From Salegentibacter tibetensis (lineage in GTDB: Bacteria > Bacteroidota > Bacteroidia > Flavobacteriales > Flavobacteriaceae), in contig NZ_JAIQZA010000016.1 of the NCBI RefSeq assembly GCF_020164485.1, positions 1 through 64,000 on the forward strand: a stretch of DNA of 64,000 bases, read 5' to 3'. Under the pieces are notes generated by a model. That model saw only the letters and a program-made list of their open reading frames with translations. It was not told the origin of the DNA and did no database searches. Within the stretch, counting starts at the first letter, position 1. The number at the start of each line of letters is the position of its first letter. This document shows positions 1 through 64,000 of this stretch, piece by piece. Both the position numbers and the translations under genes were made by a program.

Positions 1-1
1 T

Positions 2-120
2 CCGGAATAGCTGTCCGCTTTGAAACGGAATCACTGTCCGTTTTGCCCCGGAATGGGTGTCCGCTTTAGTCCGGAATCACTGTCCGCTTTCCAGCGGAAT
101 GGGTGTCCGTTTTCACCGGA
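2..120. repeat. Five 23-bp tandem repeats, probable end of an IS21-family element
   Basis: Five consecutive units of exactly 23 bp start at 2, 25, 48, 71 and 94. They follow the pattern nCGGAATnnnTGTCCGyTTTnnn, and a partial CGGA follows at 117. Multiple terminal repeats with a CGGAAT...TGTCC core are typical of IS21-family (istA/istB) ends, where they serve as transposase binding sites. The transposase genes would lie to the left, outside the window, so the family is an inference. The element end seems to fall near 120-128, inside the coding sequence of the next gene. Confidence 0.7.
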
Positions 121-571
121 TTGTGCAAATTAGAACTTGTGGGTGGGAATATGAGCCATAAACCATGGTAGCTATATAGCATCCTCCCGATTTTTTTGCG
201 TGTTCACTGTCTAATATACTTTCATATTTTGCAACTTCCACTTTATTTTCTTCCGTTAAGGGTAAAGTATTCAAGTGAGAAAAAACTGATTTGATGGCAT
301 CGTAACGGGAATTGAAATCATTTGTTTGTGGTCTATTATTAAGCCAATCTTCATCCATTTTCAAAAAATGATGTGCCTGATTAGTCAGTTCTTTAGCAAA
401 AAACACAGCATTTTGATTTATATACGTATCATAAACTTCATTCGAAACGCTGGGTTTTAGTTCTTTTGCTTTTTTAAAGACTTCTAACGCAATAAAATGA
501 TTATCATTTCCGCTTAGTTTCAATGTATCTATATGATTATTAATATTTTCTGAAAATTCATTATAATCCAT
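113..571 (-). pseudogene. CFI-box-CTERM protein, C-terminus cut off by the IS-like end
   Basis: The 152-aa product has an unrecognised helical N-terminal part (residues 1-125) followed by GGCYIATMVYGSYSHPQV, with the key Cys at 131. This is the opening of a CFI-box-CTERM domain, a C-terminal module of unknown function that normally runs about 70 residues further. Here the reading frame ends six residues later, inside the 23-bp repeat array. The neighbouring gene at 863-1573 keeps the complete module, which shows what was lost. It is the last gene of a leftward operon, 16 bp after the 91-aa gene. Truncation is seen directly; loss of function is inferred. Confidence 0.7.
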
Positions 572-587
572 ACTTTTTATTTTAAGG

Positions 588-863
588 TTAGCTGAATATA
601 GAATTCAAATGTTCATTAAAAATTTTATCCATTAAGATTTCAAACTCAAAATTTGATAATCCTGCACTGTTCGCAATTCCTGCTAAATTCCCTTTTAATT
701 TTACTTTATAATCTAAGAGCCCTTTTTTTATAAGCATTCCAAATATTGGAGAATTTTCACTATAACCTAAAGATTTAGCATCACTTACAATTAAAACTGT
801 ATACTCTTTAAAAGAAGTTTTTATTTGATTTTCCAAACGTTTAATTTTCAATTTTTTAAACAT
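588..863 (-). CDS. Hypothetical 91-aa protein
   Basis: A small protein of 91 aa that I do not recognise. It starts with a lysine-rich stretch (MFKKLKIKRLE) and is predicted to be mostly helical, with no signal peptide and no clear membrane segment. Its ATG overlaps the stop codon of the upstream CFI-box-CTERM gene by one base (TAATG), so the two are probably translationally coupled. The next gene starts 16 bp downstream. It may be a soluble partner of the two flanking CFI-box proteins; this rests on gene position only. Confidence 0.6.
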   Translation of the reverse strand: MFKKLKIKRLENQIKTSFKEYTVLIVSDAKSLGYSENSPIFGMLIKKGLLDYKVKLKGNLAGIANSAGLSNFEFEILMDKIFNEHLNSIFS

Positions 864-1573
864 TACTCAATTTTTTTATTCAGGTTACTAATAAATACAT
901 CTAATCGCCTCCTTATTAATCTCTGAATGAATGGAAAAGGTTTTAAAATATTAATTAGACGAGGTGCTATTAAATAATAAATTCGAACACCTACAACACC
1001 GTATTTACTCCTCATTAGAACTTCATCCCTGTATTCCCTAAGTCGATTAACTTTGGGATGATATATATCGTTATAAACCAAAGTTGCTACATAACAATTA
1101 TCATTACCTTCTGGATTTTTAGTTAAAGTTTCGAAACTTAATTTTTCCTGATATCCCGTTACAGAAAGGCAATTTTTATATACTTGAGTCAATCTTTGCC
1201 CCCTTCTAGTAAGGCTCACATTTACTTTAATTTCGGAATCTGTAATTGTAATTTTTTCACCAGCAATGGGATCCGCCCCTAATACTATAAACTTATCTAT
1301 AACAAACTGGTCTTGATTCGCAAACGGCATATAGCCATCATCCACCACAAGAGCAAAAACAAACTTTGGCCCATCCCTAAAATAAAAACTTACATTTCCA
1401 ATATAATTTTTCTGAATAAAGACTTTCCAAAATGATCTTTTACTAGGAAGATTCTTCATTTGAAAATTATCACCAATAAGAGTTGTTGTAAGTACCGAGA
1501 ATTCTAATTCAAATGTTCTTAAATCAGGATTATTTAAAAAATCTATCAGGGAATTTAATACAGGAGGATTCAT
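863..1573 (-). CDS. CFI-box-CTERM domain protein
   Basis: This 236-aa protein has an unrecognised beta-rich N-terminal region (about residues 15-150). Its C-terminal module starts at NCYVATLVY (Cys160) and continues through HPKVNRLREYRDEVLM and a final basic, helical segment rich in Arg and Ile. That layout matches the CFI-box-CTERM module found in bacterial proteins of varied N-terminal content. No signal peptide is visible. The last helices could associate with a membrane. It sits in a leftward operon with a second, truncated protein of the same type, with a one-base overlap to the 91-aa gene. Function is unknown. Confidence 0.65.
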   Translation of the reverse strand: MNPPVLNSLIDFLNNPDLRTFELEFSVLTTTLIGDNFQMKNLPSKRSFWKVFIQKNYIGNVSFYFRDGPKFVFALVVDDGYMPFANQDQFVIDKFIVLGADPIAGEKITITDSEIKVNVSLTRRGQRLTQVYKNCLSVTGYQEKLSFETLTKNPEGNDNCYVATLVYNDIYHPKVNRLREYRDEVLMRSKYGVVGVRIYYLIAPRLINILKPFPFIQRLIRRRLDVFISNLNKKIE

Positions 1574-1580
1574 AAGAGGT

Positions 1581-1784
1581 CTAGCTAAAAATTATTATAA
1601 GTAGAGCAAAAACTGCTACTATATTTATGATATTATGGAGGATTTTCGCTGTATCAGAATCCCCTCTTTGGCTTGGAGGGGTATCAGAATATGCAATAAG
1701 ATTTATCAACCCACCTAAAAGAAACCAACCTACTACAACTCCAATTATTGAAACAATCATATATTTAATTTGTAAGTTCTTCAA
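1581..1784 (-). CDS. Small two-helix membrane protein
   Basis: A 67-aa protein with two likely transmembrane helices: residues about 8-31 (MIVSIIGVVVGWFLLGGLI) and about 49-66 (IINIVAVFALLIIIF). A short polar loop with a PPSQRGDSDTAK stretch lies between them. It overlaps the end of the upstream lipoprotein gene by 20 bp and lies 7 bp ahead of the CFI-box gene, so it belongs to the same transcript. I recognise no family. A rightward reading frame over the same DNA is less plausible because it lacks such a composition and context. Confidence 0.55.
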   Translation of the reverse strand: MKNLQIKYMIVSIIGVVVGWFLLGGLINLIAYSDTPPSQRGDSDTAKILHNIINIVAVFALLIIIFS

Positions 1785-2049
1785 CTTTTTTATCTGCTAC
1801 CGAAGCCTCCATAAAAACCGAACCAACCTCCTTATACACCATCCTATCCCCACAAACATCTAGCGAATATGTAGCACCATGCAAACCCTTTACACTATCA
1901 ATAATTTCAATATTCTCTTTTTCACATCCTTGTTCAACTGAAACTGTTTTAATTAAAGTTTTTTCAGTAGTTCCGAACATTGTTCTTTTAACTGATCCAC
2001 AGGAAATAAAAAATAAGCCCACAAAAGCGGAAATAATAAGTTTTCTCAT
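1765..2049 (-). CDS. Small lipoprotein
   Basis: A 94-aa precursor with a clear type II signal peptide: MRKLIISAFVGLFFISC, lipid cysteine at residue 17. The mature part is about 78 aa and has two further cysteines (VEQGCEKE and LDVCGDR) that could form a disulfide. It would be anchored in the periplasm or outer membrane. It is the first gene of the leftward operon that includes the small membrane protein and the CFI-box proteins. No family is recognised. Confidence 0.65.
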   Translation of the reverse strand: MRKLIISAFVGLFFISCGSVKRTMFGTTEKTLIKTVSVEQGCEKENIEIIDSVKGLHGATYSLDVCGDRMVYKEVGSVFMEASVADKKVEELTN

Positions 2050-2066
2050 AATGATTTAGTTTATAA

Positions 2067-2459
2067 TTATTGCTTGATTAAAATTGAATTCGCTACTTGA
2101 TTCCAAGTTATCTCGTTATTGGAAATCTTTGTGAAGTCTAAATTTACCGTCTGTCCATAGGCTAATTCAAGGCGCAACGAATAACTATCATTAGATTTAT
2201 TTTCCGTCACCACTACTTCTTGCCCTAATTCACGGCTATGATTAATTAAATCTCTTTGGCTAGTTTCTGCAAAACCCTGAATTAACACTAAATCATTTGA
2301 TGTAAACTTTACACCACTATTCCCAGTTGTAGAGCCTTCAACTAACCAAGTACTTTGTATCCAATCTGGAGGGTTGATATCGTTAGATTTATTTTCATCA
2401 TTAGTAGAACAGGATAAGAAAACAGCTATAATAAAAATTAGATATATCGGATATTTCAT
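2067..2459 (-). CDS. Lipocalin-like-sized lipoprotein, hypothetical
   Basis: The open frame extends upstream to 2567, but the start at 2459 is chosen because it gives a proper lipoprotein signal, MKYPIYLIFIIAVFLSC. The product is then about 130 aa. The mature protein begins with an Asn/Asp-rich linker and contains a W-I-Q-S-T-W-L-V-E-G segment followed by beta-strand-like stretches. This resembles small lipocalin-like flavobacterial lipoproteins in length and layout, although I cannot assign a family. It lies 17 bp upstream of the next lipoprotein gene and is divergent from the XRE regulator. Confidence 0.6.
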   Translation of the reverse strand: MKYPIYLIFIIAVFLSCSTNDENKSNDINPPDWIQSTWLVEGSTTGNSGVKFTSNDLVLIQGFAETSQRDLINHSRELGQEVVVTENKSNDSYSLRLELAYGQTVNLDFTKISNNEITWNQVANSILIKQ

Positions 2460-2535
2460 AAAAACAGGTGTATTCTCAAAGTTAGCATTACTGGATATAT
2501 TAAAAATGTGGTTTTCCTCATATAAATTAAAATAG

Positions 2536-2547
2536 CGCATATATGCG
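2536..2547. promoter_or_regulatory. Perfect 12-bp palindrome, possible XRE operator
   Basis: CGCATATATGCG is a perfect inverted repeat in the interval between the leftward lipoprotein gene (start 2459) and the rightward XRE regulator. Its place between divergent genes, just ahead of a small HTH protein, is typical of an autoregulatory operator. The link to the regulator is inferred. Confidence 0.4.
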
Positions 2548-2583
2548 TTGATTTTAAAATCTTGCATTTTTCACCTTTATCGG

Positions 2584-2811
2584 GTGCAAAAAATAAAAAA
2601 TAAATCCTTCATTAATTCATTCGGCAATAAGCTTCGAGAAACAAGAAAACTCAAGAACTTTTCTCAAGAGCAACTTGCATTTGAAGCCGATATTCCCATT
2701 TCGCAGGTAGGGCGTATTGAAAGAGGGGAAGTAAATACTACAATAAGCACAGTTTCAGCCATAGCGAGAGCCTTAAAAGTATCTCCCAAAACCTTATTTG
2801 ATTTTGAGTAA
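2584..2811 (+). CDS. XRE-family HTH regulator
   Basis: A short Cro/C1-type DNA-binding protein. The HTH core reads FGNKLRETRKLKNFSQEQLA then ISQVGRIERGEVNTTIS, followed by IARALKVSPKTLFDFE. This is the standard 55-60-residue five-helix XRE domain and almost the whole protein. The open frame begins with TTG at 2548. The GTG at 2584 is preferred because the residues before it do not resemble the family, so the product is about 75 aa. It stands alone, next to the polymerase-like gene and the CFI-box operon, as is common for regulators of mobile elements. Confidence 0.75.
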   Translation: MQKIKNKSFINSFGNKLRETRKLKNFSQEQLAFEADIPISQVGRIERGEVNTTISTVSAIARALKVSPKTLFDFE

Positions 2812-2859
2812 AATTTGAAATAATTTTTGGAATAAAAAAATAAAATTGTTCAAAGACAT

Positions 2860-2891
2860 AAAAAAAGCCCCTTCCAAAATCTGAAAGAGGC
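2860..2891 (-). terminator. Rho-independent terminator after the polymerase-like gene
   Basis: On the minus strand GCCTCTTTC, a 7-nt loop and GGAAGGGGC form a 9-bp stem with two G-U pairs, followed by a run of Ts. It lies 36 bp beyond the stop codon of the 461-aa gene. Confidence 0.65.
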
Positions 2892-2926
2892 GAATTTGTC
2901 AATAGTATTATAGCTTACATTTTCTC

Positions 2927-4312
2927 CTAAGCAGCTACCAGAATTTCTTTTAAAGAAGGATTATCAATGGTTATATTTGCGTTTAGTCCCTTATTCCGAA
3001 AAACATAATCAATAATATCCAGAACCATAGCAGAATCTTCCTCTCTACAAATAACTGAATCATGTATTGTTGTATGGGAAATACCATGATCCTTAAGAAT
3101 CGGTTTAATTCCATCGATAAAGATATAAGATTCTTCTCTCTGAAGTTTTATAGAGAAAGCATTATCCCCGTATTGCCTTTTATACTTAGAAATATACTCA
3201 GCAACCGTAGGGAATAGCTTTTCAAATTTCGTTTTATTTTCAGATTTAAAGCCGTCAGAAGAAAAAAGCATTCTAAACATCACCTGTTTAGCTTCTCCTC
3301 TATTTTCTAAATTAAGCTCTGCCTGAATAAACTCATATAGATTTCCCTCTTCACTAGCTTTATAGAAATTCAAAGCATCTAAAGAATCAAATCCATCTTT
3401 TCTCATAACCATAGAAAGGATAGCAAACTGGCTGTTTGATAAATCTATATTTATAAGACCGTTATCTTTCATTACAACCTCTCTAAGCTCTTTAGGTAAG
3501 TTGGTTAGGTTAGTATCTAATCTGTAGTTAGTTTTGTTCCTGTAGGCTCTGAAATTACCTTCAGCAAGGTTATCAATACTAGAAGACCAGGAGGACTTTA
3601 GGCGGTTTTTCTTTAGCTCCTTATATTTGTCCTCGGTCATATAGTAATAGTCTAAACCATCTTGAATAAGAGAGCTATCTGTAGAAAATGACTGTTCTAC
3701 TAACTTCCATATTTTAGCAGGAAAAGTTTTAGTTCCGTCATTCACTAAGATTACATCTTGCTCGTTAGCATCTACATTATAGTTATACTTATAGCTTTCT
3801 GAATCAACCAAATCTAAACAGTTGTTCATAGTAATATCAAGACTGTTTTTATTGATCTCCAAACCATTTACAAATAGCTCAAAATCCTCTGAGTGCTGTT
3901 TGTTTTCCTCCCCTAAATCTCTGGTCAAATCCATTTTGTAGAAAAATTTCCTACGCTCTAATTCTATCTGTCCTTTGAAATACTCAGGGTTAATTCTATA
4001 GTAGTGACATTTGGCAGTATCAGGACTGTAAAGACCGTCACACTCAATAATTCCTGCATTCTGAAGTGGAAGAATTACCTTAGTACTATAATAGGTAGTA
4101 AAAACCTTCTTTAAATACTTAGAAGAAACAAAAGTGTAATGACAAGAGATACCAAATCTTTTCTCACTCCCATTCTTTAGGAGGCTGAGAAGGTGCAGAA
4201 ATTTATTATACATAATATTAGTACCCTCTAAAGCATCAACATCTGTAAAGATCTCACGAGGTAGTGAAATATTGCTATAAAATTTTTGTTTCCCGTCCTT
4301 TCCTGACTTCAT
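2927..4312 (-). CDS. Family A DNA polymerase-like protein of an accessory element
   Basis: A 461-aa protein. Residues about 285-445 match the palm and fingers of family A polymerases. Motif A is INIDLSNSQ with Asp290. Motif B has R338, K342, F346 and F350 at intervals of exactly four, as in the O-helix R-x3-K-x3-F-x3-Y of Pol I. Motif C is TIHDSVI with Asp418. Between B and C, FEKLFPTVAEYISKYK resembles the Pol I segment with FPGV-EYM. There is no 3'-5' or 5'-3' exonuclease domain. Residues 1-250 are unlike Pol I; about 50-115 could be a winged helix, as in replication initiators. It may copy or prime DNA of an integrated element. Polymerase fold is strongly suggested; activity is inferred. 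Confidence 0.6.
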   Translation of the reverse strand: MKSGKDGKQKFYSNISLPREIFTDVDALEGTNIMYNKFLHLLSLLKNGSEKRFGISCHYTFVSSKYLKKVFTTYYSTKVILPLQNAGIIECDGLYSPDTAKCHYYRINPEYFKGQIELERRKFFYKMDLTRDLGEENKQHSEDFELFVNGLEINKNSLDITMNNCLDLVDSESYKYNYNVDANEQDVILVNDGTKTFPAKIWKLVEQSFSTDSSLIQDGLDYYYMTEDKYKELKKNRLKSSWSSSIDNLAEGNFRAYRNKTNYRLDTNLTNLPKELREVVMKDNGLINIDLSNSQFAILSMVMRKDGFDSLDALNFYKASEEGNLYEFIQAELNLENRGEAKQVMFRMLFSSDGFKSENKTKFEKLFPTVAEYISKYKRQYGDNAFSIKLQREESYIFIDGIKPILKDHGISHTTIHDSVICREEDSAMVLDIIDYVFRNKGLNANITIDNPSLKEILVAA

Positions 4313-4754
4313 TGGTATTTTAACTTTTATTTAACTTTTTATAGTTTGGTTTTTGTTTTTTATATTTGTATTTTTGCGATTCTAATTTTTTGCGAAATTA
4401 ATAATAATTCTCCTGTTACGCAAATTTATTACCTGATTTTTTATTCATCTAAATACTAATGATCATAAGTATCTGAAACTAAATAAGTTTAGTAGGGTAT
4501 TGATGCTGGGAATTCAAGGCGGAAGGAAGCTCAAACGCCCAAAACATCATTAGTTTATCTCTATTATACCAATCTTTTAGAAAATATTAATTTATCTAAA
4601 AATTAAAATAAAGACAAGAATACATTATGTGTTCAACTATTGGAAGGAGGGTAAGTATCAAATTCTGGTAGAAAACCAAAAATTCTGCGGATTGCTTTTC
4701 TAATAACTAAATTACAAAAGTAACTATATGTGATGTGATGTTTTCAACCTGTAT
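4313..4754. other. 442-bp gap holding the island/comM junction
   Basis: No plausible gene is seen. Close to the polymerase-like gene the motif TTTTTGCGA occurs twice (4371-4379 and 4387-4395), with CGCAAA inverted at 4419-4424; this could be an operator or iteron. The rest is AT-rich without codon structure. The missing half of comM is not present here, so one boundary of the insertion or deletion should lie near 4755-4810. Confidence 0.5.
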
Positions 4755-5645
4755 TTAAGACTGTAAGAGCTTCTTTAGTCTGTGGTTTACATTAGCTACT
4801 GTGTCTTCTGAAATTGTATGATGAGGACTTCTAAATGGCCTCTGTGACATCAAACCCACGTGTTCCTTTACCCGCCCAACTACACTGTGAATTTTGGTAG
4901 TTTCCAGAGCTTCGTGCAGGGTCATTGGTGGTAAAATACTTGGCAGGCGTTTGGCCAACATCGTTTTCCCGGCTCCCGGCGGACCGATTAGAATAATATT
5001 ATGACCGCCCGCTGCGGCAATTTCCATACAGCGTTTTATAGATTCCTGTCCCTTTACATCGGCAAAATCATGCTCGGGGTGGTCCAGGTTTTTGTAGAAT
5101 TCTTCGCGGGTATTAATAATGGTAGGCTCTAAAGTTTCATTTTTATCAAAAAAATTGATCACTTCAGTAATGTTTTCAACTCCATAAACTTCAAGGCCGC
5201 TTACGATAGCGGCTTCTTTCGCATTTTGCTTCGAAAGAATAAATCCCTTAAAACCTTCTTCTTTAGCTTTAATGGCAATAGGCAAGGCACCTTTTATGGG
5301 TTGTAAGCTTCCGTCTAGCGAAAGCTCACCCATAATAAGATATTCTGAAATATTTTCTGCTTTAATTTGACCTGAAGCGGCCAGAATTCCCAGGCTTAAG
5401 CTAAGATCGTAAGCCGAACCTTCCTTTCTAAGATCGGCCGGCGCCATATTGACAATGATCTTTTTACCGGGAAATTTATAGCCGTTATTTTGAAGGGCGG
5501 CGGCAATTCTAAAACTACTTTCCCTTACCGCATTATCGGGAAGACCTACCAGATGATAACCAATGCCGGTTGCTACATTTACCTCAATAGTAATTGTAGT
5601 TGCCTCTACCCCAAATACGGCACTTCCATAAACTTTTGTTAACAT
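4755..5645 (-). pseudogene. comM: comM (YifB-type Mg chelatase-like AAA ATPase), C-terminal half missing
   Basis: ComM is a hexameric branch-migration helicase that helps incorporate foreign DNA; full length is about 510 aa. The first 280 residues here are normal: the ChlI domain (from MLTKVYGSAVFGVEA), then the AAA part with Walker A GPPGAGKTMLAKRLPSILPP. After RPFRSPHHTIS the family sequence should go on to Walker B and the sensor motifs. Instead a 17-residue unrelated tail starting EDTVANVNHRLKK ends the frame. Without Walker B it should be inactive. comM is a known insertion hot spot for genomic islands in other bacteria. Confidence 0.8.
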
Positions 5646-5693
5646 CTAAGCGTTTAATTTCTTAAATGTACTAAAATTTATGAAAAATTGTAA

Positions 5694-6554
5694 TTAATTA
5701 TTGATAAGCACTTCTTTTCTATAGTATTCTATCAATGCATCAATTGGTCTACGTACAATATTGCCAATTTCTATTCCATAAGGCTGGGCAACTGCACGAA
5801 TAATATCTTCGCTAAAATAAGCGATAGTACCAATAAAATGTACAGGTGTATTTTGCGCTTGTTTATAGCACATTACTCGGGAATGCATAAAATCTGTAAT
5901 TCCCTCGTGTACCAATTTGTAGAAATAGCCATTGCGTTCGTTTGCAAAAATAAATTCAGCGAAAGAAGCGAGGTAAGTATTTGGATTCTCTTTGCGATAG
6001 AGATTTTTCTTAATCTCATCAGATTCCATATTGTATTTTTCACCAAATTCCTCGGCAAGTTCCGGGGGCATTCTTTTGTAGTAATAATCTCTTATTAATC
6101 TTTTTCCGAAGTAATTTCCACTAGCTTCATCCATTAGGATATACCCCAGGGAATGAACAGCCTGGTGTATGTTTTCACCATCAAAATAACAACTGTTAGA
6201 ACCTGTACCAAGAATACAAACAATTCCGGGCTCTGTGGTAGCGGCATAAACTGCGGCAACCATATCTTCCAGAATCACTACTTCATCTACGTTGGTGAAG
6301 AAATTCGTAAAAATTCCTTCCAGTAATTTTTTAGGCGTTTCGGTACCACAACCTGCGCCATAAAAATGCACTCGTTCTACTTTGTCCTTTACTTCCTTTA
6401 AATCGGCGTTTTCTTCAATGCGTTGTTCCAGTACTACTTCAGGAAATACTGCTGGATTTAATCCTTTAGTGCGGGTTCTAAGTAATTCTTCTCCCGTTGC
6501 ACTAAGTAAAATCCAATCACATTTTGTTGATCCACCGTCCGCTATTAATATCAT
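5694..6554 (-). CDS. BadF/BadG-type N-acetylglucosamine or sugar kinase
   Basis: A 286-aa ASKHA-fold kinase of the BadF/BadG/BcrA/BcrD ATPase family, the family that includes N-acetylglucosamine kinase. The phosphate-1 loop is ADGGSTKCDW at the N-terminus. A second phosphate-binding motif is CILGTGSNSCYFDG near residue 130-143, followed by GYILMDEASGNYFGKR. The protein is cytoplasmic and uses ATP to phosphorylate an amino sugar or hexose. It follows pfkA and gap in the same direction but after a hairpin, so it may be expressed at a lower level. Given the starch locus next door, a glucokinase role is possible; the substrate cannot be read from the sequence. Confidence 0.75.
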   Translation of the reverse strand: MILIADGGSTKCDWILLSATGEELLRTRTKGLNPAVFPEVVLEQRIEENADLKEVKDKVERVHFYGAGCGTETPKKLLEGIFTNFFTNVDEVVILEDMVAAVYAATTEPGIVCILGTGSNSCYFDGENIHQAVHSLGYILMDEASGNYFGKRLIRDYYYKRMPPELAEEFGEKYNMESDEIKKNLYRKENPNTYLASFAEFIFANERNGYFYKLVHEGITDFMHSRVMCYKQAQNTPVHFIGTIAYFSEDIIRAVAQPYGIEIGNIVRRPIDALIEYYRKEVLINN

Positions 6555-6582
6555 TGTGTGTGAATATGGTTTAAATTTAAAA

Positions 6583-6638
6583 AGCCTGAGGAAAGCGCTA
6601 AAAGATTAAAATAATCCAAGCGTAACTTTCATCAGGCT
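6583..6638 (-). terminator. Long hairpin between gap and the kinase gene
   Basis: On the minus strand AGCCTGA-t-GAAAG pairs with CTTTC-c-TCAGGCT, with an AT-rich loop of about 30 nt and a short T-rich tail. It probably ends or attenuates the pfkA-gap transcript before the kinase. Confidence 0.5.
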
Positions 6639-6651
6639 CTAAAATAAAATA

Positions 6652-7653
<1,002 letters not shown>

Positions 7654-7668
7654 TTAAATTTTAAAAAT

Positions 7669-8655
7669 TTACACTGAAGTGATGTTCGCCACCCTTCTTA
7701 ATTCTTGATCAAATTCCCTGTCTTCTTTTAAAGCAGTTTCCAAAGGCACGTGTACCACTTTTTGATGGTGTACACCTACCATGATATTGGTTTTACCATC
7801 GGTTAATGCTTCAACCGCACCAACACCAAGTTTACTGGCCAGAACACGATCAAAACAACTTGGAGAACCTCCTCTTTGAATATGACCCAGCACAGAGACT
7901 CTAATGTCATATTCTTCGTGGCTTTGCGAAATAAATTCAGCTAACTGAAAAATGTTCTTTCCGCTCTTTTCACCTTCAGCCACCACGATAATGCTGGAGG
8001 TTTTTCCGGATTTTTTACTTTTTTCCAAAGAATCCATCATACGTTGAATTCCCTGGTCTTCTTCCGGAAGCAATATCTCTTCGGCTCCTGCACCAATACC
8101 GCTATTTAAAGCGATATCACCTGCATCCCGACCCATAACCTCGATTAAAAATAAGCGGTTATGAGAACTTGCGGTATCCCGAATCTTATCTATGGCTTCT
8201 ACCACTGTGTTTAAAGCAGTGTCGTAACCTAAGGTATAATCGGTACCGTTAATGTCATTATCTATAGTTGCGGGAATTCCCACAATAGGAAAATCAAATT
8301 CTCTATTAAAATAAAGGCCACCGGTAAAGGTTCCATCTCCACCAATCACTACCAAAGCATCTACACCGGCATCGGTCAGATTCTTATGAGCTTTTGCCCT
8401 TCCTTCTTTGGTCTTAAATTCTTCAGAACGGGAAGATTTTAGAAAAGTCCCTCCTTTATTAATGATGTTTCTTACAGACCTTGCGGTAAGTGCTTCAAAA
8501 TCTGCTTCTATAAGTCCCTGGTAGCCGCGGTAAACACCAACGCACTCCAGATTATAATATGAACAGGATCTTACAACCGCTCTTATAGCGGCATTCATTC
8601 CGGGTGCATCACCCCCCGATGTTAAAACTGCAATCTTATTAATTTTTTTCGCCAT
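7669..8655 (-). CDS. pfkA: ATP-dependent 6-phosphofructokinase
   Basis: Phosphorylates fructose 6-phosphate, the committing step of glycolysis. The 328-aa product has the ATP-binding loop TSGGDAPGMNAAIRAVVR at the N-terminus, GGDGTFTGG, the catalytic TIDNDINGTDYTLGYDTA and the effector/substrate segment LGHIQRGGSPSCFDR. Gly in GGDGT is as expected for the ATP (not pyrophosphate) type. It is the first gene of a leftward unit with gap. A LacI-type operator candidate at 8705-8718 lies 50 bp upstream of the start, close to identical to a site before susC, which suggests control by the sugar supply. Confidence 0.95.
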   Translation of the reverse strand: MAKKINKIAVLTSGGDAPGMNAAIRAVVRSCSYYNLECVGVYRGYQGLIEADFEALTARSVRNIINKGGTFLKSSRSEEFKTKEGRAKAHKNLTDAGVDALVVIGGDGTFTGGLYFNREFDFPIVGIPATIDNDINGTDYTLGYDTALNTVVEAIDKIRDTASSHNRLFLIEVMGRDAGDIALNSGIGAGAEEILLPEEDQGIQRMMDSLEKSKKSGKTSSIIVVAEGEKSGKNIFQLAEFISQSHEEYDIRVSVLGHIQRGGSPSCFDRVLASKLGVGAVEALTDGKTNIMVGVHHQKVVHVPLETALKEDREFDQELRRVANITSV

Positions 8656-8704
8656 TAGGCCAAATCTATTTTAATTCTACAATATAACCTAATTTCCTAA
8701 TAAA

Positions 8705-8718
8705 CTAAAACGTTTTCG
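8705..8718. promoter_or_regulatory. Candidate LacI operator upstream of pfkA
   Basis: CTAAAACGTTTTCG contains the 10-bp palindrome AAAACGTTTT. It agrees at 13 of 14 positions, in the same orientation, with the site at 18112-18125 between the LacI gene and susC. A central CG in a palindrome is usual for LacI-family operators. Confidence 0.5.
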
Positions 8719-8731
8719 GTTAATAACTAAC

Positions 8732-8760
8732 AAAAACAGCCCTCCGGGAGGGCTGTTTTT
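8732..8760 (-). terminator. Strong GC-rich bidirectional hairpin
   Basis: AAAAACAGCCCTCC and GGAGGGCTGTTTTT are exact complements around one G. It lies just beyond the stop of the leftward GH13 gene, and the T-run on the minus strand makes a good rho-independent terminator. It also insulates pfkA from read-through. Confidence 0.85.
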
Positions 8761-8778
8761 AGTTTTTTAGTAAATTTA

Positions 8779-10215
8779 TTACTTATTTATTAAGATAAAG
8801 TACTGCCAGGGATCCAAATTCATATTTTTATCTTCGGAAATTTCTATCGTTTCACCCGATAAATAGTCTTCAAAATCCCCTTCTATTTTTATGCTGAAAC
8901 TGGTACTCTCATCGCTCATATTCCCAATGTAAATTAACTCAGCTCCATCTTTTTCCCTTTTGAAAGCCAGAATTTTTTCTTCTTCTGATGTTTCAATATT
9001 CTCATAAGACGCTGCTTCTTTAGCGCCGTGCAGGGCTTTATTCTCGTTTTTCAACTTACCAAGTTTCTCCAGCAATGGCCAAACTTTACCTTTTTCTTTT
9101 GGGATAGTGTCTTTTTCGAAAAACAACAGCCTTTTATCCATATCATATTCCTGCCCACTATAAATAAGCGGCATTCCGGGTAAAGTATAAGTAAGTGCAA
9201 GCATAGTTTCTGAAGCATCACCCATTCTCTCCTTTACCGTCCCGTTCCAGGAATTCTCATCGTGGTTGGTTATAAAGCTCATCAAATAATCATCTTCCTG
9301 ATAAGTGGTATCGATCTTCTGCATATAAGCATCCCAATCTTTGGCGGTTTTCTTGCCCTGAGCCATTTCATTCATAATATGGTGACCTTCCCAGTTGTAT
9401 CCCATATCAAAAGCATTTTCAAAAAGGTCTTTGTCTTCTGATTCGGCCAGCATGAAAACTGGTTTTATTTCTTTTAATTGAGGAACAATGCTTTCCCAGA
9501 ATTCGGTTGGCACTTCTCCTGCGACATCGGCTCTAAAACCGTCCACATCGTATTTTTCTACCCAAAACTTCATTTCTTCACCCATAGCTTCGTGAAGCTC
9601 TTCGTTTTCAAAGTTTAGATGAGCAACATCTGTCCATCCCCAGGATTCGCCGGTTGCAGGGTTTATAGGATCTGTAACTTGGCCTTCTTCATTCTTATGA
9701 TAAAATTCAGGCTTCTCTTCAATCCACTTATGGTCCCATCCGGTATGGTTAGCCACCCAATCCAAAATTACATACATTCCGTTTTCGTGGGCGGTTTCTA
9801 CCAGGTTTTCAAAATCTTCAAAATCCCCGAATTCAGGATTAATATCAGTATAATCTGAAATTGCGTAATAGCTACCCAGGTATTTTTTTCTTTCTTCCGG
9901 GTCTTCAATATCTTCCACTGAAAGATCTCCGGTGGCTTTTCTATTTTTCATCGAAATCGGATAAATAGGCATTAGCCAAATCACTTTTACACCAAGTTCC
10001 TTTAATTGCGGAATATCTTCTGTAAAAGCATCAAAAGTTCCTTCAGGGGAATACTGGCGAATATTCGCTTCGTAAATCACCGCCGATTCCAACGCATCGT
10101 TAGATACAGGCGCTATGGTTCGTTCTTCTTCTTGTTCCAGCTGCTCTTGCTTTTCGTTGTCTTTACAGGAAAACAAAGCCGTAAAGGCCAGCAGCATTAT
10201 TAATGTTTTTTTCAT
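8779..10215 (-). CDS. GH13 alpha-amylase family lipoprotein
   Basis: A 478-aa glycoside hydrolase family 13 enzyme that cuts alpha-1,4-glucans. The signal MKKTLIMLLAFTALFSC gives a lipid cysteine at 17, followed by Lys-Asp and an acidic linker. The four conserved regions are present: DWVANH (Asp152), GFRADVA with nucleophile Asp230, MLAESEDK with acid/base Glu258, and ITNHDEN with Asp319. A short beta C-terminal domain ends the protein. It is the last gene of the leftward maltodextrin unit, after susA. It probably trims maltodextrins in the periplasm or at the outer membrane. The exact product specificity is not visible. Confidence 0.88.
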   Translation of the reverse strand: MKKTLIMLLAFTALFSCKDNEKQEQLEQEEERTIAPVSNDALESAVIYEANIRQYSPEGTFDAFTEDIPQLKELGVKVIWLMPIYPISMKNRKATGDLSVEDIEDPEERKKYLGSYYAISDYTDINPEFGDFEDFENLVETAHENGMYVILDWVANHTGWDHKWIEEKPEFYHKNEEGQVTDPINPATGESWGWTDVAHLNFENEELHEAMGEEMKFWVEKYDVDGFRADVAGEVPTEFWESIVPQLKEIKPVFMLAESEDKDLFENAFDMGYNWEGHHIMNEMAQGKKTAKDWDAYMQKIDTTYQEDDYLMSFITNHDENSWNGTVKERMGDASETMLALTYTLPGMPLIYSGQEYDMDKRLLFFEKDTIPKEKGKVWPLLEKLGKLKNENKALHGAKEAASYENIETSEEEKILAFKREKDGAELIYIGNMSDESTSFSIKIEGDFEDYLSGETIEISEDKNMNLDPWQYFILINK

Positions 10216-10253
10216 TTGTTTTTATTTAGTTGATATTTCAAAGTTCATTTTTA

Positions 10254-10361
10254 AGCGTCATTCTGAATTTATTTCAGAGCCTGCTCCGAAAATTATTCGG
10301 AGATCTAACATGATTAAAACTACTCTCATATTAGAAGCTGAACCAGGTTCAGCTTGACGTA
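10254..10361. repeat. Dispersed intergenic palindromic repeat, copy downstream of susA
   Basis: Three nested hairpins are seen: TCTGAA/TTCAGA, CTCCGAA-aatta-TTCGGAG, and AAGCTGAAC-cag-GTTCAGCTT. The stretch starting CGTCATTCTGAATTTA recurs, inverted and with few changes, at 12370-12420 on the other side of susA, and in related form at 23955 and 50261. It probably acts as an RNA hairpin or processing site in the operon. Confidence 0.7.
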
Positions 10362-10377
10362 ACCAGAAATTTCCCTT

Positions 10378-12234
10378 TTAATCCATTTTCGTAGTAAAGA
10401 AGTAAACGCCTTCTTCCGGTAACTCTAAAGAATCCTCCCACTTAAAGGTTTCTTCTGAAATTAAATTCTTAAAGCTTTTTCCTTCTAAATTTAATTCACT
10501 GAAACGTTCCAGATCCAGTGTTACAGATTTCTCATTTTTATTTAGAATTAGCACAATAATCTCATCGCCGGCTTTTCGGGTGATTAAATAAGTAGCATCT
10601 TCAGGTGCGAAATGTTTGGTTTCCCCAGAGTGGATAGCCTCACTGTTTTTACGATAATTCATTACTTTTTTAACGAATTCCTGCATATCTGATTTTTCTT
10701 CTGACAGACCTTCGCCGGTAAAAGCATTCACCTCACTATCGTCCCAACCACCCGGGAATTCGGTTCTAATTAGTCCGTGGTCGCCGGGATTTTCAGTATC
10801 ATCCATTAAGATTTCGGTTCCGTAGTACATTTGGAAAATCCTTGGTAATACCGCCATGTAAGCAATCGTCATTTTAGTTTTGACAACATCTTCTCCAAGT
10901 TGCGTGTAAATTCGGCTTTTATCGTGATTATCAGGGAAGATCATAATATTTTCAGGATTGGCATAAGCGAAATCGTTAGCCAGAGCCTCATAGATTTCAA
11001 CCAGGCCTGTGCCCCAGGTTTCTTCAGATTTTAAACCGGTTACAATTTTTTCCTGCATCGCGAAATCCATCGTAGATTTCAGGTTGGAGTCATAACCGTT
11101 ATCCACACCATCCTGCCAGTAGCGAATAAGCAACGGATTCACACTCCACTCCTCACCTACTATATTGAAATTTGGGTATTCAGTCATAATCGCGCCGGCC
11201 CAGTCACTCATAAATTCCTTATCGGGATAAGGATAAGTATCCTGGCGAATTCCGCCCAAACCAAGGGTTTCAATCCACCAAATACTATTCTGAATAAGGT
11301 ATTTGGCCATAAATGGATTTTCCTGATTTAAATCGGGCATGGTTTCTACAAACCAACCTTCTGTCAATCCTTTTTTATCGGTTTCTGAAGCATATAAATC
11401 CTGATTGGTAGTACGACGGTGATTCGAGTACACCAGGTCTTCTTCATTTTCAAATTTCTCCTGATAGTTGATCCAGTCTTCAAAAGGCAAATCGTCCATC
11501 CACCAGTGCTCTACCCCGGCGTGGTTCGCTACCTGGTCCATAACCAGTTTTATGCCGCGATCTGCTGCTTTATCGGCCAGCTCCCTGTAATCTTCCAGAG
11601 TTCCAAACCGCGGATCTACCCGGTAAAAATCGGTCATTGCATATCCGTGGTAAGAACCCGATTTCATATCGTTAATTACCAAAGGCGAAGGCCAAATTGC
11701 AGTGAAGCCCATTTCGTCTATATAATCCAGATGATCTATAATCCCACGAATATCTCCTCCGTGGCGCCCATAATCGTCTTCGCGATCTTTAACCTTTTCA
11801 TTTAAAAAATCAAAGCTATCATTAGACTTGTCGCCGTTGGCAAATCGATCTGGAGTGATTAAATAAATAGCATCAGAATTATCAAAACCTACATATTCCG
11901 AAGCAGGTTTTTCGCGGTCTTTCAACTGGTATTCATACGCTTCTTCTGAACCGTCTTCAAGTTCAAAAGTAATATCAAAAGTCCCCGCCTTAGCCTGCTC
12001 AATTTGTAAATCTATAAACAGGTAATTCGGACTTTTAGCTTCTGTTACATTTTCAACGCTTACTCCGGGATAATCGATCTTTGGAGTGGCATTTCCAATA
12101 TTTTCGCCGTAAACCATTAACTGGAGTCCGGTTTCTTCAAAACCTATCCACCAGTTTGGTGGCTCTACGCGTTCAATTTGCGCGAAACCGGTAAAACCGG
12201 TAAAGAGCATTAATGTGATTAGTATTTTTTTCAT
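10378..12234 (-). CDS. susA: SusA-like neopullulanase/cyclomaltodextrinase (GH13)
   Basis: A 618-aa periplasmic GH13 enzyme. It has a type I signal peptide (MKKILITLMLFTGFTGFAQ), an N-terminal Ig-like domain (about 20-105), the TIM barrel and a C-terminal beta domain. Catalytic regions are MDQVANH, GGIRQDTYPY with nucleophile Asp332, NIVGEEWS with Glu361, and FPDNHDKSR with Asp438. The order of domains and the GEEW motif fit the Bacteroidota SusA group, which degrades cyclodextrins, pullulan or maltodextrins in the periplasm. It is flanked on both sides by inverted copies of a palindromic repeat. The symbol is given by analogy to the Bacteroides starch system. Confidence 0.85.
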   Translation of the reverse strand: MKKILITLMLFTGFTGFAQIERVEPPNWWIGFEETGLQLMVYGENIGNATPKIDYPGVSVENVTEAKSPNYLFIDLQIEQAKAGTFDITFELEDGSEEAYEYQLKDREKPASEYVGFDNSDAIYLITPDRFANGDKSNDSFDFLNEKVKDREDDYGRHGGDIRGIIDHLDYIDEMGFTAIWPSPLVINDMKSGSYHGYAMTDFYRVDPRFGTLEDYRELADKAADRGIKLVMDQVANHAGVEHWWMDDLPFEDWINYQEKFENEEDLVYSNHRRTTNQDLYASETDKKGLTEGWFVETMPDLNQENPFMAKYLIQNSIWWIETLGLGGIRQDTYPYPDKEFMSDWAGAIMTEYPNFNIVGEEWSVNPLLIRYWQDGVDNGYDSNLKSTMDFAMQEKIVTGLKSEETWGTGLVEIYEALANDFAYANPENIMIFPDNHDKSRIYTQLGEDVVKTKMTIAYMAVLPRIFQMYYGTEILMDDTENPGDHGLIRTEFPGGWDDSEVNAFTGEGLSEEKSDMQEFVKKVMNYRKNSEAIHSGETKHFAPEDATYLITRKAGDEIIVLILNKNEKSVTLDLERFSELNLEGKSFKNLISEETFKWEDSLELPEEGVYFFTTKMD

Positions 12235-12271
12235 GATTCTTTATTTAAATAATGATCTGGTTGAACATTGT

Positions 12272-12420
12272 TCGTCGAGCTGAATTCGTTTCAGCTTCTA
12301 ACATGGTTCAATAATTAACATCTTAGATTCTGAAACAAGTTCAGAATGACGATTAAAATTCAACAAATTAGATCTCCGAATATTTTTCGGAGCAGGCTCT
12401 GAAATAAATTCAGGATGACG
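12272..12420. repeat. Dispersed intergenic palindromic repeats, two units upstream of susA
   Basis: Unit A (12272-12351) starts CGTCGAGCTGAATTCG and ends GTTCAGAATGACG. Unit B (12370-12420) is the near-perfect reverse complement of the first half of the repeat at 10254. Both are rich in short inverted repeats. They separate the GH65 gene from susA and may set different transcript levels. Confidence 0.7.
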
Positions 12421-12423
12421 TAA

Positions 12424-14730
12424 TTACACAGCAAATTCCTGATTCGGATTTACCTCAACAGATTTTCCGTTTACATTGATTTCAATTGCATTTTCCCCTT
12501 CAAGTTGAAAAACCGTTTTTTCCGCAGAAACTTTTACTTTTAAAACCTGGTCTCTAAAATTCACTTTAAAGGAATAGGATTCCCAGTCTTCGGGGATTGT
12601 TGGATTAAAAGAAAGCTTATCATTTTTCACCCGCATTCCGCCAAAACCTTCTACAATGCTCATCCAGGTCCCGGCCATACTGGTAATATGGCAGCCTTGT
12701 TCTACTTCTTTATTATAATCGTCCAGATCCAATCTGGAAGTTCTTAGATAAAATTCATAAGCCTGCTTAGTTCTACCTAAAAGTGCCGCCTGGATACTGT
12801 GCACGCAAGGTGAAAGCGAAGATTCGTGAACGGTTATTGGCTCATAATAATCAAAATGCTTTTCCAGTTCGTTTTTGCTAAAATGATCTTCAAAAAAGTA
12901 GAATCCCTGCAAAACATCGGCCTGCTTAATGTAGCAGGAACGTAAAATCCTATCCCAACTCCACTTCTGGTTGATTGGACGCTGAGTTTTATCCAGTTCA
13001 GCGATTGGAAGGATTTCTTTGTCTAAAAATCCGTCTTGTTGAAGGAAAACTCCGTTCTCTTCAGAATATGGAAAATACATATTATCTGCAACTTCTTTCC
13101 ATTTCGCCAATTCTCCTTCATTGAGTTTGGTTTTACCCATTACACGTTCGTAATCTTCAGGATAAGCGTCTTTAACCTTATCTATTGATTCCAAACAATA
13201 CTCAATACACCATTTTGCGATATAATTAGTGTACCAGTTGTTATGCACGTTATTTTCGTATTCGTTTGGCCCGGTTACGCCCAGCATTACATATTTATTC
13301 TTGTTTTTGCTGAAATTCACTCGCTGTTGCCAGAATCTCGCAATAGCGATCATTACTTCCAGGCCTTTTTCAGGGATATATGTGAAATCGCCGGTATAAC
13401 GGACGTAATTATAAATAGCATAAACCATCGCCCCGTTTCTATGAATTTCCTCGAAAGTAATTTCCCATTCGTTATGACTTTCTTCCCCATTCATAGTTAC
13501 CATAGGGTAAAGCGCCGCACCATTGATAAAACCAAGTTTTTCGGCATTTTCTATGGCTTTATCCAAGTGGTTGTAACGGTAGGTCAGTAAATTCCTGGCT
13601 ACCTGATGGTCTTTGGTCGCCATATAAAAAGGAATGCAATACGCCTCGGTATCCCAATAAGTACTTCCACCGTATTTTTCACCGGTAAAGCCTTTTGGGC
13701 CAATATTTAAACGCTCGTCTTTTCCTAAATAAGTTTGATTTAGCTGAAAAATATTAAAACGGATTCCCTGCTGGGCTTTTACATCTCCTTCAATAGTGAT
13801 ATCGGCCATTTCCCAGATTTTCGCCCAGGCTTCTTTTTGCTCCTGAAGCAATTTTGAAAATCCTGAATTTGTCGCATAATCCAAAACCTTACTCGCCGCA
13901 GTTACCAGATCTGAACGTTTATGGTTCATATCGGTTACGTAACCGGCGTATTTCCTCAGGCTTAGTTTTTGTCCTTTTTCAGCTTTAACTGAATACGAAA
14001 AAGTAAGCTTATCTTCGGTTTTGGTTTCAGTGAATTCAACATCCTGTTTTTCACCATTCAGCAAAACTTCAGATTGCATAAAGGTATTTACATGGAATTC
14101 GGTTTTTAGGGTTTTAGAAAGTACAAAACCTTTATTTCCTTCAGATTTCACTTCTAAAGTTTTCCAAAATCGCTCTTCCCAGTTGGCATCTGTATTGGTA
14201 ATTCCCCCATCTAGATAAGGTTCAAAGCGAACTTCAACATCGCTGTTTAAAACTTCAATTTCAAAATCTATCGCGCCCAGTTCATCTTCTACTATAGAAA
14301 GAAAACGGGTAGCTGTTACCGAAATTTCAACATCGTTTGGCAGGGTTGCCACAAAACTACGGCGATGAAAACCTGCTTTCATATTAAGCTCACGCGTAAA
14401 ATCTTCAACTTTTTTACAGGTAAAAAGATCTAAAGCTTCATCGTTTACAAATACATTTATCCCAATCCAATTGGGCGCGTTAAGTACTTTTGCAAAATAT
14501 TCTGGATAGCCGTTTTTCCACCAGCCTACTTTGGTTTTATCGGGATAATAAACCCCGCCAATATAGCTTCCCTGGAAACTTGGCCCGGAATAATGTTCCT
14601 CAAAATTGGCTCGCTGACCCATCACGCCGTTACCGATGCTAAAAAGGCTTTCAGACGATTTTACGCGTTCTACATCAAATCCTTCTTCCAGAATGGACCA
14701 CTCGTTAGGTTGTATATAATCTTGGTTCAT
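12424..14730 (-). CDS. GH65 maltose phosphorylase
   Basis: A 768-aa family 65 phosphorylase. It most likely converts maltose and phosphate to glucose and beta-glucose 1-phosphate. The N-terminal beta-sandwich (1-270), helical linker and (alpha/alpha)6 barrel are in the usual order. The catalytic acid is Glu490 in VTGPNEYENNVHNNWYTN. The substrate loop WDTEAYCIPFYM and the phosphate-site segment near HESSLSPCVHS are present. There is no signal peptide, so it is cytoplasmic. The next gene encodes beta-phosphoglucomutase, which uses the beta-anomer product, and this supports maltose or another alpha-glucobiose as substrate. Trehalose or kojibiose cannot be excluded from sequence alone. Confidence 0.88.
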   Translation of the reverse strand: MNQDYIQPNEWSILEEGFDVERVKSSESLFSIGNGVMGQRANFEEHYSGPSFQGSYIGGVYYPDKTKVGWWKNGYPEYFAKVLNAPNWIGINVFVNDEALDLFTCKKVEDFTRELNMKAGFHRRSFVATLPNDVEISVTATRFLSIVEDELGAIDFEIEVLNSDVEVRFEPYLDGGITNTDANWEERFWKTLEVKSEGNKGFVLSKTLKTEFHVNTFMQSEVLLNGEKQDVEFTETKTEDKLTFSYSVKAEKGQKLSLRKYAGYVTDMNHKRSDLVTAASKVLDYATNSGFSKLLQEQKEAWAKIWEMADITIEGDVKAQQGIRFNIFQLNQTYLGKDERLNIGPKGFTGEKYGGSTYWDTEAYCIPFYMATKDHQVARNLLTYRYNHLDKAIENAEKLGFINGAALYPMVTMNGEESHNEWEITFEEIHRNGAMVYAIYNYVRYTGDFTYIPEKGLEVMIAIARFWQQRVNFSKNKNKYVMLGVTGPNEYENNVHNNWYTNYIAKWCIEYCLESIDKVKDAYPEDYERVMGKTKLNEGELAKWKEVADNMYFPYSEENGVFLQQDGFLDKEILPIAELDKTQRPINQKWSWDRILRSCYIKQADVLQGFYFFEDHFSKNELEKHFDYYEPITVHESSLSPCVHSIQAALLGRTKQAYEFYLRTSRLDLDDYNKEVEQGCHITSMAGTWMSIVEGFGGMRVKNDKLSFNPTIPEDWESYSFKVNFRDQVLKVKVSAEKTVFQLEGENAIEINVNGKSVEVNPNQEFAV

Positions 14731-14808
14731 TGCTTTATTTCTGTCTAGTTTCTTATTAATTTACCCCGGGATCAGCCCTGAAGGTTAAGTTGTAATAATT
14801 CAAAAATC

Positions 14809-15468
14809 TCACTTAGTGAGCAATTTCTTTATAAAATCTATGTCTATTTCAGTAAAGTCGTTAAACACATAATCGGCTTCGCCCAGTGTTTTTTCTTCGC
14901 CTATTCCAATGCTTATCATATTTGCATTATTGGCGGCCTGCACGCCGGCAACGGAATCTTCAAAAACAATACTGTTTTCTGGCTTGACATTTAATTTTTC
15001 GGCAGCTATTAGAAATACCTCGGGATCGGGTTTTGCTTTACTAACATCGGTACCGTCTACAATGGCATCAAACTCATCCAGTAAATTGATCTTTTTCAAA
15101 ATAGTTCGCGCATTTTTACTCGCAGAACCCAGGGCAAACGGAATATTATTTTCAATTAAATAATCAATGACTTTTTGTACGCCGGGAAGAATTTCACTCT
15201 TATCCATTTTGGCTACATAAGAGAGGTAATTTTCATTTTTAAGCGCCATTTGCCGTTTAAATTCTGTTTTAGAAAGTTCCAGTTCCCCCCACTCCAGTAT
15301 TTTCCTAAGGGATTCTACCCGGCTAACGCCTTTAAGTTGTTCATTTTGTTCTTTGGTGAAGTCGAAACCCAAATCGTTGGCCAGTTTTCTCCAGGCCAAA
15401 AAATGGAATTTAGCGGTATCTACAATAACCCCGTCTAGATCGAATATTATTCCTTTGTTTGTCTCCAT
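14809..15468 (-). CDS. pgmB: Beta-phosphoglucomutase
   Basis: A 219-aa HAD-family enzyme that turns beta-glucose 1-phosphate into glucose 6-phosphate. The motif IFDLDGVIVDTAKFH has nucleophile Asp10 and acid/base Asp12. GSASKNARTILKK carries the motif II Ser, and KAKPDPEVFL with EDSVAGVQAA carries motifs III and IV. The cap domain segment LKGVSRVESLRKIL is typical of PgmB. It lies between the transporter and the GH65 gene in the same direction. This is the expected order in maltose-phosphorolysis operons. Confidence 0.93.
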   Translation of the reverse strand: METNKGIIFDLDGVIVDTAKFHFLAWRKLANDLGFDFTKEQNEQLKGVSRVESLRKILEWGELELSKTEFKRQMALKNENYLSYVAKMDKSEILPGVQKVIDYLIENNIPFALGSASKNARTILKKINLLDEFDAIVDGTDVSKAKPDPEVFLIAAEKLNVKPENSIVFEDSVAGVQAANNANMISIGIGEEKTLGEADYVFNDFTEIDIDFIKKLLTK

Positions 15469-15507
15469 AATTTTAAATTATCTCTCAATCTGTTTTTCTT
15501 AAAAACC

Positions 15508-16863
15508 TTATGCTTTTACGGGTTCATCTACATCGTCTATCCTAAAAGTTAGTATAGCCGCAATTAAAAAGGCTATTCCGCTAGTAACTAACGCGTAAAT
15601 CGGGTTTCCATCGTAAAGATATTTCACCATCAATCCGCCAATAAGTGCATTTACAATTTGCGGAATCACGATGAAAAAATTAAAAATCCCCATATAAACC
15701 CCCATTTTTTTCGGTGGAATAGAGCCTGCAAGAATCGCATAAGGCATTGCTAGAATGCTGGCCCAGCCAATTCCAATCCCGAACATAGAAAGTAACAGCC
15801 AGTATTCGTTTGGCATTATATAAATGGAAAGCATACCTAAGGCACCAATAAATAAGGAAACGATATGTGTGCTTTTTCTTCCAATTTTTAAGGCAATAGC
15901 CGGAAGGAAAAATGCAAATACCGCTGAAACAGCATTATAAACTCCGAAAAGAACACCAACCCAATCACCTGCATCCTGATAGGTTTCACTGCTATTATCT
16001 GAAAGTGGTAGGCCATAAATATGATGGGCAATTGCGGGAGTAGAAAACACCCACATTCCAAAGAGCCCGAACCAGGAAAAGAATTGTACCCAACTAAGCT
16101 GCCGCATCGTATGGGGCATTTTGGCAAAATCTGAAAAGATATCCATCAAACTGGATTTTTCCTTTTCATCGACCGGTTCTTCAACGTGGTCGTCCATCTT
16201 TTCCAGTTCTTCAGGAGAATATTCTTTGGTAGTAATTACTGTTACCAGAATACTCCCCACTAAAATAATGGCCCCAATTACAAAAGAAAGCAACAGGTTA
16301 AGTGGAACTTCGCCCACAACCGTTCTATTACTAATATCAAACCAGTTGGTAAGTACATAAGGCAACCAGGAACCAATTACGGCCCCAATCCCAATTAAAA
16401 CTGTTTGCACACTAAAACCAAGGGTTCTTTGATCGGATGGTAATTTATCGGCCACCAAAGCGCGGAAGGGTTCCATCGCTACATTAAAGGAAGCATCCAT
16501 AATAAAGAGCATCCCGGCACCAACCCAAAGGGAAGGTAGAATAGCGATAAACCAATCGGCATTAGGCATTAAAATCAAGCCTATCGCAGCTAAAATAGCT
16601 CCCGTAAGAAAGAAAGGACGCCTACGGCCAAGACTGGTCCAGGTTTTATCGCTATAGTAGCCAATTATTGGCTGAACGATTAAACCGGTAACCGGCGCAA
16701 CCAGCCAAAACCATGAAAGTTCATGAATATCGGCTCCAAAAATTTGTAAAATTCTACTTGCGTTGGCATTTTGGAGAGCAAACCCCATTTGAATTCCAAG
16801 AAAGCCGAAACTCATGTTCCAGATTTCCCAAAAACTTAATCTACGTTTTTGCATATCGTACAA
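15508..16863 (-). CDS. MFS sugar transporter, probable maltose permease
   Basis: A 451-aa inner-membrane carrier with about 12 hydrophobic segments. The first helices carry GLIVQPIIGYYSDKTWTSLG, with RRRPFF after it; this loop is characteristic of the glycoside/SLC45-like sugar carriers. A charged cytoplasmic loop (KEYSPEELEKMDDHVEEPVDEKE) separates the two halves. It is the first gene of the leftward maltose unit, so it probably brings periplasmic maltose in with a cation for the GH65 enzyme. A LacI-like site overlaps the region just before its start codon. Confidence 0.85.
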   Translation of the reverse strand: MYDMQKRRLSFWEIWNMSFGFLGIQMGFALQNANASRILQIFGADIHELSWFWLVAPVTGLIVQPIIGYYSDKTWTSLGRRRPFFLTGAILAAIGLILMPNADWFIAILPSLWVGAGMLFIMDASFNVAMEPFRALVADKLPSDQRTLGFSVQTVLIGIGAVIGSWLPYVLTNWFDISNRTVVGEVPLNLLLSFVIGAIILVGSILVTVITTKEYSPEELEKMDDHVEEPVDEKEKSSLMDIFSDFAKMPHTMRQLSWVQFFSWFGLFGMWVFSTPAIAHHIYGLPLSDNSSETYQDAGDWVGVLFGVYNAVSAVFAFFLPAIALKIGRKSTHIVSLFIGALGMLSIYIMPNEYWLLLSMFGIGIGWASILAMPYAILAGSIPPKKMGVYMGIFNFFIVIPQIVNALIGGLMVKYLYDGNPIYALVTSGIAFLIAAILTFRIDDVDEPVKA

Positions 16864-16875
16864 TTAACGTTTACG
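16862..16875. promoter_or_regulatory. Weaker LacI-like site at the start of the maltose permease gene
   Basis: AATTAACGTTTACG shares the AACGTTT core and final CG with the two stronger sites (9 of 14 positions identical to the pfkA site). It touches the start codon, so binding could block transcription or translation start. Weak match, supported mainly by position. Confidence 0.3.
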
Positions 16876-16987
16876 ATAAGCGTAAGGCTTATCAAAACTT
16901 ATTTTAGGTAGGAAGTAAAAATATAAGTTCTGATAATTAATTAAGCTGGGGTAAATATATATAAAATTTTAAAGATGAGCCTTAAAA

Positions 16988-18010
16988 TTACGATTTGGTA
17001 GAATTTCTTTCTACCAAACTCGTTTCTACGATCACTGTTTTATAAGATTCTTCTTCTTCCGGTTTTCTTTCCAGTTTATCTATAAGTAAACGAGCGGCTT
17101 CAGCTCCCATCCTTTCCCCGTGCTGACTTACCGTGGTAAGACTCGGGATAAATCGTTTGGAAAGCTCACCATCGGTAAAGCCGATTACGGAGACATCTTC
17201 AGGAACTTTTAAACCTTTTTCCTGGAGGGCTTTTATGGCGTGAATTGCAAAGTGCTCATTTACAGCAAATACGGCATCAACGTCATTTTTATCAATAAAT
17301 TCCTTTATCTCGGTTTCGCTATTATCCATATCCTCTATCTTAAGGATAAGATTTTCCTGTACTTCCACATTATTATTTCTAAGAACTTCAAGATAACCGC
17401 GGGTTCTTAGTTTACCTACACTAACATAATCTACGGTAGAAACAAGTCCGATTTTCTTTGCTCCATTATCAATTAAATACTGTACCGCTTTTTTAGCTCC
17501 AATTACATCATCTATAATCACTTTATCACAATGAATTTCATCTACAACCCTGTCAAACAAAACCACCGGCATTCCCTGGTTTATTACTTCTATAAGATGA
17601 TGATAATCTTCTTTTTGCATAGTTTCTTTAGCTATAGAAAGAATAAAACCATCGGTACTACCGTTGGCCAGCAACTCAAGGTTTAATACTTCTTTATCAA
17701 AAGAATTGTTAGATAGGCATACAATTACATTATAACCCTTTTCATTGGCGACCTGCTCTACTCCACTAATTACGGTAGTAAAGAAATAATGAACTATTTC
17801 AGGAATGATTATTCCTATTGTTTTCGTCTTTCTATTTTTAAGGCTTAAAGCGATATTATTAGGCCGGTAGTTATATAATTTCGCAAAAGCCTTGATTTTC
17901 TTTCGGGTTTCCTCTCCAATTTCGGGACTGTCTCGTAAAGCTTTTGAAACAGTGGAAATTGATACATCCAATTCTCTCGCAATTTGTTTTAAAGTCAATT
18001 TTGGCCTCAT
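16988..18010 (-). CDS. LacI-family transcriptional regulator of the starch locus
   Basis: A 340-aa regulator. The HTH is TLKQIARELDVSISTVSKAL, followed by the hinge region with YRPNNIALSL. A periplasmic-binding-protein-like effector domain starts at KTIGIIIPEIVHYFF and ends with GFTDGELSKRFIPSLTTV. It is divergent from susC and lies upstream of the maltose permease, so it is the likely local switch. The effector would be maltose or a maltodextrin, by analogy with other members of the family in flavobacteria. Candidate operators are at 18112-18125, 16862-16875 and 8705-8718. Confidence 0.9.
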   Translation of the reverse strand: MRPKLTLKQIARELDVSISTVSKALRDSPEIGEETRKKIKAFAKLYNYRPNNIALSLKNRKTKTIGIIIPEIVHYFFTTVISGVEQVANEKGYNVIVCLSNNSFDKEVLNLELLANGSTDGFILSIAKETMQKEDYHHLIEVINQGMPVVLFDRVVDEIHCDKVIIDDVIGAKKAVQYLIDNGAKKIGLVSTVDYVSVGKLRTRGYLEVLRNNNVEVQENLILKIEDMDNSETEIKEFIDKNDVDAVFAVNEHFAIHAIKALQEKGLKVPEDVSVIGFTDGELSKRFIPSLTTVSQHGERMGAEAARLLIDKLERKPEEEESYKTVIVETSLVERNSTKS

Positions 18011-18111
18011 AGAAATCTTTTATTTAGAAATAACCACAGCATTATTTTTAAGATATCGTAAAAATACTACAAAAATTAAGCTACACCCTTAAAATACAAA
18101 AGTTTTCAACA

Positions 18112-18125
18112 CTCAAACGTTTTCG
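18112..18125. promoter_or_regulatory. Candidate LacI operator between the regulator gene and susC
   Basis: CTCAAACGTTTTCG lies in the 225-bp divergent promoter region, about 110 bp ahead of susC. Thirteen of 14 bases are identical to the site upstream of pfkA. It could control both directions. Confidence 0.55.
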
Positions 18126-18235
18126 CAAAATAGTGCTAAGCGAGTTCCTATTTCTTCACATTCTATTTACATATATTTAACCTCAGGAAGTAGAAATATA
18201 AGCTTAATTTTTAGTAAAAATCAATAGAAAAATTT

Positions 18236-21154
18236 ATGAAAACACTATTTAAAAGCACGTTGATGTTGCTCTTTATGCTGCCAATGAGCTTTTTTGCACA
18301 GGAAACCGTGAGCGGGGTTGTTAGCGAAAGCGCAACCGGTCTTCCGATTCCGGGCGCAAACGTTATTGTTAAAGGAACATCAAATGGTGCCGTTACAGAC
18401 TTTGATGGTAATTATACCATTCAGGACGTAAGTGAAGGTGATATTCTTGTCTTCTCTTTCCTTGGTTTTGCCAGTACAGAGATTCCTTATGAAGGGCAGG
18501 CTACTCTTGATGTACAGTTAGACGAAGACCAGGCTACTTTAGAAGAAGTAGTTCTTATTGGTTACGGTAGTACCTCAGAGCAAGATGCAACCGGATCTGT
18601 AGAAAAGATTTCTTCAGAAAGTTTTAACCAGGGAGCTGTAGTTTCACCAGAACAATTAATTGCAGGTAAATCGGCCGGAGTTAGAATTACTCCCGGAAGC
18701 GGTGAACCAGGTGGCGGATCTGAAATCAGGATTCGTGGTGGTTCTTCCCTTTCTGGAAATAACTCTCCCCTTATTGTTGTTGATGGTATTCCATTAGATC
18801 AACGTGGAGTTCAGGGGGTAAGAAACCAGTTAAACTCTATTAACCCGAATGAAATTGAAGATTTCGTGATATTAAAAGATGCAGCTGCAACCTCTATTTA
18901 TGGTTCCAGAGCTTCTAACGGGGTAATTTTAATTACTACTAAATCTGGTAAAAAAGATTCTCCTTTAGCTTTAACTTACGACCTTAAAGTTTCTGCTGGT
19001 AGAATTATAGATAAAGTAGATGTTCTGGATGCCGGTCAATTTCGAACTTTAATTGAAGAAACACCGGGTACAGACCCGTCTTTACTTGGAGATGTTAATA
19101 CAGATTGGCAGGACCAAATTTATCAAACTTCTGTAGGGGCAATTCATAACTTCACGGCAACGCAAGGTTTCGAGAACTTTACTTACCGTATAAACTATAA
19201 TCACACTTCACAAACAGGGGTTTTAAAAACCGATGTTTATGAAAGAAACGCGCTTAACATCTCGCTTAACCAGGATTTGTTTGACAATCACTTAAAGTTG
19301 AGCCTTTCATCTAAAAATATTGTAGATGAAAACCGCTTTGCAGACCAGGGTGCTATTGGATCAGCGGTAGCTTTTGACCCTACTCAACCCGTTTTTGATG
19401 AAGGAAGCTATTTTGACGGGTATTATGAACACACCCTTTCGCCACAACAACAACAAATTCAGGCAACTCGTAATCCGTTAGCACTTTTAAGACAATTAGA
19501 TGCGCGTGGTACTACTAAGAGAAATATTACTAACCTGAATGCAGAATATAAGTTTCATTTTCTTCCGGAATTGAAATTTAATGTAAATGCTGGTATTGAT
19601 TATTCAGAAAATGATGGTTACAACAGAAGGCCTTTAACTTCTGCAGCAAACAACCAGGATATTCCTTTTGCTGAAGATTATGGCGGATTAAATAGAAACA
19701 CTTTGCTGGATTTCTACTTTAATTATAAAAACGATATCGATTTTTTAGACACTGAAGTAGATTTAACTGCCGGACATTCTTTCCAGGAATTTTATATCTC
19801 CAGCCAGAGAACAGCGACAGTAACTAATAATGTACAGGAATTCCCTAGAAATATTAATAGAAACGCACTGGAATCTTATTTTGCCAGAGCAAGTTTTGAT
19901 ATTGCCGATAAGTATTTAATTTCAGGAAGTATACGTAGAGATGGATCTTCAAGATTTGGAGGAGATAATAAATGGAGTTATTTCCCATCAGTCTCTGCAG
20001 GTTGGAAGTTACATAATGAAGCATTTTTATCAGATTCTAATGTTTTAAATCAATTAAAACTTAGGGCAGGTTTCGGTATTACCGGTAACCAGGAAATTGG
20101 GCCAAACTACGGCTACTTTGGAATTTACAGCCCAAGTGTTGGCGGTGCCAGGTATCAATTTGGAAACCAATTCTTTAATACCCTGAGACCCGAAGCTTTT
20201 GATTCTAACCTAAAATGGGAGGAATTAAAAACTTATAATGTTGGTATCGATTACGGATTCTTTAATAACAGAATTTCAGGTACTATAGAAGCTTATTATC
20301 GTGAAACTCAGGATCTTTTGGCTACAGTGCCTGTACCGGCAGGTGCTAACCTAACAGACCTTTTAGTAACTAACGTAGGTAATACGGTTAGTAAAGGACT
20401 GGAATTTGGAATTAACGGTGCTATTATCCAGCAAGAAGATTTTAACTGGGATGTAAACTACAATTTAACCTTCCAGGACCTGGAGATCACTAACCTTACT
20501 TTAGGGGATGATCCGGATTTTGAAATTCCACAAGGAGGAATTAGCGGTGGTGTTGGTAACAACATTCAACTATGGAAAGAAGGTTACGATCCTACAACCT
20601 TCAATGTTTTCCGCCAGGTATACAACGAAGCCGGCCAACCAATAGAAGGTGCTTATGTAGATGTAAATGGAGATAATGAAATCACAGAGGATGACAGGGT
20701 TCCTTATAAAAAAGCCACCCCGGATTACTTTATGGGATTAACCAATACTATGAGGTATAAAAATCTGGATTTTAGCTTTACTTTTAGAGGTAACTTCGGT
20801 CATTATATGTATAATAATACACAATCAAGTAATGGGTTTGTTGGAGCCGGTACAGTTACCCCACAACCTTACTATTCTAATTTTAACAGCAATGTTTTAG
20901 AAAGTAATTTTAGAAACAACCAGTTGTTTTCAGACTACTATATCCAGAGTGCCGATTTTGTAAAACTGGATAATATTTCTGTAGGATATTTATTTCCGGG
21001 AGAAGACATGGATATCAGAACTTCACTAACCGCTACCAATGTATGGACCATAACCAATTATGAAGGTTTGGATCCTGAAATTGCAGGTGGAATAGACAAT
21101 AATTTTTATCCAAGATCTACAACAATTGTACTTGGTTTAAATCTTTCATTTTAA
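18236..21154 (+). CDS. susC: SusC-like TonB-dependent outer-membrane receptor
   Basis: A 972-aa oligosaccharide importer. It has a signal peptide (MKTLFKSTLMLLFMLPMSFFAQ), a carboxypeptidase-like regulatory domain (VSGVVSESATGLPIPGANV onward), and a TonB-box region before the plug. The plug has GSGEPGGGSEIRIRGGSSLSG and GSRASNGVILITTKSG. The 22-strand barrel ends in the aromatic LGLNLSF. The product forms a pair with SusD, encoded 25 bp downstream. Maltodextrin as substrate follows from the amylase and GH65 neighbours. Transcription probably starts in the region with the LacI site. Confidence 0.95.
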   Translation: MKTLFKSTLMLLFMLPMSFFAQETVSGVVSESATGLPIPGANVIVKGTSNGAVTDFDGNYTIQDVSEGDILVFSFLGFASTEIPYEGQATLDVQLDEDQATLEEVVLIGYGSTSEQDATGSVEKISSESFNQGAVVSPEQLIAGKSAGVRITPGSGEPGGGSEIRIRGGSSLSGNNSPLIVVDGIPLDQRGVQGVRNQLNSINPNEIEDFVILKDAAATSIYGSRASNGVILITTKSGKKDSPLALTYDLKVSAGRIIDKVDVLDAGQFRTLIEETPGTDPSLLGDVNTDWQDQIYQTSVGAIHNFTATQGFENFTYRINYNHTSQTGVLKTDVYERNALNISLNQDLFDNHLKLSLSSKNIVDENRFADQGAIGSAVAFDPTQPVFDEGSYFDGYYEHTLSPQQQQIQATRNPLALLRQLDARGTTKRNITNLNAEYKFHFLPELKFNVNAGIDYSENDGYNRRPLTSAANNQDIPFAEDYGGLNRNTLLDFYFNYKNDIDFLDTEVDLTAGHSFQEFYISSQRTATVTNNVQEFPRNINRNALESYFARASFDIADKYLISGSIRRDGSSRFGGDNKWSYFPSVSAGWKLHNEAFLSDSNVLNQLKLRAGFGITGNQEIGPNYGYFGIYSPSVGGARYQFGNQFFNTLRPEAFDSNLKWEELKTYNVGIDYGFFNNRISGTIEAYYRETQDLLATVPVPAGANLTDLLVTNVGNTVSKGLEFGINGAIIQQEDFNWDVNYNLTFQDLEITNLTLGDDPDFEIPQGGISGGVGNNIQLWKEGYDPTTFNVFRQVYNEAGQPIEGAYVDVNGDNEITEDDRVPYKKATPDYFMGLTNTMRYKNLDFSFTFRGNFGHYMYNNTQSSNGFVGAGTVTPQPYYSNFNSNVLESNFRNNQLFSDYYIQSADFVKLDNISVGYLFPGEDMDIRTSLTATNVWTITNYEGLDPEIAGGIDNNFYPRSTTIVLGLNLSF

Positions 21155-21179
21155 GAAATAATATTATAATAAATTTATT

Positions 21180-22766
21180 ATGTTAAAAACACTAAAACCA
21201 TTCTTAATCCTTTTTATAAGTGCCAGTTTCTTCTGGGCTTGTGAAGACGATTTAGATTTGCAGCCTGAAGATAACAGGCTCACGGCTGAAACCACTTTTG
21301 AAGATCCTGAATCTTACAAACAGTTTTTGGCTAAACTTTATGCCGGTCTTGCGGTGAGTGGCCAACAAGGTCCAGCCGGAGATCCTGACCTTATAGGGCT
21401 TGATGAGGGCTTCTCCCAGTATTTGAGATTGTACTGGTCCATGCAGGAACTTACCACAGATGAAGCAGTGATTGGTTGGAACGATGGAACTATAAAAGAT
21501 CTGCACTCTCAAAACTGGACTGCAGGGAATGAATTTATAAGAACTATGTATTCCCGGATTATGTATCAGGTGGCCTTAACTAACGAGTTTCTTAGACAAA
21601 GTACTCCAGAACTTTTAGAATCCAGAGGAATTGCATCTGCAGAAAGAGAAAATATAGCCCGTTACCGTGCTGAAGCGAGGTTTCTAAGAGCTTTGCATTA
21701 TTACCATGCTATAGATTTGTTTGGCAATGTTCCATTTGTGACCGAAGAAGATGCCATAGGAGCTTTTCTTCCGCAGCAAATTCAAAGACCTGAACTATTT
21801 GAATATGTAGAAAGCGAATTGTTAGCCATAGAAAGCGAGATTGTTAGCGCAAACTCTAATGAATATGGTCGTGCCGACCAGGCTGCAGTTTGGATGTTAC
21901 TTTCAAAACTATATTTAAACGCTGAAGTCTATATAGATGAAGCCCATTATACTGAAGCCTTAGATTATACTGAAAGAATAATTAACGCTAACTATAGTTT
22001 AGCAGATGATTACCAAAAATTATTCCTTGCAGATAACAACTCTAACGGAGCACAATCTGAGGTTATTTTCCCTATCACTTTTGACGGGCTACAAACCCAA
22101 TCTTATGGTGGGATGGCATTTATAATTCATGCATCAATTGGGGGCGATATGGAGCCTGCCGACTTTGGTGTAAGCAGTGGTTGGGCCGGTTTAAGAACCA
22201 CCTCGGCACTGGTAGATAAATTCCCAGATGGAGCAGACTCTGAAGACCAAAGAGCGCTATTCTTTACAGAAGGACAAACAAAAGAAATTGATGATATTTC
22301 GAGCTTTAATGACGGGTTTGCTATCACTAAGTTTAAGAATATTACAGTAGATGGCGAATGGGGATCTGATGATACCGGTGAATTTCCAGATACAGATTTT
22401 CCAATGTTTAGACTTGCAGATGCTTATCTAATGTACGCTGAGGCACACTTAAGAGGTGGCGGTGGAAGCCAATCGGCAGCTTTAGGTTATGTTAACCAAT
22501 TAAGAGAACGGGTAAATGCAGACCAGATTGGAGGTTCAGACCTAAATCTTAATTTCATCTTAGATGAACGTGCCCGTGAATTATATTGGGAAGCACATAG
22601 AAGAACAGATCTTATACGTTTTAATCAGTTTACTGAAAACGGAGTTTGGCCATGGAAAGGTGGCGTTCCTCAGGGAGCCACTACCCAAAGTTTTAGAGAT
22701 CTAATGCCTATACCGGCTGCAGATTTAGGAACAAATACCAACTTAGAACAAAATCCAGGATATTAA
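21180..22766 (+). CDS. susD: SusD/RagB-family glycan-binding lipoprotein
   Basis: A 528-aa surface lipoprotein that closes the SusC barrel and binds the glycan. The signal ends FFWAC with lipid cysteine 21, followed by EDDLDL, an acidic stretch of the type that directs lipoproteins to the cell surface in Bacteroidota. The helical TPR-like scaffold includes RYRAEARFLRALHYYHAIDLFG and the conserved C-terminal part with RARELYWEAHRRTDLIRF and DLMPIPAAD. It is in one operon with susC and susE. Confidence 0.95.
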   Translation: MLKTLKPFLILFISASFFWACEDDLDLQPEDNRLTAETTFEDPESYKQFLAKLYAGLAVSGQQGPAGDPDLIGLDEGFSQYLRLYWSMQELTTDEAVIGWNDGTIKDLHSQNWTAGNEFIRTMYSRIMYQVALTNEFLRQSTPELLESRGIASAERENIARYRAEARFLRALHYYHAIDLFGNVPFVTEEDAIGAFLPQQIQRPELFEYVESELLAIESEIVSANSNEYGRADQAAVWMLLSKLYLNAEVYIDEAHYTEALDYTERIINANYSLADDYQKLFLADNNSNGAQSEVIFPITFDGLQTQSYGGMAFIIHASIGGDMEPADFGVSSGWAGLRTTSALVDKFPDGADSEDQRALFFTEGQTKEIDDISSFNDGFAITKFKNITVDGEWGSDDTGEFPDTDFPMFRLADAYLMYAEAHLRGGGGSQSAALGYVNQLRERVNADQIGGSDLNLNFILDERARELYWEAHRRTDLIRFNQFTENGVWPWKGGVPQGATTQSFRDLMPIPAADLGTNTNLEQNPGY

Positions 22767-22784
22767 TTTTATAAAAGAATTAAA

Positions 22785-23936
22785 ATGAAGAAATTTTCAA
22801 TTTTATTTTTAGCATTTATCGCGTTACTTAGTTTTAACGCATGTACACAGGACGACGATATTGTTTTCGTTGCCCAACCAGATCCGGAAGGAATTCAATT
22901 TAGTAATTCCTTTCAAAGCACTTATGTGTTACCAGCCGGAAATCCAGGCAGTCTTGCCGAAAGATTTGTTTGGAACGAAGTAGATTTTGATGCTCCTACT
23001 ACTATTACTTATGAACTTCAGGGTTCAGCAAATGAAACTTTTGATAGTTATATGGTAATAGGAAATACCGGTAGCAACAATCTTGGTGTAACTGTAGGCC
23101 AAATGAGAGAACTTGCTGAAGAGGCAGGTCTTGATAATGATCCTGAAACCGAAATGCCTAACACAGGTACGATCTATTTTAAAGTTCGTGCTTTCGCAGG
23201 TGAAGGAGAAGGAAATGCTTTAGAAGAATTTTCTGAGCCCGTAAGCATTAATGTGGAACTGCCGGAAGCTGAAGAAGAAGAAGAAGAAGGAGTAGAAACT
23301 AAAAGAAATCTTTACCTGGTTGGAGATGCTACTGAAGCTGGTTGGAATCCAGACAATAATAACACGCCAATGTTCCGTGATCCAGAAAATGACAATGTAT
23401 TCTATTTTACAGGATATTTCGCTGCAGGATTTTTTAAATTTCTTGAAGGTCAAGCCTGGGCTCCACAATATGGTAGTGAAGATGGCAGCAACCTAATTTT
23501 TAGAGAAACCGAAGCTGACCCAGACCCACCAGCAATTGAAATTACCAGTGAAGGTTATTATTCGGTAACAGTAGACCTCGAAGCCATGACTTTTTCTTTT
23601 GAACCTTATGATGCCAGCGGAGCTGATACTTTTGAAACTATTGGTGTGATTGGTACTGCGACCACGGGTACTGATGAAGGATGGAACGCCGATATGGATT
23701 TAACACAATCTTCATTTAATCCTCATATCTGGTATAGTTCAGAAATGCAGTTATTTGATGGGGAAATGAAATTCAGAGCTAATGACGCTTGGGATGTAAA
23801 TTGGGGTGGGGATACTGCCTTTAGTGGAGAAGCCACTACAGACGGTCCAAACATTCCTGTATCAGAAGGTACTTATCAAATATGGTTCAACGATCTTGAT
23901 GGAAAATACATTCTTATTCCTGTTAGTGAGGAGTAA
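22785..23936 (+). CDS. SusE/SusF-like starch-binding lipoprotein
   Basis: A 383-aa lipoprotein with lipid cysteine in LLSFNACTQDDD. The N-terminal part (about 25-155) fits the SusE domain. A glutamate-rich linker (PEAEEEEEEGVETKR) joins it to two beta-sandwich starch-binding modules that start at NLYLVGDATEAGWN and ETIGVIGTATTGTDEGWN. Each module contains Trp residues (GWN, QAWAP, DAWDVNWGG) that could stack on glucose rings. It binds starch at the cell surface and hands it to the amylase and SusCD. It is third in the rightward operon. Confidence 0.85.
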   Translation: MKKFSILFLAFIALLSFNACTQDDDIVFVAQPDPEGIQFSNSFQSTYVLPAGNPGSLAERFVWNEVDFDAPTTITYELQGSANETFDSYMVIGNTGSNNLGVTVGQMRELAEEAGLDNDPETEMPNTGTIYFKVRAFAGEGEGNALEEFSEPVSINVELPEAEEEEEEGVETKRNLYLVGDATEAGWNPDNNNTPMFRDPENDNVFYFTGYFAAGFFKFLEGQAWAPQYGSEDGSNLIFRETEADPDPPAIEITSEGYYSVTVDLEAMTFSFEPYDASGADTFETIGVIGTATTGTDEGWNADMDLTQSSFNPHIWYSSEMQLFDGEMKFRANDAWDVNWGGDTAFSGEATTDGPNIPVSEGTYQIWFNDLDGKYILIPVSEE

Positions 23937-23954
23937 GAGACTTAATTAATTTTA

Positions 23955-24107
23955 AGGGCTGCCTGAAAAGTTATAAGATCGTCATTCTGAATTTACCTGC
24001 CCGTTCCGTTCGGGCGGGTTTCAGAGTCTAAGCTTTTGATAATCAAAACAAATTAGAAGCTGTAACCAGTTTAGCTTGACGCAATTAGACTTCTTAGACA
24101 GCCCTTT
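23955..24107. repeat. Intergenic element with terminal inverted repeats
   Basis: The ends AAGGGCTGCCTGAAAAG and CTTCTTAGACAGCCCTT are inverted repeats. Inside lie CGTCATTCTGAATTTACC, the hairpin CCTGCCCG-ttccgtt-CGGGCGGG, and a tail ending GCTTGACG. The same layout occurs at 50261-50445. The outer stem plus TTTTT makes a possible attenuator between susE and the amylase gene. Confidence 0.7.
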
Positions 24108-24121
24108 TTAATTCTAATAAT

Positions 24122-25576
24122 ATGAAAAAAACTAAATTTTTATTTCCATTTATCTTTAGCTTCCTGTTAGTGTTTTCGGGATGCTCTAAAGACGACGATG
24201 AAGTTGTTGATCCTACAGACGATATTACCGGTGGTGAAGAGGAAGAACCAACTCCACGAGAACCTGAAGCATTAGATCTATCTCAATATTCCAGCGGTCA
24301 AAAAGTAATGATGCAAACTTTTTACTGGGATGTGGAACCACGATTTGAGTGGTGGAACAACCTTTCAGATAAAGTTGAAGGCTGGGCAGATGCCGGGATA
24401 GACAGGTTATGGCTTCCGGTAGCTACAAAGGGACAATCGGGAGGTTATTCTATGGGTTATGACCCTTCAGATTATTTCGATTTTGGAGAATATGATCAGC
24501 ACGGGACCGTACCAACCCGTTTTGGAACACGTGAAGAACTGGAAAACCTTATTGCCAAATCTCACGATTTAGGACTTGAGGTAATCGCAGATATCGTTCT
24601 AAACCACAATTCAGGTGGCGGATTACAATATAATCCTTATCGGGATAAAGAAACCTACACCCTTTTTAATGAGGAAAATGGGAATGCCTCAGGGATGTTT
24701 AATAGAAACTACGAGCATTTTCATCCAAATGATATAAGTCAAAGTGACGAAGGAGATCTTTTCTTTTCTGAACAGGATTTAGACCACGATGTTCCTTATG
24801 TACAGGATTGGTTTTGGAAAAAAGATAATTCCGTAGCAAAATATTATAAAAACGAAATGGGCTTTGACGGTTGGCGTTTTGATTATGTAAAAGGTTTTGG
24901 AACCTGGGTAATTGAAGCCTGGATGGATGAAGTTGGCGGATTTGCCGTTGGCGAAAATTTTGATGGCAATGCAGATGTCCTGGTAGATTGGGTTGACGCT
25001 ACAGGAGTTTCAGCTTTCGATTTTGCCGCATTCTATAAAATGGAAGAAGCTTTTGATCGTTTTGAGGACTTAAATTATTTAGACGGAAACATGCTCCGGA
25101 AGGTTTATCCTGACAAAGCAGTGACATTTGTTGCCAATCATGACACAGAAAAGGACGAAAATGAGGACAACAGGATTGCTACTGAAAATAAAATGAAGGC
25201 CTATGCCTATATTTTAACACACGACGGATACCCAACAATTTTCTATTCCGACTACGAAAACGAAGCTTTTAACGAAGAAATCAAGCAGTTAATCGATATT
25301 CATAACAGTCTGGCGCTTGGAGATGTAGAAGTACTTCACGTAGACAGAGACGAATATGTTATGAAAAGAGAAGGTAATGCTGAAAACCCCGGATTAATTC
25401 TATATATTAGCACCGGAAGCACTACCAAGCGTAGAAACGTTCAAACTAATTGGAATAACGTTACCTTATTAGATTATAGTGGTAACACAACATACACCCC
25501 TACCTCCGATGAAAACGGAATGGTAACAATTGAAGCTCCGGCGAATGGATATTCAATATATTCCATCACGAAATAG
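24122..25576 (+). CDS. susG: SusG-like surface alpha-amylase (GH13)
   Basis: A 484-aa alpha-amylase lipoprotein. The signal ends VFSGC with lipid cysteine 21, followed by SKDDDE, a surface-export-type acidic signal, and an acidic linker. The catalytic regions are DIVLNH, GWRFDYVKGF with nucleophile Asp254, FAVGENFDG with Glu278, and FVANHDTEK with Asp341. This matches the short GH13 alpha-amylases with a simple C-terminal beta domain. It likely cuts starch outside the cell into oligosaccharides for SusCD. It is the last gene of the rightward starch operon and is followed by a strong terminator. The symbol reflects role, not orthology. Confidence 0.9.
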   Translation: MKKTKFLFPFIFSFLLVFSGCSKDDDEVVDPTDDITGGEEEEPTPREPEALDLSQYSSGQKVMMQTFYWDVEPRFEWWNNLSDKVEGWADAGIDRLWLPVATKGQSGGYSMGYDPSDYFDFGEYDQHGTVPTRFGTREELENLIAKSHDLGLEVIADIVLNHNSGGGLQYNPYRDKETYTLFNEENGNASGMFNRNYEHFHPNDISQSDEGDLFFSEQDLDHDVPYVQDWFWKKDNSVAKYYKNEMGFDGWRFDYVKGFGTWVIEAWMDEVGGFAVGENFDGNADVLVDWVDATGVSAFDFAAFYKMEEAFDRFEDLNYLDGNMLRKVYPDKAVTFVANHDTEKDENEDNRIATENKMKAYAYILTHDGYPTIFYSDYENEAFNEEIKQLIDIHNSLALGDVEVLHVDRDEYVMKREGNAENPGLILYISTGSTTKRRNVQTNWNNVTLLDYSGNTTYTPTSDENGMVTIEAPANGYSIYSITK

Positions 25577-25615
25577 GTTTTATTTTGAATTTTCATAGGT
25601 GTTAATTCAAAGACT

Positions 25616-25649
25616 GGCTGGTTGTTAATTCAACCAGCCTCTTTTTTTT
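25616..25649 (+). terminator. Rho-independent terminator of the starch operon
   Basis: GGCTGGTTG, loop TTAATT and CAACCAGCC form a perfect 9-bp stem followed by CTTTTTTTT, 40 bp beyond the amylase stop codon. Confidence 0.92.
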
Positions 25650-26015
25650 CTACCAACCAGCTTTTATTCCTCAAGACAAATTTGTTAGTATCAAATAAAT
25701 ACTCCCTTCACACTTAATAAGCACTGCGATTTTTTGCCAGTTTTAATTGAAAATATTCGGGTATTCGTCGCTCAAATCAACAAAAACTTCTTCCTTCTCT
25801 TCACTTTCAGCTATTTACTCCTGCACAAACTTTAATTATCTTTTTTTACAAATTTGTCAACTTTTCATTGTTAATAAATTTATAGAATATTGATTGCTAG
25901 ATTATTAACAATTTTTGTTTGATAACTTTTTTTAACAGGATTTTAAATTCTTGTTCTTCTTTGTCTATATTTACATTCCGCTTGAAACAATAACTAATCC
26001 AAATCTAAAATTAAT
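25650..26015. other. AT-rich leader before nrdJ
   Basis: The 366-bp stretch has no plausible gene. I looked for a B12 riboswitch because the next gene uses cobalamin, but saw no B12-box-like sequence. The last 60 bp contain TATATTTACA, a poor match to the flavobacterial -7 element (TAnnTTTG). The promoter cannot be fixed. Confidence 0.4.
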
Positions 26016-28571
26016 ATGGGTGTGAACACTACTACCGCCGCTCCTAAGACTTATAGCCAGGATGAGGCTTTTAAAGCTTCGCTGGACTATTTTAAAGGAG
26101 ATGATTTAGCCGCACGGGTGTGGGTAAACAAGTATGCGCTTAAAGATTCCCAGGGGAATATTTATGAGCTTACGCCAAACGATATGCATCGTAGAATTGC
26201 AAAAGAAATTGCCCGTGTAGAACAACGCTACCCAAACCCAATGAGTGAAAATGAGGTTTTTGACCTTATTAAGGACTTTAAATATATCGTCCCTCAAGGT
26301 AGCCCAATGGCCGGTATTGGTAACCCCTACCAAATTGCTTCCCTTTCTAACTGTTTTGTTATTGGTAACGATGGCGATTCAGATTCCTATGGAGGGATTA
26401 TGAAAATAGACCAGGAACAGGTACAGTTAATGAAACGCCGTGGCGGTGTTGGTCACGATCTTTCACACATTCGTCCAAAAGGTTCGCCGGTAAAAAACTC
26501 TGCCCTTACCTCTACCGGAATTGTTCCTTTTATGGAGCGTTACTCCAACTCTACTCGCGAAGTTGCGCAGGATGGCCGTCGTGGTGCGCTAATGCTTTCG
26601 GTTTCTATAAATCACCCAGATTCTGAAGATTTTATAGATGCTAAAATGGAGCAGGGAAAAGTGACCGGCGCTAATGTTTCAGTGAGGATAGACGACGAAT
26701 TTATGCGTGCGGTGAAAGAAGATCGGAATTACGTTCAAAAATATCCGGTTTTTAGCGAAAACCCTAAGAACTCCAAGGAAATTGAAGCTAATAAGCTTTG
26801 GAAAAAAATAGTACACAACGCCTGGAAATCTGCAGAACCGGGAATTCTTTTCTGGGATACGGTGATAAACGAGTCGGTACCAGATTGTTATGCAGATCTT
26901 GGTTATAAAACCGTTTCTACCAATCCTTGTGGTGAGATTCCGCTTTGCCCTTACGATTCCTGTAGACTTCTGGCTATTAACTTATTTTCTTATGTTGAAG
27001 ATCCTTTTACTGAAAATGCTTCTTTCAATTTTGAACTTTTCAAAAAACATATCGCTGCTGCACAGCGCATAATGGACGATATTATCGATCTTGAATTAGA
27101 AAAAATTGATGCGATCCTGGCTAAAATTGAAGCAGATCCTGAAGGTTCTGAAATTAAAGGTGTTGAATATAACCTTTGGAAAAATATTCAAACCAAAGCA
27201 AAAGAAGGAAGAAGAACTGGAATTGGCATCACTGCAGAAGGTGATATGCTCGCTGCTTTAGGTATTAAATACGGTAGCGATGAAGGTGTTGACTTTTCAG
27301 TAAAAATCCATAAGACCATCGCTTTAGAAGCTTATAGGGCTTCGGTTTATGCAGCCAAAGAAAGAGGCGCTTTCGGAATCTTTGATTCTGAAAGAGAAAA
27401 AGAAAACCCGTTTATCCTTCGACTTAAAGAAGCAGATGAGAAATTGTATTACGATATGCTGGAATACGGCCGCCGTAATATCGCTTTGCTAACCATTGCC
27501 CCAACAGGAACTACCAGTTTAATGACGCAGACCAGTTCTGGAATAGAGCCGGTGTTTATGCCGGTTTATAAGAGAAGAAGAAAAGTAAATCCTAACGATA
27601 AGGATTCCCGAGTAGACTTTGTAGATGAAGTTGGCGATTCCTGGGAAGAATACGTGGTTTTCCACCATCGCTTTAAAGAATGGATGAAGGTTAACGGCCA
27701 CGAGATAACCGATGATTATACGCAGGCCGAATTAGATAAGCTTGTAAAAGCTTCTCCTTATTACAAAGCCACTTCCAACGATGTTGACTGGTTAAGTAAG
27801 GTAAGGATGCAGGGAGCAGTACAGAAATGGGTAGATCACTCTATTAGTGTGACCATAAACCTGCCTAACGATGCTACCGAAGATTTGGTAGGCCAGCTTT
27901 ATTTGGAAGCCTGGCAAGCCGGTTGTAAAGGAGTTACCGTGTATCGTGATGGTTCTCGTTCCGGGGTTTTAATTTCTAATGAAGAGAAGAAAGAAGAAAC
28001 CGAAGAAGAGAACAATACCCCATTCCCAACAACCCGACCACAAAGCTTAACCGCAGATGTGGTGCGTTTTCAAAATAACAAGGACAAATGGATCGCTTTT
28101 ATAGGTTTAATAGATGACAGGCCTTATGAGATCTTTACCGGTTTTGCCGATGATGAAGAGGGAATTTTGCTTCCGCGTTGGGTTACCGAAGGAACAATTA
28201 TAAAAGCCCGCAATGAAGATGGCACTTCCCGTTACGATTTTCAATATGAGAATAAACGAGGCTACAAAACCACTATTGAAGGCTTATCGCATAAATTCAA
28301 CCCAGAATACTGGAATTATGCCAAACTGATTTCTACCACGCTTAGGCACGGGATGCCTATTGAAAAGGTAGTAGATTTAATAAGCAGTCTGCAATTAGAC
28401 AGCGAATCTATAAACACCTGGAAAAACGGAGTTGCCAGGGCGCTAAAACGCTTTATCGCCGATGGTACCGTTGCCAAAAAACAAAAATGTAGCAATTGTA
28501 ACTCATCTAATCTTATCTATCAGGAAGGCTGCCTTACCTGTCAGGATTGCGGCTCTTCCAAATGTGGATAG
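26016..28571 (+). CDS. nrdJ: Adenosylcobalamin-dependent (class II) ribonucleotide reductase
   Basis: An 851-aa single-subunit enzyme that reduces ribonucleotides to deoxyribonucleotides using a radical made from coenzyme B12, with or without oxygen. The active site motif is STNPCGEIPL (Asn303, Cys305, Glu307). A partner redox cysteine is C113 in SNCF. The phosphate loop is APTGTTSLM. No N-terminal ATP cone is evident. The C-terminal tail is a zinc ribbon, CSNCNSSN...CLTCQDCG, which in this family helps re-reduce the active-site cysteines. The gene stands alone between terminators. No riboswitch was seen. Confidence 0.92.
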   Translation: MGVNTTTAAPKTYSQDEAFKASLDYFKGDDLAARVWVNKYALKDSQGNIYELTPNDMHRRIAKEIARVEQRYPNPMSENEVFDLIKDFKYIVPQGSPMAGIGNPYQIASLSNCFVIGNDGDSDSYGGIMKIDQEQVQLMKRRGGVGHDLSHIRPKGSPVKNSALTSTGIVPFMERYSNSTREVAQDGRRGALMLSVSINHPDSEDFIDAKMEQGKVTGANVSVRIDDEFMRAVKEDRNYVQKYPVFSENPKNSKEIEANKLWKKIVHNAWKSAEPGILFWDTVINESVPDCYADLGYKTVSTNPCGEIPLCPYDSCRLLAINLFSYVEDPFTENASFNFELFKKHIAAAQRIMDDIIDLELEKIDAILAKIEADPEGSEIKGVEYNLWKNIQTKAKEGRRTGIGITAEGDMLAALGIKYGSDEGVDFSVKIHKTIALEAYRASVYAAKERGAFGIFDSEREKENPFILRLKEADEKLYYDMLEYGRRNIALLTIAPTGTTSLMTQTSSGIEPVFMPVYKRRRKVNPNDKDSRVDFVDEVGDSWEEYVVFHHRFKEWMKVNGHEITDDYTQAELDKLVKASPYYKATSNDVDWLSKVRMQGAVQKWVDHSISVTINLPNDATEDLVGQLYLEAWQAGCKGVTVYRDGSRSGVLISNEEKKEETEEENNTPFPTTRPQSLTADVVRFQNNKDKWIAFIGLIDDRPYEIFTGFADDEEGILLPRWVTEGTIIKARNEDGTSRYDFQYENKRGYKTTIEGLSHKFNPEYWNYAKLISTTLRHGMPIEKVVDLISSLQLDSESINTWKNGVARALKRFIADGTVAKKQKCSNCNSSNLIYQEGCLTCQDCGSSKCG

Positions 28572-28594
28572 AATAGCTCTTGTTAGATTAGATA

Positions 28595-28633
28595 AAAAAG
28601 GTCTTTCGGTATATCCGAAAGACCTTTTTGTTT
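28595..28633 (+). terminator. Rho-independent terminator after nrdJ
   Basis: AAAAAGGTCTTTCGG, a 5-nt loop and CCGAAAGACCTTTTT pair perfectly over 15 bp, 23 bp beyond the stop codon. Confidence 0.93.
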
Positions 28634-28649
28634 TTGTAGAGTTTTTAAT

Positions 28650-28870
28650 GAAAGTGCCGCTCCGATGGAGCTCTGGCTTTTTATTATTAACTATGTGCTA
28701 TAGATATGTAGCCTCTACGAGGCTGAATATTTTTTTTGTCATTATTCTTTAAATGAGATTCACATATTCCAGAGAAACCTACAAGGTTTTAAAAACCTTG
28801 CAGGAGAAACTAATTTTTAAATTGCTTTGGAGCTCCGTAGGAGCGTAATATTTTATAGGAAATGGAAAAC
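28650..28870. repeat. Cluster of degenerate REP-like palindromes
   Basis: The stretch holds GCTCCGATGGAGC, CCTCTACGAGG, an imperfect hairpin CCTACAAGGTTTT/AAAACCTTGCAGG (about 28778-28804), and GGAGCTCCGTAGGAGC (about 28831-28847). These are the sort of dispersed palindromes scattered between flavobacterial genes. No gene is present in the 397-bp gap. Confidence 0.55.
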
Positions 28871-28914
28871 GATAATTCAAAGAGCTTCAGCGGATCGGCA
28901 TCCCATCTATCAAA

Positions 28915-28947
28915 AAAACCCACAGGTTTTTAAAACCTGTGGGTTTT
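28915..28947 (-). terminator. Perfect 16-bp inverted repeat, terminator of the glycosidase gene
   Basis: AAAACCCACAGGTTTT and AAAACCTGTGGGTTTT flank a single T. The minus strand ends in a run of Ts about 25 bp beyond the stop of the leftward glycosidase gene, so it should stop transcription there. Confidence 0.8.
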
Positions 28948-28968
28948 AAACTTTAATCTATATTTTTT

Positions 28969-31539
28969 CTACTCCAAACTCACTGAAATAATCCCAACTC
29001 CGTGTGGGTTCTCCAGTTCGCTATCTTCTACTCCCGGGCCGATTGAAAACTGCAGGGCTTCTGCATTTTCGAACTTAAAATCCCCTTTGTAGGAATGCTC
29101 GAAATAATACGGTAAAAATGACGGATAAGGTCTTGGAAGACTCACCGTTTTAACCGGTTTTAATGAAGAAAGTTCAATCTCGTAAATTTCAGTTTCTGAA
29201 TCTAAATCGATCATAGTTCCAAAAGCTGCACCGTTTTTCATTACGAAGGCAATTTGAAGTTTGTCGGTGCTTTCGGTTAACGCTCTGGCCTTGATTACAA
29301 TTTTATCTTTAGAATTCAATTCTTTTTGACGTCCTTCAATTTTTCTGCTGAAATTATACCTAAATGAATAATCGTAAACAGGAGTTGCTTCAGGGTTTTC
29401 AACATCTTCTTCAAAGAGTTTTTTAACTTTTACCTGGTATTCTGCCTCGCCGGGCTTATTGGTTGGCACCAGCTTATTTTGCGGACTCCACTCCCCTACT
29501 ATATAATCTTCATCTTCGGCAGCATTAAAAATATAAAGCGGTTTCTCTTCTTCTACCACGCGAGTCGTATACTTTTCTTCAGAATAAAAATCCCAATCTT
29601 CAGGGCTTCCGGAAACTTCCCCGGGAAATGTTTCTTTTTCTTTATCTGTAGTTACAATGATTCTATACTCCAAAAAGCCATTTTTCAGCATTTTTTCAGA
29701 AATTTGAGCTGAATAATTATAAGCACTGCTATTTTTTAGCTCAACAACTTCATAATTATTCCCGTTTTGCAACCAGGCTTCTACTTTTTCTATTTCTTTA
29801 TTGGAAACAATTTCCGCTTTAATTTCGGCTAATGAATTTTCGGTAACCTCTTTAACTGGTTCGTGCAATACATAGGTTTTCTCTACAGTGGTTTCAGGAG
29901 CAGTAAATTCAGCTAAGTCAAAGCTTAAATCCAAATTCGAATTTTCATCAAATGCAGCACCATCATTTTTCAAAAGATAAGTTCCGGGGCGAATTTCAAA
30001 GGATTTTCCTTCAGTTTCGGGGTTAAATGAATTGCCTTCATTTAAAGCTTCCAGGCTAAAATTATCAGCTATTCCGGGAAGGTTTAAATCCATTTTCCAC
30101 TCCTCCCAATTGATCACTCCTACAATTTTCTTGAGACTGTTGCTTCCAAAGGGATTATCGACCAAGACAGCATCAGGCATTACTTCTAAGCGCCAAACAC
30201 CATCCCCTAATTTATCCAGAAAATAAGCGCCTTTTCCTTCATAGTTTACCACTTCTGAATTGCCAAATCCGGCAATATGTTTGAGTTTGTCTAACGATTT
30301 TGGCTGAATTTCGTTAGCGTTCGTATAAATAAATTTCTCTTCAGAATTTAATACCGCCAGGTCTTTTTCATAATCGATCGTAAAATCCTGAAATTCCAGG
30401 TTTTCGGGATAAACCCCAAAATCGCTGTTTACAGGAACCTGATGAAAAACCTCACCGGCAATCATTAAAGCCAGGGCTTTTTGCGGGGTGTAGGCAAGGT
30501 TCATATAATGCGTGTTGTACTCGGTATTTACGTGCGCCAAATAGATAGGCTCGTAAGCAAAGTGGGTTCCAATCTGAATCCCAGCTTCCCTAAAGCTTCT
30601 AGCCATTGCGGGATAAATATAAGATTTCATCACATCGGCCGCATCGAATTCGTAAACCAGTTTTGCTGCATTATTTTCTTCAATCACATCATCAAAAGGA
30701 ATTTCATAATCGTTCACATTTGGCAATAAATTTCCCTCCAGTTCTTTTTGAAATCCGAGTCCGGTTGGATACCATTGGAATGTTCCGCCGTCTATTCCTG
30801 CATCAAAATAAGTCTCGGCAAGGTGAATGCTATGGCTTACATTATAGAAAATAGGTTTTTTAGTACCTGTACTTTTCATTGATCTCACCATTTTTTCAAT
30901 AAACTCCTGCACTTCCTCCGGCTCTCCTTTATGGTGAGGCTCGTTGCTAATTTCAAAAGCTATCAGGTTTGGTTCATCTTTATAAGCCACACCCGTATGC
31001 GGATTCACGTGATTTAAAAATTGCGCCAAATAATTTTCCTGTGCTTTTATCGCACCGGGTTCGGTAAGACTTCCGGCTTTTCCATATTTATTGGAGAATC
31101 CGGGGGTATCCTCATCTGGCTCCGGCCAACCATTCCCCCAGTAAGCAATGGGGGTTATCACGAAATTTATATCGCGTTCCTTGAGCTTTTTCAGCAAATA
31201 ATCAAACAATTCCAAATGTTCATTTTCGAGAAGGTTTCCTTCTTCATCGCTTATCTCTGTGTCCCAAACGTGAATTCTATAAAGGTCAAAACCCAATCGA
31301 GAAAAATGATAAACATCCTTATCTATAGCATCTTTTAAATCTACATCCAGTTTCTGGCCGCTACGATAGCCGTGTGCAAAAGGCACCGAATAATTTACCC
31401 CAAAGCCTTTGACCTCTTCATCATTATGCCCCCAACGCATCAAACCTTCATCGTCTACGTAAACATCTTGTTTTTCCTGGGCAAACCCTATAAAAGTTAA
31501 AAGACTAATTACAAAACTTAAAAAAATTCTCTTCTTCAT
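28969..31539 (-). CDS. Secreted clan A glycoside hydrolase (GH5-like), multidomain
   Basis: An 856-aa secreted enzyme. The signal peptide is MKKRIFLSFVISLLTFIGFAQ. Residues about 40-400 form a TIM barrel of the cellulase/mannanase type. The acid/base is Glu200 in FEISNEPHH and the likely nucleophile is Glu297 in KLVYEFDAAD. Trp134 and Trp138 lie in a YWGNGWPEP loop of the cleft. The remaining 450 residues are beta-rich: a domain from about 540 that may be Ig-like, and a C-terminal jelly-roll (about 700-856) that could bind carbohydrate. It is the last gene of a leftward sugar cluster and starts 9 bp after the isomerase-like gene. The substrate is not evident; a beta-glucan or beta-mannan is likely. 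Confidence 0.65.
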   Translation of the reverse strand: MKKRIFLSFVISLLTFIGFAQEKQDVYVDDEGLMRWGHNDEEVKGFGVNYSVPFAHGYRSGQKLDVDLKDAIDKDVYHFSRLGFDLYRIHVWDTEISDEEGNLLENEHLELFDYLLKKLKERDINFVITPIAYWGNGWPEPDEDTPGFSNKYGKAGSLTEPGAIKAQENYLAQFLNHVNPHTGVAYKDEPNLIAFEISNEPHHKGEPEEVQEFIEKMVRSMKSTGTKKPIFYNVSHSIHLAETYFDAGIDGGTFQWYPTGLGFQKELEGNLLPNVNDYEIPFDDVIEENNAAKLVYEFDAADVMKSYIYPAMARSFREAGIQIGTHFAYEPIYLAHVNTEYNTHYMNLAYTPQKALALMIAGEVFHQVPVNSDFGVYPENLEFQDFTIDYEKDLAVLNSEEKFIYTNANEIQPKSLDKLKHIAGFGNSEVVNYEGKGAYFLDKLGDGVWRLEVMPDAVLVDNPFGSNSLKKIVGVINWEEWKMDLNLPGIADNFSLEALNEGNSFNPETEGKSFEIRPGTYLLKNDGAAFDENSNLDLSFDLAEFTAPETTVEKTYVLHEPVKEVTENSLAEIKAEIVSNKEIEKVEAWLQNGNNYEVVELKNSSAYNYSAQISEKMLKNGFLEYRIIVTTDKEKETFPGEVSGSPEDWDFYSEEKYTTRVVEEEKPLYIFNAAEDEDYIVGEWSPQNKLVPTNKPGEAEYQVKVKKLFEEDVENPEATPVYDYSFRYNFSRKIEGRQKELNSKDKIVIKARALTESTDKLQIAFVMKNGAAFGTMIDLDSETEIYEIELSSLKPVKTVSLPRPYPSFLPYYFEHSYKGDFKFENAEALQFSIGPGVEDSELENPHGVGIISVSLE

Positions 31540-31548
31540 AAGTTCATT

Positions 31549-32445
31549 TTAAACATCACAAATTTCAATGGCCTTTTTCAGAGATTCAATTCCATTAGGA
31601 TTGGTAGGAATAAACTCCTGGGCAACGAAACCGTCAAAACCAGTTTCTACAATTGCTCGCATAATCGCAGGATAAAAAAGCTCCTGAGAATCGTCTATTT
31701 CGTTTCTTCCCGGCACCCCCGCGGTATGGTAATGATTTATGTACTTGTGGTGTTTTTTAATAGTGGCGATAATATCTCCTTCCATCACCTGCATATGGTA
31801 AATATCGTAGAGCAGTTTAAAGTTTCCGGCTCCCATTTCTTCAGCCAGGGCAACACCCCACTCGGTATGATCTGCCATATAATCTGGATGGTTTACTTTA
31901 CTGTTGAGCAATTCCATAACCAGGGTGACATTTTTCTTTTTTGCGTATTTAAGGAGCGGCTTTAAACCTTTGGAACAATTTTTAATTCCGGTTTGCTCAT
32001 CCATCCCGCGCCGATTTCCGGAAAATACAATCACATTTTTAATCCCATGCTCTGAAGCTTTATCGATTAAGCCTTTATATTTCTCCTGAAGATTTTTATG
32101 GTTTTTGGGTTCATTAAACCCGTTTTCGATATCGGCAAACTCATCAGTAGCCATTGAGCAAACCAATCCGTATTTCTCAACAGTATCCCATTCTGAAGGT
32201 TTTAAAAGATCTATTGCCTGAATTCCCATATTCGCACAAGATTTCGCGAACTCGTCTAAAGGAATATCCTGAAAACACCAACGACAAACCGAATGTTTTA
32301 TATTGTTCTTTTTGCTATTTGGCAAAGTGTTATTATCAATATAATTCATAGCAGCAAAAGAAGATGCTACCCCTCCCAGGCTTAAGACTCCTGAGCCAAT
32401 GGCTATACTCTTTAGCGCATCACGCCTTGAAAATTTCTTTTCCAT
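31549..32445 (-). CDS. Tat-exported sugar isomerase/epimerase-like protein (hydroxypyruvate isomerase type)
   Basis: A 298-aa protein with a twin-arginine signal: FSRRDALKSIAIGSGVLSLG, ending near residue 32. The mature part is an AP-endonuclease-2/xylose-isomerase-like TIM barrel. Metal-site type residues are seen in LVMELLNSKVNHPDYM (Glu), LLYDIYHMQVMEGD (Asp, His) and FVAQEFIPTN (Glu). Closest in layout to hydroxypyruvate isomerases. Export to the periplasm is unusual for sugar isomerisation, but Tat-borne members occur in Bacteroidota sugar loci. It is cotranscribed with the glycosidase gene. The true substrate is unknown. Confidence 0.75.
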   Translation of the reverse strand: MEKKFSRRDALKSIAIGSGVLSLGGVASSFAAMNYIDNNTLPNSKKNNIKHSVCRWCFQDIPLDEFAKSCANMGIQAIDLLKPSEWDTVEKYGLVCSMATDEFADIENGFNEPKNHKNLQEKYKGLIDKASEHGIKNVIVFSGNRRGMDEQTGIKNCSKGLKPLLKYAKKKNVTLVMELLNSKVNHPDYMADHTEWGVALAEEMGAGNFKLLYDIYHMQVMEGDIIATIKKHHKYINHYHTAGVPGRNEIDDSQELFYPAIMRAIVETGFDGFVAQEFIPTNPNGIESLKKAIEICDV

Positions 32446-32604
32446 ATTTTTGGTTTTTAGTTGGTCTAATAAATTGAGGGATCAAAAAAGTCGAAAATCG
32501 AAAAAGTTACTAATCAAATGTTCTTTTTCCTCCAAAATATAATTTGCAATATCAAAATGATTAAAGAAAAAGTTTGTTTAGTTTCCCGCAAACAGCAATA
32601 AAAT

Positions 32605-32660
32605 ATAATTATAAACTCTGTTTTAACAAAAATAATTATAAACGTAAAATTTACAATTAT
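32605..32660. promoter_or_regulatory. Three copies of ATAATTATAAAC-like motif, candidate operator
   Basis: ATAATTATAAAC occurs at 32605-32616 and again at 32632-32643 (27 bp apart). Inverted ATAATTGTAAA lies at 32650-32660 and forms a near-perfect palindrome with the second copy. The array is in the 291-bp gap upstream of the isomerase-glycosidase pair and next to the Nudix-HTH regulator gene, which makes it a possible binding site for that regulator. The DNA is very AT-rich, so chance similarity is a risk. Confidence 0.35.
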
Positions 32661-32736
32661 TTTTTAAAAAACAAATTTTTTACCGGGAATTTTTTTAGTT
32701 TTTTCTTAACAAGAAAAGGATTCAGAAAAATTACTA

Positions 32737-33441
32737 CTAAGCTATTTCAAAGTTATAGCCAGATTCCAATAACTTTTTGTAATTCGTATAATCAAATTTA
32801 TAGAGGAAAGCACCTCTACGGGAAGTAGATTTGTCTTTTTCATCCAGTTTTATCAATACATTGAGCGAAAGCACTTTTTTCCTGAAATTTCTGGCATCGA
32901 GCTCTTTCTGGTAAATAGCCTCATAAAGTTGTTGAAGTTGGGGAATAGTAAATTTTTCTGGCAGTAATTCAAAACCAATTGGTTTAAATCGTGCCTTGCG
33001 TTTTAGGCGGTCTAAGGCATCATTTACCATCTGATCATGATCCAATACCAGGTCTGGTACTTCGTCTATCTCATACCAATGGGCTCCGTGTTTTTGCACC
33101 AGTTCTTTATCGTATTCATCCAGCCTGATTAGCGCATACTGCCCAATAGAAATTGAACGATAACCGGGATCCCTTTCAGACTTTCCGTAGCTTTTAAGCT
33201 CTTCCATAAACACGTTTTCAAGACCGGTAATTTCTTTAAGGACGCGCTTTGCTGCCTGATCTACATCTTCATCAAGCTTCACAAAACTCCCTATTAAAGA
33301 CCAGGAATCTATAAGTGGCTCTACCCTTCTTTTAAATATAAGCAGTTTGAGTTTGCCTTTATCAAAACCAAAAATTATACAGTCGGTAGCGACATACATT
33401 TTATCGTTTTGAGCATAATAATCTAAAATGGGTGCAGGCAT
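32737..33441 (-). CDS. Nudix-domain transcriptional regulator (NrtR/AraR-like)
   Basis: A 234-aa protein. Residues about 10-145 are a Nudix fold whose box (GSFVKLDEDVDQAAKRVLKE and onward) lacks the REx2EE glutamates of the hydrolases, so it probably only binds a ligand. Residues about 155-234 are a winged helix: LPEKFTIPQLQQLYEAIYQK, then RNFRKKVLSLNVLIKLDE. This layout matches NrtR-family repressors, among which Bacteroidota members answer to sugars such as arabinose. Here it sits between a sodium/sugar symporter with aldose epimerase and a glycosidase, which argues for a sugar role. The ligand is inferred, not seen. Confidence 0.8.
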   Translation of the reverse strand: MPAPILDYYAQNDKMYVATDCIIFGFDKGKLKLLIFKRRVEPLIDSWSLIGSFVKLDEDVDQAAKRVLKEITGLENVFMEELKSYGKSERDPGYRSISIGQYALIRLDEYDKELVQKHGAHWYEIDEVPDLVLDHDQMVNDALDRLKRKARFKPIGFELLPEKFTIPQLQQLYEAIYQKELDARNFRKKVLSLNVLIKLDEKDKSTSRRGAFLYKFDYTNYKKLLESGYNFEIA

Positions 33442-33587
33442 AAGGGTTTGGTAATTTCGGTATAAATATAATCAAAAGTAAAAACCCGGGACTAAGTCTA
33501 CCAGTCATAAGGCTAAACAGTAAAATATTTGTGTCCAGCCTTTTTTATTATAATAGCCCCTGGTAAATAAATTATTATTCAAAAAAC

Positions 33588-35177
33588 TTACTGTGCAAAG
33601 TATGCGTATATAAAAACGACAAGAACTACAATTCCCAGTCCAACTGGTTTTACCAATTTCCAGGGCTGAATATCCACCTGCCTTGTATAATCTAAAACAA
33701 AAGGTTTAATTCTAGGTTTCCATTTTCCGATAACGAACATAATGATCACGTTAAGCACAAATAAAATAGCCATTACATGGAGGTAATGCGGTAGGGAATC
33801 TTCTCCTACTACAAAATACTTAAGACCCAAATAGATTAAGTAGAAACCAACCCCACTAAAAATTGCGACTTTGGCAGCAATTGCCGGAATTCGTTTAGTC
33901 AGATAACCCACAATTACAATTGTTAAGATAGGAATACTGTAACTTCCATTTACTTCCTGCAAATAACCGAAAAGGCCTTGTGGTGCGTTGGCAATAAAGG
34001 GCGCGATAAGCATAGCTCCAATGGCCAGGAATATCCCGAAGCGTTTTCCCTGTTTTACCACTTTAGCTTCACTGGCTTCCTGATTGAAATACTGTTTGTA
34101 AATATCTATTCCGAAAAGGGTTACTGAACTGTTTAAAGCGGAATTAAAGGAACTCAAAATTGCACCAAAAAGAACGGCGGCGAAAAAACCTGTAAGCACC
34201 GGTGGAAGCACCGCGTTCACCAATGCTGGGTAAGCCTGATCGGCATTTTCTAAATCTCCCTGAAACATATGCCAGGCAATAATACCCGGTAAAACTACGA
34301 TGATTGGCCCAAGGATCTTAATGAATGCAGCCAGCATTAATCCTTTTTGACCCTCTCTAAGGTTTTTAGCCGCGAGAGCCCGCTGAATAATCGCCTGATT
34401 GGTTCCCCAGTAGAATAATTGCACCAGCATCATCCCGGTAAATATCGTTGAAAATGGCACCGAAGCATCAGGCCCACCAATAGAGTTAAATTTCTCAGGA
34501 TTAGAATCCACTAAAGTTTCCAGGCCATTAATAATACCGCCATCTCCAATGGCCATAAGTCCAAAAATGGGGATTAGCAAACCACCTATAAGTAAACCTA
34601 CCGCATTAATAGTATCTGAAACGGCTACAGCCTTTAAACCTCCGAAAATGGCGTAAATAGAGCCGATTATTCCAATGCCCCAAACTGTTAGCCAGAGTGC
34701 GGCATTTGAACTTACCCCTAACATTTCAGGAATTCCAAACATCGTGCTAATCGCTAAAGCACCGGAATAAAGTACAATGGGTAAGAAAATGATCATATAC
34801 CCCGATAGGAATAGCGCAGAAACCAGGGTTTTCGTTCCTCTATCAAATCGCTTTTCCAGAAATTGCGGTACGGTAGTTAGACCTCCTTTTAAATAGCGTG
34901 GTAATAAAAACAAAGCGGTTAACACTATGGCAATCGCTGCAAGGGTTTCCCAGGCCATAACTAAAATTCCTTCACTAAAAGCCTGGCCGTTTAAACCTAC
35001 AATTTGCTCTGTAGATAAATTAGTAAGCAATACCGAACCAGCAATAACGCCCGCGGTAAGGCTTCTTCCTCCAAGAAAATATCCATCACTCGTATTTTCA
35101 TCGGTTTTTCGGGTTGCCAGATAAGCGATAATAGCTACCAATAGCGTAAAACCAATGAATGATAAAATTCCAACCAT
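33588..35177 (-). CDS. Sodium:solute symporter (SGLT-like)
   Basis: A 529-aa inner-membrane transporter of the SSS family with about 14 hydrophobic helices. The family stretch is SVLLTNLSTEQIVGLNGQAF in the first helices, then LPRYLKGGLTTVPQFLEKRF. ISSFNSALNSSVTLFGIDIY is the sodium-site helix. The match to the sugar (SglT) branch, rather than proline or pantothenate carriers, is supported by the aldose epimerase 70 bp upstream. It probably imports the monosaccharide released by the glycosidase, driven by sodium. Confidence 0.85.
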   Translation of the reverse strand: MVGILSFIGFTLLVAIIAYLATRKTDENTSDGYFLGGRSLTAGVIAGSVLLTNLSTEQIVGLNGQAFSEGILVMAWETLAAIAIVLTALFLLPRYLKGGLTTVPQFLEKRFDRGTKTLVSALFLSGYMIIFLPIVLYSGALAISTMFGIPEMLGVSSNAALWLTVWGIGIIGSIYAIFGGLKAVAVSDTINAVGLLIGGLLIPIFGLMAIGDGGIINGLETLVDSNPEKFNSIGGPDASVPFSTIFTGMMLVQLFYWGTNQAIIQRALAAKNLREGQKGLMLAAFIKILGPIIVVLPGIIAWHMFQGDLENADQAYPALVNAVLPPVLTGFFAAVLFGAILSSFNSALNSSVTLFGIDIYKQYFNQEASEAKVVKQGKRFGIFLAIGAMLIAPFIANAPQGLFGYLQEVNGSYSIPILTIVIVGYLTKRIPAIAAKVAIFSGVGFYLIYLGLKYFVVGEDSLPHYLHVMAILFVLNVIIMFVIGKWKPRIKPFVLDYTRQVDIQPWKLVKPVGLGIVVLVVFIYAYFAQ

Positions 35178-35248
35178 AGCTTAATTTAAAATTTTGTTAA
35201 ATATAAAATTTTAATTGAAAGTTATACTCTTCTTAGTCTTTAAACTTC

Positions 35249-36247
35249 TTAATATCCACTAACTGAAAATTTATAGGAAATCGAGTTATAATATTGCTCT
35301 CCCGGTTTTAAAACAGCTTTAGGAAAATTTCTAAAATTAGGAGCATCAGGGAAATTTTGTGCCTCGAGGCATAGCGAAGGATATTGTTCAGCAATTTCGG
35401 TATGGTAATTCAGATCTTCAGGAAGGTTTTCAGGCGCATAGGTTACCAGTGCCTTCTGATTGGTTCTTACCTCCATTTTTATTCCTGTTAAGGGAGCAAA
35501 AAGTCTGGCTGCAACCTGATCTTTTTCAGATTTCAAAACAAAAGTATCGTCAAGATTTCGATTTCCTATCAATTTACTTTCGCTAAAATTTTTAGGATTT
35601 TTTTTCAGCTTGGTTAGATTTCCGGTAGGTAATAAATTTTTATCCACTTCCAGGATTTTTTCTGCTGAAATCTTTAAAAAATGATCGCTTATACTGCCCC
35701 CTCCATTGAGATTAAAATATGTATGATTGGTTAGATTAACAACCGTTTTTTTATCGGTTTTTGCCGAATATTCTATTAGCAATTCATTATTCTCTGTAAG
35801 TATATACTTAACCTCAACTTCTAAATTCCCCGGGTAAGATTCTTCGCCGTCTTTACTGAAATAACTCAATTTCACCGAAGGATTAGGCGCGGATGTCTCT
35901 TCTACAATTTCCCATATTTTATACTGAAATCCATAATTGCCCCCGTGTAGATGCACATCATCCTGCTCAAATAATTTATAAGTGGTTTCATCAAGCTTGA
36001 ATTGACCTTTAGAAATTCTCCCGGCATAACGGCCAACTGAAGCACCAAAACATTTATTATGCTCTTTGTAAGCGGAAGTAACAAAGTCTTCAGCCCTTGG
36101 GCTTACTACCACATTTATAATTTCCCCGCTTTTATCCTTTATCTTAAAGCTAAGCACCGCAGCACCGAAATTAAGAACCTCGAGCTCGCTACCTTTATTG
36201 TTCACAAGGCTTAATGTTTTAAGATCTTCTTTTCTTATAGCTTTCAA
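35249..36247 (-). CDS. galM: Aldose 1-epimerase (mutarotase)
   Basis: A 332-aa enzyme that interconverts alpha and beta anomers of aldoses. The catalytic His lies in VVNLTNHTYFNLNGGG, and a second His in DVHLHGGNYGFQ. The catalytic Glu is in PSLCLEAQNFPDAPN. Length is normal and no signal peptide is evident, so it acts in the cytoplasm. Its stop is followed 71 bp later by the symporter start. The pair should take up and prepare a hexose or pentose. Confidence 0.9.
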   Translation of the reverse strand: MKAIRKEDLKTLSLVNNKGSELEVLNFGAAVLSFKIKDKSGEIINVVVSPRAEDFVTSAYKEHNKCFGASVGRYAGRISKGQFKLDETTYKLFEQDDVHLHGGNYGFQYKIWEIVEETSAPNPSVKLSYFSKDGEESYPGNLEVEVKYILTENNELLIEYSAKTDKKTVVNLTNHTYFNLNGGGSISDHFLKISAEKILEVDKNLLPTGNLTKLKKNPKNFSESKLIGNRNLDDTFVLKSEKDQVAARLFAPLTGIKMEVRTNQKALVTYAPENLPEDLNYHTEIAEQYPSLCLEAQNFPDAPNFRNFPKAVLKPGEQYYNSISYKFSVSGY

Positions 36248-36258
36248 ATTCTCTCTTT

Positions 36259-38082
36259 TTAGTTGTTTTTCCCCGAAATCCAGTCTTCAACTTTTTCTTC
36301 GAGAATATTCAAAGGTAAGGCTCCATCCAGAAGAATCACATCATGGAATTCCCTAATATCGAAATCTTCTCCCAGTTCTTCTTTGGCATTTTCCCTTATT
36401 TCCAGGATTTTATTCATTCCAATCTTATAAGCCGTTGCCTGGCCGGGCATTACTATATGCCGTTCCACCATCTTTACACAATCACTTTCAGCATTTGGAG
36501 TGTTTTCCTTATAATAGGCAATTCCCTCTTCACGTGTCCATTTTTTAGCGTGAATCCCGGTATCTACAACCAGCCTGCACGAACGCCAAAGTTCCATTGC
36601 CAGGCGGCCAAAATCTGAATAAGGATCTTCGTAAAATCCAATTTCCTTTGGCAACAGTTCGCTGTAAAGTCCCCAACCTTCTACATAAGCGGTATAAAAA
36701 CTGAATTTCCTAAACTGCGGAATATCTTCTAATTCCTGGGCAATGGCGATTTGCATATGATGACCCGGGATCCCTTCGTGGTAAGCCAAAGCCTCCATTT
36801 GGTAAGTGGGCATCGCAGCCATATCGTATAAATTCGCATAATAAGTACCCGGTCTTGAACCATCGGTTGCAGGTTGCTGATAAAAAGCTTTTCCTGCACT
36901 TTTTTCCCTAAAGGGTTCCACGGCCTTCACTACCAGTTCTGCTTCAGGTTTGGTTAAAAATAAATCGTCTAACCTGCCCTTCATGGTGTTGATGATTGCA
37001 GTAGCTTCATTTAGATATTTTTTACGGCCTATAGAATCATTAGCATAATAGAACTGCTCATCGCTTCTCATAAATTCAAAGAAATCCTGAAGCGTGCCAT
37101 CAAAGCCAACTTCATTCTTGATTTCTTCCATTTCAGTATGAATGCGCGCTACTTCTTTCAAGCCAATTTGATGAATTTCTTCTGCTGAAAGATTAGTAGT
37201 GGTGGTTCTTTTCAAGGCGTTCTTATAAAAATCATCTCCTTTTGGGAACTTCCAGGCACCTGCATCGTTATTTGCACGTTTTTGCTGAATTTCAAGAAAT
37301 GAAATTAAATTCTCATAAGCAGGTTTTACATTTTTTACCAACGCATTTTCTGCAGCATTTATTAATTCCTTTTTCTTCTCCCCCGGGATCTCCAGGTTTT
37401 CGGTTTTGGTCTTAAAATCTTTTAGTAAAGCACTTTCATCGGTGGATTTACCAAAAGGCTTTCCTCTTAATACATTTCTACTGGCATCGAGGACTTTTTC
37501 AAAGACAAAAACCGGTGGAACAATCCCGTTTTGTTCCCTTATTTTAAGATTTCCAATAACCTCTTCCATCACCCCGGGAATTTTCTCCAATCTGGAAATA
37601 TAAGCCTTAGCATCGCTAACTGAATCTATGCGGTGCATGTTGATTAAAAATGCAGGCAATTCAGCGTGATAACCAAACATCTGATTCACCGGATAATTAT
37701 AAAACCGATAATCGTAATCGGCTATTTCATTTTCAATCTTCTGGCGATAGAGATCGTAGCTTAAACGGGTTTGCTCATTTAAAGCTTCTACCTCTACTTT
37801 TTTCAGATATTCAAGTCGGTTTTTGGCTTTTTTGAGGTCTTCGACATACTTCAAATGAGAAAAATCATCCCATTTCCCATAATCGGACTTCTGACCAAGA
37901 CGGGTTTGCATCATTGGAGAATCAGCTACATCTTTCTGAAATTCGGCTTCAAAATATTCGTTTAATTTTTCTGAATGCTCTGCAATTTCTTCTTCAGAAT
38001 AATCCCCGTTTTTATCGTTACAGGAAATCATAAGTACTAAAAGCGCTATAGCTAAGATTGAATTGATAAGCCTAAAGTTCAT
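36259..38082 (-). CDS. DUF885-family lipoprotein, probable metallopeptidase
   Basis: A 607-aa lipoprotein with signal MNFRLINSILAIALLVLMISC. Most of the protein is helical, as in the DUF885 family. The zinc-binding motif is HEGIPGHHMQIA, with EGWGLYSE about 30 residues later and a C-terminal RHIVMPGQATAYKIG segment, all hallmarks of the family. These proteins resemble gluzincin peptidases, and cleavage of peptides in the periplasm is the usual assumption. It lies 4 bp after the CocE-type gene and 12 bp before galM, so all are likely in one transcript. Confidence 0.85.
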   Translation of the reverse strand: MNFRLINSILAIALLVLMISCNDKNGDYSEEEIAEHSEKLNEYFEAEFQKDVADSPMMQTRLGQKSDYGKWDDFSHLKYVEDLKKAKNRLEYLKKVEVEALNEQTRLSYDLYRQKIENEIADYDYRFYNYPVNQMFGYHAELPAFLINMHRIDSVSDAKAYISRLEKIPGVMEEVIGNLKIREQNGIVPPVFVFEKVLDASRNVLRGKPFGKSTDESALLKDFKTKTENLEIPGEKKKELINAAENALVKNVKPAYENLISFLEIQQKRANNDAGAWKFPKGDDFYKNALKRTTTTNLSAEEIHQIGLKEVARIHTEMEEIKNEVGFDGTLQDFFEFMRSDEQFYYANDSIGRKKYLNEATAIINTMKGRLDDLFLTKPEAELVVKAVEPFREKSAGKAFYQQPATDGSRPGTYYANLYDMAAMPTYQMEALAYHEGIPGHHMQIAIAQELEDIPQFRKFSFYTAYVEGWGLYSELLPKEIGFYEDPYSDFGRLAMELWRSCRLVVDTGIHAKKWTREEGIAYYKENTPNAESDCVKMVERHIVMPGQATAYKIGMNKILEIRENAKEELGEDFDIREFHDVILLDGALPLNILEEKVEDWISGKNN

Positions 38083-38085
38083 TTT

Positions 38086-39933
38086 CTATTCTTTTAATAC
38101 TGAAAATTCTATTGCAGAATCTCCAAATACGGTGTGGGTTTGTTTTTGAAAATCTTCTTCTTCCGCTTGAAAAATATTAGGAACATAAGTCTGCGGATTT
38201 AAGTCTATAAGTGGAAACCAGGTACTTTGCACCTGAATTTGCAGTTTGTGCCCTTTTTTGAAAGTATGATTAATATCCTGAAGCGTGATATTTACCGAAG
38301 TTTTCTCATTAGGTTCAAATGGCTCAGGATTTTCAAAACTGTTTCTAAAACGTCCTCGCAGAACCTCGCTGCGAACCATCATATGGTAATTACCCATATC
38401 AAGGTGCTTCATTGTTTCTTCATAATTTTCGGCGTCAGGTGGGTAAACATCTATTACTTTCACCACCCAATCGGCTGCGCTTCCTGTGGTAGCCACATTT
38501 AAACGAGCCATAATCTCCCCGGTAAGTTTCATATCTTCTTCCAGTACCTCGGTTTCAAAAACCAAAACATCGGGTCTTCTGGCAGAAAAGCGCTGGTCGC
38601 CGGTCATATACTCTCTTGGAGTGAAAACCGCTTTAATTTCATCGTTATAAGAAACCGGTTTTTCAGGGTCGCTTACAAAGCTTTCCTCATTATCAGTCGC
38701 TTCATCAGTTAATTTCTGATCATCTCCCAGGTAAAAAACCTTTTCTTCGGTATTTTTTGGAGGCCATGCTTCATAAGAATTCCATTTTCTCGCACCGGTA
38801 TCATAAACATAAGCTTCAGCAAGATCCAAGTCGCCATCTCCACCTTCTTTTAGGAAATGATTAAAGAATTTTGTTTCAATATTCCTTTGATAATCTTCAG
38901 AAAGATTATCACCGAAATAAACATTCCCTACTGCCTGCCTTTCAGTTTGTCTCGCCCAGTCGCCGTGGCTCCAGGGACCAAAAACCATAATATTATAATT
39001 ATCGCTGGTTTCTTCAATTTTCTTATAAGTATTAAAAGGTCCGTAAAGATCTTCAGCATCAAACAATCCGCCTACGACCATTACTGCCGGCTCAATATCT
39101 TCTAAATGCTGAATAATCCCCCTACTCTGCCAGAATTCATCATAATTTGGATGCTCCTTTAATTGCTGCCAGAACAGATTGTCTTCGCCATAGTATTCAT
39201 CCAGGTTACTTAGCGGACCAACATCTAAAAAGAATTGATACTGGTCTTGAGTCCCAAGATCTGGCAATTCGTACCAGGCCTCGGTAGTTGGCCCGGTTTT
39301 ATCATATCCAAAAAGCGCAGTGGCTCTCCAGTAACTCAATAAATAAGCGCCATTATGATGAAAATCGTCAAAAAAGAAATCCCCGATTCCCGCTTGTGGC
39401 GAGGCTGCTTTTAGGGCAGGGTGTGCATCTACCAAAGAAGCAACAGCGTAGTGGCCGGGATAAGAAATTCCCCAGGTTGCCACCCTTCCGTTATTATTGT
39501 CTACATTGTTGATGAGCCACTCTATAGTATCGTAAGTATCGCTTGATTCATCGAATTCATCTCCAGATTTATTCGGAATAATCGCGCGCATATTATCATA
39601 TTTCCCTTCACTCATCCAACGCCCGCGTACATCCTGGTAAACAACTATATTCCCTTCTTTCATCAAATATTCGTTAGGGCTGATAAGCGAACGAAATTGA
39701 TCTTCACCATAAGGTCTGGAACTATATGGTGTACGCTGCATAAGAATAGGATATTCTTTAGAAGTATCTTTTGGGGAATAAATGGTGGTGTGAAGGTTTG
39801 TGCCGTCCCGCATCGGGATATCTACTTCTGTTTTGTTATAATGTTCTTTTACATCATATTCTGCCTGCGCAATAATATGAACAGGTAAAAAACTCAAAAA
39901 CAGAAGGATAAAACTTAAACGGAGTAATTTCAT
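38086..39933 (-). CDS. CocE/NonD-family hydrolase (X-Pro dipeptidyl-peptidase type)
   Basis: A 615-aa secreted serine hydrolase. It has a signal peptide (ends VHIIAQ), then an alpha/beta-hydrolase domain from YNKTEVDIPMRDGTNLHTTI. The nucleophile Ser is in TWGISYPGHYAVAS. The acid and His lie around GGLFDAEDLYGP and MVFGPWSHGDWAR. The C-terminal jelly-roll from about 420 is the X-Pro peptidase C domain. It could remove X-Pro dipeptides or hydrolyse esters or glutaryl-type amides. The nearby DUF885 gene suggests peptide breakdown. Confidence 0.85.
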   Translation of the reverse strand: MKLLRLSFILLFLSFLPVHIIAQAEYDVKEHYNKTEVDIPMRDGTNLHTTIYSPKDTSKEYPILMQRTPYSSRPYGEDQFRSLISPNEYLMKEGNIVVYQDVRGRWMSEGKYDNMRAIIPNKSGDEFDESSDTYDTIEWLINNVDNNNGRVATWGISYPGHYAVASLVDAHPALKAASPQAGIGDFFFDDFHHNGAYLLSYWRATALFGYDKTGPTTEAWYELPDLGTQDQYQFFLDVGPLSNLDEYYGEDNLFWQQLKEHPNYDEFWQSRGIIQHLEDIEPAVMVVGGLFDAEDLYGPFNTYKKIEETSDNYNIMVFGPWSHGDWARQTERQAVGNVYFGDNLSEDYQRNIETKFFNHFLKEGGDGDLDLAEAYVYDTGARKWNSYEAWPPKNTEEKVFYLGDDQKLTDEATDNEESFVSDPEKPVSYNDEIKAVFTPREYMTGDQRFSARRPDVLVFETEVLEEDMKLTGEIMARLNVATTGSAADWVVKVIDVYPPDAENYEETMKHLDMGNYHMMVRSEVLRGRFRNSFENPEPFEPNEKTSVNITLQDINHTFKKGHKLQIQVQSTWFPLIDLNPQTYVPNIFQAEEEDFQKQTHTVFGDSAIEFSVLKE

Positions 39934-39994
39934 AGTTTAGGGATATTTTAAGGCCCTAAGATAGAAATTACACCGATAAACCTAAAGGAATTTT

Positions 39995-40174
39995 ACTCGA
40001 TAATCGAGTTTTAAATGAATCAAGGCTTGTTTCTAAATTGGAAAACATTTTCTAATTAAGACCTTCTAAGCTTGACAAGAAGTAATTCACGTCGATAATC
40101 GAGAATTAAATACTCCAGGACTTAACTTATAATTCAAATATTATTCCATCTGTAAATGCCTCTCGAATATCGAG
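39995..40174. repeat. Three spaced palindromes of CTCGATAATCGAG type
   Basis: ACTCGATAATCGAGT lies at 39995-40009, TCGATAATCGA at 40092-40102 and CTCGAATATCGAG at 40162-40174. Centres are about 95 and 71 bp apart. They fill the 246-bp gap between dsbD and the CocE-type gene. The first sits about 60 bp upstream of the CocE-type start, so it may be a regulator site; they may equally be degenerate repeats. Confidence 0.5.
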
Positions 40175-40179
40175 GTTGT

Positions 40180-42198
40180 TTATTTTTTCGCTGCTTCGCG
40201 AAATTTGGCAAGGCCTTCCTGTAGCCAGCTTAGATATTCAACCTCGTTTGGCGTGTAACCTACCGGCTCGTTTAGCAGGTTTACATCATTATCTAACAAG
40301 ACGTAAAACGGCTGCGAATTATTCTGAAAATTAAGGGTTTGGAATGTGGCCCATTTATCGCCAATGGTTTCAATAGGTTTTATTCCACCCTTTGGTTTTA
40401 GATAGTTAAATTGCTCTTGTTCGGGCAATTCTTTTCTATCATCAACATAAAGGGAAATAAGGATATATTCATCGTTTAAAACGTCAAAAACATCGTGATT
40501 GCTCCATACCTGTTCTTCCATTTTACGGCAATTTATGCAGGCCCAGCCTGTAAAATCAAGGATTATGGGTTTATTTTGTTTCCGTGCAGCTTCCAGCCCT
40601 CTATCCCAGTCCTTATAGGCTTCCAGACCAAGAGGTGCTTCAGTTCCTTTATCGTAAATACTATAAAATAAGGGGGGTGGAAATCCACTTAACAATTTAA
40701 GGTTTGCTGCGGAAGTATTGGTTAAACCCGGGATTAAATAAAGCACGAAAAAGAACGTGATAACACCAACACCAAACCTGGCCTTACTGATCTTCTTTTT
40801 GGGCCCGTCATGTGGAAACCGGAGAAATCCGAATAAATAAGCCATTAGACCCAAACCTACGAGGATCCAAATTCCGAGGAAAATTTCACGTTTTAAAAGT
40901 CCCCAATGTTGTACAAGATCGGCATTAGAAAGGAATTTAAAGGCCAGACCTAATTCTATAAAACCTAAGGTTACTTTCACCGTATTTAGCCAACCCCCGC
41001 TTTTTGGTAAAGAATTAAGCCAGTTGGGGAATAAAGCAAAAAGCGCAAAAGGTAATGCCAGGGCAAGTCCAAAACCGCCCATTCCCATAGAAAGCTGCAT
41101 TGCGCCACCATCACTGGTTAGCGACCCACCTAAGAGTGAACCTAAAATTGGCCCGGTACAGGAAAAAGAGACCAAAGCCAATGTAAGTGCCATAAAAAAG
41201 ATGCCCACAAAACCGCCAACGCTGGAAGCTTTATCGTCCATTTTATTGCTCCATGAACTCGGCAAAGTGATCTCGTAGTAGCCAAAAAAGGAGAAGGCGA
41301 AAATGATAAAAATGATGAAGAAAATAATATTCAGCGCAACATTGGTTGAGATATTATTAAGGATTTCAGGATTTACGCTGTCCAATAGATGAAAAGGCAA
41401 ACTGAGCAAAAGATAGATCGCAAAAATAAAAAAGCCGTAAAGAATGGCATTTACCAATCCTTTTTTACGGTTTTCAGCCCCTTTGGTGAAAAAGGAAACC
41501 GTAAGCGGAATCATAGGAAATACACAAGGCGTTAATAAGGCGATTAAACCTCCTATAAACCCAAGAAGGAAGATATTTAGAAAGTTACTGCCTTCCTCCT
41601 CTTCAGGTGCAAATTTTTCCATTCCAGAAACCTTGATATTCAAAGCTTCAGTAAGTTCTCTGTCCTTTTCTGAAATTTCCAGATCGGTAAAACCTTCGGT
41701 TACTTGATTTTCTTCAAGGGAAATCGTGAAACGTTCTGTTTCGGGAGGCAAACATTTTTCATCATCACAAACCGAAAAATATATTTCTGCAATAATCTCA
41801 GGCTTAGATTCAGCAAGTACTTTTATTTTCTGAGTAAAGACCGCTTCATCTTCAAAATAGGTAATATCTGCTTCAAAAACCTGATCGTAAATGGGTGCTA
41901 TATCCGGCTCTGTGGTTTCACCAATAAGCTCAAAGTTTTCCTCCTCATTATTGTAAGAGAAAGTAGTGGCGATGGGCGCAATATCAATATCAGCTTCTTT
42001 TTGCGAGTATAAATGCCAGCCATCTTCAAGATTCGCAGTAAAAATCAGGGTAAAGATACTGTCGTTTTCCTTTTCTACGGAAGCCTCCCAGGTTATAGGA
42101 TCTGCCATTTGGGAATCGCCGCTCCCATCGTCAAAATATTGTGCCTGTAACTGTAATAAAGGAATTATAAATAAGAGCAGACTCGCCAGGTATTTCAT
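40180..42198 (-). CDS. dsbD: Thiol:disulfide interchange protein DsbD
   Basis: A 672-aa inner-membrane protein that carries electrons from cytoplasmic thioredoxin to the periplasm. It has a signal peptide, an N-terminal periplasmic domain with the pair Cys144/Cys149 (FSVCDDEKCLPPE), eight predicted membrane helices with Cys225 (LLTPCVFPMIP) and Cys347 (FSCTGPILGS), and a C-terminal thioredoxin domain with Cys554/Cys557 (GWACINCRKME). All three redox pairs are intact. Its ATG overlaps the tilS stop (ATGA), so the two are coupled. Confidence 0.93.
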   Translation of the reverse strand: MKYLASLLLFIIPLLQLQAQYFDDGSGDSQMADPITWEASVEKENDSIFTLIFTANLEDGWHLYSQKEADIDIAPIATTFSYNNEEENFELIGETTEPDIAPIYDQVFEADITYFEDEAVFTQKIKVLAESKPEIIAEIYFSVCDDEKCLPPETERFTISLEENQVTEGFTDLEISEKDRELTEALNIKVSGMEKFAPEEEEGSNFLNIFLLGFIGGLIALLTPCVFPMIPLTVSFFTKGAENRKKGLVNAILYGFFIFAIYLLLSLPFHLLDSVNPEILNNISTNVALNIIFFIIFIIFAFSFFGYYEITLPSSWSNKMDDKASSVGGFVGIFFMALTLALVSFSCTGPILGSLLGGSLTSDGGAMQLSMGMGGFGLALALPFALFALFPNWLNSLPKSGGWLNTVKVTLGFIELGLAFKFLSNADLVQHWGLLKREIFLGIWILVGLGLMAYLFGFLRFPHDGPKKKISKARFGVGVITFFFVLYLIPGLTNTSAANLKLLSGFPPPLFYSIYDKGTEAPLGLEAYKDWDRGLEAARKQNKPIILDFTGWACINCRKMEEQVWSNHDVFDVLNDEYILISLYVDDRKELPEQEQFNYLKPKGGIKPIETIGDKWATFQTLNFQNNSQPFYVLLDNDVNLLNEPVGYTPNEVEYLSWLQEGLAKFREAAKK

Positions 42199-43514
42199 AA
42201 ACTGAAAGTAATTTTTATAATTTTTTGATCGGGTGAAGTAATTGAAAAACGCCTATCGGCCCGCTGATTAATCACCCAAACAATTTTCTCTCCCGAACAC
42301 AGCAACCAGCTGTTTTCTTTCTCGGGCAAAGATAATTTTTTGTCTTTAAAGAAGTCGCTTAACTTCTTCTTTCCTTTCATCCCAAAGGGATAAAATACAT
42401 CACCCTCCTGCCATTTTCTCACAGTTAGCGGATAATCAAGTTTTTCCGGGTCTACATGGATACAATTTGGATTTTTTTCTATTATTTCTTCAACTTCTGA
42501 AAATGAAAAAGTTCCCATAGGCAGCATCGCAAAGTCTTCGTCTTTGGCGATCTTGTAAACCTTATCTTCCACCTGATTTTTATCGGTCAAAATCAAGTAT
42601 TCCCGGTCTTTAACTAACCTGTGTGAAGTTGAAAAAACCATTTTTCCGGGTTGAGCGTCCAGTAATTTATACACATCGTTCCATTCGGTAAAACCGAAAG
42701 ATTTAAGCAACTGGTATAACACCGCTGAAGTATTCGGAACCTTTTTTAGGTAATTTATATCCAGGCTATACCCATATTTTGTCTTATTGATAATTTTAGG
42801 ATAAAGCAGGCTCATATAATCTTCAACAAGCTCTTCGTTTTCCTTTAAATGCGACTGGGTTTTTAAAAAAGTCTCTAAAAACTGCGGGTTTAATTCTTCA
42901 AAAATCGGCACGATATCATGCCTAATTTTATTCCGAAGATATTTTGTGGAAGCATTGCTGCTGTCTTCCCGCCAGGTAATATTGTTTTCTTTTGCGTAAG
43001 CTGCAATTTCCTTTCGGGAAAAATTCAGCAGTGGCCTGATTATTTTGTTGCTGTCAGAATTTATTCCGCTTAAACCTTCCAAACCGCTTCCTCGCAATAA
43101 ATTGATAAAAAAAGTTTCCAGGCTATCGTTGGCATGATGAGCGGTTAGGGTATAATCAAACTTGTGTTTAAGTCGCAGTTCCTCAAACCATTCGTACCGG
43201 AGATCCCGGGCCGCCATTTGAATAGACAAACCGTTGTCTTTGGCGTATTGCTCGGTATCAAAATTCTCTATGAAAAGTTTCACTTTCAGCTTTTTTGCCA
43301 GGGTGGCAACAAAATCTTCATCGGCGTCACTTTCTTCGTCCCGAAGGTTGAAATTGCAATGCGCCAGGGCGAAATCCAGCTTGGCTACTCTGCACAAATG
43401 GGCAAGCACCACGCTGTCTACTCCACCGCTTACCGCGAGCAGAAGTTTGTTGTTGCACAGGTAAGGAAACTGCGATTTGATCTCGTTTTTGAAAGCTTTT
43501 TCCATAGAAATCAA
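42195..43514 (-). CDS. tilS: tRNA(Ile)-lysidine synthase
   Basis: Attaches lysine to C34 of the minor isoleucine tRNA so that it reads AUA. The 439-aa protein has the N-type ATP pyrophosphatase loop LLLAVSGGVDSVVLAHL, followed by AHCNFNLR and TAHHANDSLETFFINLLRG. The C-terminal TilS domain includes DYPLTVRKWQEGDVFYPFGM, ending in the KKLSDFFKDKK motif. Four bases overlap with dsbD. Confidence 0.95.
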   Translation of the reverse strand: MISMEKAFKNEIKSQFPYLCNNKLLLAVSGGVDSVVLAHLCRVAKLDFALAHCNFNLRDEESDADEDFVATLAKKLKVKLFIENFDTEQYAKDNGLSIQMAARDLRYEWFEELRLKHKFDYTLTAHHANDSLETFFINLLRGSGLEGLSGINSDSNKIIRPLLNFSRKEIAAYAKENNITWREDSSNASTKYLRNKIRHDIVPIFEELNPQFLETFLKTQSHLKENEELVEDYMSLLYPKIINKTKYGYSLDINYLKKVPNTSAVLYQLLKSFGFTEWNDVYKLLDAQPGKMVFSTSHRLVKDREYLILTDKNQVEDKVYKIAKDEDFAMLPMGTFSFSEVEEIIEKNPNCIHVDPEKLDYPLTVRKWQEGDVFYPFGMKGKKKLSDFFKDKKLSLPEKENSWLLCSGEKIVWVINQRADRRFSITSPDQKIIKITFSL

Positions 43515-43588
43515 AGATACGAAAACAGTTTACAGAGTTTCGTTTGGGAGTTTAGGAAATTTTTGTTCGAGAATTGAGTTCTGAAAAA

Positions 43589-44908
43589 TCAACCCAGAGC
43601 CTGTCGCATTGCGCTTGCTTTTAGCAGGCATTCTTCATATTCCTTTTGTGGATCTGAGCCGGCAGTTATTGCTCCGCCCACCGAAAAAGAAACATATTTT
43701 TTTACTGAATTATAAAGGATACTACGTATCACTACATTAAAATCGAAATCCCCATTTGGAGTAAAATAGCCTACCGCGCCGCTGTAGAGTCCGCGTTTGG
43801 TTTCTTCCAGTTCTTCTATAATTTTCATCGCTGAAATTTTTGGAGCGCCCGTCATACTCCCCATCGGAAAAGTCGCCCGTAAAGCTTCTACCGGCGGAAT
43901 GCCATCATCGATTTCTGCAGAAACCGTAGAGATCATCTGATGCACCTGTTTAAAGGAATAAACCTTACAAAGTTCATCTACATTTACGCTGCCCTTCTTG
44001 GCAATTTTAGAGAGGTCATTTCTTACCAGGTCTACGATCATCACGTTTTCTGATTGTTCTTTTGGGTCTTTGGAAAGCTGTTCAGCAATTTCTAGATCTT
44101 CTTCGGAATTGGGCGAACGCCTGTCTGTCCCCTTTATAGGTTGGGAAATTAATTTTGAACCTGATTTCTTTAAATACCGTTCGGGGGAAGCACAAAGTAA
44201 ATGATGTTCTTCCAGTTTAAGAAAAGTAGCAAATGGAGGACCCGAAATATCATTAAGCTCCTGAAAAACTTCCATTGGCTCAATCTTCCTGTCTTCAGCA
44301 AAAAACTCCTGACAAAAATTGGCTTCGTAAATATCGCCACGTTGAATGTAAGCGAGCATTTTCTCTACTTTTTTCAGGTAATCTTCTTTTGAAATTCTGG
44401 CTTGGATCTTCGGTTCTCGGTTTTCTGTTGTGAGTTGTGAGTTCTCAGTTGTCGGTTGCGGGTTATCGGTTATTGGGAGTTTTGAAATTTCATTGAAATC
44501 TTCTTCAATTTCGTCATCCAGCATTCTTAAATAATGCATCTCCAACTGAATCCCTTTCAGTAAAAATAACTTCTGTGGCTGAAAAAAGTAAATATCCGGG
44601 AAATGGAGTTCGTCGTTATTTTTGGAGGAAAGTACTTCCACATCATTTTTAAGATCGTAAGAAAGGTATCCGAAAATCCAGTCTTTGGTAGTTTGCTGGT
44701 ATTCCTGAAGTTTCGCAAAAGCCTGATGATAATCGGTTTTTATCGCGGTAAACGCACCCAGTGCGAGTAGCGCGTCAAACTCGCCGTGCTCCTGGTGATA
44801 ATTATTGCTATCCAGCCAGGCAATTTCCTCAAACTGCCGGCTCCATTGCAACAATTGTTGTTTAAATTTTAAGGGATCTTCTAAAGTATAAGTCGATTTG
44901 GTGCGCAC
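43589..44908 (-). CDS. pabB: Aminodeoxychorismate synthase component I
   Basis: Converts chorismate (with ammonia from PabA) to aminodeoxychorismate for folate synthesis. The 439-aa product has the chorismate-binding domain with QPIKGTDRR; the Lys here is the PabB-type residue, where anthranilate synthase has Ala. It also has ENVMIVDLVRNDLSKIA and FPMGSMTGAPKISAM. Between the N-terminal domain and the catalytic domain an unusual Pro/Thr/Glu/Asn-rich linker (about residues 145-166) is encoded by a heptamer DNA repeat. No PabA gene is adjacent. The start codon lies close to the upstream pseudogene region. Confidence 0.9.
   Translation of the reverse strand: MRTKSTYTLEDPLKFKQQLLQWSRQFEEIAWLDSNNYHQEHGEFDALLALGAFTAIKTDYHQAFAKLQEYQQTTKDWIFGYLSYDLKNDVEVLSSKNNDELHFPDIYFFQPQKLFLLKGIQLEMHYLRMLDDEIEEDFNEISKLPITDNPQPTTENSQLTTENREPKIQARISKEDYLKKVEKMLAYIQRGDIYEANFCQEFFAEDRKIEPMEVFQELNDISGPPFATFLKLEEHHLLCASPERYLKKSGSKLISQPIKGTDRRSPNSEEDLEIAEQLSKDPKEQSENVMIVDLVRNDLSKIAKKGSVNVDELCKVYSFKQVHQMISTVSAEIDDGIPPVEALRATFPMGSMTGAPKISAMKIIEELEETKRGLYSGAVGYFTPNGDFDFNVVIRSILYNSVKKYVSFSVGGAITAGSDPQKEYEECLLKASAMRQALG
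44411..44473. repeat. Nine-unit heptamer repeat inside pabB
   Basis: Nine consecutive 7-bp units of the form (c/g)(g/a)GTTnt: cggttct, cggtttt, ctgttgt, gagttgt, gagttct, cagttgt, cggttgc, gggttat, cggttat. Three units equal seven codons, so the array stays open in the pabB frame on the minus strand and encodes a linker containing QPTTENSQLTTENREP. It looks like an intergenic-type simple repeat that has been accepted inside a gene. Confidence 0.85.
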
Positions 44909-44975
44909 CTGGCTTTTAATTTGGAGCGCAAAGATAAGAACAATTAATGGTGGTTAAAACTGCGAATAATTAAAA

Positions 44976-45225
44976 TTAGTTCAAGTTCTTTTTGGTTTTT
45001 AGCCATTCCTTTAAATTTGAAATAGCTTCTCCACTGGTAAGAAACTCATCTTTTTTATACTGCTCCCTGCTTTCTGTAACCGCTTGTTTTTTGTTCGCTG
45101 GTAAGCTGATAAAGATCTGCGGCTTCCATACTAAGCAATTTTTCAATAGCCTGTAGCAATTCAAGATTATCGGAAACTTTGATTTTTGTAATTAGGTGTT
45201 CCTTTGTTTGGGCAAGCGCATCCAT
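44976..45225 (-). pseudogene. Antitoxin-like gene with a single-base frameshift
   Basis: Reading from ATG at 45225 gives MDALAQTKEHLITKIK through LYQLTSEQK, after which the frame runs into GYRKQGAV and stops. Dropping one A from the A6 tract (T6 at 45087-45092 on the plus strand) restores EQKQAVTESREQYKKDEF and continues to SNLKEWLKTKKN. That is the layout of small flavobacterial antitoxin-like proteins of about 80 aa that precede ParE-type toxins. No toxin gene follows. The shift could also be a sequencing error in a homopolymer. Confidence 0.65.
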
Positions 45226-45264
45226 TTACATCATTTTCATTAAATATACCGAATTATTCAAAAT

Positions 45265-45801
45265 TCACTCTTCCAATTGATGCGAAAAAGTAGTTAAAAC
45301 ATCCTGAACTCCCATATCCAAAACTTCGTTTAGCATTTCTCCATCCTTAAAATTATCGTTAAAAGAAGGCAGGCTAAAACTTTCTATCACCTCGCCGCCA
45401 AACCTTGGTAGAATTCCTTTGGTATATTCTAACGCAGAAGCTGCTCCCCGTTTTCCGGGTGAAGTGCTAATCAATAGAATCTTTTTGCCCTCCAGGAAAT
45501 TACGGTCTAAACGCGAAAGCCAGTCGATCATATTTTTAAAGTACGCCGAAACATTGCCATTATGTTCATTTACCGCGATTACCAGCGCATCATGCTCTTT
45601 AATGATGTTGTTGATAATTGTGGCACCTATAGGCATTCCCTTTTCTTTTTCCCTATCGGCACTGTAAATAGGTAAATCATATTGGGTAAAATCCTGAATT
45701 TTCACTTCGTGCCCCTGGATACGGTTGGCCACGTGTTTTAATAATTGAAAATTAATGGAGGTGCTGCTATTGGATCCGGCAAAGGCAAGGATTTTTTTCA
45801 T
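45265..45801 (-). CDS. NADPH-dependent FMN reductase family protein
   Basis: A flavodoxin-fold oxidoreductase of about 178 aa. The frame is open to 45822, but MKKILAFAGSNSSTSINF at 45801 is the family's usual start, with the phosphate loop GSNSSTSIN binding FMN. Other family features are LPIYSADREKEKGMPIGA, HNGNVSAYFKNMIDWLSR and STSPGKRGAASALEYT. It reduces FMN, quinones or azo compounds with NADPH in the cytoplasm. The physiological substrate is not evident. Confidence 0.85.
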   Translation of the reverse strand: MKKILAFAGSNSSTSINFQLLKHVANRIQGHEVKIQDFTQYDLPIYSADREKEKGMPIGATIINNIIKEHDALVIAVNEHNGNVSAYFKNMIDWLSRLDRNFLEGKKILLISTSPGKRGAASALEYTKGILPRFGGEVIESFSLPSFNDNFKDGEMLNEVLDMGVQDVLTTFSHQLEE

Positions 45802-45870
45802 CTTTAGATTGAATTTCGTCAAAAATACCGAAATAAATAAAAACTCTTAAACTATAAAATTGAGAAGTTC

Positions 45871-46188
45871 TTATTCAATTTTGGAAAGCTTTCTAGGATT
45901 TTGCCTGGTATCGAAAACAGTAGCAATATCGATTCTGTTTTTATCGTAATTAATCCAATAAATGATTTTATAATTTTTATAAGTTAAATACCGGAACTTT
46001 TGTGGTTTACCTTCTAAAAGAATTTCTTTCTGACCCGAAAACGGGCTTTTTTCCAAACCTATGGTTTTATCAATAATTCCATTTATTAATTTATCGGCAA
46101 CTTGCAAACCTGCTTTGTTCAAATAATAACTTTTAATTTCTTCAAGTTTATTCTGAGCAAATTTAGTCCAGTAAATCCTTAATTCCAT
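45871..46188 (-). CDS. RelE/ParE-family toxin
   Basis: A 105-aa toxin of the RelE/ParE superfamily. It begins YWTKFAQNKLEEIKSYYLNK, the usual helix pair, and has KFRYLTYKNYKIIYWINY and IDIATVFDTRQNPRKL, the beta-sheet and basic C-terminus. ParE types poison gyrase, RelE types cleave mRNA; the long basic-poor C-terminus with RQNPRKL is more like ParE of flavobacteria. It overlaps the antitoxin gene by 10 bp, antitoxin first. Confidence 0.85.
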   Translation of the reverse strand: MELRIYWTKFAQNKLEEIKSYYLNKAGLQVADKLINGIIDKTIGLEKSPFSGQKEILLEGKPQKFRYLTYKNYKIIYWINYDKNRIDIATVFDTRQNPRKLSKIE

Positions 46189-46418
46189 TCCTTCATCTTG
46201 CGCTTCAGTTCTTTGGCCTCAATAACACGATCATTTCTGGAATCCTCAAGAGATTTTTCAATACCAGCATCTAATTGTTCCTGGCTCATTGACTCAATAT
46301 CTTCATTAAAGGATTCTTTTTCCCTTCTAAGCAACTTCTCAAATCTTGCTATCACTTTTTCATTCTGAATCTTTAGAAATTCATCTACAAATTCTTTCTT
46401 CCTGGTTTGTAAATCCAT
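46179..46418 (-). CDS. Antitoxin of the RelE/ParE module
   Basis: A 79-aa acidic/basic helical protein: MDLQTRKKEFVDEFLKIQNE, then RREKESFNEDIESMSQEQLD and a C-terminal SRNDRVIEAKELKRKMKEW. This is the standard layout of flavobacterial antitoxins paired with ParE-like toxins: an N-terminal dimerising part and a C-terminal toxin-wrapping helix. It is upstream of, and overlaps, the toxin gene. The pair probably represses its own promoter. Confidence 0.8.
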   Translation of the reverse strand: MDLQTRKKEFVDEFLKIQNEKVIARFEKLLRREKESFNEDIESMSQEQLDAGIEKSLEDSRNDRVIEAKELKRKMKEWN

Positions 46419-46501
46419 AACAATAGGTTTTATTCAAAAATACGAAATATATTTTTTTTTAAAATAGCTCGGACGCAGTTCCCATCATTAGTCGCGAGAT
46501 T

Positions 46502-46784
46502 CTGCTCTTCCGCAGTATTAATTCAACTAGCTATTTTAAAAATTGCTATAACCAGATTTCAGCAGTTGGGGTTTGAAATCCCGCCCTGCGGCGGGATTAG
46601 TTCAACTAGCTATATTAAAATTGCCTCAACTACTTTCGGCAGTTTGGGCTCTTGAGATCCCGCCCTGCGGCGGGATTAGTTCAACTAGCTATATTAAAAT
46701 TGCCTCAACTACTTTCGGCAGTTTAGGCTCTTGAGATCCCGCCCTGCGGCGGGATTAGTTCAACTAGCTATATTAAAATTGCCT
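46502..46784. repeat. 79-bp tandem repeat array
   Basis: Copies of a 79-bp unit begin with the hairpin CCCGCC-ctgc-GGCGGG at 46580, 46659 and 46738, exactly 79 bp apart. Each continues GATTAGTTCAACTAGCTATA, then TTAAAATTGCC. A more degenerate copy precedes them from about 46502. The last copy runs into a long hairpin just before the DEAD-box gene. The array fills the 423-bp gap between the antitoxin gene and the helicase. Confidence 0.85.
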
Positions 46785-46802
46785 ACAGCAATTTTAATAT
46801 AG
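46768..46802 (+). promoter_or_regulatory. 15-bp perfect hairpin in the probable leader of the helicase gene
   Basis: CTATATTAAAATTGC, loop CTACA and GCAATTTTAATATAG pair perfectly. It ends 39 bp before the GTG start of the DEAD-box gene. There is no T-run after it, so it is more likely an RNA leader structure, or the end of a repeat element, than a terminator. Confidence 0.6.
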
Positions 46803-46841
46803 AGTTTCACTAACTTTGCTGGCTCATAAAAACTTCATTTA

Positions 46842-48191
46842 GTGACTTTTCAGGACTTAAATATTACCACTCCTTTGCGCAATGCACTGGAAGATATTGG
46901 GATTAACACGCCCACACCTATTCAGGAAGAATCTTTTTCTACTATTATGTCTGGTAAAGATATGGTGGGAATCGCGCAAACAGGTACGGGGAAAACCTTC
47001 GCCTATATGCTTCCCATTTTACGAATGCTCAAATATTCGGAACAGAAAAATCCGCGGGTGCTGGTTTTAGTACCTACACGTGAGCTTGTTGTTCAGGTGG
47101 TGGAAGAGATTGAAAAGTTAACCGCTTATATGAACGTTCGCGTCACCGGCATTTACGGTGGCGTGAATATGAACACCCAGCACCAGGCACTTTTGCAGGG
47201 TTTGGATATTGTGGTGGCCACTCCGGGAAGGTTGTACGATCTTGTTCTTAGACGGGCGCTTCAGCTAAAATCTATCCAGAAACTGGTGATAGATGAAGTA
47301 GATGTCATGTTGGATCTGGGTTTTAAATTTCAGATCAATAATATCTTTGAATTGCTTCCCGAAAACCGACAGAATATTATGTTTTCGGCAACAATTACTG
47401 AAAATGTGGAGAATCTAATCGAAGCCAATTTTAAAAGTCCGGAAACCATTTCTGTAGCTGCCAGTGGGACCCCGCTAGATAATATTAAGCAAACAGGATA
47501 TAAAATTCCGAATTTCTATACCAAGATAAATCTTTTGAAACACATTTTAAAAGATAAGGAAACCTATTCCAAAGTCTTGATTTTTGTGGCTTACAAACGT
47601 ATGGCCGATCGGCTTTATACGGAATTACAACAGCATTTTCATGACGAATGTACAGTAATCCATTCCAATAAAACTCAAAACTACCGCCTGCGAAGTATCA
47701 AACAATTTGGCAGCGGATTTTGCCGAATTTTAGTCGCTACCGATGTAATGGCGCGCGGACTTGATATTGAATCGGTAAGCCACGTTATTAATTTTGATAC
47801 GCCAAAATATCCAGAAAATTATATGCACCGAATTGGCCGAACCGGAAGGGCCGAGAAAGAGGGGAATTCGATTTTAATGACTACGGAAGCCGAAATGGAA
47901 TCTCTCGATAAGATTGAAGCTTTGATGAAAATGGAAGTTCCACAGGAAGAACTACCGGCCGAAATTGACATTTCTTCAGAATTAATTCCGGAAGAGCAAC
48001 CAAAAGCTTTTGAAATAAACAATCCCGGAAAAAATAAAGATGAAGATGCACCCGGTCCTGCATTTCACGAAAAGAAAGAGAAAAACAGAAAAGAAAACCT
48101 TGGTGGTTCTTACCGACGTGAAATCGCAAAAAAATATAAAAAGCCCCAGACAAAAGGCGATAAGCACGCCAACCGAAGAAGAAAAAAATAG
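46842..48191 (+). CDS. DEAD-box RNA helicase
   Basis: A 449-aa ATP-dependent RNA helicase. Motifs in order: Q motif TPIQEESF, Walker A AQTGTGKT, PTRELV, TPGR, Walker B VIDEVDVML (DEVD in place of DEAD), SAT, then VATDVMARGLDI and HRIGRTGRAEKEG. The C-terminal 80 residues are acidic then strongly basic (KKYKKPQTKGDKHANRRRKK), typical of the RhlE-like group that acts on ribosomal RNA or cold-structured mRNA. The start is GTG. A structured leader with repeats precedes it. The epimerase-like gene follows after 6 bp. Confidence 0.92.
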   Translation: MTFQDLNITTPLRNALEDIGINTPTPIQEESFSTIMSGKDMVGIAQTGTGKTFAYMLPILRMLKYSEQKNPRVLVLVPTRELVVQVVEEIEKLTAYMNVRVTGIYGGVNMNTQHQALLQGLDIVVATPGRLYDLVLRRALQLKSIQKLVIDEVDVMLDLGFKFQINNIFELLPENRQNIMFSATITENVENLIEANFKSPETISVAASGTPLDNIKQTGYKIPNFYTKINLLKHILKDKETYSKVLIFVAYKRMADRLYTELQQHFHDECTVIHSNKTQNYRLRSIKQFGSGFCRILVATDVMARGLDIESVSHVINFDTPKYPENYMHRIGRTGRAEKEGNSILMTTEAEMESLDKIEALMKMEVPQEELPAEIDISSELIPEEQPKAFEINNPGKNKDEDAPGPAFHEKKEKNRKENLGGSYRREIAKKYKKPQTKGDKHANRRRKK

Positions 48192-48197
48192 TCAAAA

Positions 48198-49070
48198 ATG
48201 CACGAATTACAGAACGAATTTTTAAGTATAAAGGTCAATCCTGTTGGTGCTGAATTATCCAGCCTTAAAAACCTGGAAACCGGTGTTGAATATTTATGGC
48301 AGGGGAACCCTGAATTTTGGGCAAGCCAGGCACCGAATTTATTTCCGGTAATTGGAGTTTTAAAAAATGGTGAATTCATTTTTGAAGGCAAAACCTATAA
48401 AATGCCAAAACATGGTTTTATAAGGTATAATGAGGAAATTCGGTTAAAAGAAAAAACCCCAAATTCATTGGTTTTTCAACTGGAATATTCAGAGAAAACT
48501 TTAGCTATCTATCCTTTTAAATTCAGGTTTGAAATTTCTTTTATTCTGAATGAAAAAAGCCTAGAAGTGCAGCATAGGATTCTCAATTTAGATCAAAAGC
48601 CTCTTTATTTTTCATTGGGCGGGCATCCGGCTTTTAATGCACCCATCAGTAAAAATGAAGTTTACGAAGATTATTATCTCGAGTTCGACCGAAAAATGGA
48701 TCTCAGCACCCACGTTTTAAGCGAAAACGGGTTGGTAAGTGATAAAACAGAAGGAATTTTAGACAATGAAGATAAAATCAGATTACATAAGGAGCTTTTC
48801 GCCAAAGACGCGCTGATTTTCAAAAATATTCCTTCAAAGAAAGTAGCATTAAAAAGTAAAAATACGGGCACGGTATTAAGCGTGGAATATCCTGATTTTA
48901 AGAATTTAGGAATCTGGGCTAAACCGGGAGCGCCTTATGTATGTATAGAACCCTGGTTGGGAATTGCCGATACTGAAGGTGCCGATCAAAACTTACAAAA
49001 CAAAGAAGGCATGGAAATGCTCGAAGCCGGCAAAGATTTTGAAGCTTCTTATAAAATCTCTGTCACCTAA
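48198..49070 (+). CDS. Aldose 1-epimerase family protein (LacX-like)
   Basis: A 290-aa galactose-mutarotase-fold protein. It starts LQNEFLSIKVNPVGAELSSL and has FSLGGHPAFNAP with the catalytic-type His and PYVCIEPWLGIADTEGAD with the Glu. It is shorter than, and clearly distinct from, the GalM at 35249-36247, fitting the LacX-like or YeaD-related branch acting on sugars or sugar phosphates. It follows the helicase gene by 6 bp and is probably cotranscribed, although no functional link is obvious. Confidence 0.85.
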   Translation: MHELQNEFLSIKVNPVGAELSSLKNLETGVEYLWQGNPEFWASQAPNLFPVIGVLKNGEFIFEGKTYKMPKHGFIRYNEEIRLKEKTPNSLVFQLEYSEKTLAIYPFKFRFEISFILNEKSLEVQHRILNLDQKPLYFSLGGHPAFNAPISKNEVYEDYYLEFDRKMDLSTHVLSENGLVSDKTEGILDNEDKIRLHKELFAKDALIFKNIPSKKVALKSKNTGTVLSVEYPDFKNLGIWAKPGAPYVCIEPWLGIADTEGADQNLQNKEGMEMLEAGKDFEASYKISVT

Positions 49071-49148
49071 TATCTTGTGTTCATTTTTTAAATAATCCTT
49101 AACTTAAAATACTGATTAATAATCTCATTTTAGCTAAAATAAATCCTT

Positions 49149-50243
49149 ATGAGCGAAAATGGGAAAAGAAAAAGGTACCGTAAGAAAAGGTATGTGCTAC
49201 CAATTCTTATTGTTTCGCTGTTAATCATTGGGAGAATTGCCCTACCCTACATCCTTGAAAACTACGTAAATAAAACCCTGAATAATATTCCCGGTTATGA
49301 AGGAAGTGTTTCAGATATTAATATTTCCCTATGGCGTGGCGCTTACCAGATTGAAGGTTTGATACTTCGTGAAGAAAACTCGCAGGGAGAAAAACCACTT
49401 TTAGACTTTCCATCTTCAGATATTTCTATTGACTGGCCTTCCTTACTAAAAGGCAAAATTGTTAGTGAAATTGAAATGCAGGATCCAAAATTCAATTATA
49501 TTTTTGAAAATCAGGAAAAAGCAAACGAAGCAGATGTAGAAGACTGGACAGATGCACTTACCAGTTTAGTACCCATAGATATCAATCACTTTGTGGTACA
49601 CAATGGTACTGCCAATTTTGTTGAAGTATCGGCCGATCCCCAAATAAGCTTGTTCCTAGAAAAAATTAGCCTGGAAGCTCATAACCTGAGTAATGTTGTA
49701 GATACTGAAAAAGAACTGCCCTCCCATCTATGGGCTAACGCAGTTTCTATGGGTGGCGGAGATGTAGAAATGCACGGGAATTTAAATTTACTGAAGCAAA
49801 TTCCTGATATAGATATGGAATTTAGCCTGGAAAAAGCCGAAGCAACCGCATTAAACGATCTTACCAGAAGATATGCCGGAGTCGATTTTGAAAGCGGAAC
49901 CTTTGAATTATACAGCGAAGTTGCTATAGCCGACGGATTCCTGAAAGGTTACATAAAACCAATGTTGATCAATACGAAACTTATTTCAAAAGATGATGAC
50001 GGTGGCTTCTTCAAAAAATTATGGGAAGGTTTTGTAGGTTTCTTTAAGTTCGTACTCAAAAACCAGGGTACCGATACTTTAGCGACAAGGGTTCCCTTAG
50101 AAGGAGACCTAAATAATGTGGAGTCTGGGGTTTGGACTACAGTTCTAAATATTTTTAAAAATGCCTGGATAGAAGCTTTTTCGGGATCGGTAGATCAAGA
50201 TATTGAGTTTGAAGATGCCAAGCGGGAAAGTGAAAAAGGATAG
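49149..50243 (+). CDS. DUF748/AsmA-like membrane-anchored protein
   Basis: A 364-aa protein with a basic N-terminus (KRKRYRKKRY) and one membrane helix (about 16-32, LPILIVSLLIIGRIALP). The rest is periplasmic. The segment ISLWRGAYQIEGLILREENS, followed by LDFPSSDISIDWPSLLKGKI, is typical of DUF748 proteins, which belong to the AsmA-like group of bridge-type lipid transport or envelope proteins. The length is short for the group. The role is inferred from the family only. Confidence 0.75.
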   Translation: MSENGKRKRYRKKRYVLPILIVSLLIIGRIALPYILENYVNKTLNNIPGYEGSVSDINISLWRGAYQIEGLILREENSQGEKPLLDFPSSDISIDWPSLLKGKIVSEIEMQDPKFNYIFENQEKANEADVEDWTDALTSLVPIDINHFVVHNGTANFVEVSADPQISLFLEKISLEAHNLSNVVDTEKELPSHLWANAVSMGGGDVEMHGNLNLLKQIPDIDMEFSLEKAEATALNDLTRRYAGVDFESGTFELYSEVAIADGFLKGYIKPMLINTKLISKDDDGGFFKKLWEGFVGFFKFVLKNQGTDTLATRVPLEGDLNNVESGVWTTVLNIFKNAWIEAFSGSVDQDIEFEDAKRESEKG

Positions 50244-50260
50244 TTTTTTGTTTAAGGACT

Positions 50261-50445
50261 AAAGAGACTGTCTAAAAAGTTTTTTAGGTCGTCATCCTGA
50301 ATTTACCTGCCCGTTCCGTTCAGGCGGGTTTCAGAATCTAAGATATCGATAATCAAAAAAATGTTAGAATCCCGAATTAAATTCGGGATAAAGTCTGAAA
50401 CAAGTTTAGCGTGACGAAATTGGACCTTTTCAGACAGCCTCTTTA
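50261..50445. repeat. Intergenic element with about 20-bp terminal inverted repeats
   Basis: Starts AAAGAGACTGTCTAAAAAG and ends CCTTTTCAGACAGCCTCTTT, which are near-perfect inverted repeats. Inside are CGTCATCCTGAATTTACC, CCTGCCCG-ttccgttc-AGGCGGG and TCCCGAAT-taa-ATTCGGGA hairpins. Its layout matches the element at 23955. No coding capacity. Confidence 0.75.
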
Positions 50446-50462
50446 CTTTTTAAAATATAATA

Positions 50463-50570
50463 TTAGGTTCTGTTCTTTTTCTTAGCGGCTTTAGCTGCAC
50501 GCTTTTCTTTCAAACTCAAAACCGGTTCTTTTCTGGCCGAGTTCTTCGAAGGTGATTTTTCTTTTGGCAT
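50463..50570 (-). CDS. Small basic protein, 35 aa
   Basis: Reading leftward from ATG at 50570 gives 35 codons: MPKEKSPSKNSARKEPVLSL then KEKRAAKAAKKKNRT. The composition is strongly basic, with a C-terminal Lys/Ala/Arg helix, as in short ribosome- or nucleic-acid-associated proteins of flavobacteria. No homologue can be named. It lies between the repeat element and a 234-bp gap. Its compact codon-like structure supports a real gene. Confidence 0.5.
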   Translation of the reverse strand: MPKEKSPSKNSARKEPVLSLKEKRAAKAAKKKNRT

Positions 50571-50804
50571 AATTTCTAAATATTTTAGTATTAACCCGAT
50601 AAAGATAGTAAAAGAAAAGCTTTATAAATTATTTTTTATTTGAATCCTAAGTATTTTTCAGTTGAAAATTTCACCCTATTTCTTTCCTGATTATTGACAT
50701 ATAATACTTTATAAAAATGAGAGAAAATTTGTGAATATCTATTAAAAATTTTGTCTTAAAGGCCTGTTATAAATCATATTTTTGGATCCTTAAAATATAA
50801 AGAT

Positions 50805-51320
50805 ATGAGCGCAACTTGGTTTGAATGTAAGGTGAAATACAAAAAAACACACGAAACAGGAGAGCAAAAAATGACTACAGATACCTATCTCCTGGATGCA
50901 GTATCTTATACAGAGGCAGAAGCGAGGATTAGCGAAGAAATGACTGCTTATACCAGCGAGGATTTCAGGATTATGAATATAAAGGTTGCTAATTTCTCAG
51001 AGGTTCATCCTTTTGAAAATTCTGATCGCTGGTTTAAATCAAAGGTTTCCCTGGTGGCTTTAGATGAAGAAAGCGGAAAAGAGAAGAAAACCAATATTTA
51101 TTTGCTTGTACAGGCCAATGATGTAAAGGAAGCTTTTGAAAATACCACCCAGGCGATGGAAGAAACCATGGGCGATTACAGTATCCCATCTATTACGGAG
51201 TCTCCAATTCTGGATGTATTCCCTTATTTTACTGGAGAAGAAGAGCAATTAGAGAAATTTAATGTTCTTGAATCGGCTGAAAATGAAGAAAAAGTTGTTA
51301 AAGAAACAGAAGAGGTGTAA
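50805..51320 (+). CDS. DUF4494 domain protein
   Basis: A 171-aa cytoplasmic protein. It begins WFECKVKYKKTHETGEQKMT and contains DRWFKSKVSLVALDEESGKE and YLLVQANDVKEAFENTTQAM, two similar halves that fit the DUF4494 family widespread in Bacteroidota. No catalytic residues are recognised and the function is unknown. It stands alone with a terminator after it. Confidence 0.8.
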   Translation: MSATWFECKVKYKKTHETGEQKMTTDTYLLDAVSYTEAEARISEEMTAYTSEDFRIMNIKVANFSEVHPFENSDRWFKSKVSLVALDEESGKEKKTNIYLLVQANDVKEAFENTTQAMEETMGDYSIPSITESPILDVFPYFTGEEEQLEKFNVLESAENEEKVVKETEEV

Positions 51321-51357
51321 ATATAGTTGTTTATCTCTGGAAATAATTAAAACTAAG

Positions 51358-51392
51358 AAAGGGTTTGACTTTAAAAAGTTGACCCTTTTTTT
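51358..51392 (+). terminator. Probable terminator after the DUF4494 gene
   Basis: AAAGGGT and ACCCTTT bracket an inner ACTTT/AAAGT stem, followed by a run of Ts, about 40 bp after the stop codon. Confidence 0.7.
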
Positions 51393-51699
51393 ATAAATAT
51401 CAGGAGTAGTTCAACAAAAACATCAGCTTATCAATAAGCTGTTGATTTTAAATAGTATTAATAAATTGGCATAATACTTTTGAAAAGCCTGTCGGTGGTG
51501 AGGGAAAGGTACATAAAATCTGAAGGCCAGTTCTTGTATTAAAGAATCAAAAAGTCAATTTTCCCGAAAGAAAGACCACAAAACATGATTTATCAGCAGG
51601 TTAGTTTTGTCTACAGCTCCGAAATAGAAAGATGAAATCTCACTATTAGAGAATAGATTTAGCGCTACACTGAGTCTTTAATTTTATAAGAAAAAGCTT
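51393..51699. other. Non-coding stretch with one small hairpin
   Basis: The only clear structure is CAGCTTAT-ca-ATAAGCTG at 51423-51440. No gene is seen. The right end runs into the decayed regulator remnant. Confidence 0.4.
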
Positions 51700-51985
51700 T
51701 CCATTAACCGGTAATCCCCAAGCCATATCAATTTTGGTAATAAGTTCCCCATAACGCCCGTCATTCCTTAAAAGCAATATAGCAATAATGCAAAATTTAT
51801 ACTGAAAAGGAGGGCCAGGTCTGTACACGCTCAAAAATTTAAAAAGCTTCATTAACCTTCCCTTCAAGCGCATAAAGCATTTTCAGTGGGAGCTATACTT
51901 TTAAATCTCTGCCCCTTTAGCAGAAATCCCTGTTTTTTATCCCCTAAAGTTTCCGCGGTAAATGCAAGAGCCGTTTAAACCACCA
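51700..51985 (-). pseudogene. Decayed C-terminal end of a paralogue of the BTAD/TPR regulator
   Basis: Reading leftward from about 51980 gives V*TALAFTAETLGDKK, then in another frame MLYALEGKVNEAF*IFERVQ followed by TWPSFSV*, and finally LRNDGRYGELITKIDMAWGL. The same order occurs at the end of the 1215-aa regulator encoded at 53688-57335: VNTALAFTYHTLGNK, MLQTLFGQVDEAFKTFERVQ, LRKDKRYKDLITQVNKAWGL. The remnant has at least three in-frame stops and two frame changes. It is therefore a dead copy of a related gene. Confidence 0.8.
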
Positions 51986-52278
51986 ATTTAGTAGGTTTAC
52001 TTTTGTTCGCGATCAAAGATGCCCGTAACAAAAAAATTGATCATTTTCAAACACATCGCTACTTCTGGTATCTGTGGAAATAGTATTGTAATTTGGATCA
52101 ATATAAAGTAAAACAAGTATAAGGGGGGGATATGCAGTTCAGGGTAAATTCTCATTACGTCCGGCTTTTCATTTGCCAATTTTAAATTTTATTAAAAAAT
52201 CATTAAATTATAGTTTAAAAAGCCAAAGCTTCTAAAATAACGGACTGTTAATATTCATAATAACTAAAACTAAAAACC
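51986..52278. other. Upstream region of the oxidase gene
   Basis: About 290 bp without recognisable homology to the regulator or any gene. A leftward open frame of 60 codons is present but has no family features. The promoter of the oxidase gene should be here; no convincing -7 element was found. Confidence 0.35.
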
Positions 52279-53661
52279 ATGACTAACAAAACCATCGTTG
52301 AAAAATTTGCAAAAGAATTGGAGGGACAACTAATACTTCCTGGAGATGACGCATATGATGAAGGGCGCCGGGTTTGGAATGGTTTGTATGACAAACATCC
52401 GGCAGGGATCGTACGCTGCAGGAAACCCTCAGAAGTGATCGCTGCGGTGAACTTTGCCAGAGAGCACAAGCTGGTTTTATCTGTAAGAGGCGGTGGTCAT
52501 GATTATGCCGGGAATTCAGTTTGTAATGATGGTTTGGTCATAGATCTTTCTCTAATGAACAAGGTTGAAGTGGATCCTGAGAAAAAAACAGCCCGTGTTG
52601 AAGGAGGTGCTACTTTGGGTCAATTTGATGCCGTGGCACAGGAACACGGGCTTGCTACTACAACCGCAACAGTTTCATCGGTAGGAATAGGCGGGTCCAC
52701 ATTAGGTGGAGGATCAGGCTATTTACTGCGTAAGCATGGATTAACACTGGATAACCTGCTATCGGTGGAAATTATAACTGCAGATGGTAATTTGATTACT
52801 GCAGGGAAAGGGGAAAACGAAGATCTTTTCTGGGCAATTCGCGGAGGTGGCGGAAATTTTGGCGTAGTTACTTCTTTTATATTTCAGCTGCACAACGTGG
52901 GTCCGAAAGTACTTTCTTTCCAGGCTTATTTTCCATATGAACACAGCAAAGAAATTCTCCAGTTTTACCGGGAGTTTATGAAAAGCGCGCCCGAGGAGAT
53001 CCAGTGTTATGCCTTTTTCCTGAATACTCCTCCCGTGGAACCTTTTCCGGAAGAATATCATGGAAAAACCACCTGTGCGCTTATCGGTTGTTATGCGGGC
53101 AATATTAAAGAAGGAGAGACTGCCTTTAAACCCCTGGAGGAATTTGGTGATCCTTTTGTTAAAGTGTTTCAGCCTGTTCCCTATACCGAAATTCAGAAAT
53201 CTTTTGATCCCGGCATGCCAAAGGGTTTAAGATGGTACACCAAAGCCCATTATTTAAAGGAACTTAATGACAGCACGATTGATATTTTGCAGGAATTCAC
53301 CGATCCGTTGCCAGGTCCTTTTACCACCGCTTATTTAGAGCCCATGGGAGGAGAAGTAAATAAAAAAGATTCCTCTGCCACAGCTTTTCCCCATCGGGAA
53401 GCGGCTTATTCGCTGCATATTTTCCCCGGCTGGGAGAATCCCGAAGATGACAACCAAAATATACACTGGGCAAAAACCTTTCACAAAGCATTGGAAAAGG
53501 AAACCTTAGGCGGAGTTTATGTAAATTTGCTAAGCCACGACGAGAAAGATCGGATAAAAGCTGCTTACGGAATAAATTATGAGAGGATGGTCCGAATTAA
53601 GAAAAAATGGGATCCTGAAAATTTATTCAGGATGAACCAAAATATTGAGCCTAAAAATTGA
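52279..53661 (+). CDS. FAD-linked berberine-bridge-type oxidoreductase
   Basis: A 460-aa flavoenzyme of the vanillyl-alcohol oxidase fold. The FAD domain has VRGGGHDYAGNSVCNDGLVI, where His74 is the residue that carries covalent FAD in this group. VGIGGSTLGGGSGYLLRKHG stands where bicovalent members have the second, Cys attachment; no Cys is present, so FAD is probably held by His alone. The C-terminal BBE segment is YGINYERMVRIKKKWDPENL. Relatives oxidise sugars, alcohols or alkaloids with oxygen. No signal peptide is visible. The gene is convergent with the giant regulator, with only 26 bp between stop codons. Confidence 0.85.
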   Translation: MTNKTIVEKFAKELEGQLILPGDDAYDEGRRVWNGLYDKHPAGIVRCRKPSEVIAAVNFAREHKLVLSVRGGGHDYAGNSVCNDGLVIDLSLMNKVEVDPEKKTARVEGGATLGQFDAVAQEHGLATTTATVSSVGIGGSTLGGGSGYLLRKHGLTLDNLLSVEIITADGNLITAGKGENEDLFWAIRGGGGNFGVVTSFIFQLHNVGPKVLSFQAYFPYEHSKEILQFYREFMKSAPEEIQCYAFFLNTPPVEPFPEEYHGKTTCALIGCYAGNIKEGETAFKPLEEFGDPFVKVFQPVPYTEIQKSFDPGMPKGLRWYTKAHYLKELNDSTIDILQEFTDPLPGPFTTAYLEPMGGEVNKKDSSATAFPHREAAYSLHIFPGWENPEDDNQNIHWAKTFHKALEKETLGGVYVNLLSHDEKDRIKAAYGINYERMVRIKKKWDPENLFRMNQNIEPKN

Positions 53662-53687
53662 TCCTATAAATCAAATATCGCTACTGC

Positions 53688-56600
53688 TTATAAAAGACTT
53701 TCAACTTCTGTTAATCCCCAGGCTTTATTTACCTGCGTGATAAGATCTTTGTAACGTTTGTCTTTCCGAAGAGGTGATAGAGCTTCAGGAAAAAAATAAC
53801 GAATCGTTTCCGTAGAAAAAGATGACCAGTCCTGTACCCGTTCAAATGTTTTAAAAGCCTCATCTACTTGCCCAAACAGGGTCTGGAGCATGGCAAGAGG
53901 AAAAGGATCTATTCTCCCGTAGATCTCGTTCTTTAATTCCCGCCCCCAATTTTTATTACCTAAAGTATGATAGGTGAAAGCCAGTGCGGTATTTACCTCA
54001 GAACGGTTAGGGGTTCCCCTGGATGGAATGATGGATAAGGTCTTCTCAAAAGCGAAAACTGCTTCTTCAAAATTGCCGGTATGGTAAAGAACCAGGCCTT
54101 CCATATAATGAGCAAGGCCGTATTCAGGATTTATCTCACGTGCTCTCCTTGCTTCGGTCAAAGCTTCCTTCTGTAATTTGTTCCCAAGATAGATATCTGA
54201 AAGAAAGACCCGGAAAGCCGGTGATAAGGGATTTAATCTTACGGCCCGTTTGGCAGGTTCCAGTGCTTTTTTCGGCCTGCCAAGTACGAGGTTTACCCAC
54301 CCCAGCCAGATTAAAGCTTCTGCATATCCCGGCGAAAGATCTACCGCAATCTCAAGTTCCCGGAGAGCAGCAGAACCTTGCTGATTAATTGAATAAAAAA
54401 TACCAAGAGAGGTATGGGCCTCGCTAAGATTCTTATGAAGTTCTACTGCACGGGTGGCTGCTTCAATAGGGTCAGGACTGTTCCTGGGTATAGGAAAACC
54501 GTAAAACTGAAGAAGCGAAATGGCATCAGCAAGTCCGGACCAGGCAAGGGCGTAACCGGGGTCCAGTTCTATGGAACCCTGGAAACAATCCAACCCCTGG
54601 TAAATACCGGTTTCTGTTCGTTGGCCCAGGCAACTTCGGCCCTGGGCATATAAGCGGTAAGCTTCAAGGTTGGTTGTGGAACTACGGGGCACCCGCTTTT
54701 TTTCTTTACCGGATAGCTGGACCTTTAAAACCTCAAGTAAATCCTTTGTAACCTCCTCTTCGATAAGAAAGATATTTTCAGCTGACAATTTCCGGTGGTA
54801 GTTTTTTTTCCAGACTTTGGAACCGTTCGCAGTTTTAGTGAGATATAAGTTTAAATGTATGTCCTCACTGGTCTGCTTTACTTCACCTTCCAGTAAATAA
54901 GATACCTGTAGTTCTTCTCCTATCTTTCCCGGTTTTTTTCCTGTTCTATCATATTGGCAAACAGAAGTGCGGGAAATAACCGGCAGATCCTTTATTCGGG
55001 AAAGAGAAGCTAAAATATCCCCGTGAATTCCATCTGTAAACCGGGGTTCCGGGGAATCGAGGTCTTTAAAGGGAAGTATTGCTATAGCATTGTACGATCC
55101 ACTTTCTATTCCTGTTTGTTGCTTTCCGGGTTTCGGAACGGTTTCAGAGGTACCTTTCTTTTTTATTTTCGCCAGTTCCTTATGATCTGTTAGTCCCCAG
55201 TTGCTGTTTACTGTTTGGAGTATTTGCTGAAAACGCGTATTCTCACGAACAGGATCGAGAAGGTCAGGATAGAGGTGGTAGATGGAGAGCATTTCCCAAT
55301 AATTCCAGCGTTCAATTTTTTCGAATTTTTCAAGAGCCAGGTCCGGCTCTCCATTGGTCGCGTGTATAAGTCCGCGTGCAAATTCATCTTTTTTGATGCC
55401 TTCTGAAAGTCTTTCAGCTTTCTGATATTCTCCGGATCTGATGCAGCTTAAAATTCTGGTTGCGAGAGGTCCGTTACCGGCCCAGGGCACCAACAAATCT
55501 TTCAGGACCTTATCGGCTTCCCTGTACATTTCCAGATGATAAAGAGCCAGGCCTTCCTGGAACTGAGCTGAGGTGAAGTCAGGCTGGATTTGCAGTAAAC
55601 GTTCGGCTTCATGAACAGATTTAGTATACTCACCGTTAATGAGCCATGACAGGGATAAATTACTGATGGCTTCCTGGGACAGCGGATTTACTTTAACCGC
55701 CTTCAATGCATTTTCGAGGGCTTCTTCAGGATTCCCTGTCAATGAGAAGATCCAGCTTAACCAGGCATGAGCCTCGGCATGACCCGGTCGTAATTCTACA
55801 GCTTTGTTCAGGTTGTAAACAGCAGATTTTGCATCTCTTATAGTGGTATAGTACAGTCCGAGCGAGGCATAAGCTTCAGCCATTTCCGGATCTAGTTCCA
55901 GAGCTCGATGAGCAGCTTTTCGGGCTTCTGAAAGTATATTTTGACCATCCTTTTCATGCCCATAATCATGTCGAAGGCTAAGAGCGTCTGCCAGTCCCAT
56001 CCAGGCCTGGGCGTAATTTGGATCATGAGAGATAGCCTGCCTGAAATATTTTTCGGCCATTCTCATTGCTTTTTCGGTACGCTGGTCCAGGTTCCATCGG
56101 CCATAGGCGTGAAGACGAAAAGCTTCAAGATCTTCAGTAGGAATTTGTCTTATCGCAGTTCGTTCCTTGCGGGTTAATTGCATCTTCAGTGATTCGCTGA
56201 TCTTTCGGGTGATCTCTGCCTGGATATCGAACAGCTCTCCTGCAGTTAATTTTCTTTGATAGATCTCGGCCCACACCTGCCGGTCTTCCTGGGATTTCAC
56301 CAGTCTTACACTTACTTTTACATGTTTGTCAATTTCCTGTACTTCACCTGTTAAGATCCAGCCTACGTTTAATTCCCTCGCAATATCCGGTAGTAATTTT
56401 CTCGTACTTCTAAAGCTTTGAACAGATGTTCTGGAGATCACGAAAAGATCGGAAACCTGCGAGAGCCTGGTAAGTATATCCCCATGAATGGCATCTGTAA
56501 AGGCTGAAGCTTTTTCAGAGCCCAAAGTTTCGAAGGGCAATACAGCAATGGAAAACTGATACAGATCCTTGCCTGGCTGTTCTCTGCTGCCTGCACGTTC

Positions 56601-57335
56601 TGGTATATGTCTTCTTCGGGTCTTAATTTTTTCAACCAGTGCTTTTAACTCCTTACCGGGCTCTTCCTCAAATTCTTTTTTTATCAGTTCTGTGTAGGTA
56701 TTGTAGGTCTCCAGGGCAGCAGCCGGTTCCCCAGCTTTATCCAACAGGCTGATGACCCGCAACTGAATATCTTCTGACAAAGGATTTAATTCGGCTGCCA
56801 TTTGTGCCCAGCGCTTTACATTTCGATGTTCTTTTCTGGAAACGGCTTTCCCGGCTAGATCAAGACCGGCATTTGTGGCAATGCTATGGAATCTGTTTCT
56901 TTCCTGCTCCAGCCACTGATCAAATTCAGGAGAGATATCGCTTACATGAAAACCCTTTAAGAGATCGCTGCGGTAAAGCTTGAGGGCCTCTGCAGGCTTT
57001 TTTTCCTCGATCGCTTGCTCAAAAGCCAGGGCATCACTCCAAAATGTTTCAACATTAATGGTGATCTCCTCAGATCCGCGGTTCTCGATAGCCTCTTTTC
57101 CCAGGGTTTTCCGAATATGATACAGCATATTACTAAGGGAGTTTCTGGCGCTTTTTTGATCCTGATAGGGCCAGAACAAGAGAAGGAGGCTATCCCGGCG
57201 ATGAAAGCCGCGAGGCCTGTTAAGCAACAAATAAGTAAGTAAGGCCAGTCGCTTGGGACCGGCAAGAAAAGAATGCTCCAATTCTCCTTCTGAATTTCTT
57301 ATTTCTGCCGGTCCTAATACATATAACTGTGTCAT
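53688..57335 (-). CDS. BTAD-type regulator with two tandem TolB-like/TPR modules
   Basis: A 1215-aa protein. Residues 1-95 are an OmpR-like winged helix (AGPKRLALLTYLLLNRPRGF, then LSNMLYHIRKTLGK) and 96-245 a bacterial transcriptional activation domain. Then come two copies of one module. Module 1 (about 260-717) has a TolB-N-like domain (FSIAVLPFETLGSEKASAFT) and TPRs (YAQAWMGLADALSL and on), ending VNSNWGLTD. Module 2 (about 749-1215) repeats this: NAIAILPFKDLDSPEPRFTD, then YALAWSGLADAISLLQF, ending VNKAWGLTE. No ATPase, kinase or membrane helix is seen. It should bind DNA and a partner or ligand. A strong AGGAGG site precedes its ATG. Its target is probably the divergent lipoprotein pair. 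Confidence 0.8.
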   Translation of the reverse strand: MTQLYVLGPAEIRNSEGELEHSFLAGPKRLALLTYLLLNRPRGFHRRDSLLLLFWPYQDQKSARNSLSNMLYHIRKTLGKEAIENRGSEEITINVETFWSDALAFEQAIEEKKPAEALKLYRSDLLKGFHVSDISPEFDQWLEQERNRFHSIATNAGLDLAGKAVSRKEHRNVKRWAQMAAELNPLSEDIQLRVISLLDKAGEPAAALETYNTYTELIKKEFEEEPGKELKALVEKIKTRRRHIPERAGSREQPGKDLYQFSIAVLPFETLGSEKASAFTDAIHGDILTRLSQVSDLFVISRTSVQSFRSTRKLLPDIARELNVGWILTGEVQEIDKHVKVSVRLVKSQEDRQVWAEIYQRKLTAGELFDIQAEITRKISESLKMQLTRKERTAIRQIPTEDLEAFRLHAYGRWNLDQRTEKAMRMAEKYFRQAISHDPNYAQAWMGLADALSLRHDYGHEKDGQNILSEARKAAHRALELDPEMAEAYASLGLYYTTIRDAKSAVYNLNKAVELRPGHAEAHAWLSWIFSLTGNPEEALENALKAVKVNPLSQEAISNLSLSWLINGEYTKSVHEAERLLQIQPDFTSAQFQEGLALYHLEMYREADKVLKDLLVPWAGNGPLATRILSCIRSGEYQKAERLSEGIKKDEFARGLIHATNGEPDLALEKFEKIERWNYWEMLSIYHLYPDLLDPVRENTRFQQILQTVNSNWGLTDHKELAKIKKKGTSETVPKPGKQQTGIESGSYNAIAILPFKDLDSPEPRFTDGIHGDILASLSRIKDLPVISRTSVCQYDRTGKKPGKIGEELQVSYLLEGEVKQTSEDIHLNLYLTKTANGSKVWKKNYHRKLSAENIFLIEEEVTKDLLEVLKVQLSGKEKKRVPRSSTTNLEAYRLYAQGRSCLGQRTETGIYQGLDCFQGSIELDPGYALAWSGLADAISLLQFYGFPIPRNSPDPIEAATRAVELHKNLSEAHTSLGIFYSINQQGSAALRELEIAVDLSPGYAEALIWLGWVNLVLGRPKKALEPAKRAVRLNPLSPAFRVFLSDIYLGNKLQKEALTEARRAREINPEYGLAHYMEGLVLYHTGNFEEAVFAFEKTLSIIPSRGTPNRSEVNTALAFTYHTLGNKNWGRELKNEIYGRIDPFPLAMLQTLFGQVDEAFKTFERVQDWSSFSTETIRYFFPEALSPLRKDKRYKDLITQVNKAWGLTEVESLL

Positions 57336-57347
57336 GATCCTCCTTTT
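57336..57347 (-). promoter_or_regulatory. Strong Shine-Dalgarno site of the BTAD regulator gene
   Basis: On the minus strand AAAGGAGGATC directly precedes the ATG. Such an AGGAGG at ideal spacing is unusual in flavobacterial genes, which mostly lack SD sites, and it fixes the start codon. Confidence 0.7.
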
Positions 57348-57354
57348 TACATCC

Positions 57355-57372
57355 CTTAGATTCTAATCTAAG
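57355..57372. promoter_or_regulatory. Perfect inverted repeat in the divergent promoter region
   Basis: CTTAGATT-CT-AATCTAAG has two perfect 8-bp arms. It lies 20 bp upstream of the BTAD gene start and about 118 bp upstream of the divergent lipoprotein gene. It is a candidate operator for this regulator or another dimeric protein. Confidence 0.45.
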
Positions 57373-57489
57373 ACATAAAACGGACCTAACAAAGAAACTC
57401 CGATAGATTTACTAAAAATTAGAGAATCAGTACAATAGATTTTTCTGAAAAAGAGGAAAACAAAACAAACAACCTTAAAATTTAAAAAA

Positions 57490-58512
57490 ATGAAAACACA
57501 ACAAAGCAAATTCCGAATCATGATTTTCCTGTGGATCCCACTATTACTAATCGGATCCCTGGTCTCCTGTAAGAACGGAGAAAAGTCTGATTTTTCCCAT
57601 CAAATGGATATTGAGGAAAGAGTAGTGGTAGAGCATGTTACATTACCGGTTTTTGGTAATCTTGTGGAGGTAAAAACAACAGGAATGAATTTTATCCTTC
57701 CTGATGAAATTCCCTCCGGCTGGACAACCTTCCGGTATAGTAATGAATCTCAACTTACTCATTTCATGCTAATCGATAAATTACCCGTTTATAAAGGAAA
57801 GCAGATCACCTATGCGGATTTTGAAAAAATTCCACCTGTATTTATTGATGCCATGGATTTGATAAACTCCGGTAAGTCTGAGGAGGGTTTTGCAGAATTT
57901 GACAGGTTACCTGTCTGGACCTTTGATATTATTTACTCCGGTGGGGTTGGCCTGGTCTCTCCAGGCGAAACTGCACAGACCACGGTTTATGTGGAACCGG
58001 GTACCTACGTGATCGAGTGTTATGTAAAGACCGGAGGAAAATTTCATCCCATGTCAAAACAACTTGACGTGAAGAAAGATTCTTCTTACGAAACTCCACC
58101 AGTTTCGACGCTTAATATGGCAATTTCGCGGGAAGGAGGTATTGAAATGCATGAGGCGCCAAAGGCCGGTCTCCACACTATAGCAGTGCAATTTAAAGAT
58201 CAGGAACCGCATGAACATTTCCTGGGGCACGATGTAAACCTGGTGAAATTAGAAAAGGACACAGATCTGAACGAGCTGGCCTCCTGGATGAACTGGGCTG
58301 ACCCTGATGGATTGAATACCCCCGCACCGGTCAAATTTTTAGGTGGTACCCAGGAGATGCCGGAGGGAAATACCGCTTATATAACTGTCAATTTAAAACC
58401 AGGAAATTATGCCTGGGTAGCCGAAGTACCGAACCCGAGATCAAAGAATATGCTTAAAACTTTTACTGTATCCCAGGATGAAAATGGGAGAATAGGTGGA
58501 GGAAAAGATTAA
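57490..58512 (+). CDS. Two-domain lipoprotein with cupredoxin-like residues (paralogue 1)
   Basis: A 340-aa lipoprotein with lipid cysteine 27 (LIGSLVSC). The mature part has two similar beta domains. Domain 1 (about 50-195) contains IPSGWTTFRYSNESQLTHFM with His91, LIDKLP, then EPGTYVIECYVKTGGKFHPM with Cys177, His186 and Met188. Domain 2 (about 205-327) has EHFLGHDVNLVKL and KPGNYAWVAEVPNPRSKNML and lacks the Cys. A His...Cys-x8-His-x-Met set resembles type 1 copper ligands, so copper binding is possible but unproven. I recognise no named family. It is divergent from the BTAD regulator and followed by a paralogue. Confidence 0.65.
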   Translation: MKTQQSKFRIMIFLWIPLLLIGSLVSCKNGEKSDFSHQMDIEERVVVEHVTLPVFGNLVEVKTTGMNFILPDEIPSGWTTFRYSNESQLTHFMLIDKLPVYKGKQITYADFEKIPPVFIDAMDLINSGKSEEGFAEFDRLPVWTFDIIYSGGVGLVSPGETAQTTVYVEPGTYVIECYVKTGGKFHPMSKQLDVKKDSSYETPPVSTLNMAISREGGIEMHEAPKAGLHTIAVQFKDQEPHEHFLGHDVNLVKLEKDTDLNELASWMNWADPDGLNTPAPVKFLGGTQEMPEGNTAYITVNLKPGNYAWVAEVPNPRSKNMLKTFTVSQDENGRIGGGKD

Positions 58513-58598
58513 GACCGGGGTTTGCTGTAAAATGATATTCCAAAGCAGCTGAACTCCAAGATTTAAAAGCATTTTATTAACCAATAATTATAATTATT

Positions 58599-59594
58599 AT
58601 GAAAAATTCAACTCAATTACCAATTAGATCAATAAAAAATGTGGTGTGGCTTTTCTGCCTTGCATTGATATTTAGCTGTGAGGCCGAACCGGTTCTCCAG
58701 GAGGAAATAAACACAGCCGATCTGGGGGTTAAGAAGAACCATAATGTAGTAGATGTGGTAACCACTCATATGAACATCGAAGTGCAATCAACTATTCCTT
58801 CTGGATGGACCACCTTTAGATATGATAACAGGAGTCATAATCCCCATTTTGTTCTAATAGACAAACTACCTGAAGGTAAAACGGTAGAAGACAGTAAAGA
58901 AGAAATTGTTCCTGTTTTCCAGGAGGGAATGGATTTTATAGCTCTGGGGGATTGGGATTCCGCTTTGGAAGCTTTTGGCAAATTGCCGGCCTGGAGTGGG
59001 GAAATAATTTATTCAGGAGGTACTGGATTGTTATCACCTAATCAAATCTCTGAGATTACAGTTTACCTGGAACCGGGAACGTATGTTCTGGAATGTTATG
59101 TAAAGGATTCCGAAGGAAGATTTCACACCTGGGAGATGATAGCCCAAATAGAGGTTACTGAGGACGATAGTGGAAACAAAGAACCAAAACCTACTATGGA
59201 GGTGAGGATCTCTTCAGAAGCCGGGATCCAGTTTGATAAGAAGGTACGTCCGGGAAAACACCTGATAAAAGCCTTTTTTGAAGACCAGACGGTTTACAGT
59301 CATTTTCTGGGGCATGATATCCACCTGGTGAGGCTGGATGAAAATGCGAATCTTGATGAGCTGAACAGCTGGATGAACTGGTCAGATCCCAATGCTTTTA
59401 AAACTCCCGCACCAGAAGGAGTTGAATTCCTGGGAGGAATGCAGGATTTGCCGGTATTGGATGAAATTCCAAATTCCAATGTGGGATATTTTGCTGCTCA
59501 TTTAAAACCGGGCACCTATGCCTTTATCGCAGAAGTTCCGGACCCAATGAGCAAGGGAATGCTTAAGGTGTTTACAGTGCCGTCATCCATGTAA
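58599..59594 (+). CDS. Two-domain lipoprotein with cupredoxin-like residues (paralogue 2)
   Basis: A 331-aa paralogue of the preceding gene product, with lipid cysteine 27 (LIFSC). Domain 1 has IPSGWTTFRYDNRSHNPHFV with His83, LIDKLPEG, a GDWDSALEAFGKLPAW insert and EPGTYVLECYVKDSEGRFHT with Cys166, His176 and Met180. Domain 2 has SHFLGHDIHLVRLDENANLD and KPGTYAFIAEVPDPMSKGML. The H/C/H/M set is kept between paralogues while the surroundings vary, which argues that these residues matter. The gap to the first gene is 86 bp; the two are probably one operon ending at the terminator at 59612. Confidence 0.65.
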   Translation: MKNSTQLPIRSIKNVVWLFCLALIFSCEAEPVLQEEINTADLGVKKNHNVVDVVTTHMNIEVQSTIPSGWTTFRYDNRSHNPHFVLIDKLPEGKTVEDSKEEIVPVFQEGMDFIALGDWDSALEAFGKLPAWSGEIIYSGGTGLLSPNQISEITVYLEPGTYVLECYVKDSEGRFHTWEMIAQIEVTEDDSGNKEPKPTMEVRISSEAGIQFDKKVRPGKHLIKAFFEDQTVYSHFLGHDIHLVRLDENANLDELNSWMNWSDPNAFKTPAPEGVEFLGGMQDLPVLDEIPNSNVGYFAAHLKPGTYAFIAEVPDPMSKGMLKVFTVPSSM

Positions 59595-59611
59595 TAGGAA
59601 TGTAAATCTTT

Positions 59612-59650
59612 ACAAAAAGATCATCAGCAAGTGTTGATGGTCTTTTTGTT
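59612..59650 (+). terminator. Terminator after the lipoprotein pair
   Basis: ACAAAAAGATCATCA and TTGATGGTCTTTTTGT form a long stem with few mismatches, 18 bp after the stop codon, with a T-rich 3' arm. Confidence 0.85.
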
Positions 59651-59887
59651 TGTTAATTGCTATAGTAGATTTTACTAAATCCAATGAATATTTGTGCCCA
59701 TCCTGTGAAATTTATTCAACTATCTAATCTTCGGTTTATCAGATAAAATATTCTTGACGTATAATTTCAATCCCTACTCTTTTATCTCTTTTAGGTAACT
59801 AAGGCCGGGTCCATTTTCCCGCACTTATATATCAATTCCGATAACTACTAAAAATTAATTTTAGAAGATATTTTCATTATTGCTGTT
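59651..59887. other. Intergenic stretch before the FISUMP remnant
   Basis: AT-rich DNA with no recognisable gene, repeat or hairpin of note. It contains several short runs that could serve as a promoter for the remnant downstream, none convincing. Confidence 0.35.
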
Positions 59888-60103
59888 ATGATTCCGTTCG
59901 TTTATGTATTCATCACATATTCACAGGATATGGAAAACACTTCCTATAGCGTCATCGGAATGGGAGATCAGGAGTGGATGGAAGAAAACCTGAATGTGGC
60001 CCATTTCAGAAATAGAGATCCTATTCCTGAAGCCTGCACCGAGGAAGGATATGGAGAAACCCAGGGGTCAACTCCTTACAAAAGTAAAATCAATTTTAAT
60101 TAA
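59888..60103 (+). pseudogene. N-terminal fragment of a FISUMP-domain protein
   Basis: The 71-aa frame contains SVIGMGDQEWMEENLNVAHF and RNRDPIPEACTEEGYGE, which match the opening of the FISUMP (Fibrobacter succinogenes major paralogous) domain, usually IG-x-Q-x-WM-x-ENL. The rest of the domain, including the usual AWCYY segment, is missing: the frame ends about 40 residues in. The N-terminus (MIPFVYVFITYSQD) may be part of a signal peptide. It is best read as a truncated relic, although a short secreted peptide cannot be excluded. Confidence 0.6.
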
Positions 60104-60119
60104 CTAAACCGATATTGAC

Positions 60120-60221
60120 ATGGAAACAAAAACACAACAATTGCAGAAAATCAAAGTCAATTTTTTATTATCCTTTCTTGCTTCAGGTCTATTGCTATCC
60201 TGCAAGGAGCCGAAAAAATAA
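60120..60221 (+). CDS. 33-aa lipoprotein-like leader, possible gene remnant
   Basis: ATG at 60120 opens 33 codons: METKTQQLQKIKVNFLLSFL then ASGLLLSCKEPKK. It consists of a basic start, one hydrophobic stretch and a lipobox GLLLSC followed by only six residues. The start resembles the signal region of the lipoprotein at 57490 (MKTQQSKFRI). It may be a cut-off paralogue or a real micro-lipoprotein. It overlaps nothing and ends 5 bp before lpdA ends on the other strand. Confidence 0.35.
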   Translation: METKTQQLQKIKVNFLLSFLASGLLLSCKEPKK

Positions 60222-60226
60222 CACTC

Positions 60227-61636
60227 TTAAGACTTTTTAAAATGCGTAGCTCCACCATAAAATAGCTCGGCACTTTCCATTATAGTTTCTGAAAGCGTAG
60301 GGTGCGGATGGATAGTAAGCGACAAATCACTGGCGGTACTTCCCATTTCAATAGCCAAAGCGATCTCAGGAATTAAACTACCCGCATTTTTTCCGGCTAC
60401 GGCACCTCCTAAAATCACTTCAGATTCAGGGTCTATTAGAAGCTTGGTGAATCCCTTATCTTCTCCAATGGCAGCTGCCCTTCCCGAAGCCGCCCAGGGA
60501 AATTTTACTATTTTAACCTTCCTGTCTTTTTCTTTTGCTTCATTTTCGGTTAGTCCACACCACGCGAGTTCAGGATTGGTAAAAACAACAGCCGGAATCA
60601 CCTTAGGATCGTAAGCAGCTCCTTTCTTACCGGTAATTACTTCTGCAGCAATTCTACCTTCGTGACTTGCTTTATGCGCTAACATAGGCTCCCCGGTAAT
60701 ATCGCCAATGGCAAAAATATGCTCCAGTTTTGTTCTGCGTTTAGCATCTACTTCTATAAATCCGTTTTCATTAGGTGAAACTCCAAGTTTATCCAGGCCT
60801 AGATTTTGAGTGTTTGGCTTTCTCCCCACAGCCACTAAAACACAATCAAATTTTTTGCTTTGTTCCTCTTCTTTTCCTTTTAAAGTAACCTTCACGCCCT
60901 TTTTAGTTATTTTTACTTTTTCTACTTTAGTTTCAAGAAAAACATTTTTAAAGGGCGGATTTTTTTCAAAGACTTTTATCAAATCAGGATCTGTTCCCGG
61001 GAGAAATCCAGGAGTCATTTCAGCTACCGAAACTTTGGTTCCCAAAGCGGCATAAACACTGCCCAGTTCCAGGCCAATATAACCGCCACCAATCACCAGC
61101 ATCTTTTTGGGTATTTCCTTAAGTTCCAAAGCATCGGTAGCATCCCAGATTTTCTTATGGTCTATCTCAATATCCGGTAAATCCATTGCAGAAGAACCCG
61201 TAGCGATAATCGCTTTTTCAAAATTTAAACTGATTTTTTTTCCTTTTTTAGGCCTTACTTCCAGTTCATTCTTACCGGTAAATTTGGCCTTACCCTGCAC
61301 ATACTCTATTTTTCTGGATTTGCTTAATTGGCCTAAGCCTTCAGTAAGCTTCCTCACCACATTTTTCTTCCAGTCGGCAATCTTTTTACGATCTATTTTA
61401 GGTTCCTCAAATTTCAATCCCCATTCAGAAGCCTTCATAGCCTCTTCTTTGGTTTTGGCTAAATGCAAAAGCGCCTTGGAAGGAATACAGCCCCGGTAAA
61501 GGCAAACCCCACCGGGATTAACTTCTGGATCAATCAGTGTTACTTTTATTCCCAGATCTGCTGCGTGAAAAGCTGCGGCATATCCTCCGGGCCCGGCACC
61601 AATAATCACCAGTTCTTTTTTATCATTTTTTGCCAT
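60227..61636 (-). CDS. lpdA: Dihydrolipoyl dehydrogenase (E3)
   Basis: A 469-aa flavoprotein disulfide reductase that reoxidises the lipoyl group of E2 with NAD+. The FAD loop is VIIGAGPGGYAAA, the redox pair is Cys45/Cys50 in GGVCLYRGCIPSKALLH, the NAD loop is MLVIGGGYIGLELGSVYAAL, and the C-terminal His-Glu dyad is in HPHPTLSE. It follows the E2 gene by 20 bp and is the third gene of the pyruvate dehydrogenase operon. Confidence 0.95.
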   Translation of the reverse strand: MAKNDKKELVIIGAGPGGYAAAFHAADLGIKVTLIDPEVNPGGVCLYRGCIPSKALLHLAKTKEEAMKASEWGLKFEEPKIDRKKIADWKKNVVRKLTEGLGQLSKSRKIEYVQGKAKFTGKNELEVRPKKGKKISLNFEKAIIATGSSAMDLPDIEIDHKKIWDATDALELKEIPKKMLVIGGGYIGLELGSVYAALGTKVSVAEMTPGFLPGTDPDLIKVFEKNPPFKNVFLETKVEKVKITKKGVKVTLKGKEEEQSKKFDCVLVAVGRKPNTQNLGLDKLGVSPNENGFIEVDAKRRTKLEHIFAIGDITGEPMLAHKASHEGRIAAEVITGKKGAAYDPKVIPAVVFTNPELAWCGLTENEAKEKDRKVKIVKFPWAASGRAAAIGEDKGFTKLLIDPESEVILGGAVAGKNAGSLIPEIALAIEMGSTASDLSLTIHPHPTLSETIMESAELFYGGATHFKKS

Positions 61637-61656
61637 CGTTTCTTATATTTTTAAGA

Positions 61657-63042
61657 TTACCCCAATAATGCTTCATATGGATCTTCCAGGGCTTTAACCA
61701 TCCAATTCATAAAAGATGCGCCATCTGCCCCGTCAATTAGACGATGATCATAAGACAAACTAAGCGGAAGTATGCTGCGAGGTTCAAAATTATCCTCTAT
61801 ATAAACAGGTTTTATACTTGCCCGGGAAACACCCAGGATCGCAACCTGCGGATGATAAACTATGGGGGTGAAATTGGTGCCTCCAATACCACCTAAGTTA
61901 GAAATAGAAAAATTCCCCCCTTCCATGTCTTCTTTTGAAAGTTTTTGATCCCGTGCTTTTTGAGCTATTTCTGAGATTTCTACCGATAGTTCTTTGATAC
62001 TTTTTTGATCGGCATTTTTTATTACAGGCACCAGCAGGCCTTTATCTGTAGCCACCGCAATATTGATATTCACATATTTTTTAAGGATCATTTCTTCCTT
62101 ATCCATATCTATACTGGCGTTAAACATTGGAAACTTATGCAGGGCCGTAGCTACCACCTTGGTAAGTATAGCCGTAAGCGTAAGCTTTCCCCCCGCTTTT
62201 TCAACCTTCTCTTTGTGATCCTCTATATAGTTTTCAATTCCCGAAATATCTGCCTCCCCAAATTGAAAAACGTGGGGTATAGATTGCCAGGACTCCAGCA
62301 CATTTTTGGCAGTAATTTTTTTAATATTATTTAAGGGTTTTGTTTCTACTGCACCCCATTTGGTAAAATCGGGTAGTTCTAGTTGCCTGGCAACAGATTT
62401 TTCTCCGCCACCTTCTTTATGGTTTTTTACATCTTTTTCGGTTATCCTACCGCTATCCCCGCTGCCTTCTATTTCCTGGATATTCACTACCAGTTCACGG
62501 GCCAGGCGGCGTACTCCCGGAGATGCATAGACTTCCTTTGAAGATTGTTTGTCTTCAGTCTCATCTTTTTTAGATTTCTCAGATGCCTTTTTATTCTCTT
62601 CAGTCTTTTCATCTTCCTCCGTACCGGACTTTTCCTCGCTTTCGTCTTCCTCTTTTTTCTCTTCTGAAGTCTCTTTCTTCTTTTTATCTTTTGTTCCCTT
62701 TTTCTCTTTTTTTTCTGAAGTTTTTTCCTGCTTTTCCTCTTTTCCCCGGTTTTCTTTTTCTTCCGAAGCTTCTTTTTTCTCTTTTTCGTCGGCTGAATCA
62801 TCATCGGATTCTTCAAGAATGATAATAACATCTCCTACACTTACCTCATCCCCTTCACTCACCTTTATTTCTTTAACCGTTCCGGCGAAATTAGAAGGAA
62901 TTTCGGTTGAAGCCTTATCGGTTTCTACTGCAATTACCCCCTGATCTTCTTTGATTTTATCACCTTTGGAAACAAGGATTTCAGAAACAGTTGCGGTATC
63001 TACGCCTTCTGATATTTGTGGTATTTTTATTTCTTTTGCCAT
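61657..63042 (-). CDS. aceF: Dihydrolipoamide acetyltransferase (E2 of pyruvate dehydrogenase)
   Basis: A 461-aa E2 with one N-terminal lipoyl domain (Lys43 in AVETDKASTEIP), an unusually long Lys/Glu/Ser-rich linker (about residues 83-170), a peripheral-subunit-binding domain (YASPGVRRLARELVV then GRITEKDV), and the catalytic domain. The catalytic His is in YDHRLIDGADG. It transfers acetyl groups from E1 to coenzyme A. The linker is a highly charged flexible arm and gives false open frames on the other strand. It lies 10 bp downstream of aceE. Confidence 0.95.
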   Translation of the reverse strand: MAKEIKIPQISEGVDTATVSEILVSKGDKIKEDQGVIAVETDKASTEIPSNFAGTVKEIKVSEGDEVSVGDVIIILEESDDDSADEKEKKEASEEKENRGKEEKQEKTSEKKEKKGTKDKKKKETSEEKKEEDESEEKSGTEEDEKTEENKKASEKSKKDETEDKQSSKEVYASPGVRRLARELVVNIQEIEGSGDSGRITEKDVKNHKEGGGEKSVARQLELPDFTKWGAVETKPLNNIKKITAKNVLESWQSIPHVFQFGEADISGIENYIEDHKEKVEKAGGKLTLTAILTKVVATALHKFPMFNASIDMDKEEMILKKYVNINIAVATDKGLLVPVIKNADQKSIKELSVEISEIAQKARDQKLSKEDMEGGNFSISNLGGIGGTNFTPIVYHPQVAILGVSRASIKPVYIEDNFEPRSILPLSLSYDHRLIDGADGASFMNWMVKALEDPYEALLG

Positions 63043-63052
63043 AATTAGATTT

Positions 63053-64000
63053 TTACGCCGTTCTTGGATTGGTTTTTTGTGGATCTATTTTTAATTTTTT
63101 AGCAGCCTTTTTTAATTCGTCCAGGCTAATTTGTTCCTGTTTAGCCAGTCCGTAAAGCGCTGCATAAGCAATATGCGCTGCATTGACTTCAAAAAACCCC
63201 CGAAGTGCTTTCCTGTTATCGCTTCTACCAAAACCATCGGTTCCCAAACTAATAAGCTCATCAGGAAAATAAGCAGCCAGGCTTTCGGGAAGGGCTTTAA
63301 CGTAATCTGAGGCAGCCACAAAAGACCCTTTTTCACCTTCTAACTGCTGCTCAATATAATTTTGCTCCTTGTTCACCTGGCCTTTTAATCGATTGTCGCG
63401 TTCGGTATCAATAACATTGTCATATAAAGCCTTATAGCTGGTAATACTCCAAATATCGGTACCCACATCAAACTTTTCCTCCAGTATTGCCGCAGCTTCC
63501 AGCACCTCATTCATAATAGCGCCACTACCAAATAAATGAGCTTTTCTGGTTCTTTTACGTGATTTGGATTTTTTAAATTTATAAAGCCCCTTAAGAATTG
63601 CTTCTTTATCTAAATCTGTAGACATTTCAGGCATAGGATAAGTATCGTTACTAATCGTGACATAGTAAAAAATATCCTCCTTATCTATGTACATTTTTTT
63701 AATTCCTTCTTCTACAATTACCGCCAATTCATAAGCAAAAGCGGGATCGTAAGCCCTCAAATTAGGAAATGCCAGGGCGTATAAATGACTTTGCCCATCC
63801 TGATGCTGCAATCCTTCTCCCGGAATACTGGTCCTTCCTGAAATACCGCCCATTAAAAAACCTTTTGCACCGGCATCTGCAGCGGCCCACATTAAATCCC
63901 CGGTTCTTTGAAAACCAAACATGGAGTAGAAAAAGTAAAACGGAATGGTATTAATGCCGTGAGTAAGATAAGTAGTACCTGCAGCAATAAATTCAGCCAT
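63053..64000 (-). CDS. aceE: Pyruvate dehydrogenase E1, homodimeric type, C-terminal part
   Basis: The last 315 residues of a homodimeric E1; the gene continues past the window edge, so the Met at 64000 need not be the start. Recognisable segments are FYFFYSMFGFQRTGDLMWAA, GRTSIPGEGLQHQDGQSHLY (the second catalytic His region), and LGTDGFGRSDNRKALRGFFE in the C-terminal domain. With thiamine diphosphate it decarboxylates pyruvate and acetylates the lipoyl group of E2. It is the first gene of the aceE-aceF-lpdA operon. Confidence 0.93.
   Translation of the reverse strand: MAEFIAAGTTYLTHGINTIPFYFFYSMFGFQRTGDLMWAAADAGAKGFLMGGISGRTSIPGEGLQHQDGQSHLYALAFPNLRAYDPAFAYELAVIVEEGIKKMYIDKEDIFYYVTISNDTYPMPEMSTDLDKEAILKGLYKFKKSKSRKRTRKAHLFGSGAIMNEVLEAAAILEEKFDVGTDIWSITSYKALYDNVIDTERDNRLKGQVNKEQNYIEQQLEGEKGSFVAASDYVKALPESLAAYFPDELISLGTDGFGRSDNRKALRGFFEVNAAHIAYAALYGLAKQEQISLDELKKAAKKLKIDPQKTNPRTA

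Follow-up and report, generated by a model that had tools for sequence, protein, structure and literature searches.

A compact family A-fold polymerase with a predicted winged-helix domain, carried by a comM-inserted integrative element of Salegentibacter tibetensis

The gene described in this study encodes a protein of 461 residues, for which a well-supported prediction indicates the right-hand fold of family A DNA polymerases, and it resides at the end of an integrative element that has split the chromosomal gene comM. Its palm is very probably of the active DNA-polymerase type, with catalysis deduced from the fold and from conserved residues, whereas its N-terminal part resembles DNA-binding domains. 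With respect to its function, we tentatively propose, at a little below even chances, that the protein starts or assists the copying of its element. The analysis is based on a window of 64,000 nucleotides from Salegentibacter tibetensis (assembly GCF_020164485.1, contig NZ_JAIQZA010000016.1, positions 1 to 64,000), where the gene and its parts are located as follows:

2927..4312, minus strand: compact family A-like polymerase gene, 461 aa, ATG start
3929..4312, minus strand: winged-helix domain, residues 1-128 (modelled alone, pLDDT 87.5)
2963..3565, minus strand: palm and fingers, residues 250-450 (from conservation, fold and divPolA2 homology)
3482..3523, minus strand: conserved stretch preceding motif A, R264-R277, RLDTNLTNLPKELR (from conservation)
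3425..3457, minus strand: motif A, residues 286-296, LINIDLSNSQF (from conservation)
3260..3301, minus strand: motif B or O-helix, residues 338-351, RGEAKQVMFRMLFS (from conservation, model and hhalign)
3053..3070, minus strand: motif C, residues 415-420, TIHDSV (from conservation and model)

An initial annotation of this DNA had proposed an open reading frame with the same boundaries, which were borne out, but had not specified its strand, which is the minus strand. A plus-strand reading of 2927-4312 was rejected, since stop codons are found throughout the frame.

The fold is illustrated in a model of the protein obtained with AlphaFold2 from a 77-row alignment (mean pLDDT 90.3, pTM 0.87). 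In a Foldseek comparison of this model with the PDB, all 26 matches with E <=0.001 are family A DNA polymerases (KlenTaq, T7 DNA polymerase, Pol I, the apicoplast polymerase and Pol theta), and VIA-align superimposes it on apPOL with a Z of 13.7 over 255 residues at 4.5 A, followed by T7 DNA polymerase (Z 13.4) and Klenow (Z 13.1), with family A alignments that cover 255-279 residues, mostly from about position 132 to about 453. A search of PDB sequences with the protein gave no match beyond chance. Both structural comparisons thus agree on the right-hand family A-type polymerase that had been proposed in the initial annotation, and a different fold, which it had named as evidence to the contrary, was not encountered in the model. 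In the model, the connection from the N-terminal domain to the palm consists only of the helices 129-148, 155-167 and 227-250 and a small insert, and relatives from phages are shorter by about 50 residues; we read this connecting stretch as a reduced thumb. An exonuclease domain is absent from the 461-residue protein and a thumb of normal size is not evident in the model, in line with the earlier description of both as missing.

Residue conservation was quantified in an alignment of 77 diverse relatives, each <=32% identical to the window protein, which were drawn as representatives from IMG/VR and GTDB loci. Asp290 of motif A, located in the sequence NIDLSN, and Q295 are found in 77/77 of these relatives, R264, N293, K342, Q391, E394, H417 and D418 each in 76/77 and T270 and S294 each in 75/77, while the position of R338 is occupied by R or K in 74/77 and those of F346 and F350 by F or Y in 62/77 and 76/77, respectively. 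As judged from this alignment, the conservation of the motifs far exceeds chance. It encompasses the residues singled out in the initial annotation, namely Asp290, the motif B residues R338, K342, F346 and F350 (contained in RGEAKQVMFRMLF) and Asp418 in TIHDSV, and the distance of 48 residues between D290 and R338 is as it had described. Asp290, Lys342 and Asp418, whose lack of conservation would have spoken against its reading, are retained in 77, 76 and 76 of the 77 relatives. Conserved beyond its list are R264, T270, in most cases R277, the triplet N293-S294-Q295, Q391 and E394. D290 and D418 are predicted metal ligands, the latter placed in the turn of a beta-hairpin of the model, and the stretch R264-R277 resembles, when compared by eye, the TGRLSS..NLQNIP..R segment of Pol I. 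Q295 occupies the gate position that corresponds to E710 of Pol I (D+5).

At the level of sequence, the relationship to canonical polymerases is distant. The window protein does not match any family in Pfam, and since none of the 11 proteins in the first alignment matched DNA_pol_A (PF00476) at E 10, an identity as canonical Pol I was rejected. NCBIfam gave no convincing match in any of the 77 members, and searches against PHROGs yielded weak matches of single members only, the most telling to 'DNA polymerase I' at 0.002. In a profile comparison by hhalign, the flavobacterial PolA profile was aligned at an E of 0.043 in the expected register, with motif B placed onto EQRSNAKTVNFGIIYG of Pol I and motif C onto QVHDE, a distance at which the sequence profile alone would be insufficient as proof of descent. 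The window protein thus has its fold (Z up to 13.7) and the positions of motifs A, B and C in common with Pol I, Klenow and T7 DNA polymerase, whereas it differs from these enzymes by HDS instead of HDE in motif C, by Gln at the position of E710, by the lack of an exonuclease and by its reduced thumb.

No paper on the family of the window protein was found in the open literature, where the phage polymerases divPolA1 and divPolA2 come nearest. The latter is a PolA variant of proteobacterial phages that consists of a palm and an unassigned N-terminal globular domain, without thumb or exonuclease, that occurs beside a full replicative polymerase, and for which a role in repair or as RNA polymerase was suggested (PMC11348598, 2024). 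After rebuilding this family from its published member AUR84708, we found the palms of both families to be homologous (hhalign probability 98.2%, E 3.8e-14), with the columns of R264, R277, D290, R338, K342 and D418 in common. Since divPolA2, at about 430 residues, also shares the general layout of the window protein, with a palm, an N-terminal domain and neither an exonuclease nor a normal thumb, the statement in the initial annotation that no described system has this layout was too strong. Both families differ in several respects. In a tree of the palm region, whose long end branches do not fix a root, 38 target rows are split from 10 divPolA2 rows at 98/98 support, and PHROG 4756, which corresponds to divPolA2 and is matched by its members at 1e-64 to 1e-91, did not match any of 11 scanned proteins of the window family at E 1. 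At the gate, divPolA2 has Glu, His or Trp, compared to Gln in all rows of the window family, whose motif A is further distinguished by the sequence N-S-Q-P, and while divPolA2 is found in proteobacterial phages, the window family is carried mostly by integrative elements of Bacteroidota and by phages. From these sequence comparisons, the window family would constitute a large, unnamed and separate clade that is sister to divPolA2. The profile of PHROG 4756 is labelled as of unknown function; it has members in ICP1 phages and is matched more weakly in L020, a genome from the order to which the window belongs. divPolA1, from the group of the Flavobacterium phage immuto, is an extra divergent phage PolA with a truncated thumb, as in the window protein, but retains an inactivated exonuclease domain in place of which the latter contains a winged helix, and is thus set apart by its description (PMC11348598).

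The residue at the gate bears on the nature of the substrate, as it is Glu710 in Pol I and Gly542 in T7 RNA polymerase. The Gln found at this position in 77/77 relatives, in place of Glu, and the HDS sequence of motif C, which is shared with T7 RNA polymerase and other T7-type single-subunit enzymes of the same palm superfamily, would both be compatible with an RNA polymerase or primase that supplies the element with RNA primers or transcripts. This option, which was also raised by the authors of the divPolA2 study (PMC11348598), appears rather improbable. In the PDB ranking, DNA polymerases are found at E values of 1e-5 to 1e-3, compared to 0.54 for the top single-subunit RNA polymerase (6ymv), HDS is the sole local match in an alignment to T7 RNA polymerase, and the promoter-recognition domain of T7-type enzymes was not matched. 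Moreover, the bulky Gln should still hinder the access of rNTPs, in contrast to the Gly of the T7 enzyme, and we thus presume that a DNA polymerase of this family would prefer dNTPs.

The second part of the protein, its N-terminal approximately 125 residues, most likely adopts the structure of a winged helix. When residues 1-128 were modelled alone (59 rows) and searched with Foldseek, there was no match below E 0.001, and the top matches are mostly winged-helix transcription factors and a Rep-DNA complex. The top rows obtained with VIA are the N-domains of plasmid initiators (4pql, Z 7.3; 4pt7, Z 6.9), and since other winged helices (TFIIE, Fur, ORC) follow within 1 Z (Z 6-6.9), the likeness to initiators specifically is suggestive only. 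Model and VIA comparison nevertheless predict a domain of the DNA-binding type, as had been anticipated for this part of the protein. The winged-helix N-domain of RepA_N-type plasmid initiators (4pql, 4pt7 and 5kbj, the latter with Z 6.3) may be comparable to the one predicted here, while the window protein differs from these initiators in having neither a Pfam hit to any known initiator family nor detected iterons; we know of no RepA_N-type initiator that contains a polymerase domain. In 17 loci, no iteron-like repeats above shuffled controls were detected upstream of the gene or inside it, which argues against an initiator of the iteron type. It appears unlikely that the protein acts as a 'RepPolA', whose winged helix would pick the origin and whose family A palm would begin DNA synthesis without a separate primase. 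Such a single-protein strategy of initiator and polymerase is otherwise known from elements with archaeal-type primase-polymerases and with family B polymerases.

The genomic context of the gene is defined by the insertion of its element into comM, with the following features in the window:

1..4806, no strand assigned: end next to comM of an integrative element with a serine recombinase (base 1 is where the contig begins)
2548..2811, plus strand: Cro/C1-type HTH regulator (HTH_3, E 1.4e-14), tail to tail with the polymerase-like gene
4755..5645, minus strand: 5' half of the comM gene (yifB, Mg chelatase-like) that the element has split
4807..4808: dinucleotide GA on the minus strand, the probable attachment core, within the comM codons TIS-DVALVGG

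The polymerase-like gene is the first inside the element, at a distance of 440 bp from the comM fragment. The 3' half of comM is found on a second contig (C137), joined in frame to a large serine recombinase that precedes it, and both form a single ORF of 813 aa (L129, 5274-7715), and the remainder of the element is distributed between this contig and an unassembled gap that is not closed in the assembly. The two flanks read ..TTTCAGA|AGACAC on C67 and ..GGGATGTAGC on C137, compared to ..TTTCAGATGTAGC in an intact relative, and the GA common to both flanks is the probable attachment core, as expected of a serine integrase. An intact comM of 512 aa is found in four genomes of the same genus (L119-L122). 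This split of comM, with its halves on two contigs, agrees with the carriage by an integrated element that had been assumed before. The HTH protein is a possible regulator of the element. Two minus-strand ORFs at 113-571 and 863-1573 contain a common C-terminal CY(I/V)ATxVY..HPxV motif. In two other genomes of the genus, comM is broken or shortened without the element of the window, being present as two fragments in G299 (L123) and with an internal deletion in G296 (L124).

Besides a resolvase, C137 contains a UG39 reverse transcriptase together with a VirE-PriCT2 partner, an HNH-HIT protein and an unassigned protein of 259 aa. The reverse transcriptase and its partner, located with the defence cargo at 9807-14554 of L129, are matched by PADLOC models at E values of 1e-189 and 3e-116, and the HNH-HIT fusion and the 259-aa protein may be further parts of the same system. 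Because of the match to the UG39 RT-associated VirE-PriCT2 model (3e-116), a BT4734-like protein on this contig was rejected as primase of the element and assigned to the defence cargo. The defensive nature of the cargo, which in Polaribacter includes a restriction-modification system, would fit a catalytically inactive or regulatory relative that retains the polymerase fold and acts, for instance, against phages or as an autoregulator that binds DNA. We consider this very improbable in light of catalytic positions that are essentially invariant across a very diverse family, of the presence of the gene in phages and of the lack of any PADLOC match to the polymerase-like protein, whose identity as a defence protein was rejected on the same ground.

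A comparison with other elements at this site would favour a role in replication. In Polaribacter vadi (L109), comM is cut at the same codons by a complete element that contains a serine recombinase, an ORF of the Phage_integrase family, a polymerase-like gene, a BsuBI/PstI-type endonuclease and an Eco57I-type methylase. A third comM element is found in G297, a genome from the genus of the window, with a serine recombinase, a resolvase and a weak match to an HUH Rep protein (REP_ORF2-G2P, E 4e-4, below the Pfam cut-off), and no member of the polymerase family was found in this genome. As seen from these three independent elements, serine-recombinase elements have repeatedly inserted at the codons TIS-DVALVGG in Flavobacteriaceae. 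In the complete element of P. vadi and in the incomplete one of the window, where the other identified genes are the serine recombinase, the resolvase, the HTH regulator and the UG39 RT defence set, the polymerase-like gene is the only one seen that resembles a replication gene, and from the three elements we infer that it fills the same replication slot as the HUH protein. The part that is missing from the incomplete element of the window could, however, contain a Rep gene of its own.

Members of the family are present in 16 of 395 sampled Bacteroidota genomes, about 4%. A tyrosine or large serine recombinase is found near the gene in 17 of 33 chromosomal loci and a resolvase in 3 more, thus placing either within about 7 ORFs in at least 20 of the 33, whereas 124 control ORFs outside the element gave one weak match to recombinase markers (8.6e-6). 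In 9/33 loci, from Chryseobacterium, Epilithonimonas, Kordia, Pedobacter and others, a pair of an AAA_24 ATPase and a DUF3871 protein is located near the gene, usually directly adjoining it and mostly accompanied by a tyrosine integrase, an arrangement suggestive of integrative elements or phage satellites of a class that has no name. The cargo of this module (L105, L108, L110-L113, L272, L273, L279) is variable. Viral relatives, which were not found in a scan with the single window protein, were recovered with alignments of sub-groups, the first mixed alignment being devoid of a usable block. The nearest relatives in the tree reside on viral contigs of 28-66 kb, whose neighbouring genes, in those checked, include terminase and RecA, and a canonical PolA was not detected in eight such contigs, which may be fragments. 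Further relatives are found in tailed phages and in huge phages of 600-735 kb. In one phage of 595 kb (LR756511; L014, 3434-5877), the gene extends into the beginning of a different short PolA-like gene that follows directly downstream (430 aa, PF00476 E 1e-20).

As 9/10 huge phages contain a match to PolB and the tenth (LR756511) one to Pol III alpha, the window family was rejected as their main polymerase and would constitute an extra enzyme there. This observation underlies the main rival to a role in replication, in which the protein would be an accessory DNA polymerase for repair, gap-filling or translesion synthesis that acts independently of an origin and whose winged helix binds DNA without specificity. 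We regard this as a possibility of appreciable but somewhat lower weight. It is in accordance with divPolA2, which similarly occurs beside a full replicative polymerase (PMC11348598), with the absence of an exonuclease and the reduced thumb, with the lack of detected iterons, and with the AAA_24 ATPase that neighbours the gene in many integrative elements and that may be related to recombination. In contrast, the benefit of a repair enzyme is not obvious for small elements where the gene lies adjacent to an integrase and among few other housekeeping genes. Besides the other DNA polymerase of huge phages and the lack of detected iterons, a Hymenobacter plasmid that carries a relative together with its own annotated replication initiator argues against the role in replication.

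In the preferred reading, where the enzyme starts or assists the copying of its element, the winged helix would bind DNA of the element itself. A 3' end located there would be extended with dNTPs by the palm, which would use D290 and D418 as metal ligands and K342 of the O-helix for two-metal nucleotidyl transfer on a primer-template. The polymerase would thus start or assist the copying of the excised element, which host enzymes would then complete. The earlier proposal of a polymerase that serves an integrated element has, with the exception of its claim on the layout and of its option of a primer-polymerase, which stays speculative, held up in the computed fold, in the conserved catalytic residues, in the predicted N-terminal domain of a DNA-binding type and in the carriage by the comM element, to which the homology to divPolA2 is added.

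Collectively, our study draws attention to a family that occurs in roughly 4% of the Bacteroidota genomes sampled and on many phage contigs, yet is absent from Pfam and NCBIfam and annotated as hypothetical. Its small size and its lack of proofreading could make this family A polymerase useful as a reagent. Together with divPolA2, it illustrates that enzymes with a compact, thumb-poor family A palm and an additional N-terminal domain are widespread, and it provides a testable candidate for how integrative elements copy themselves.
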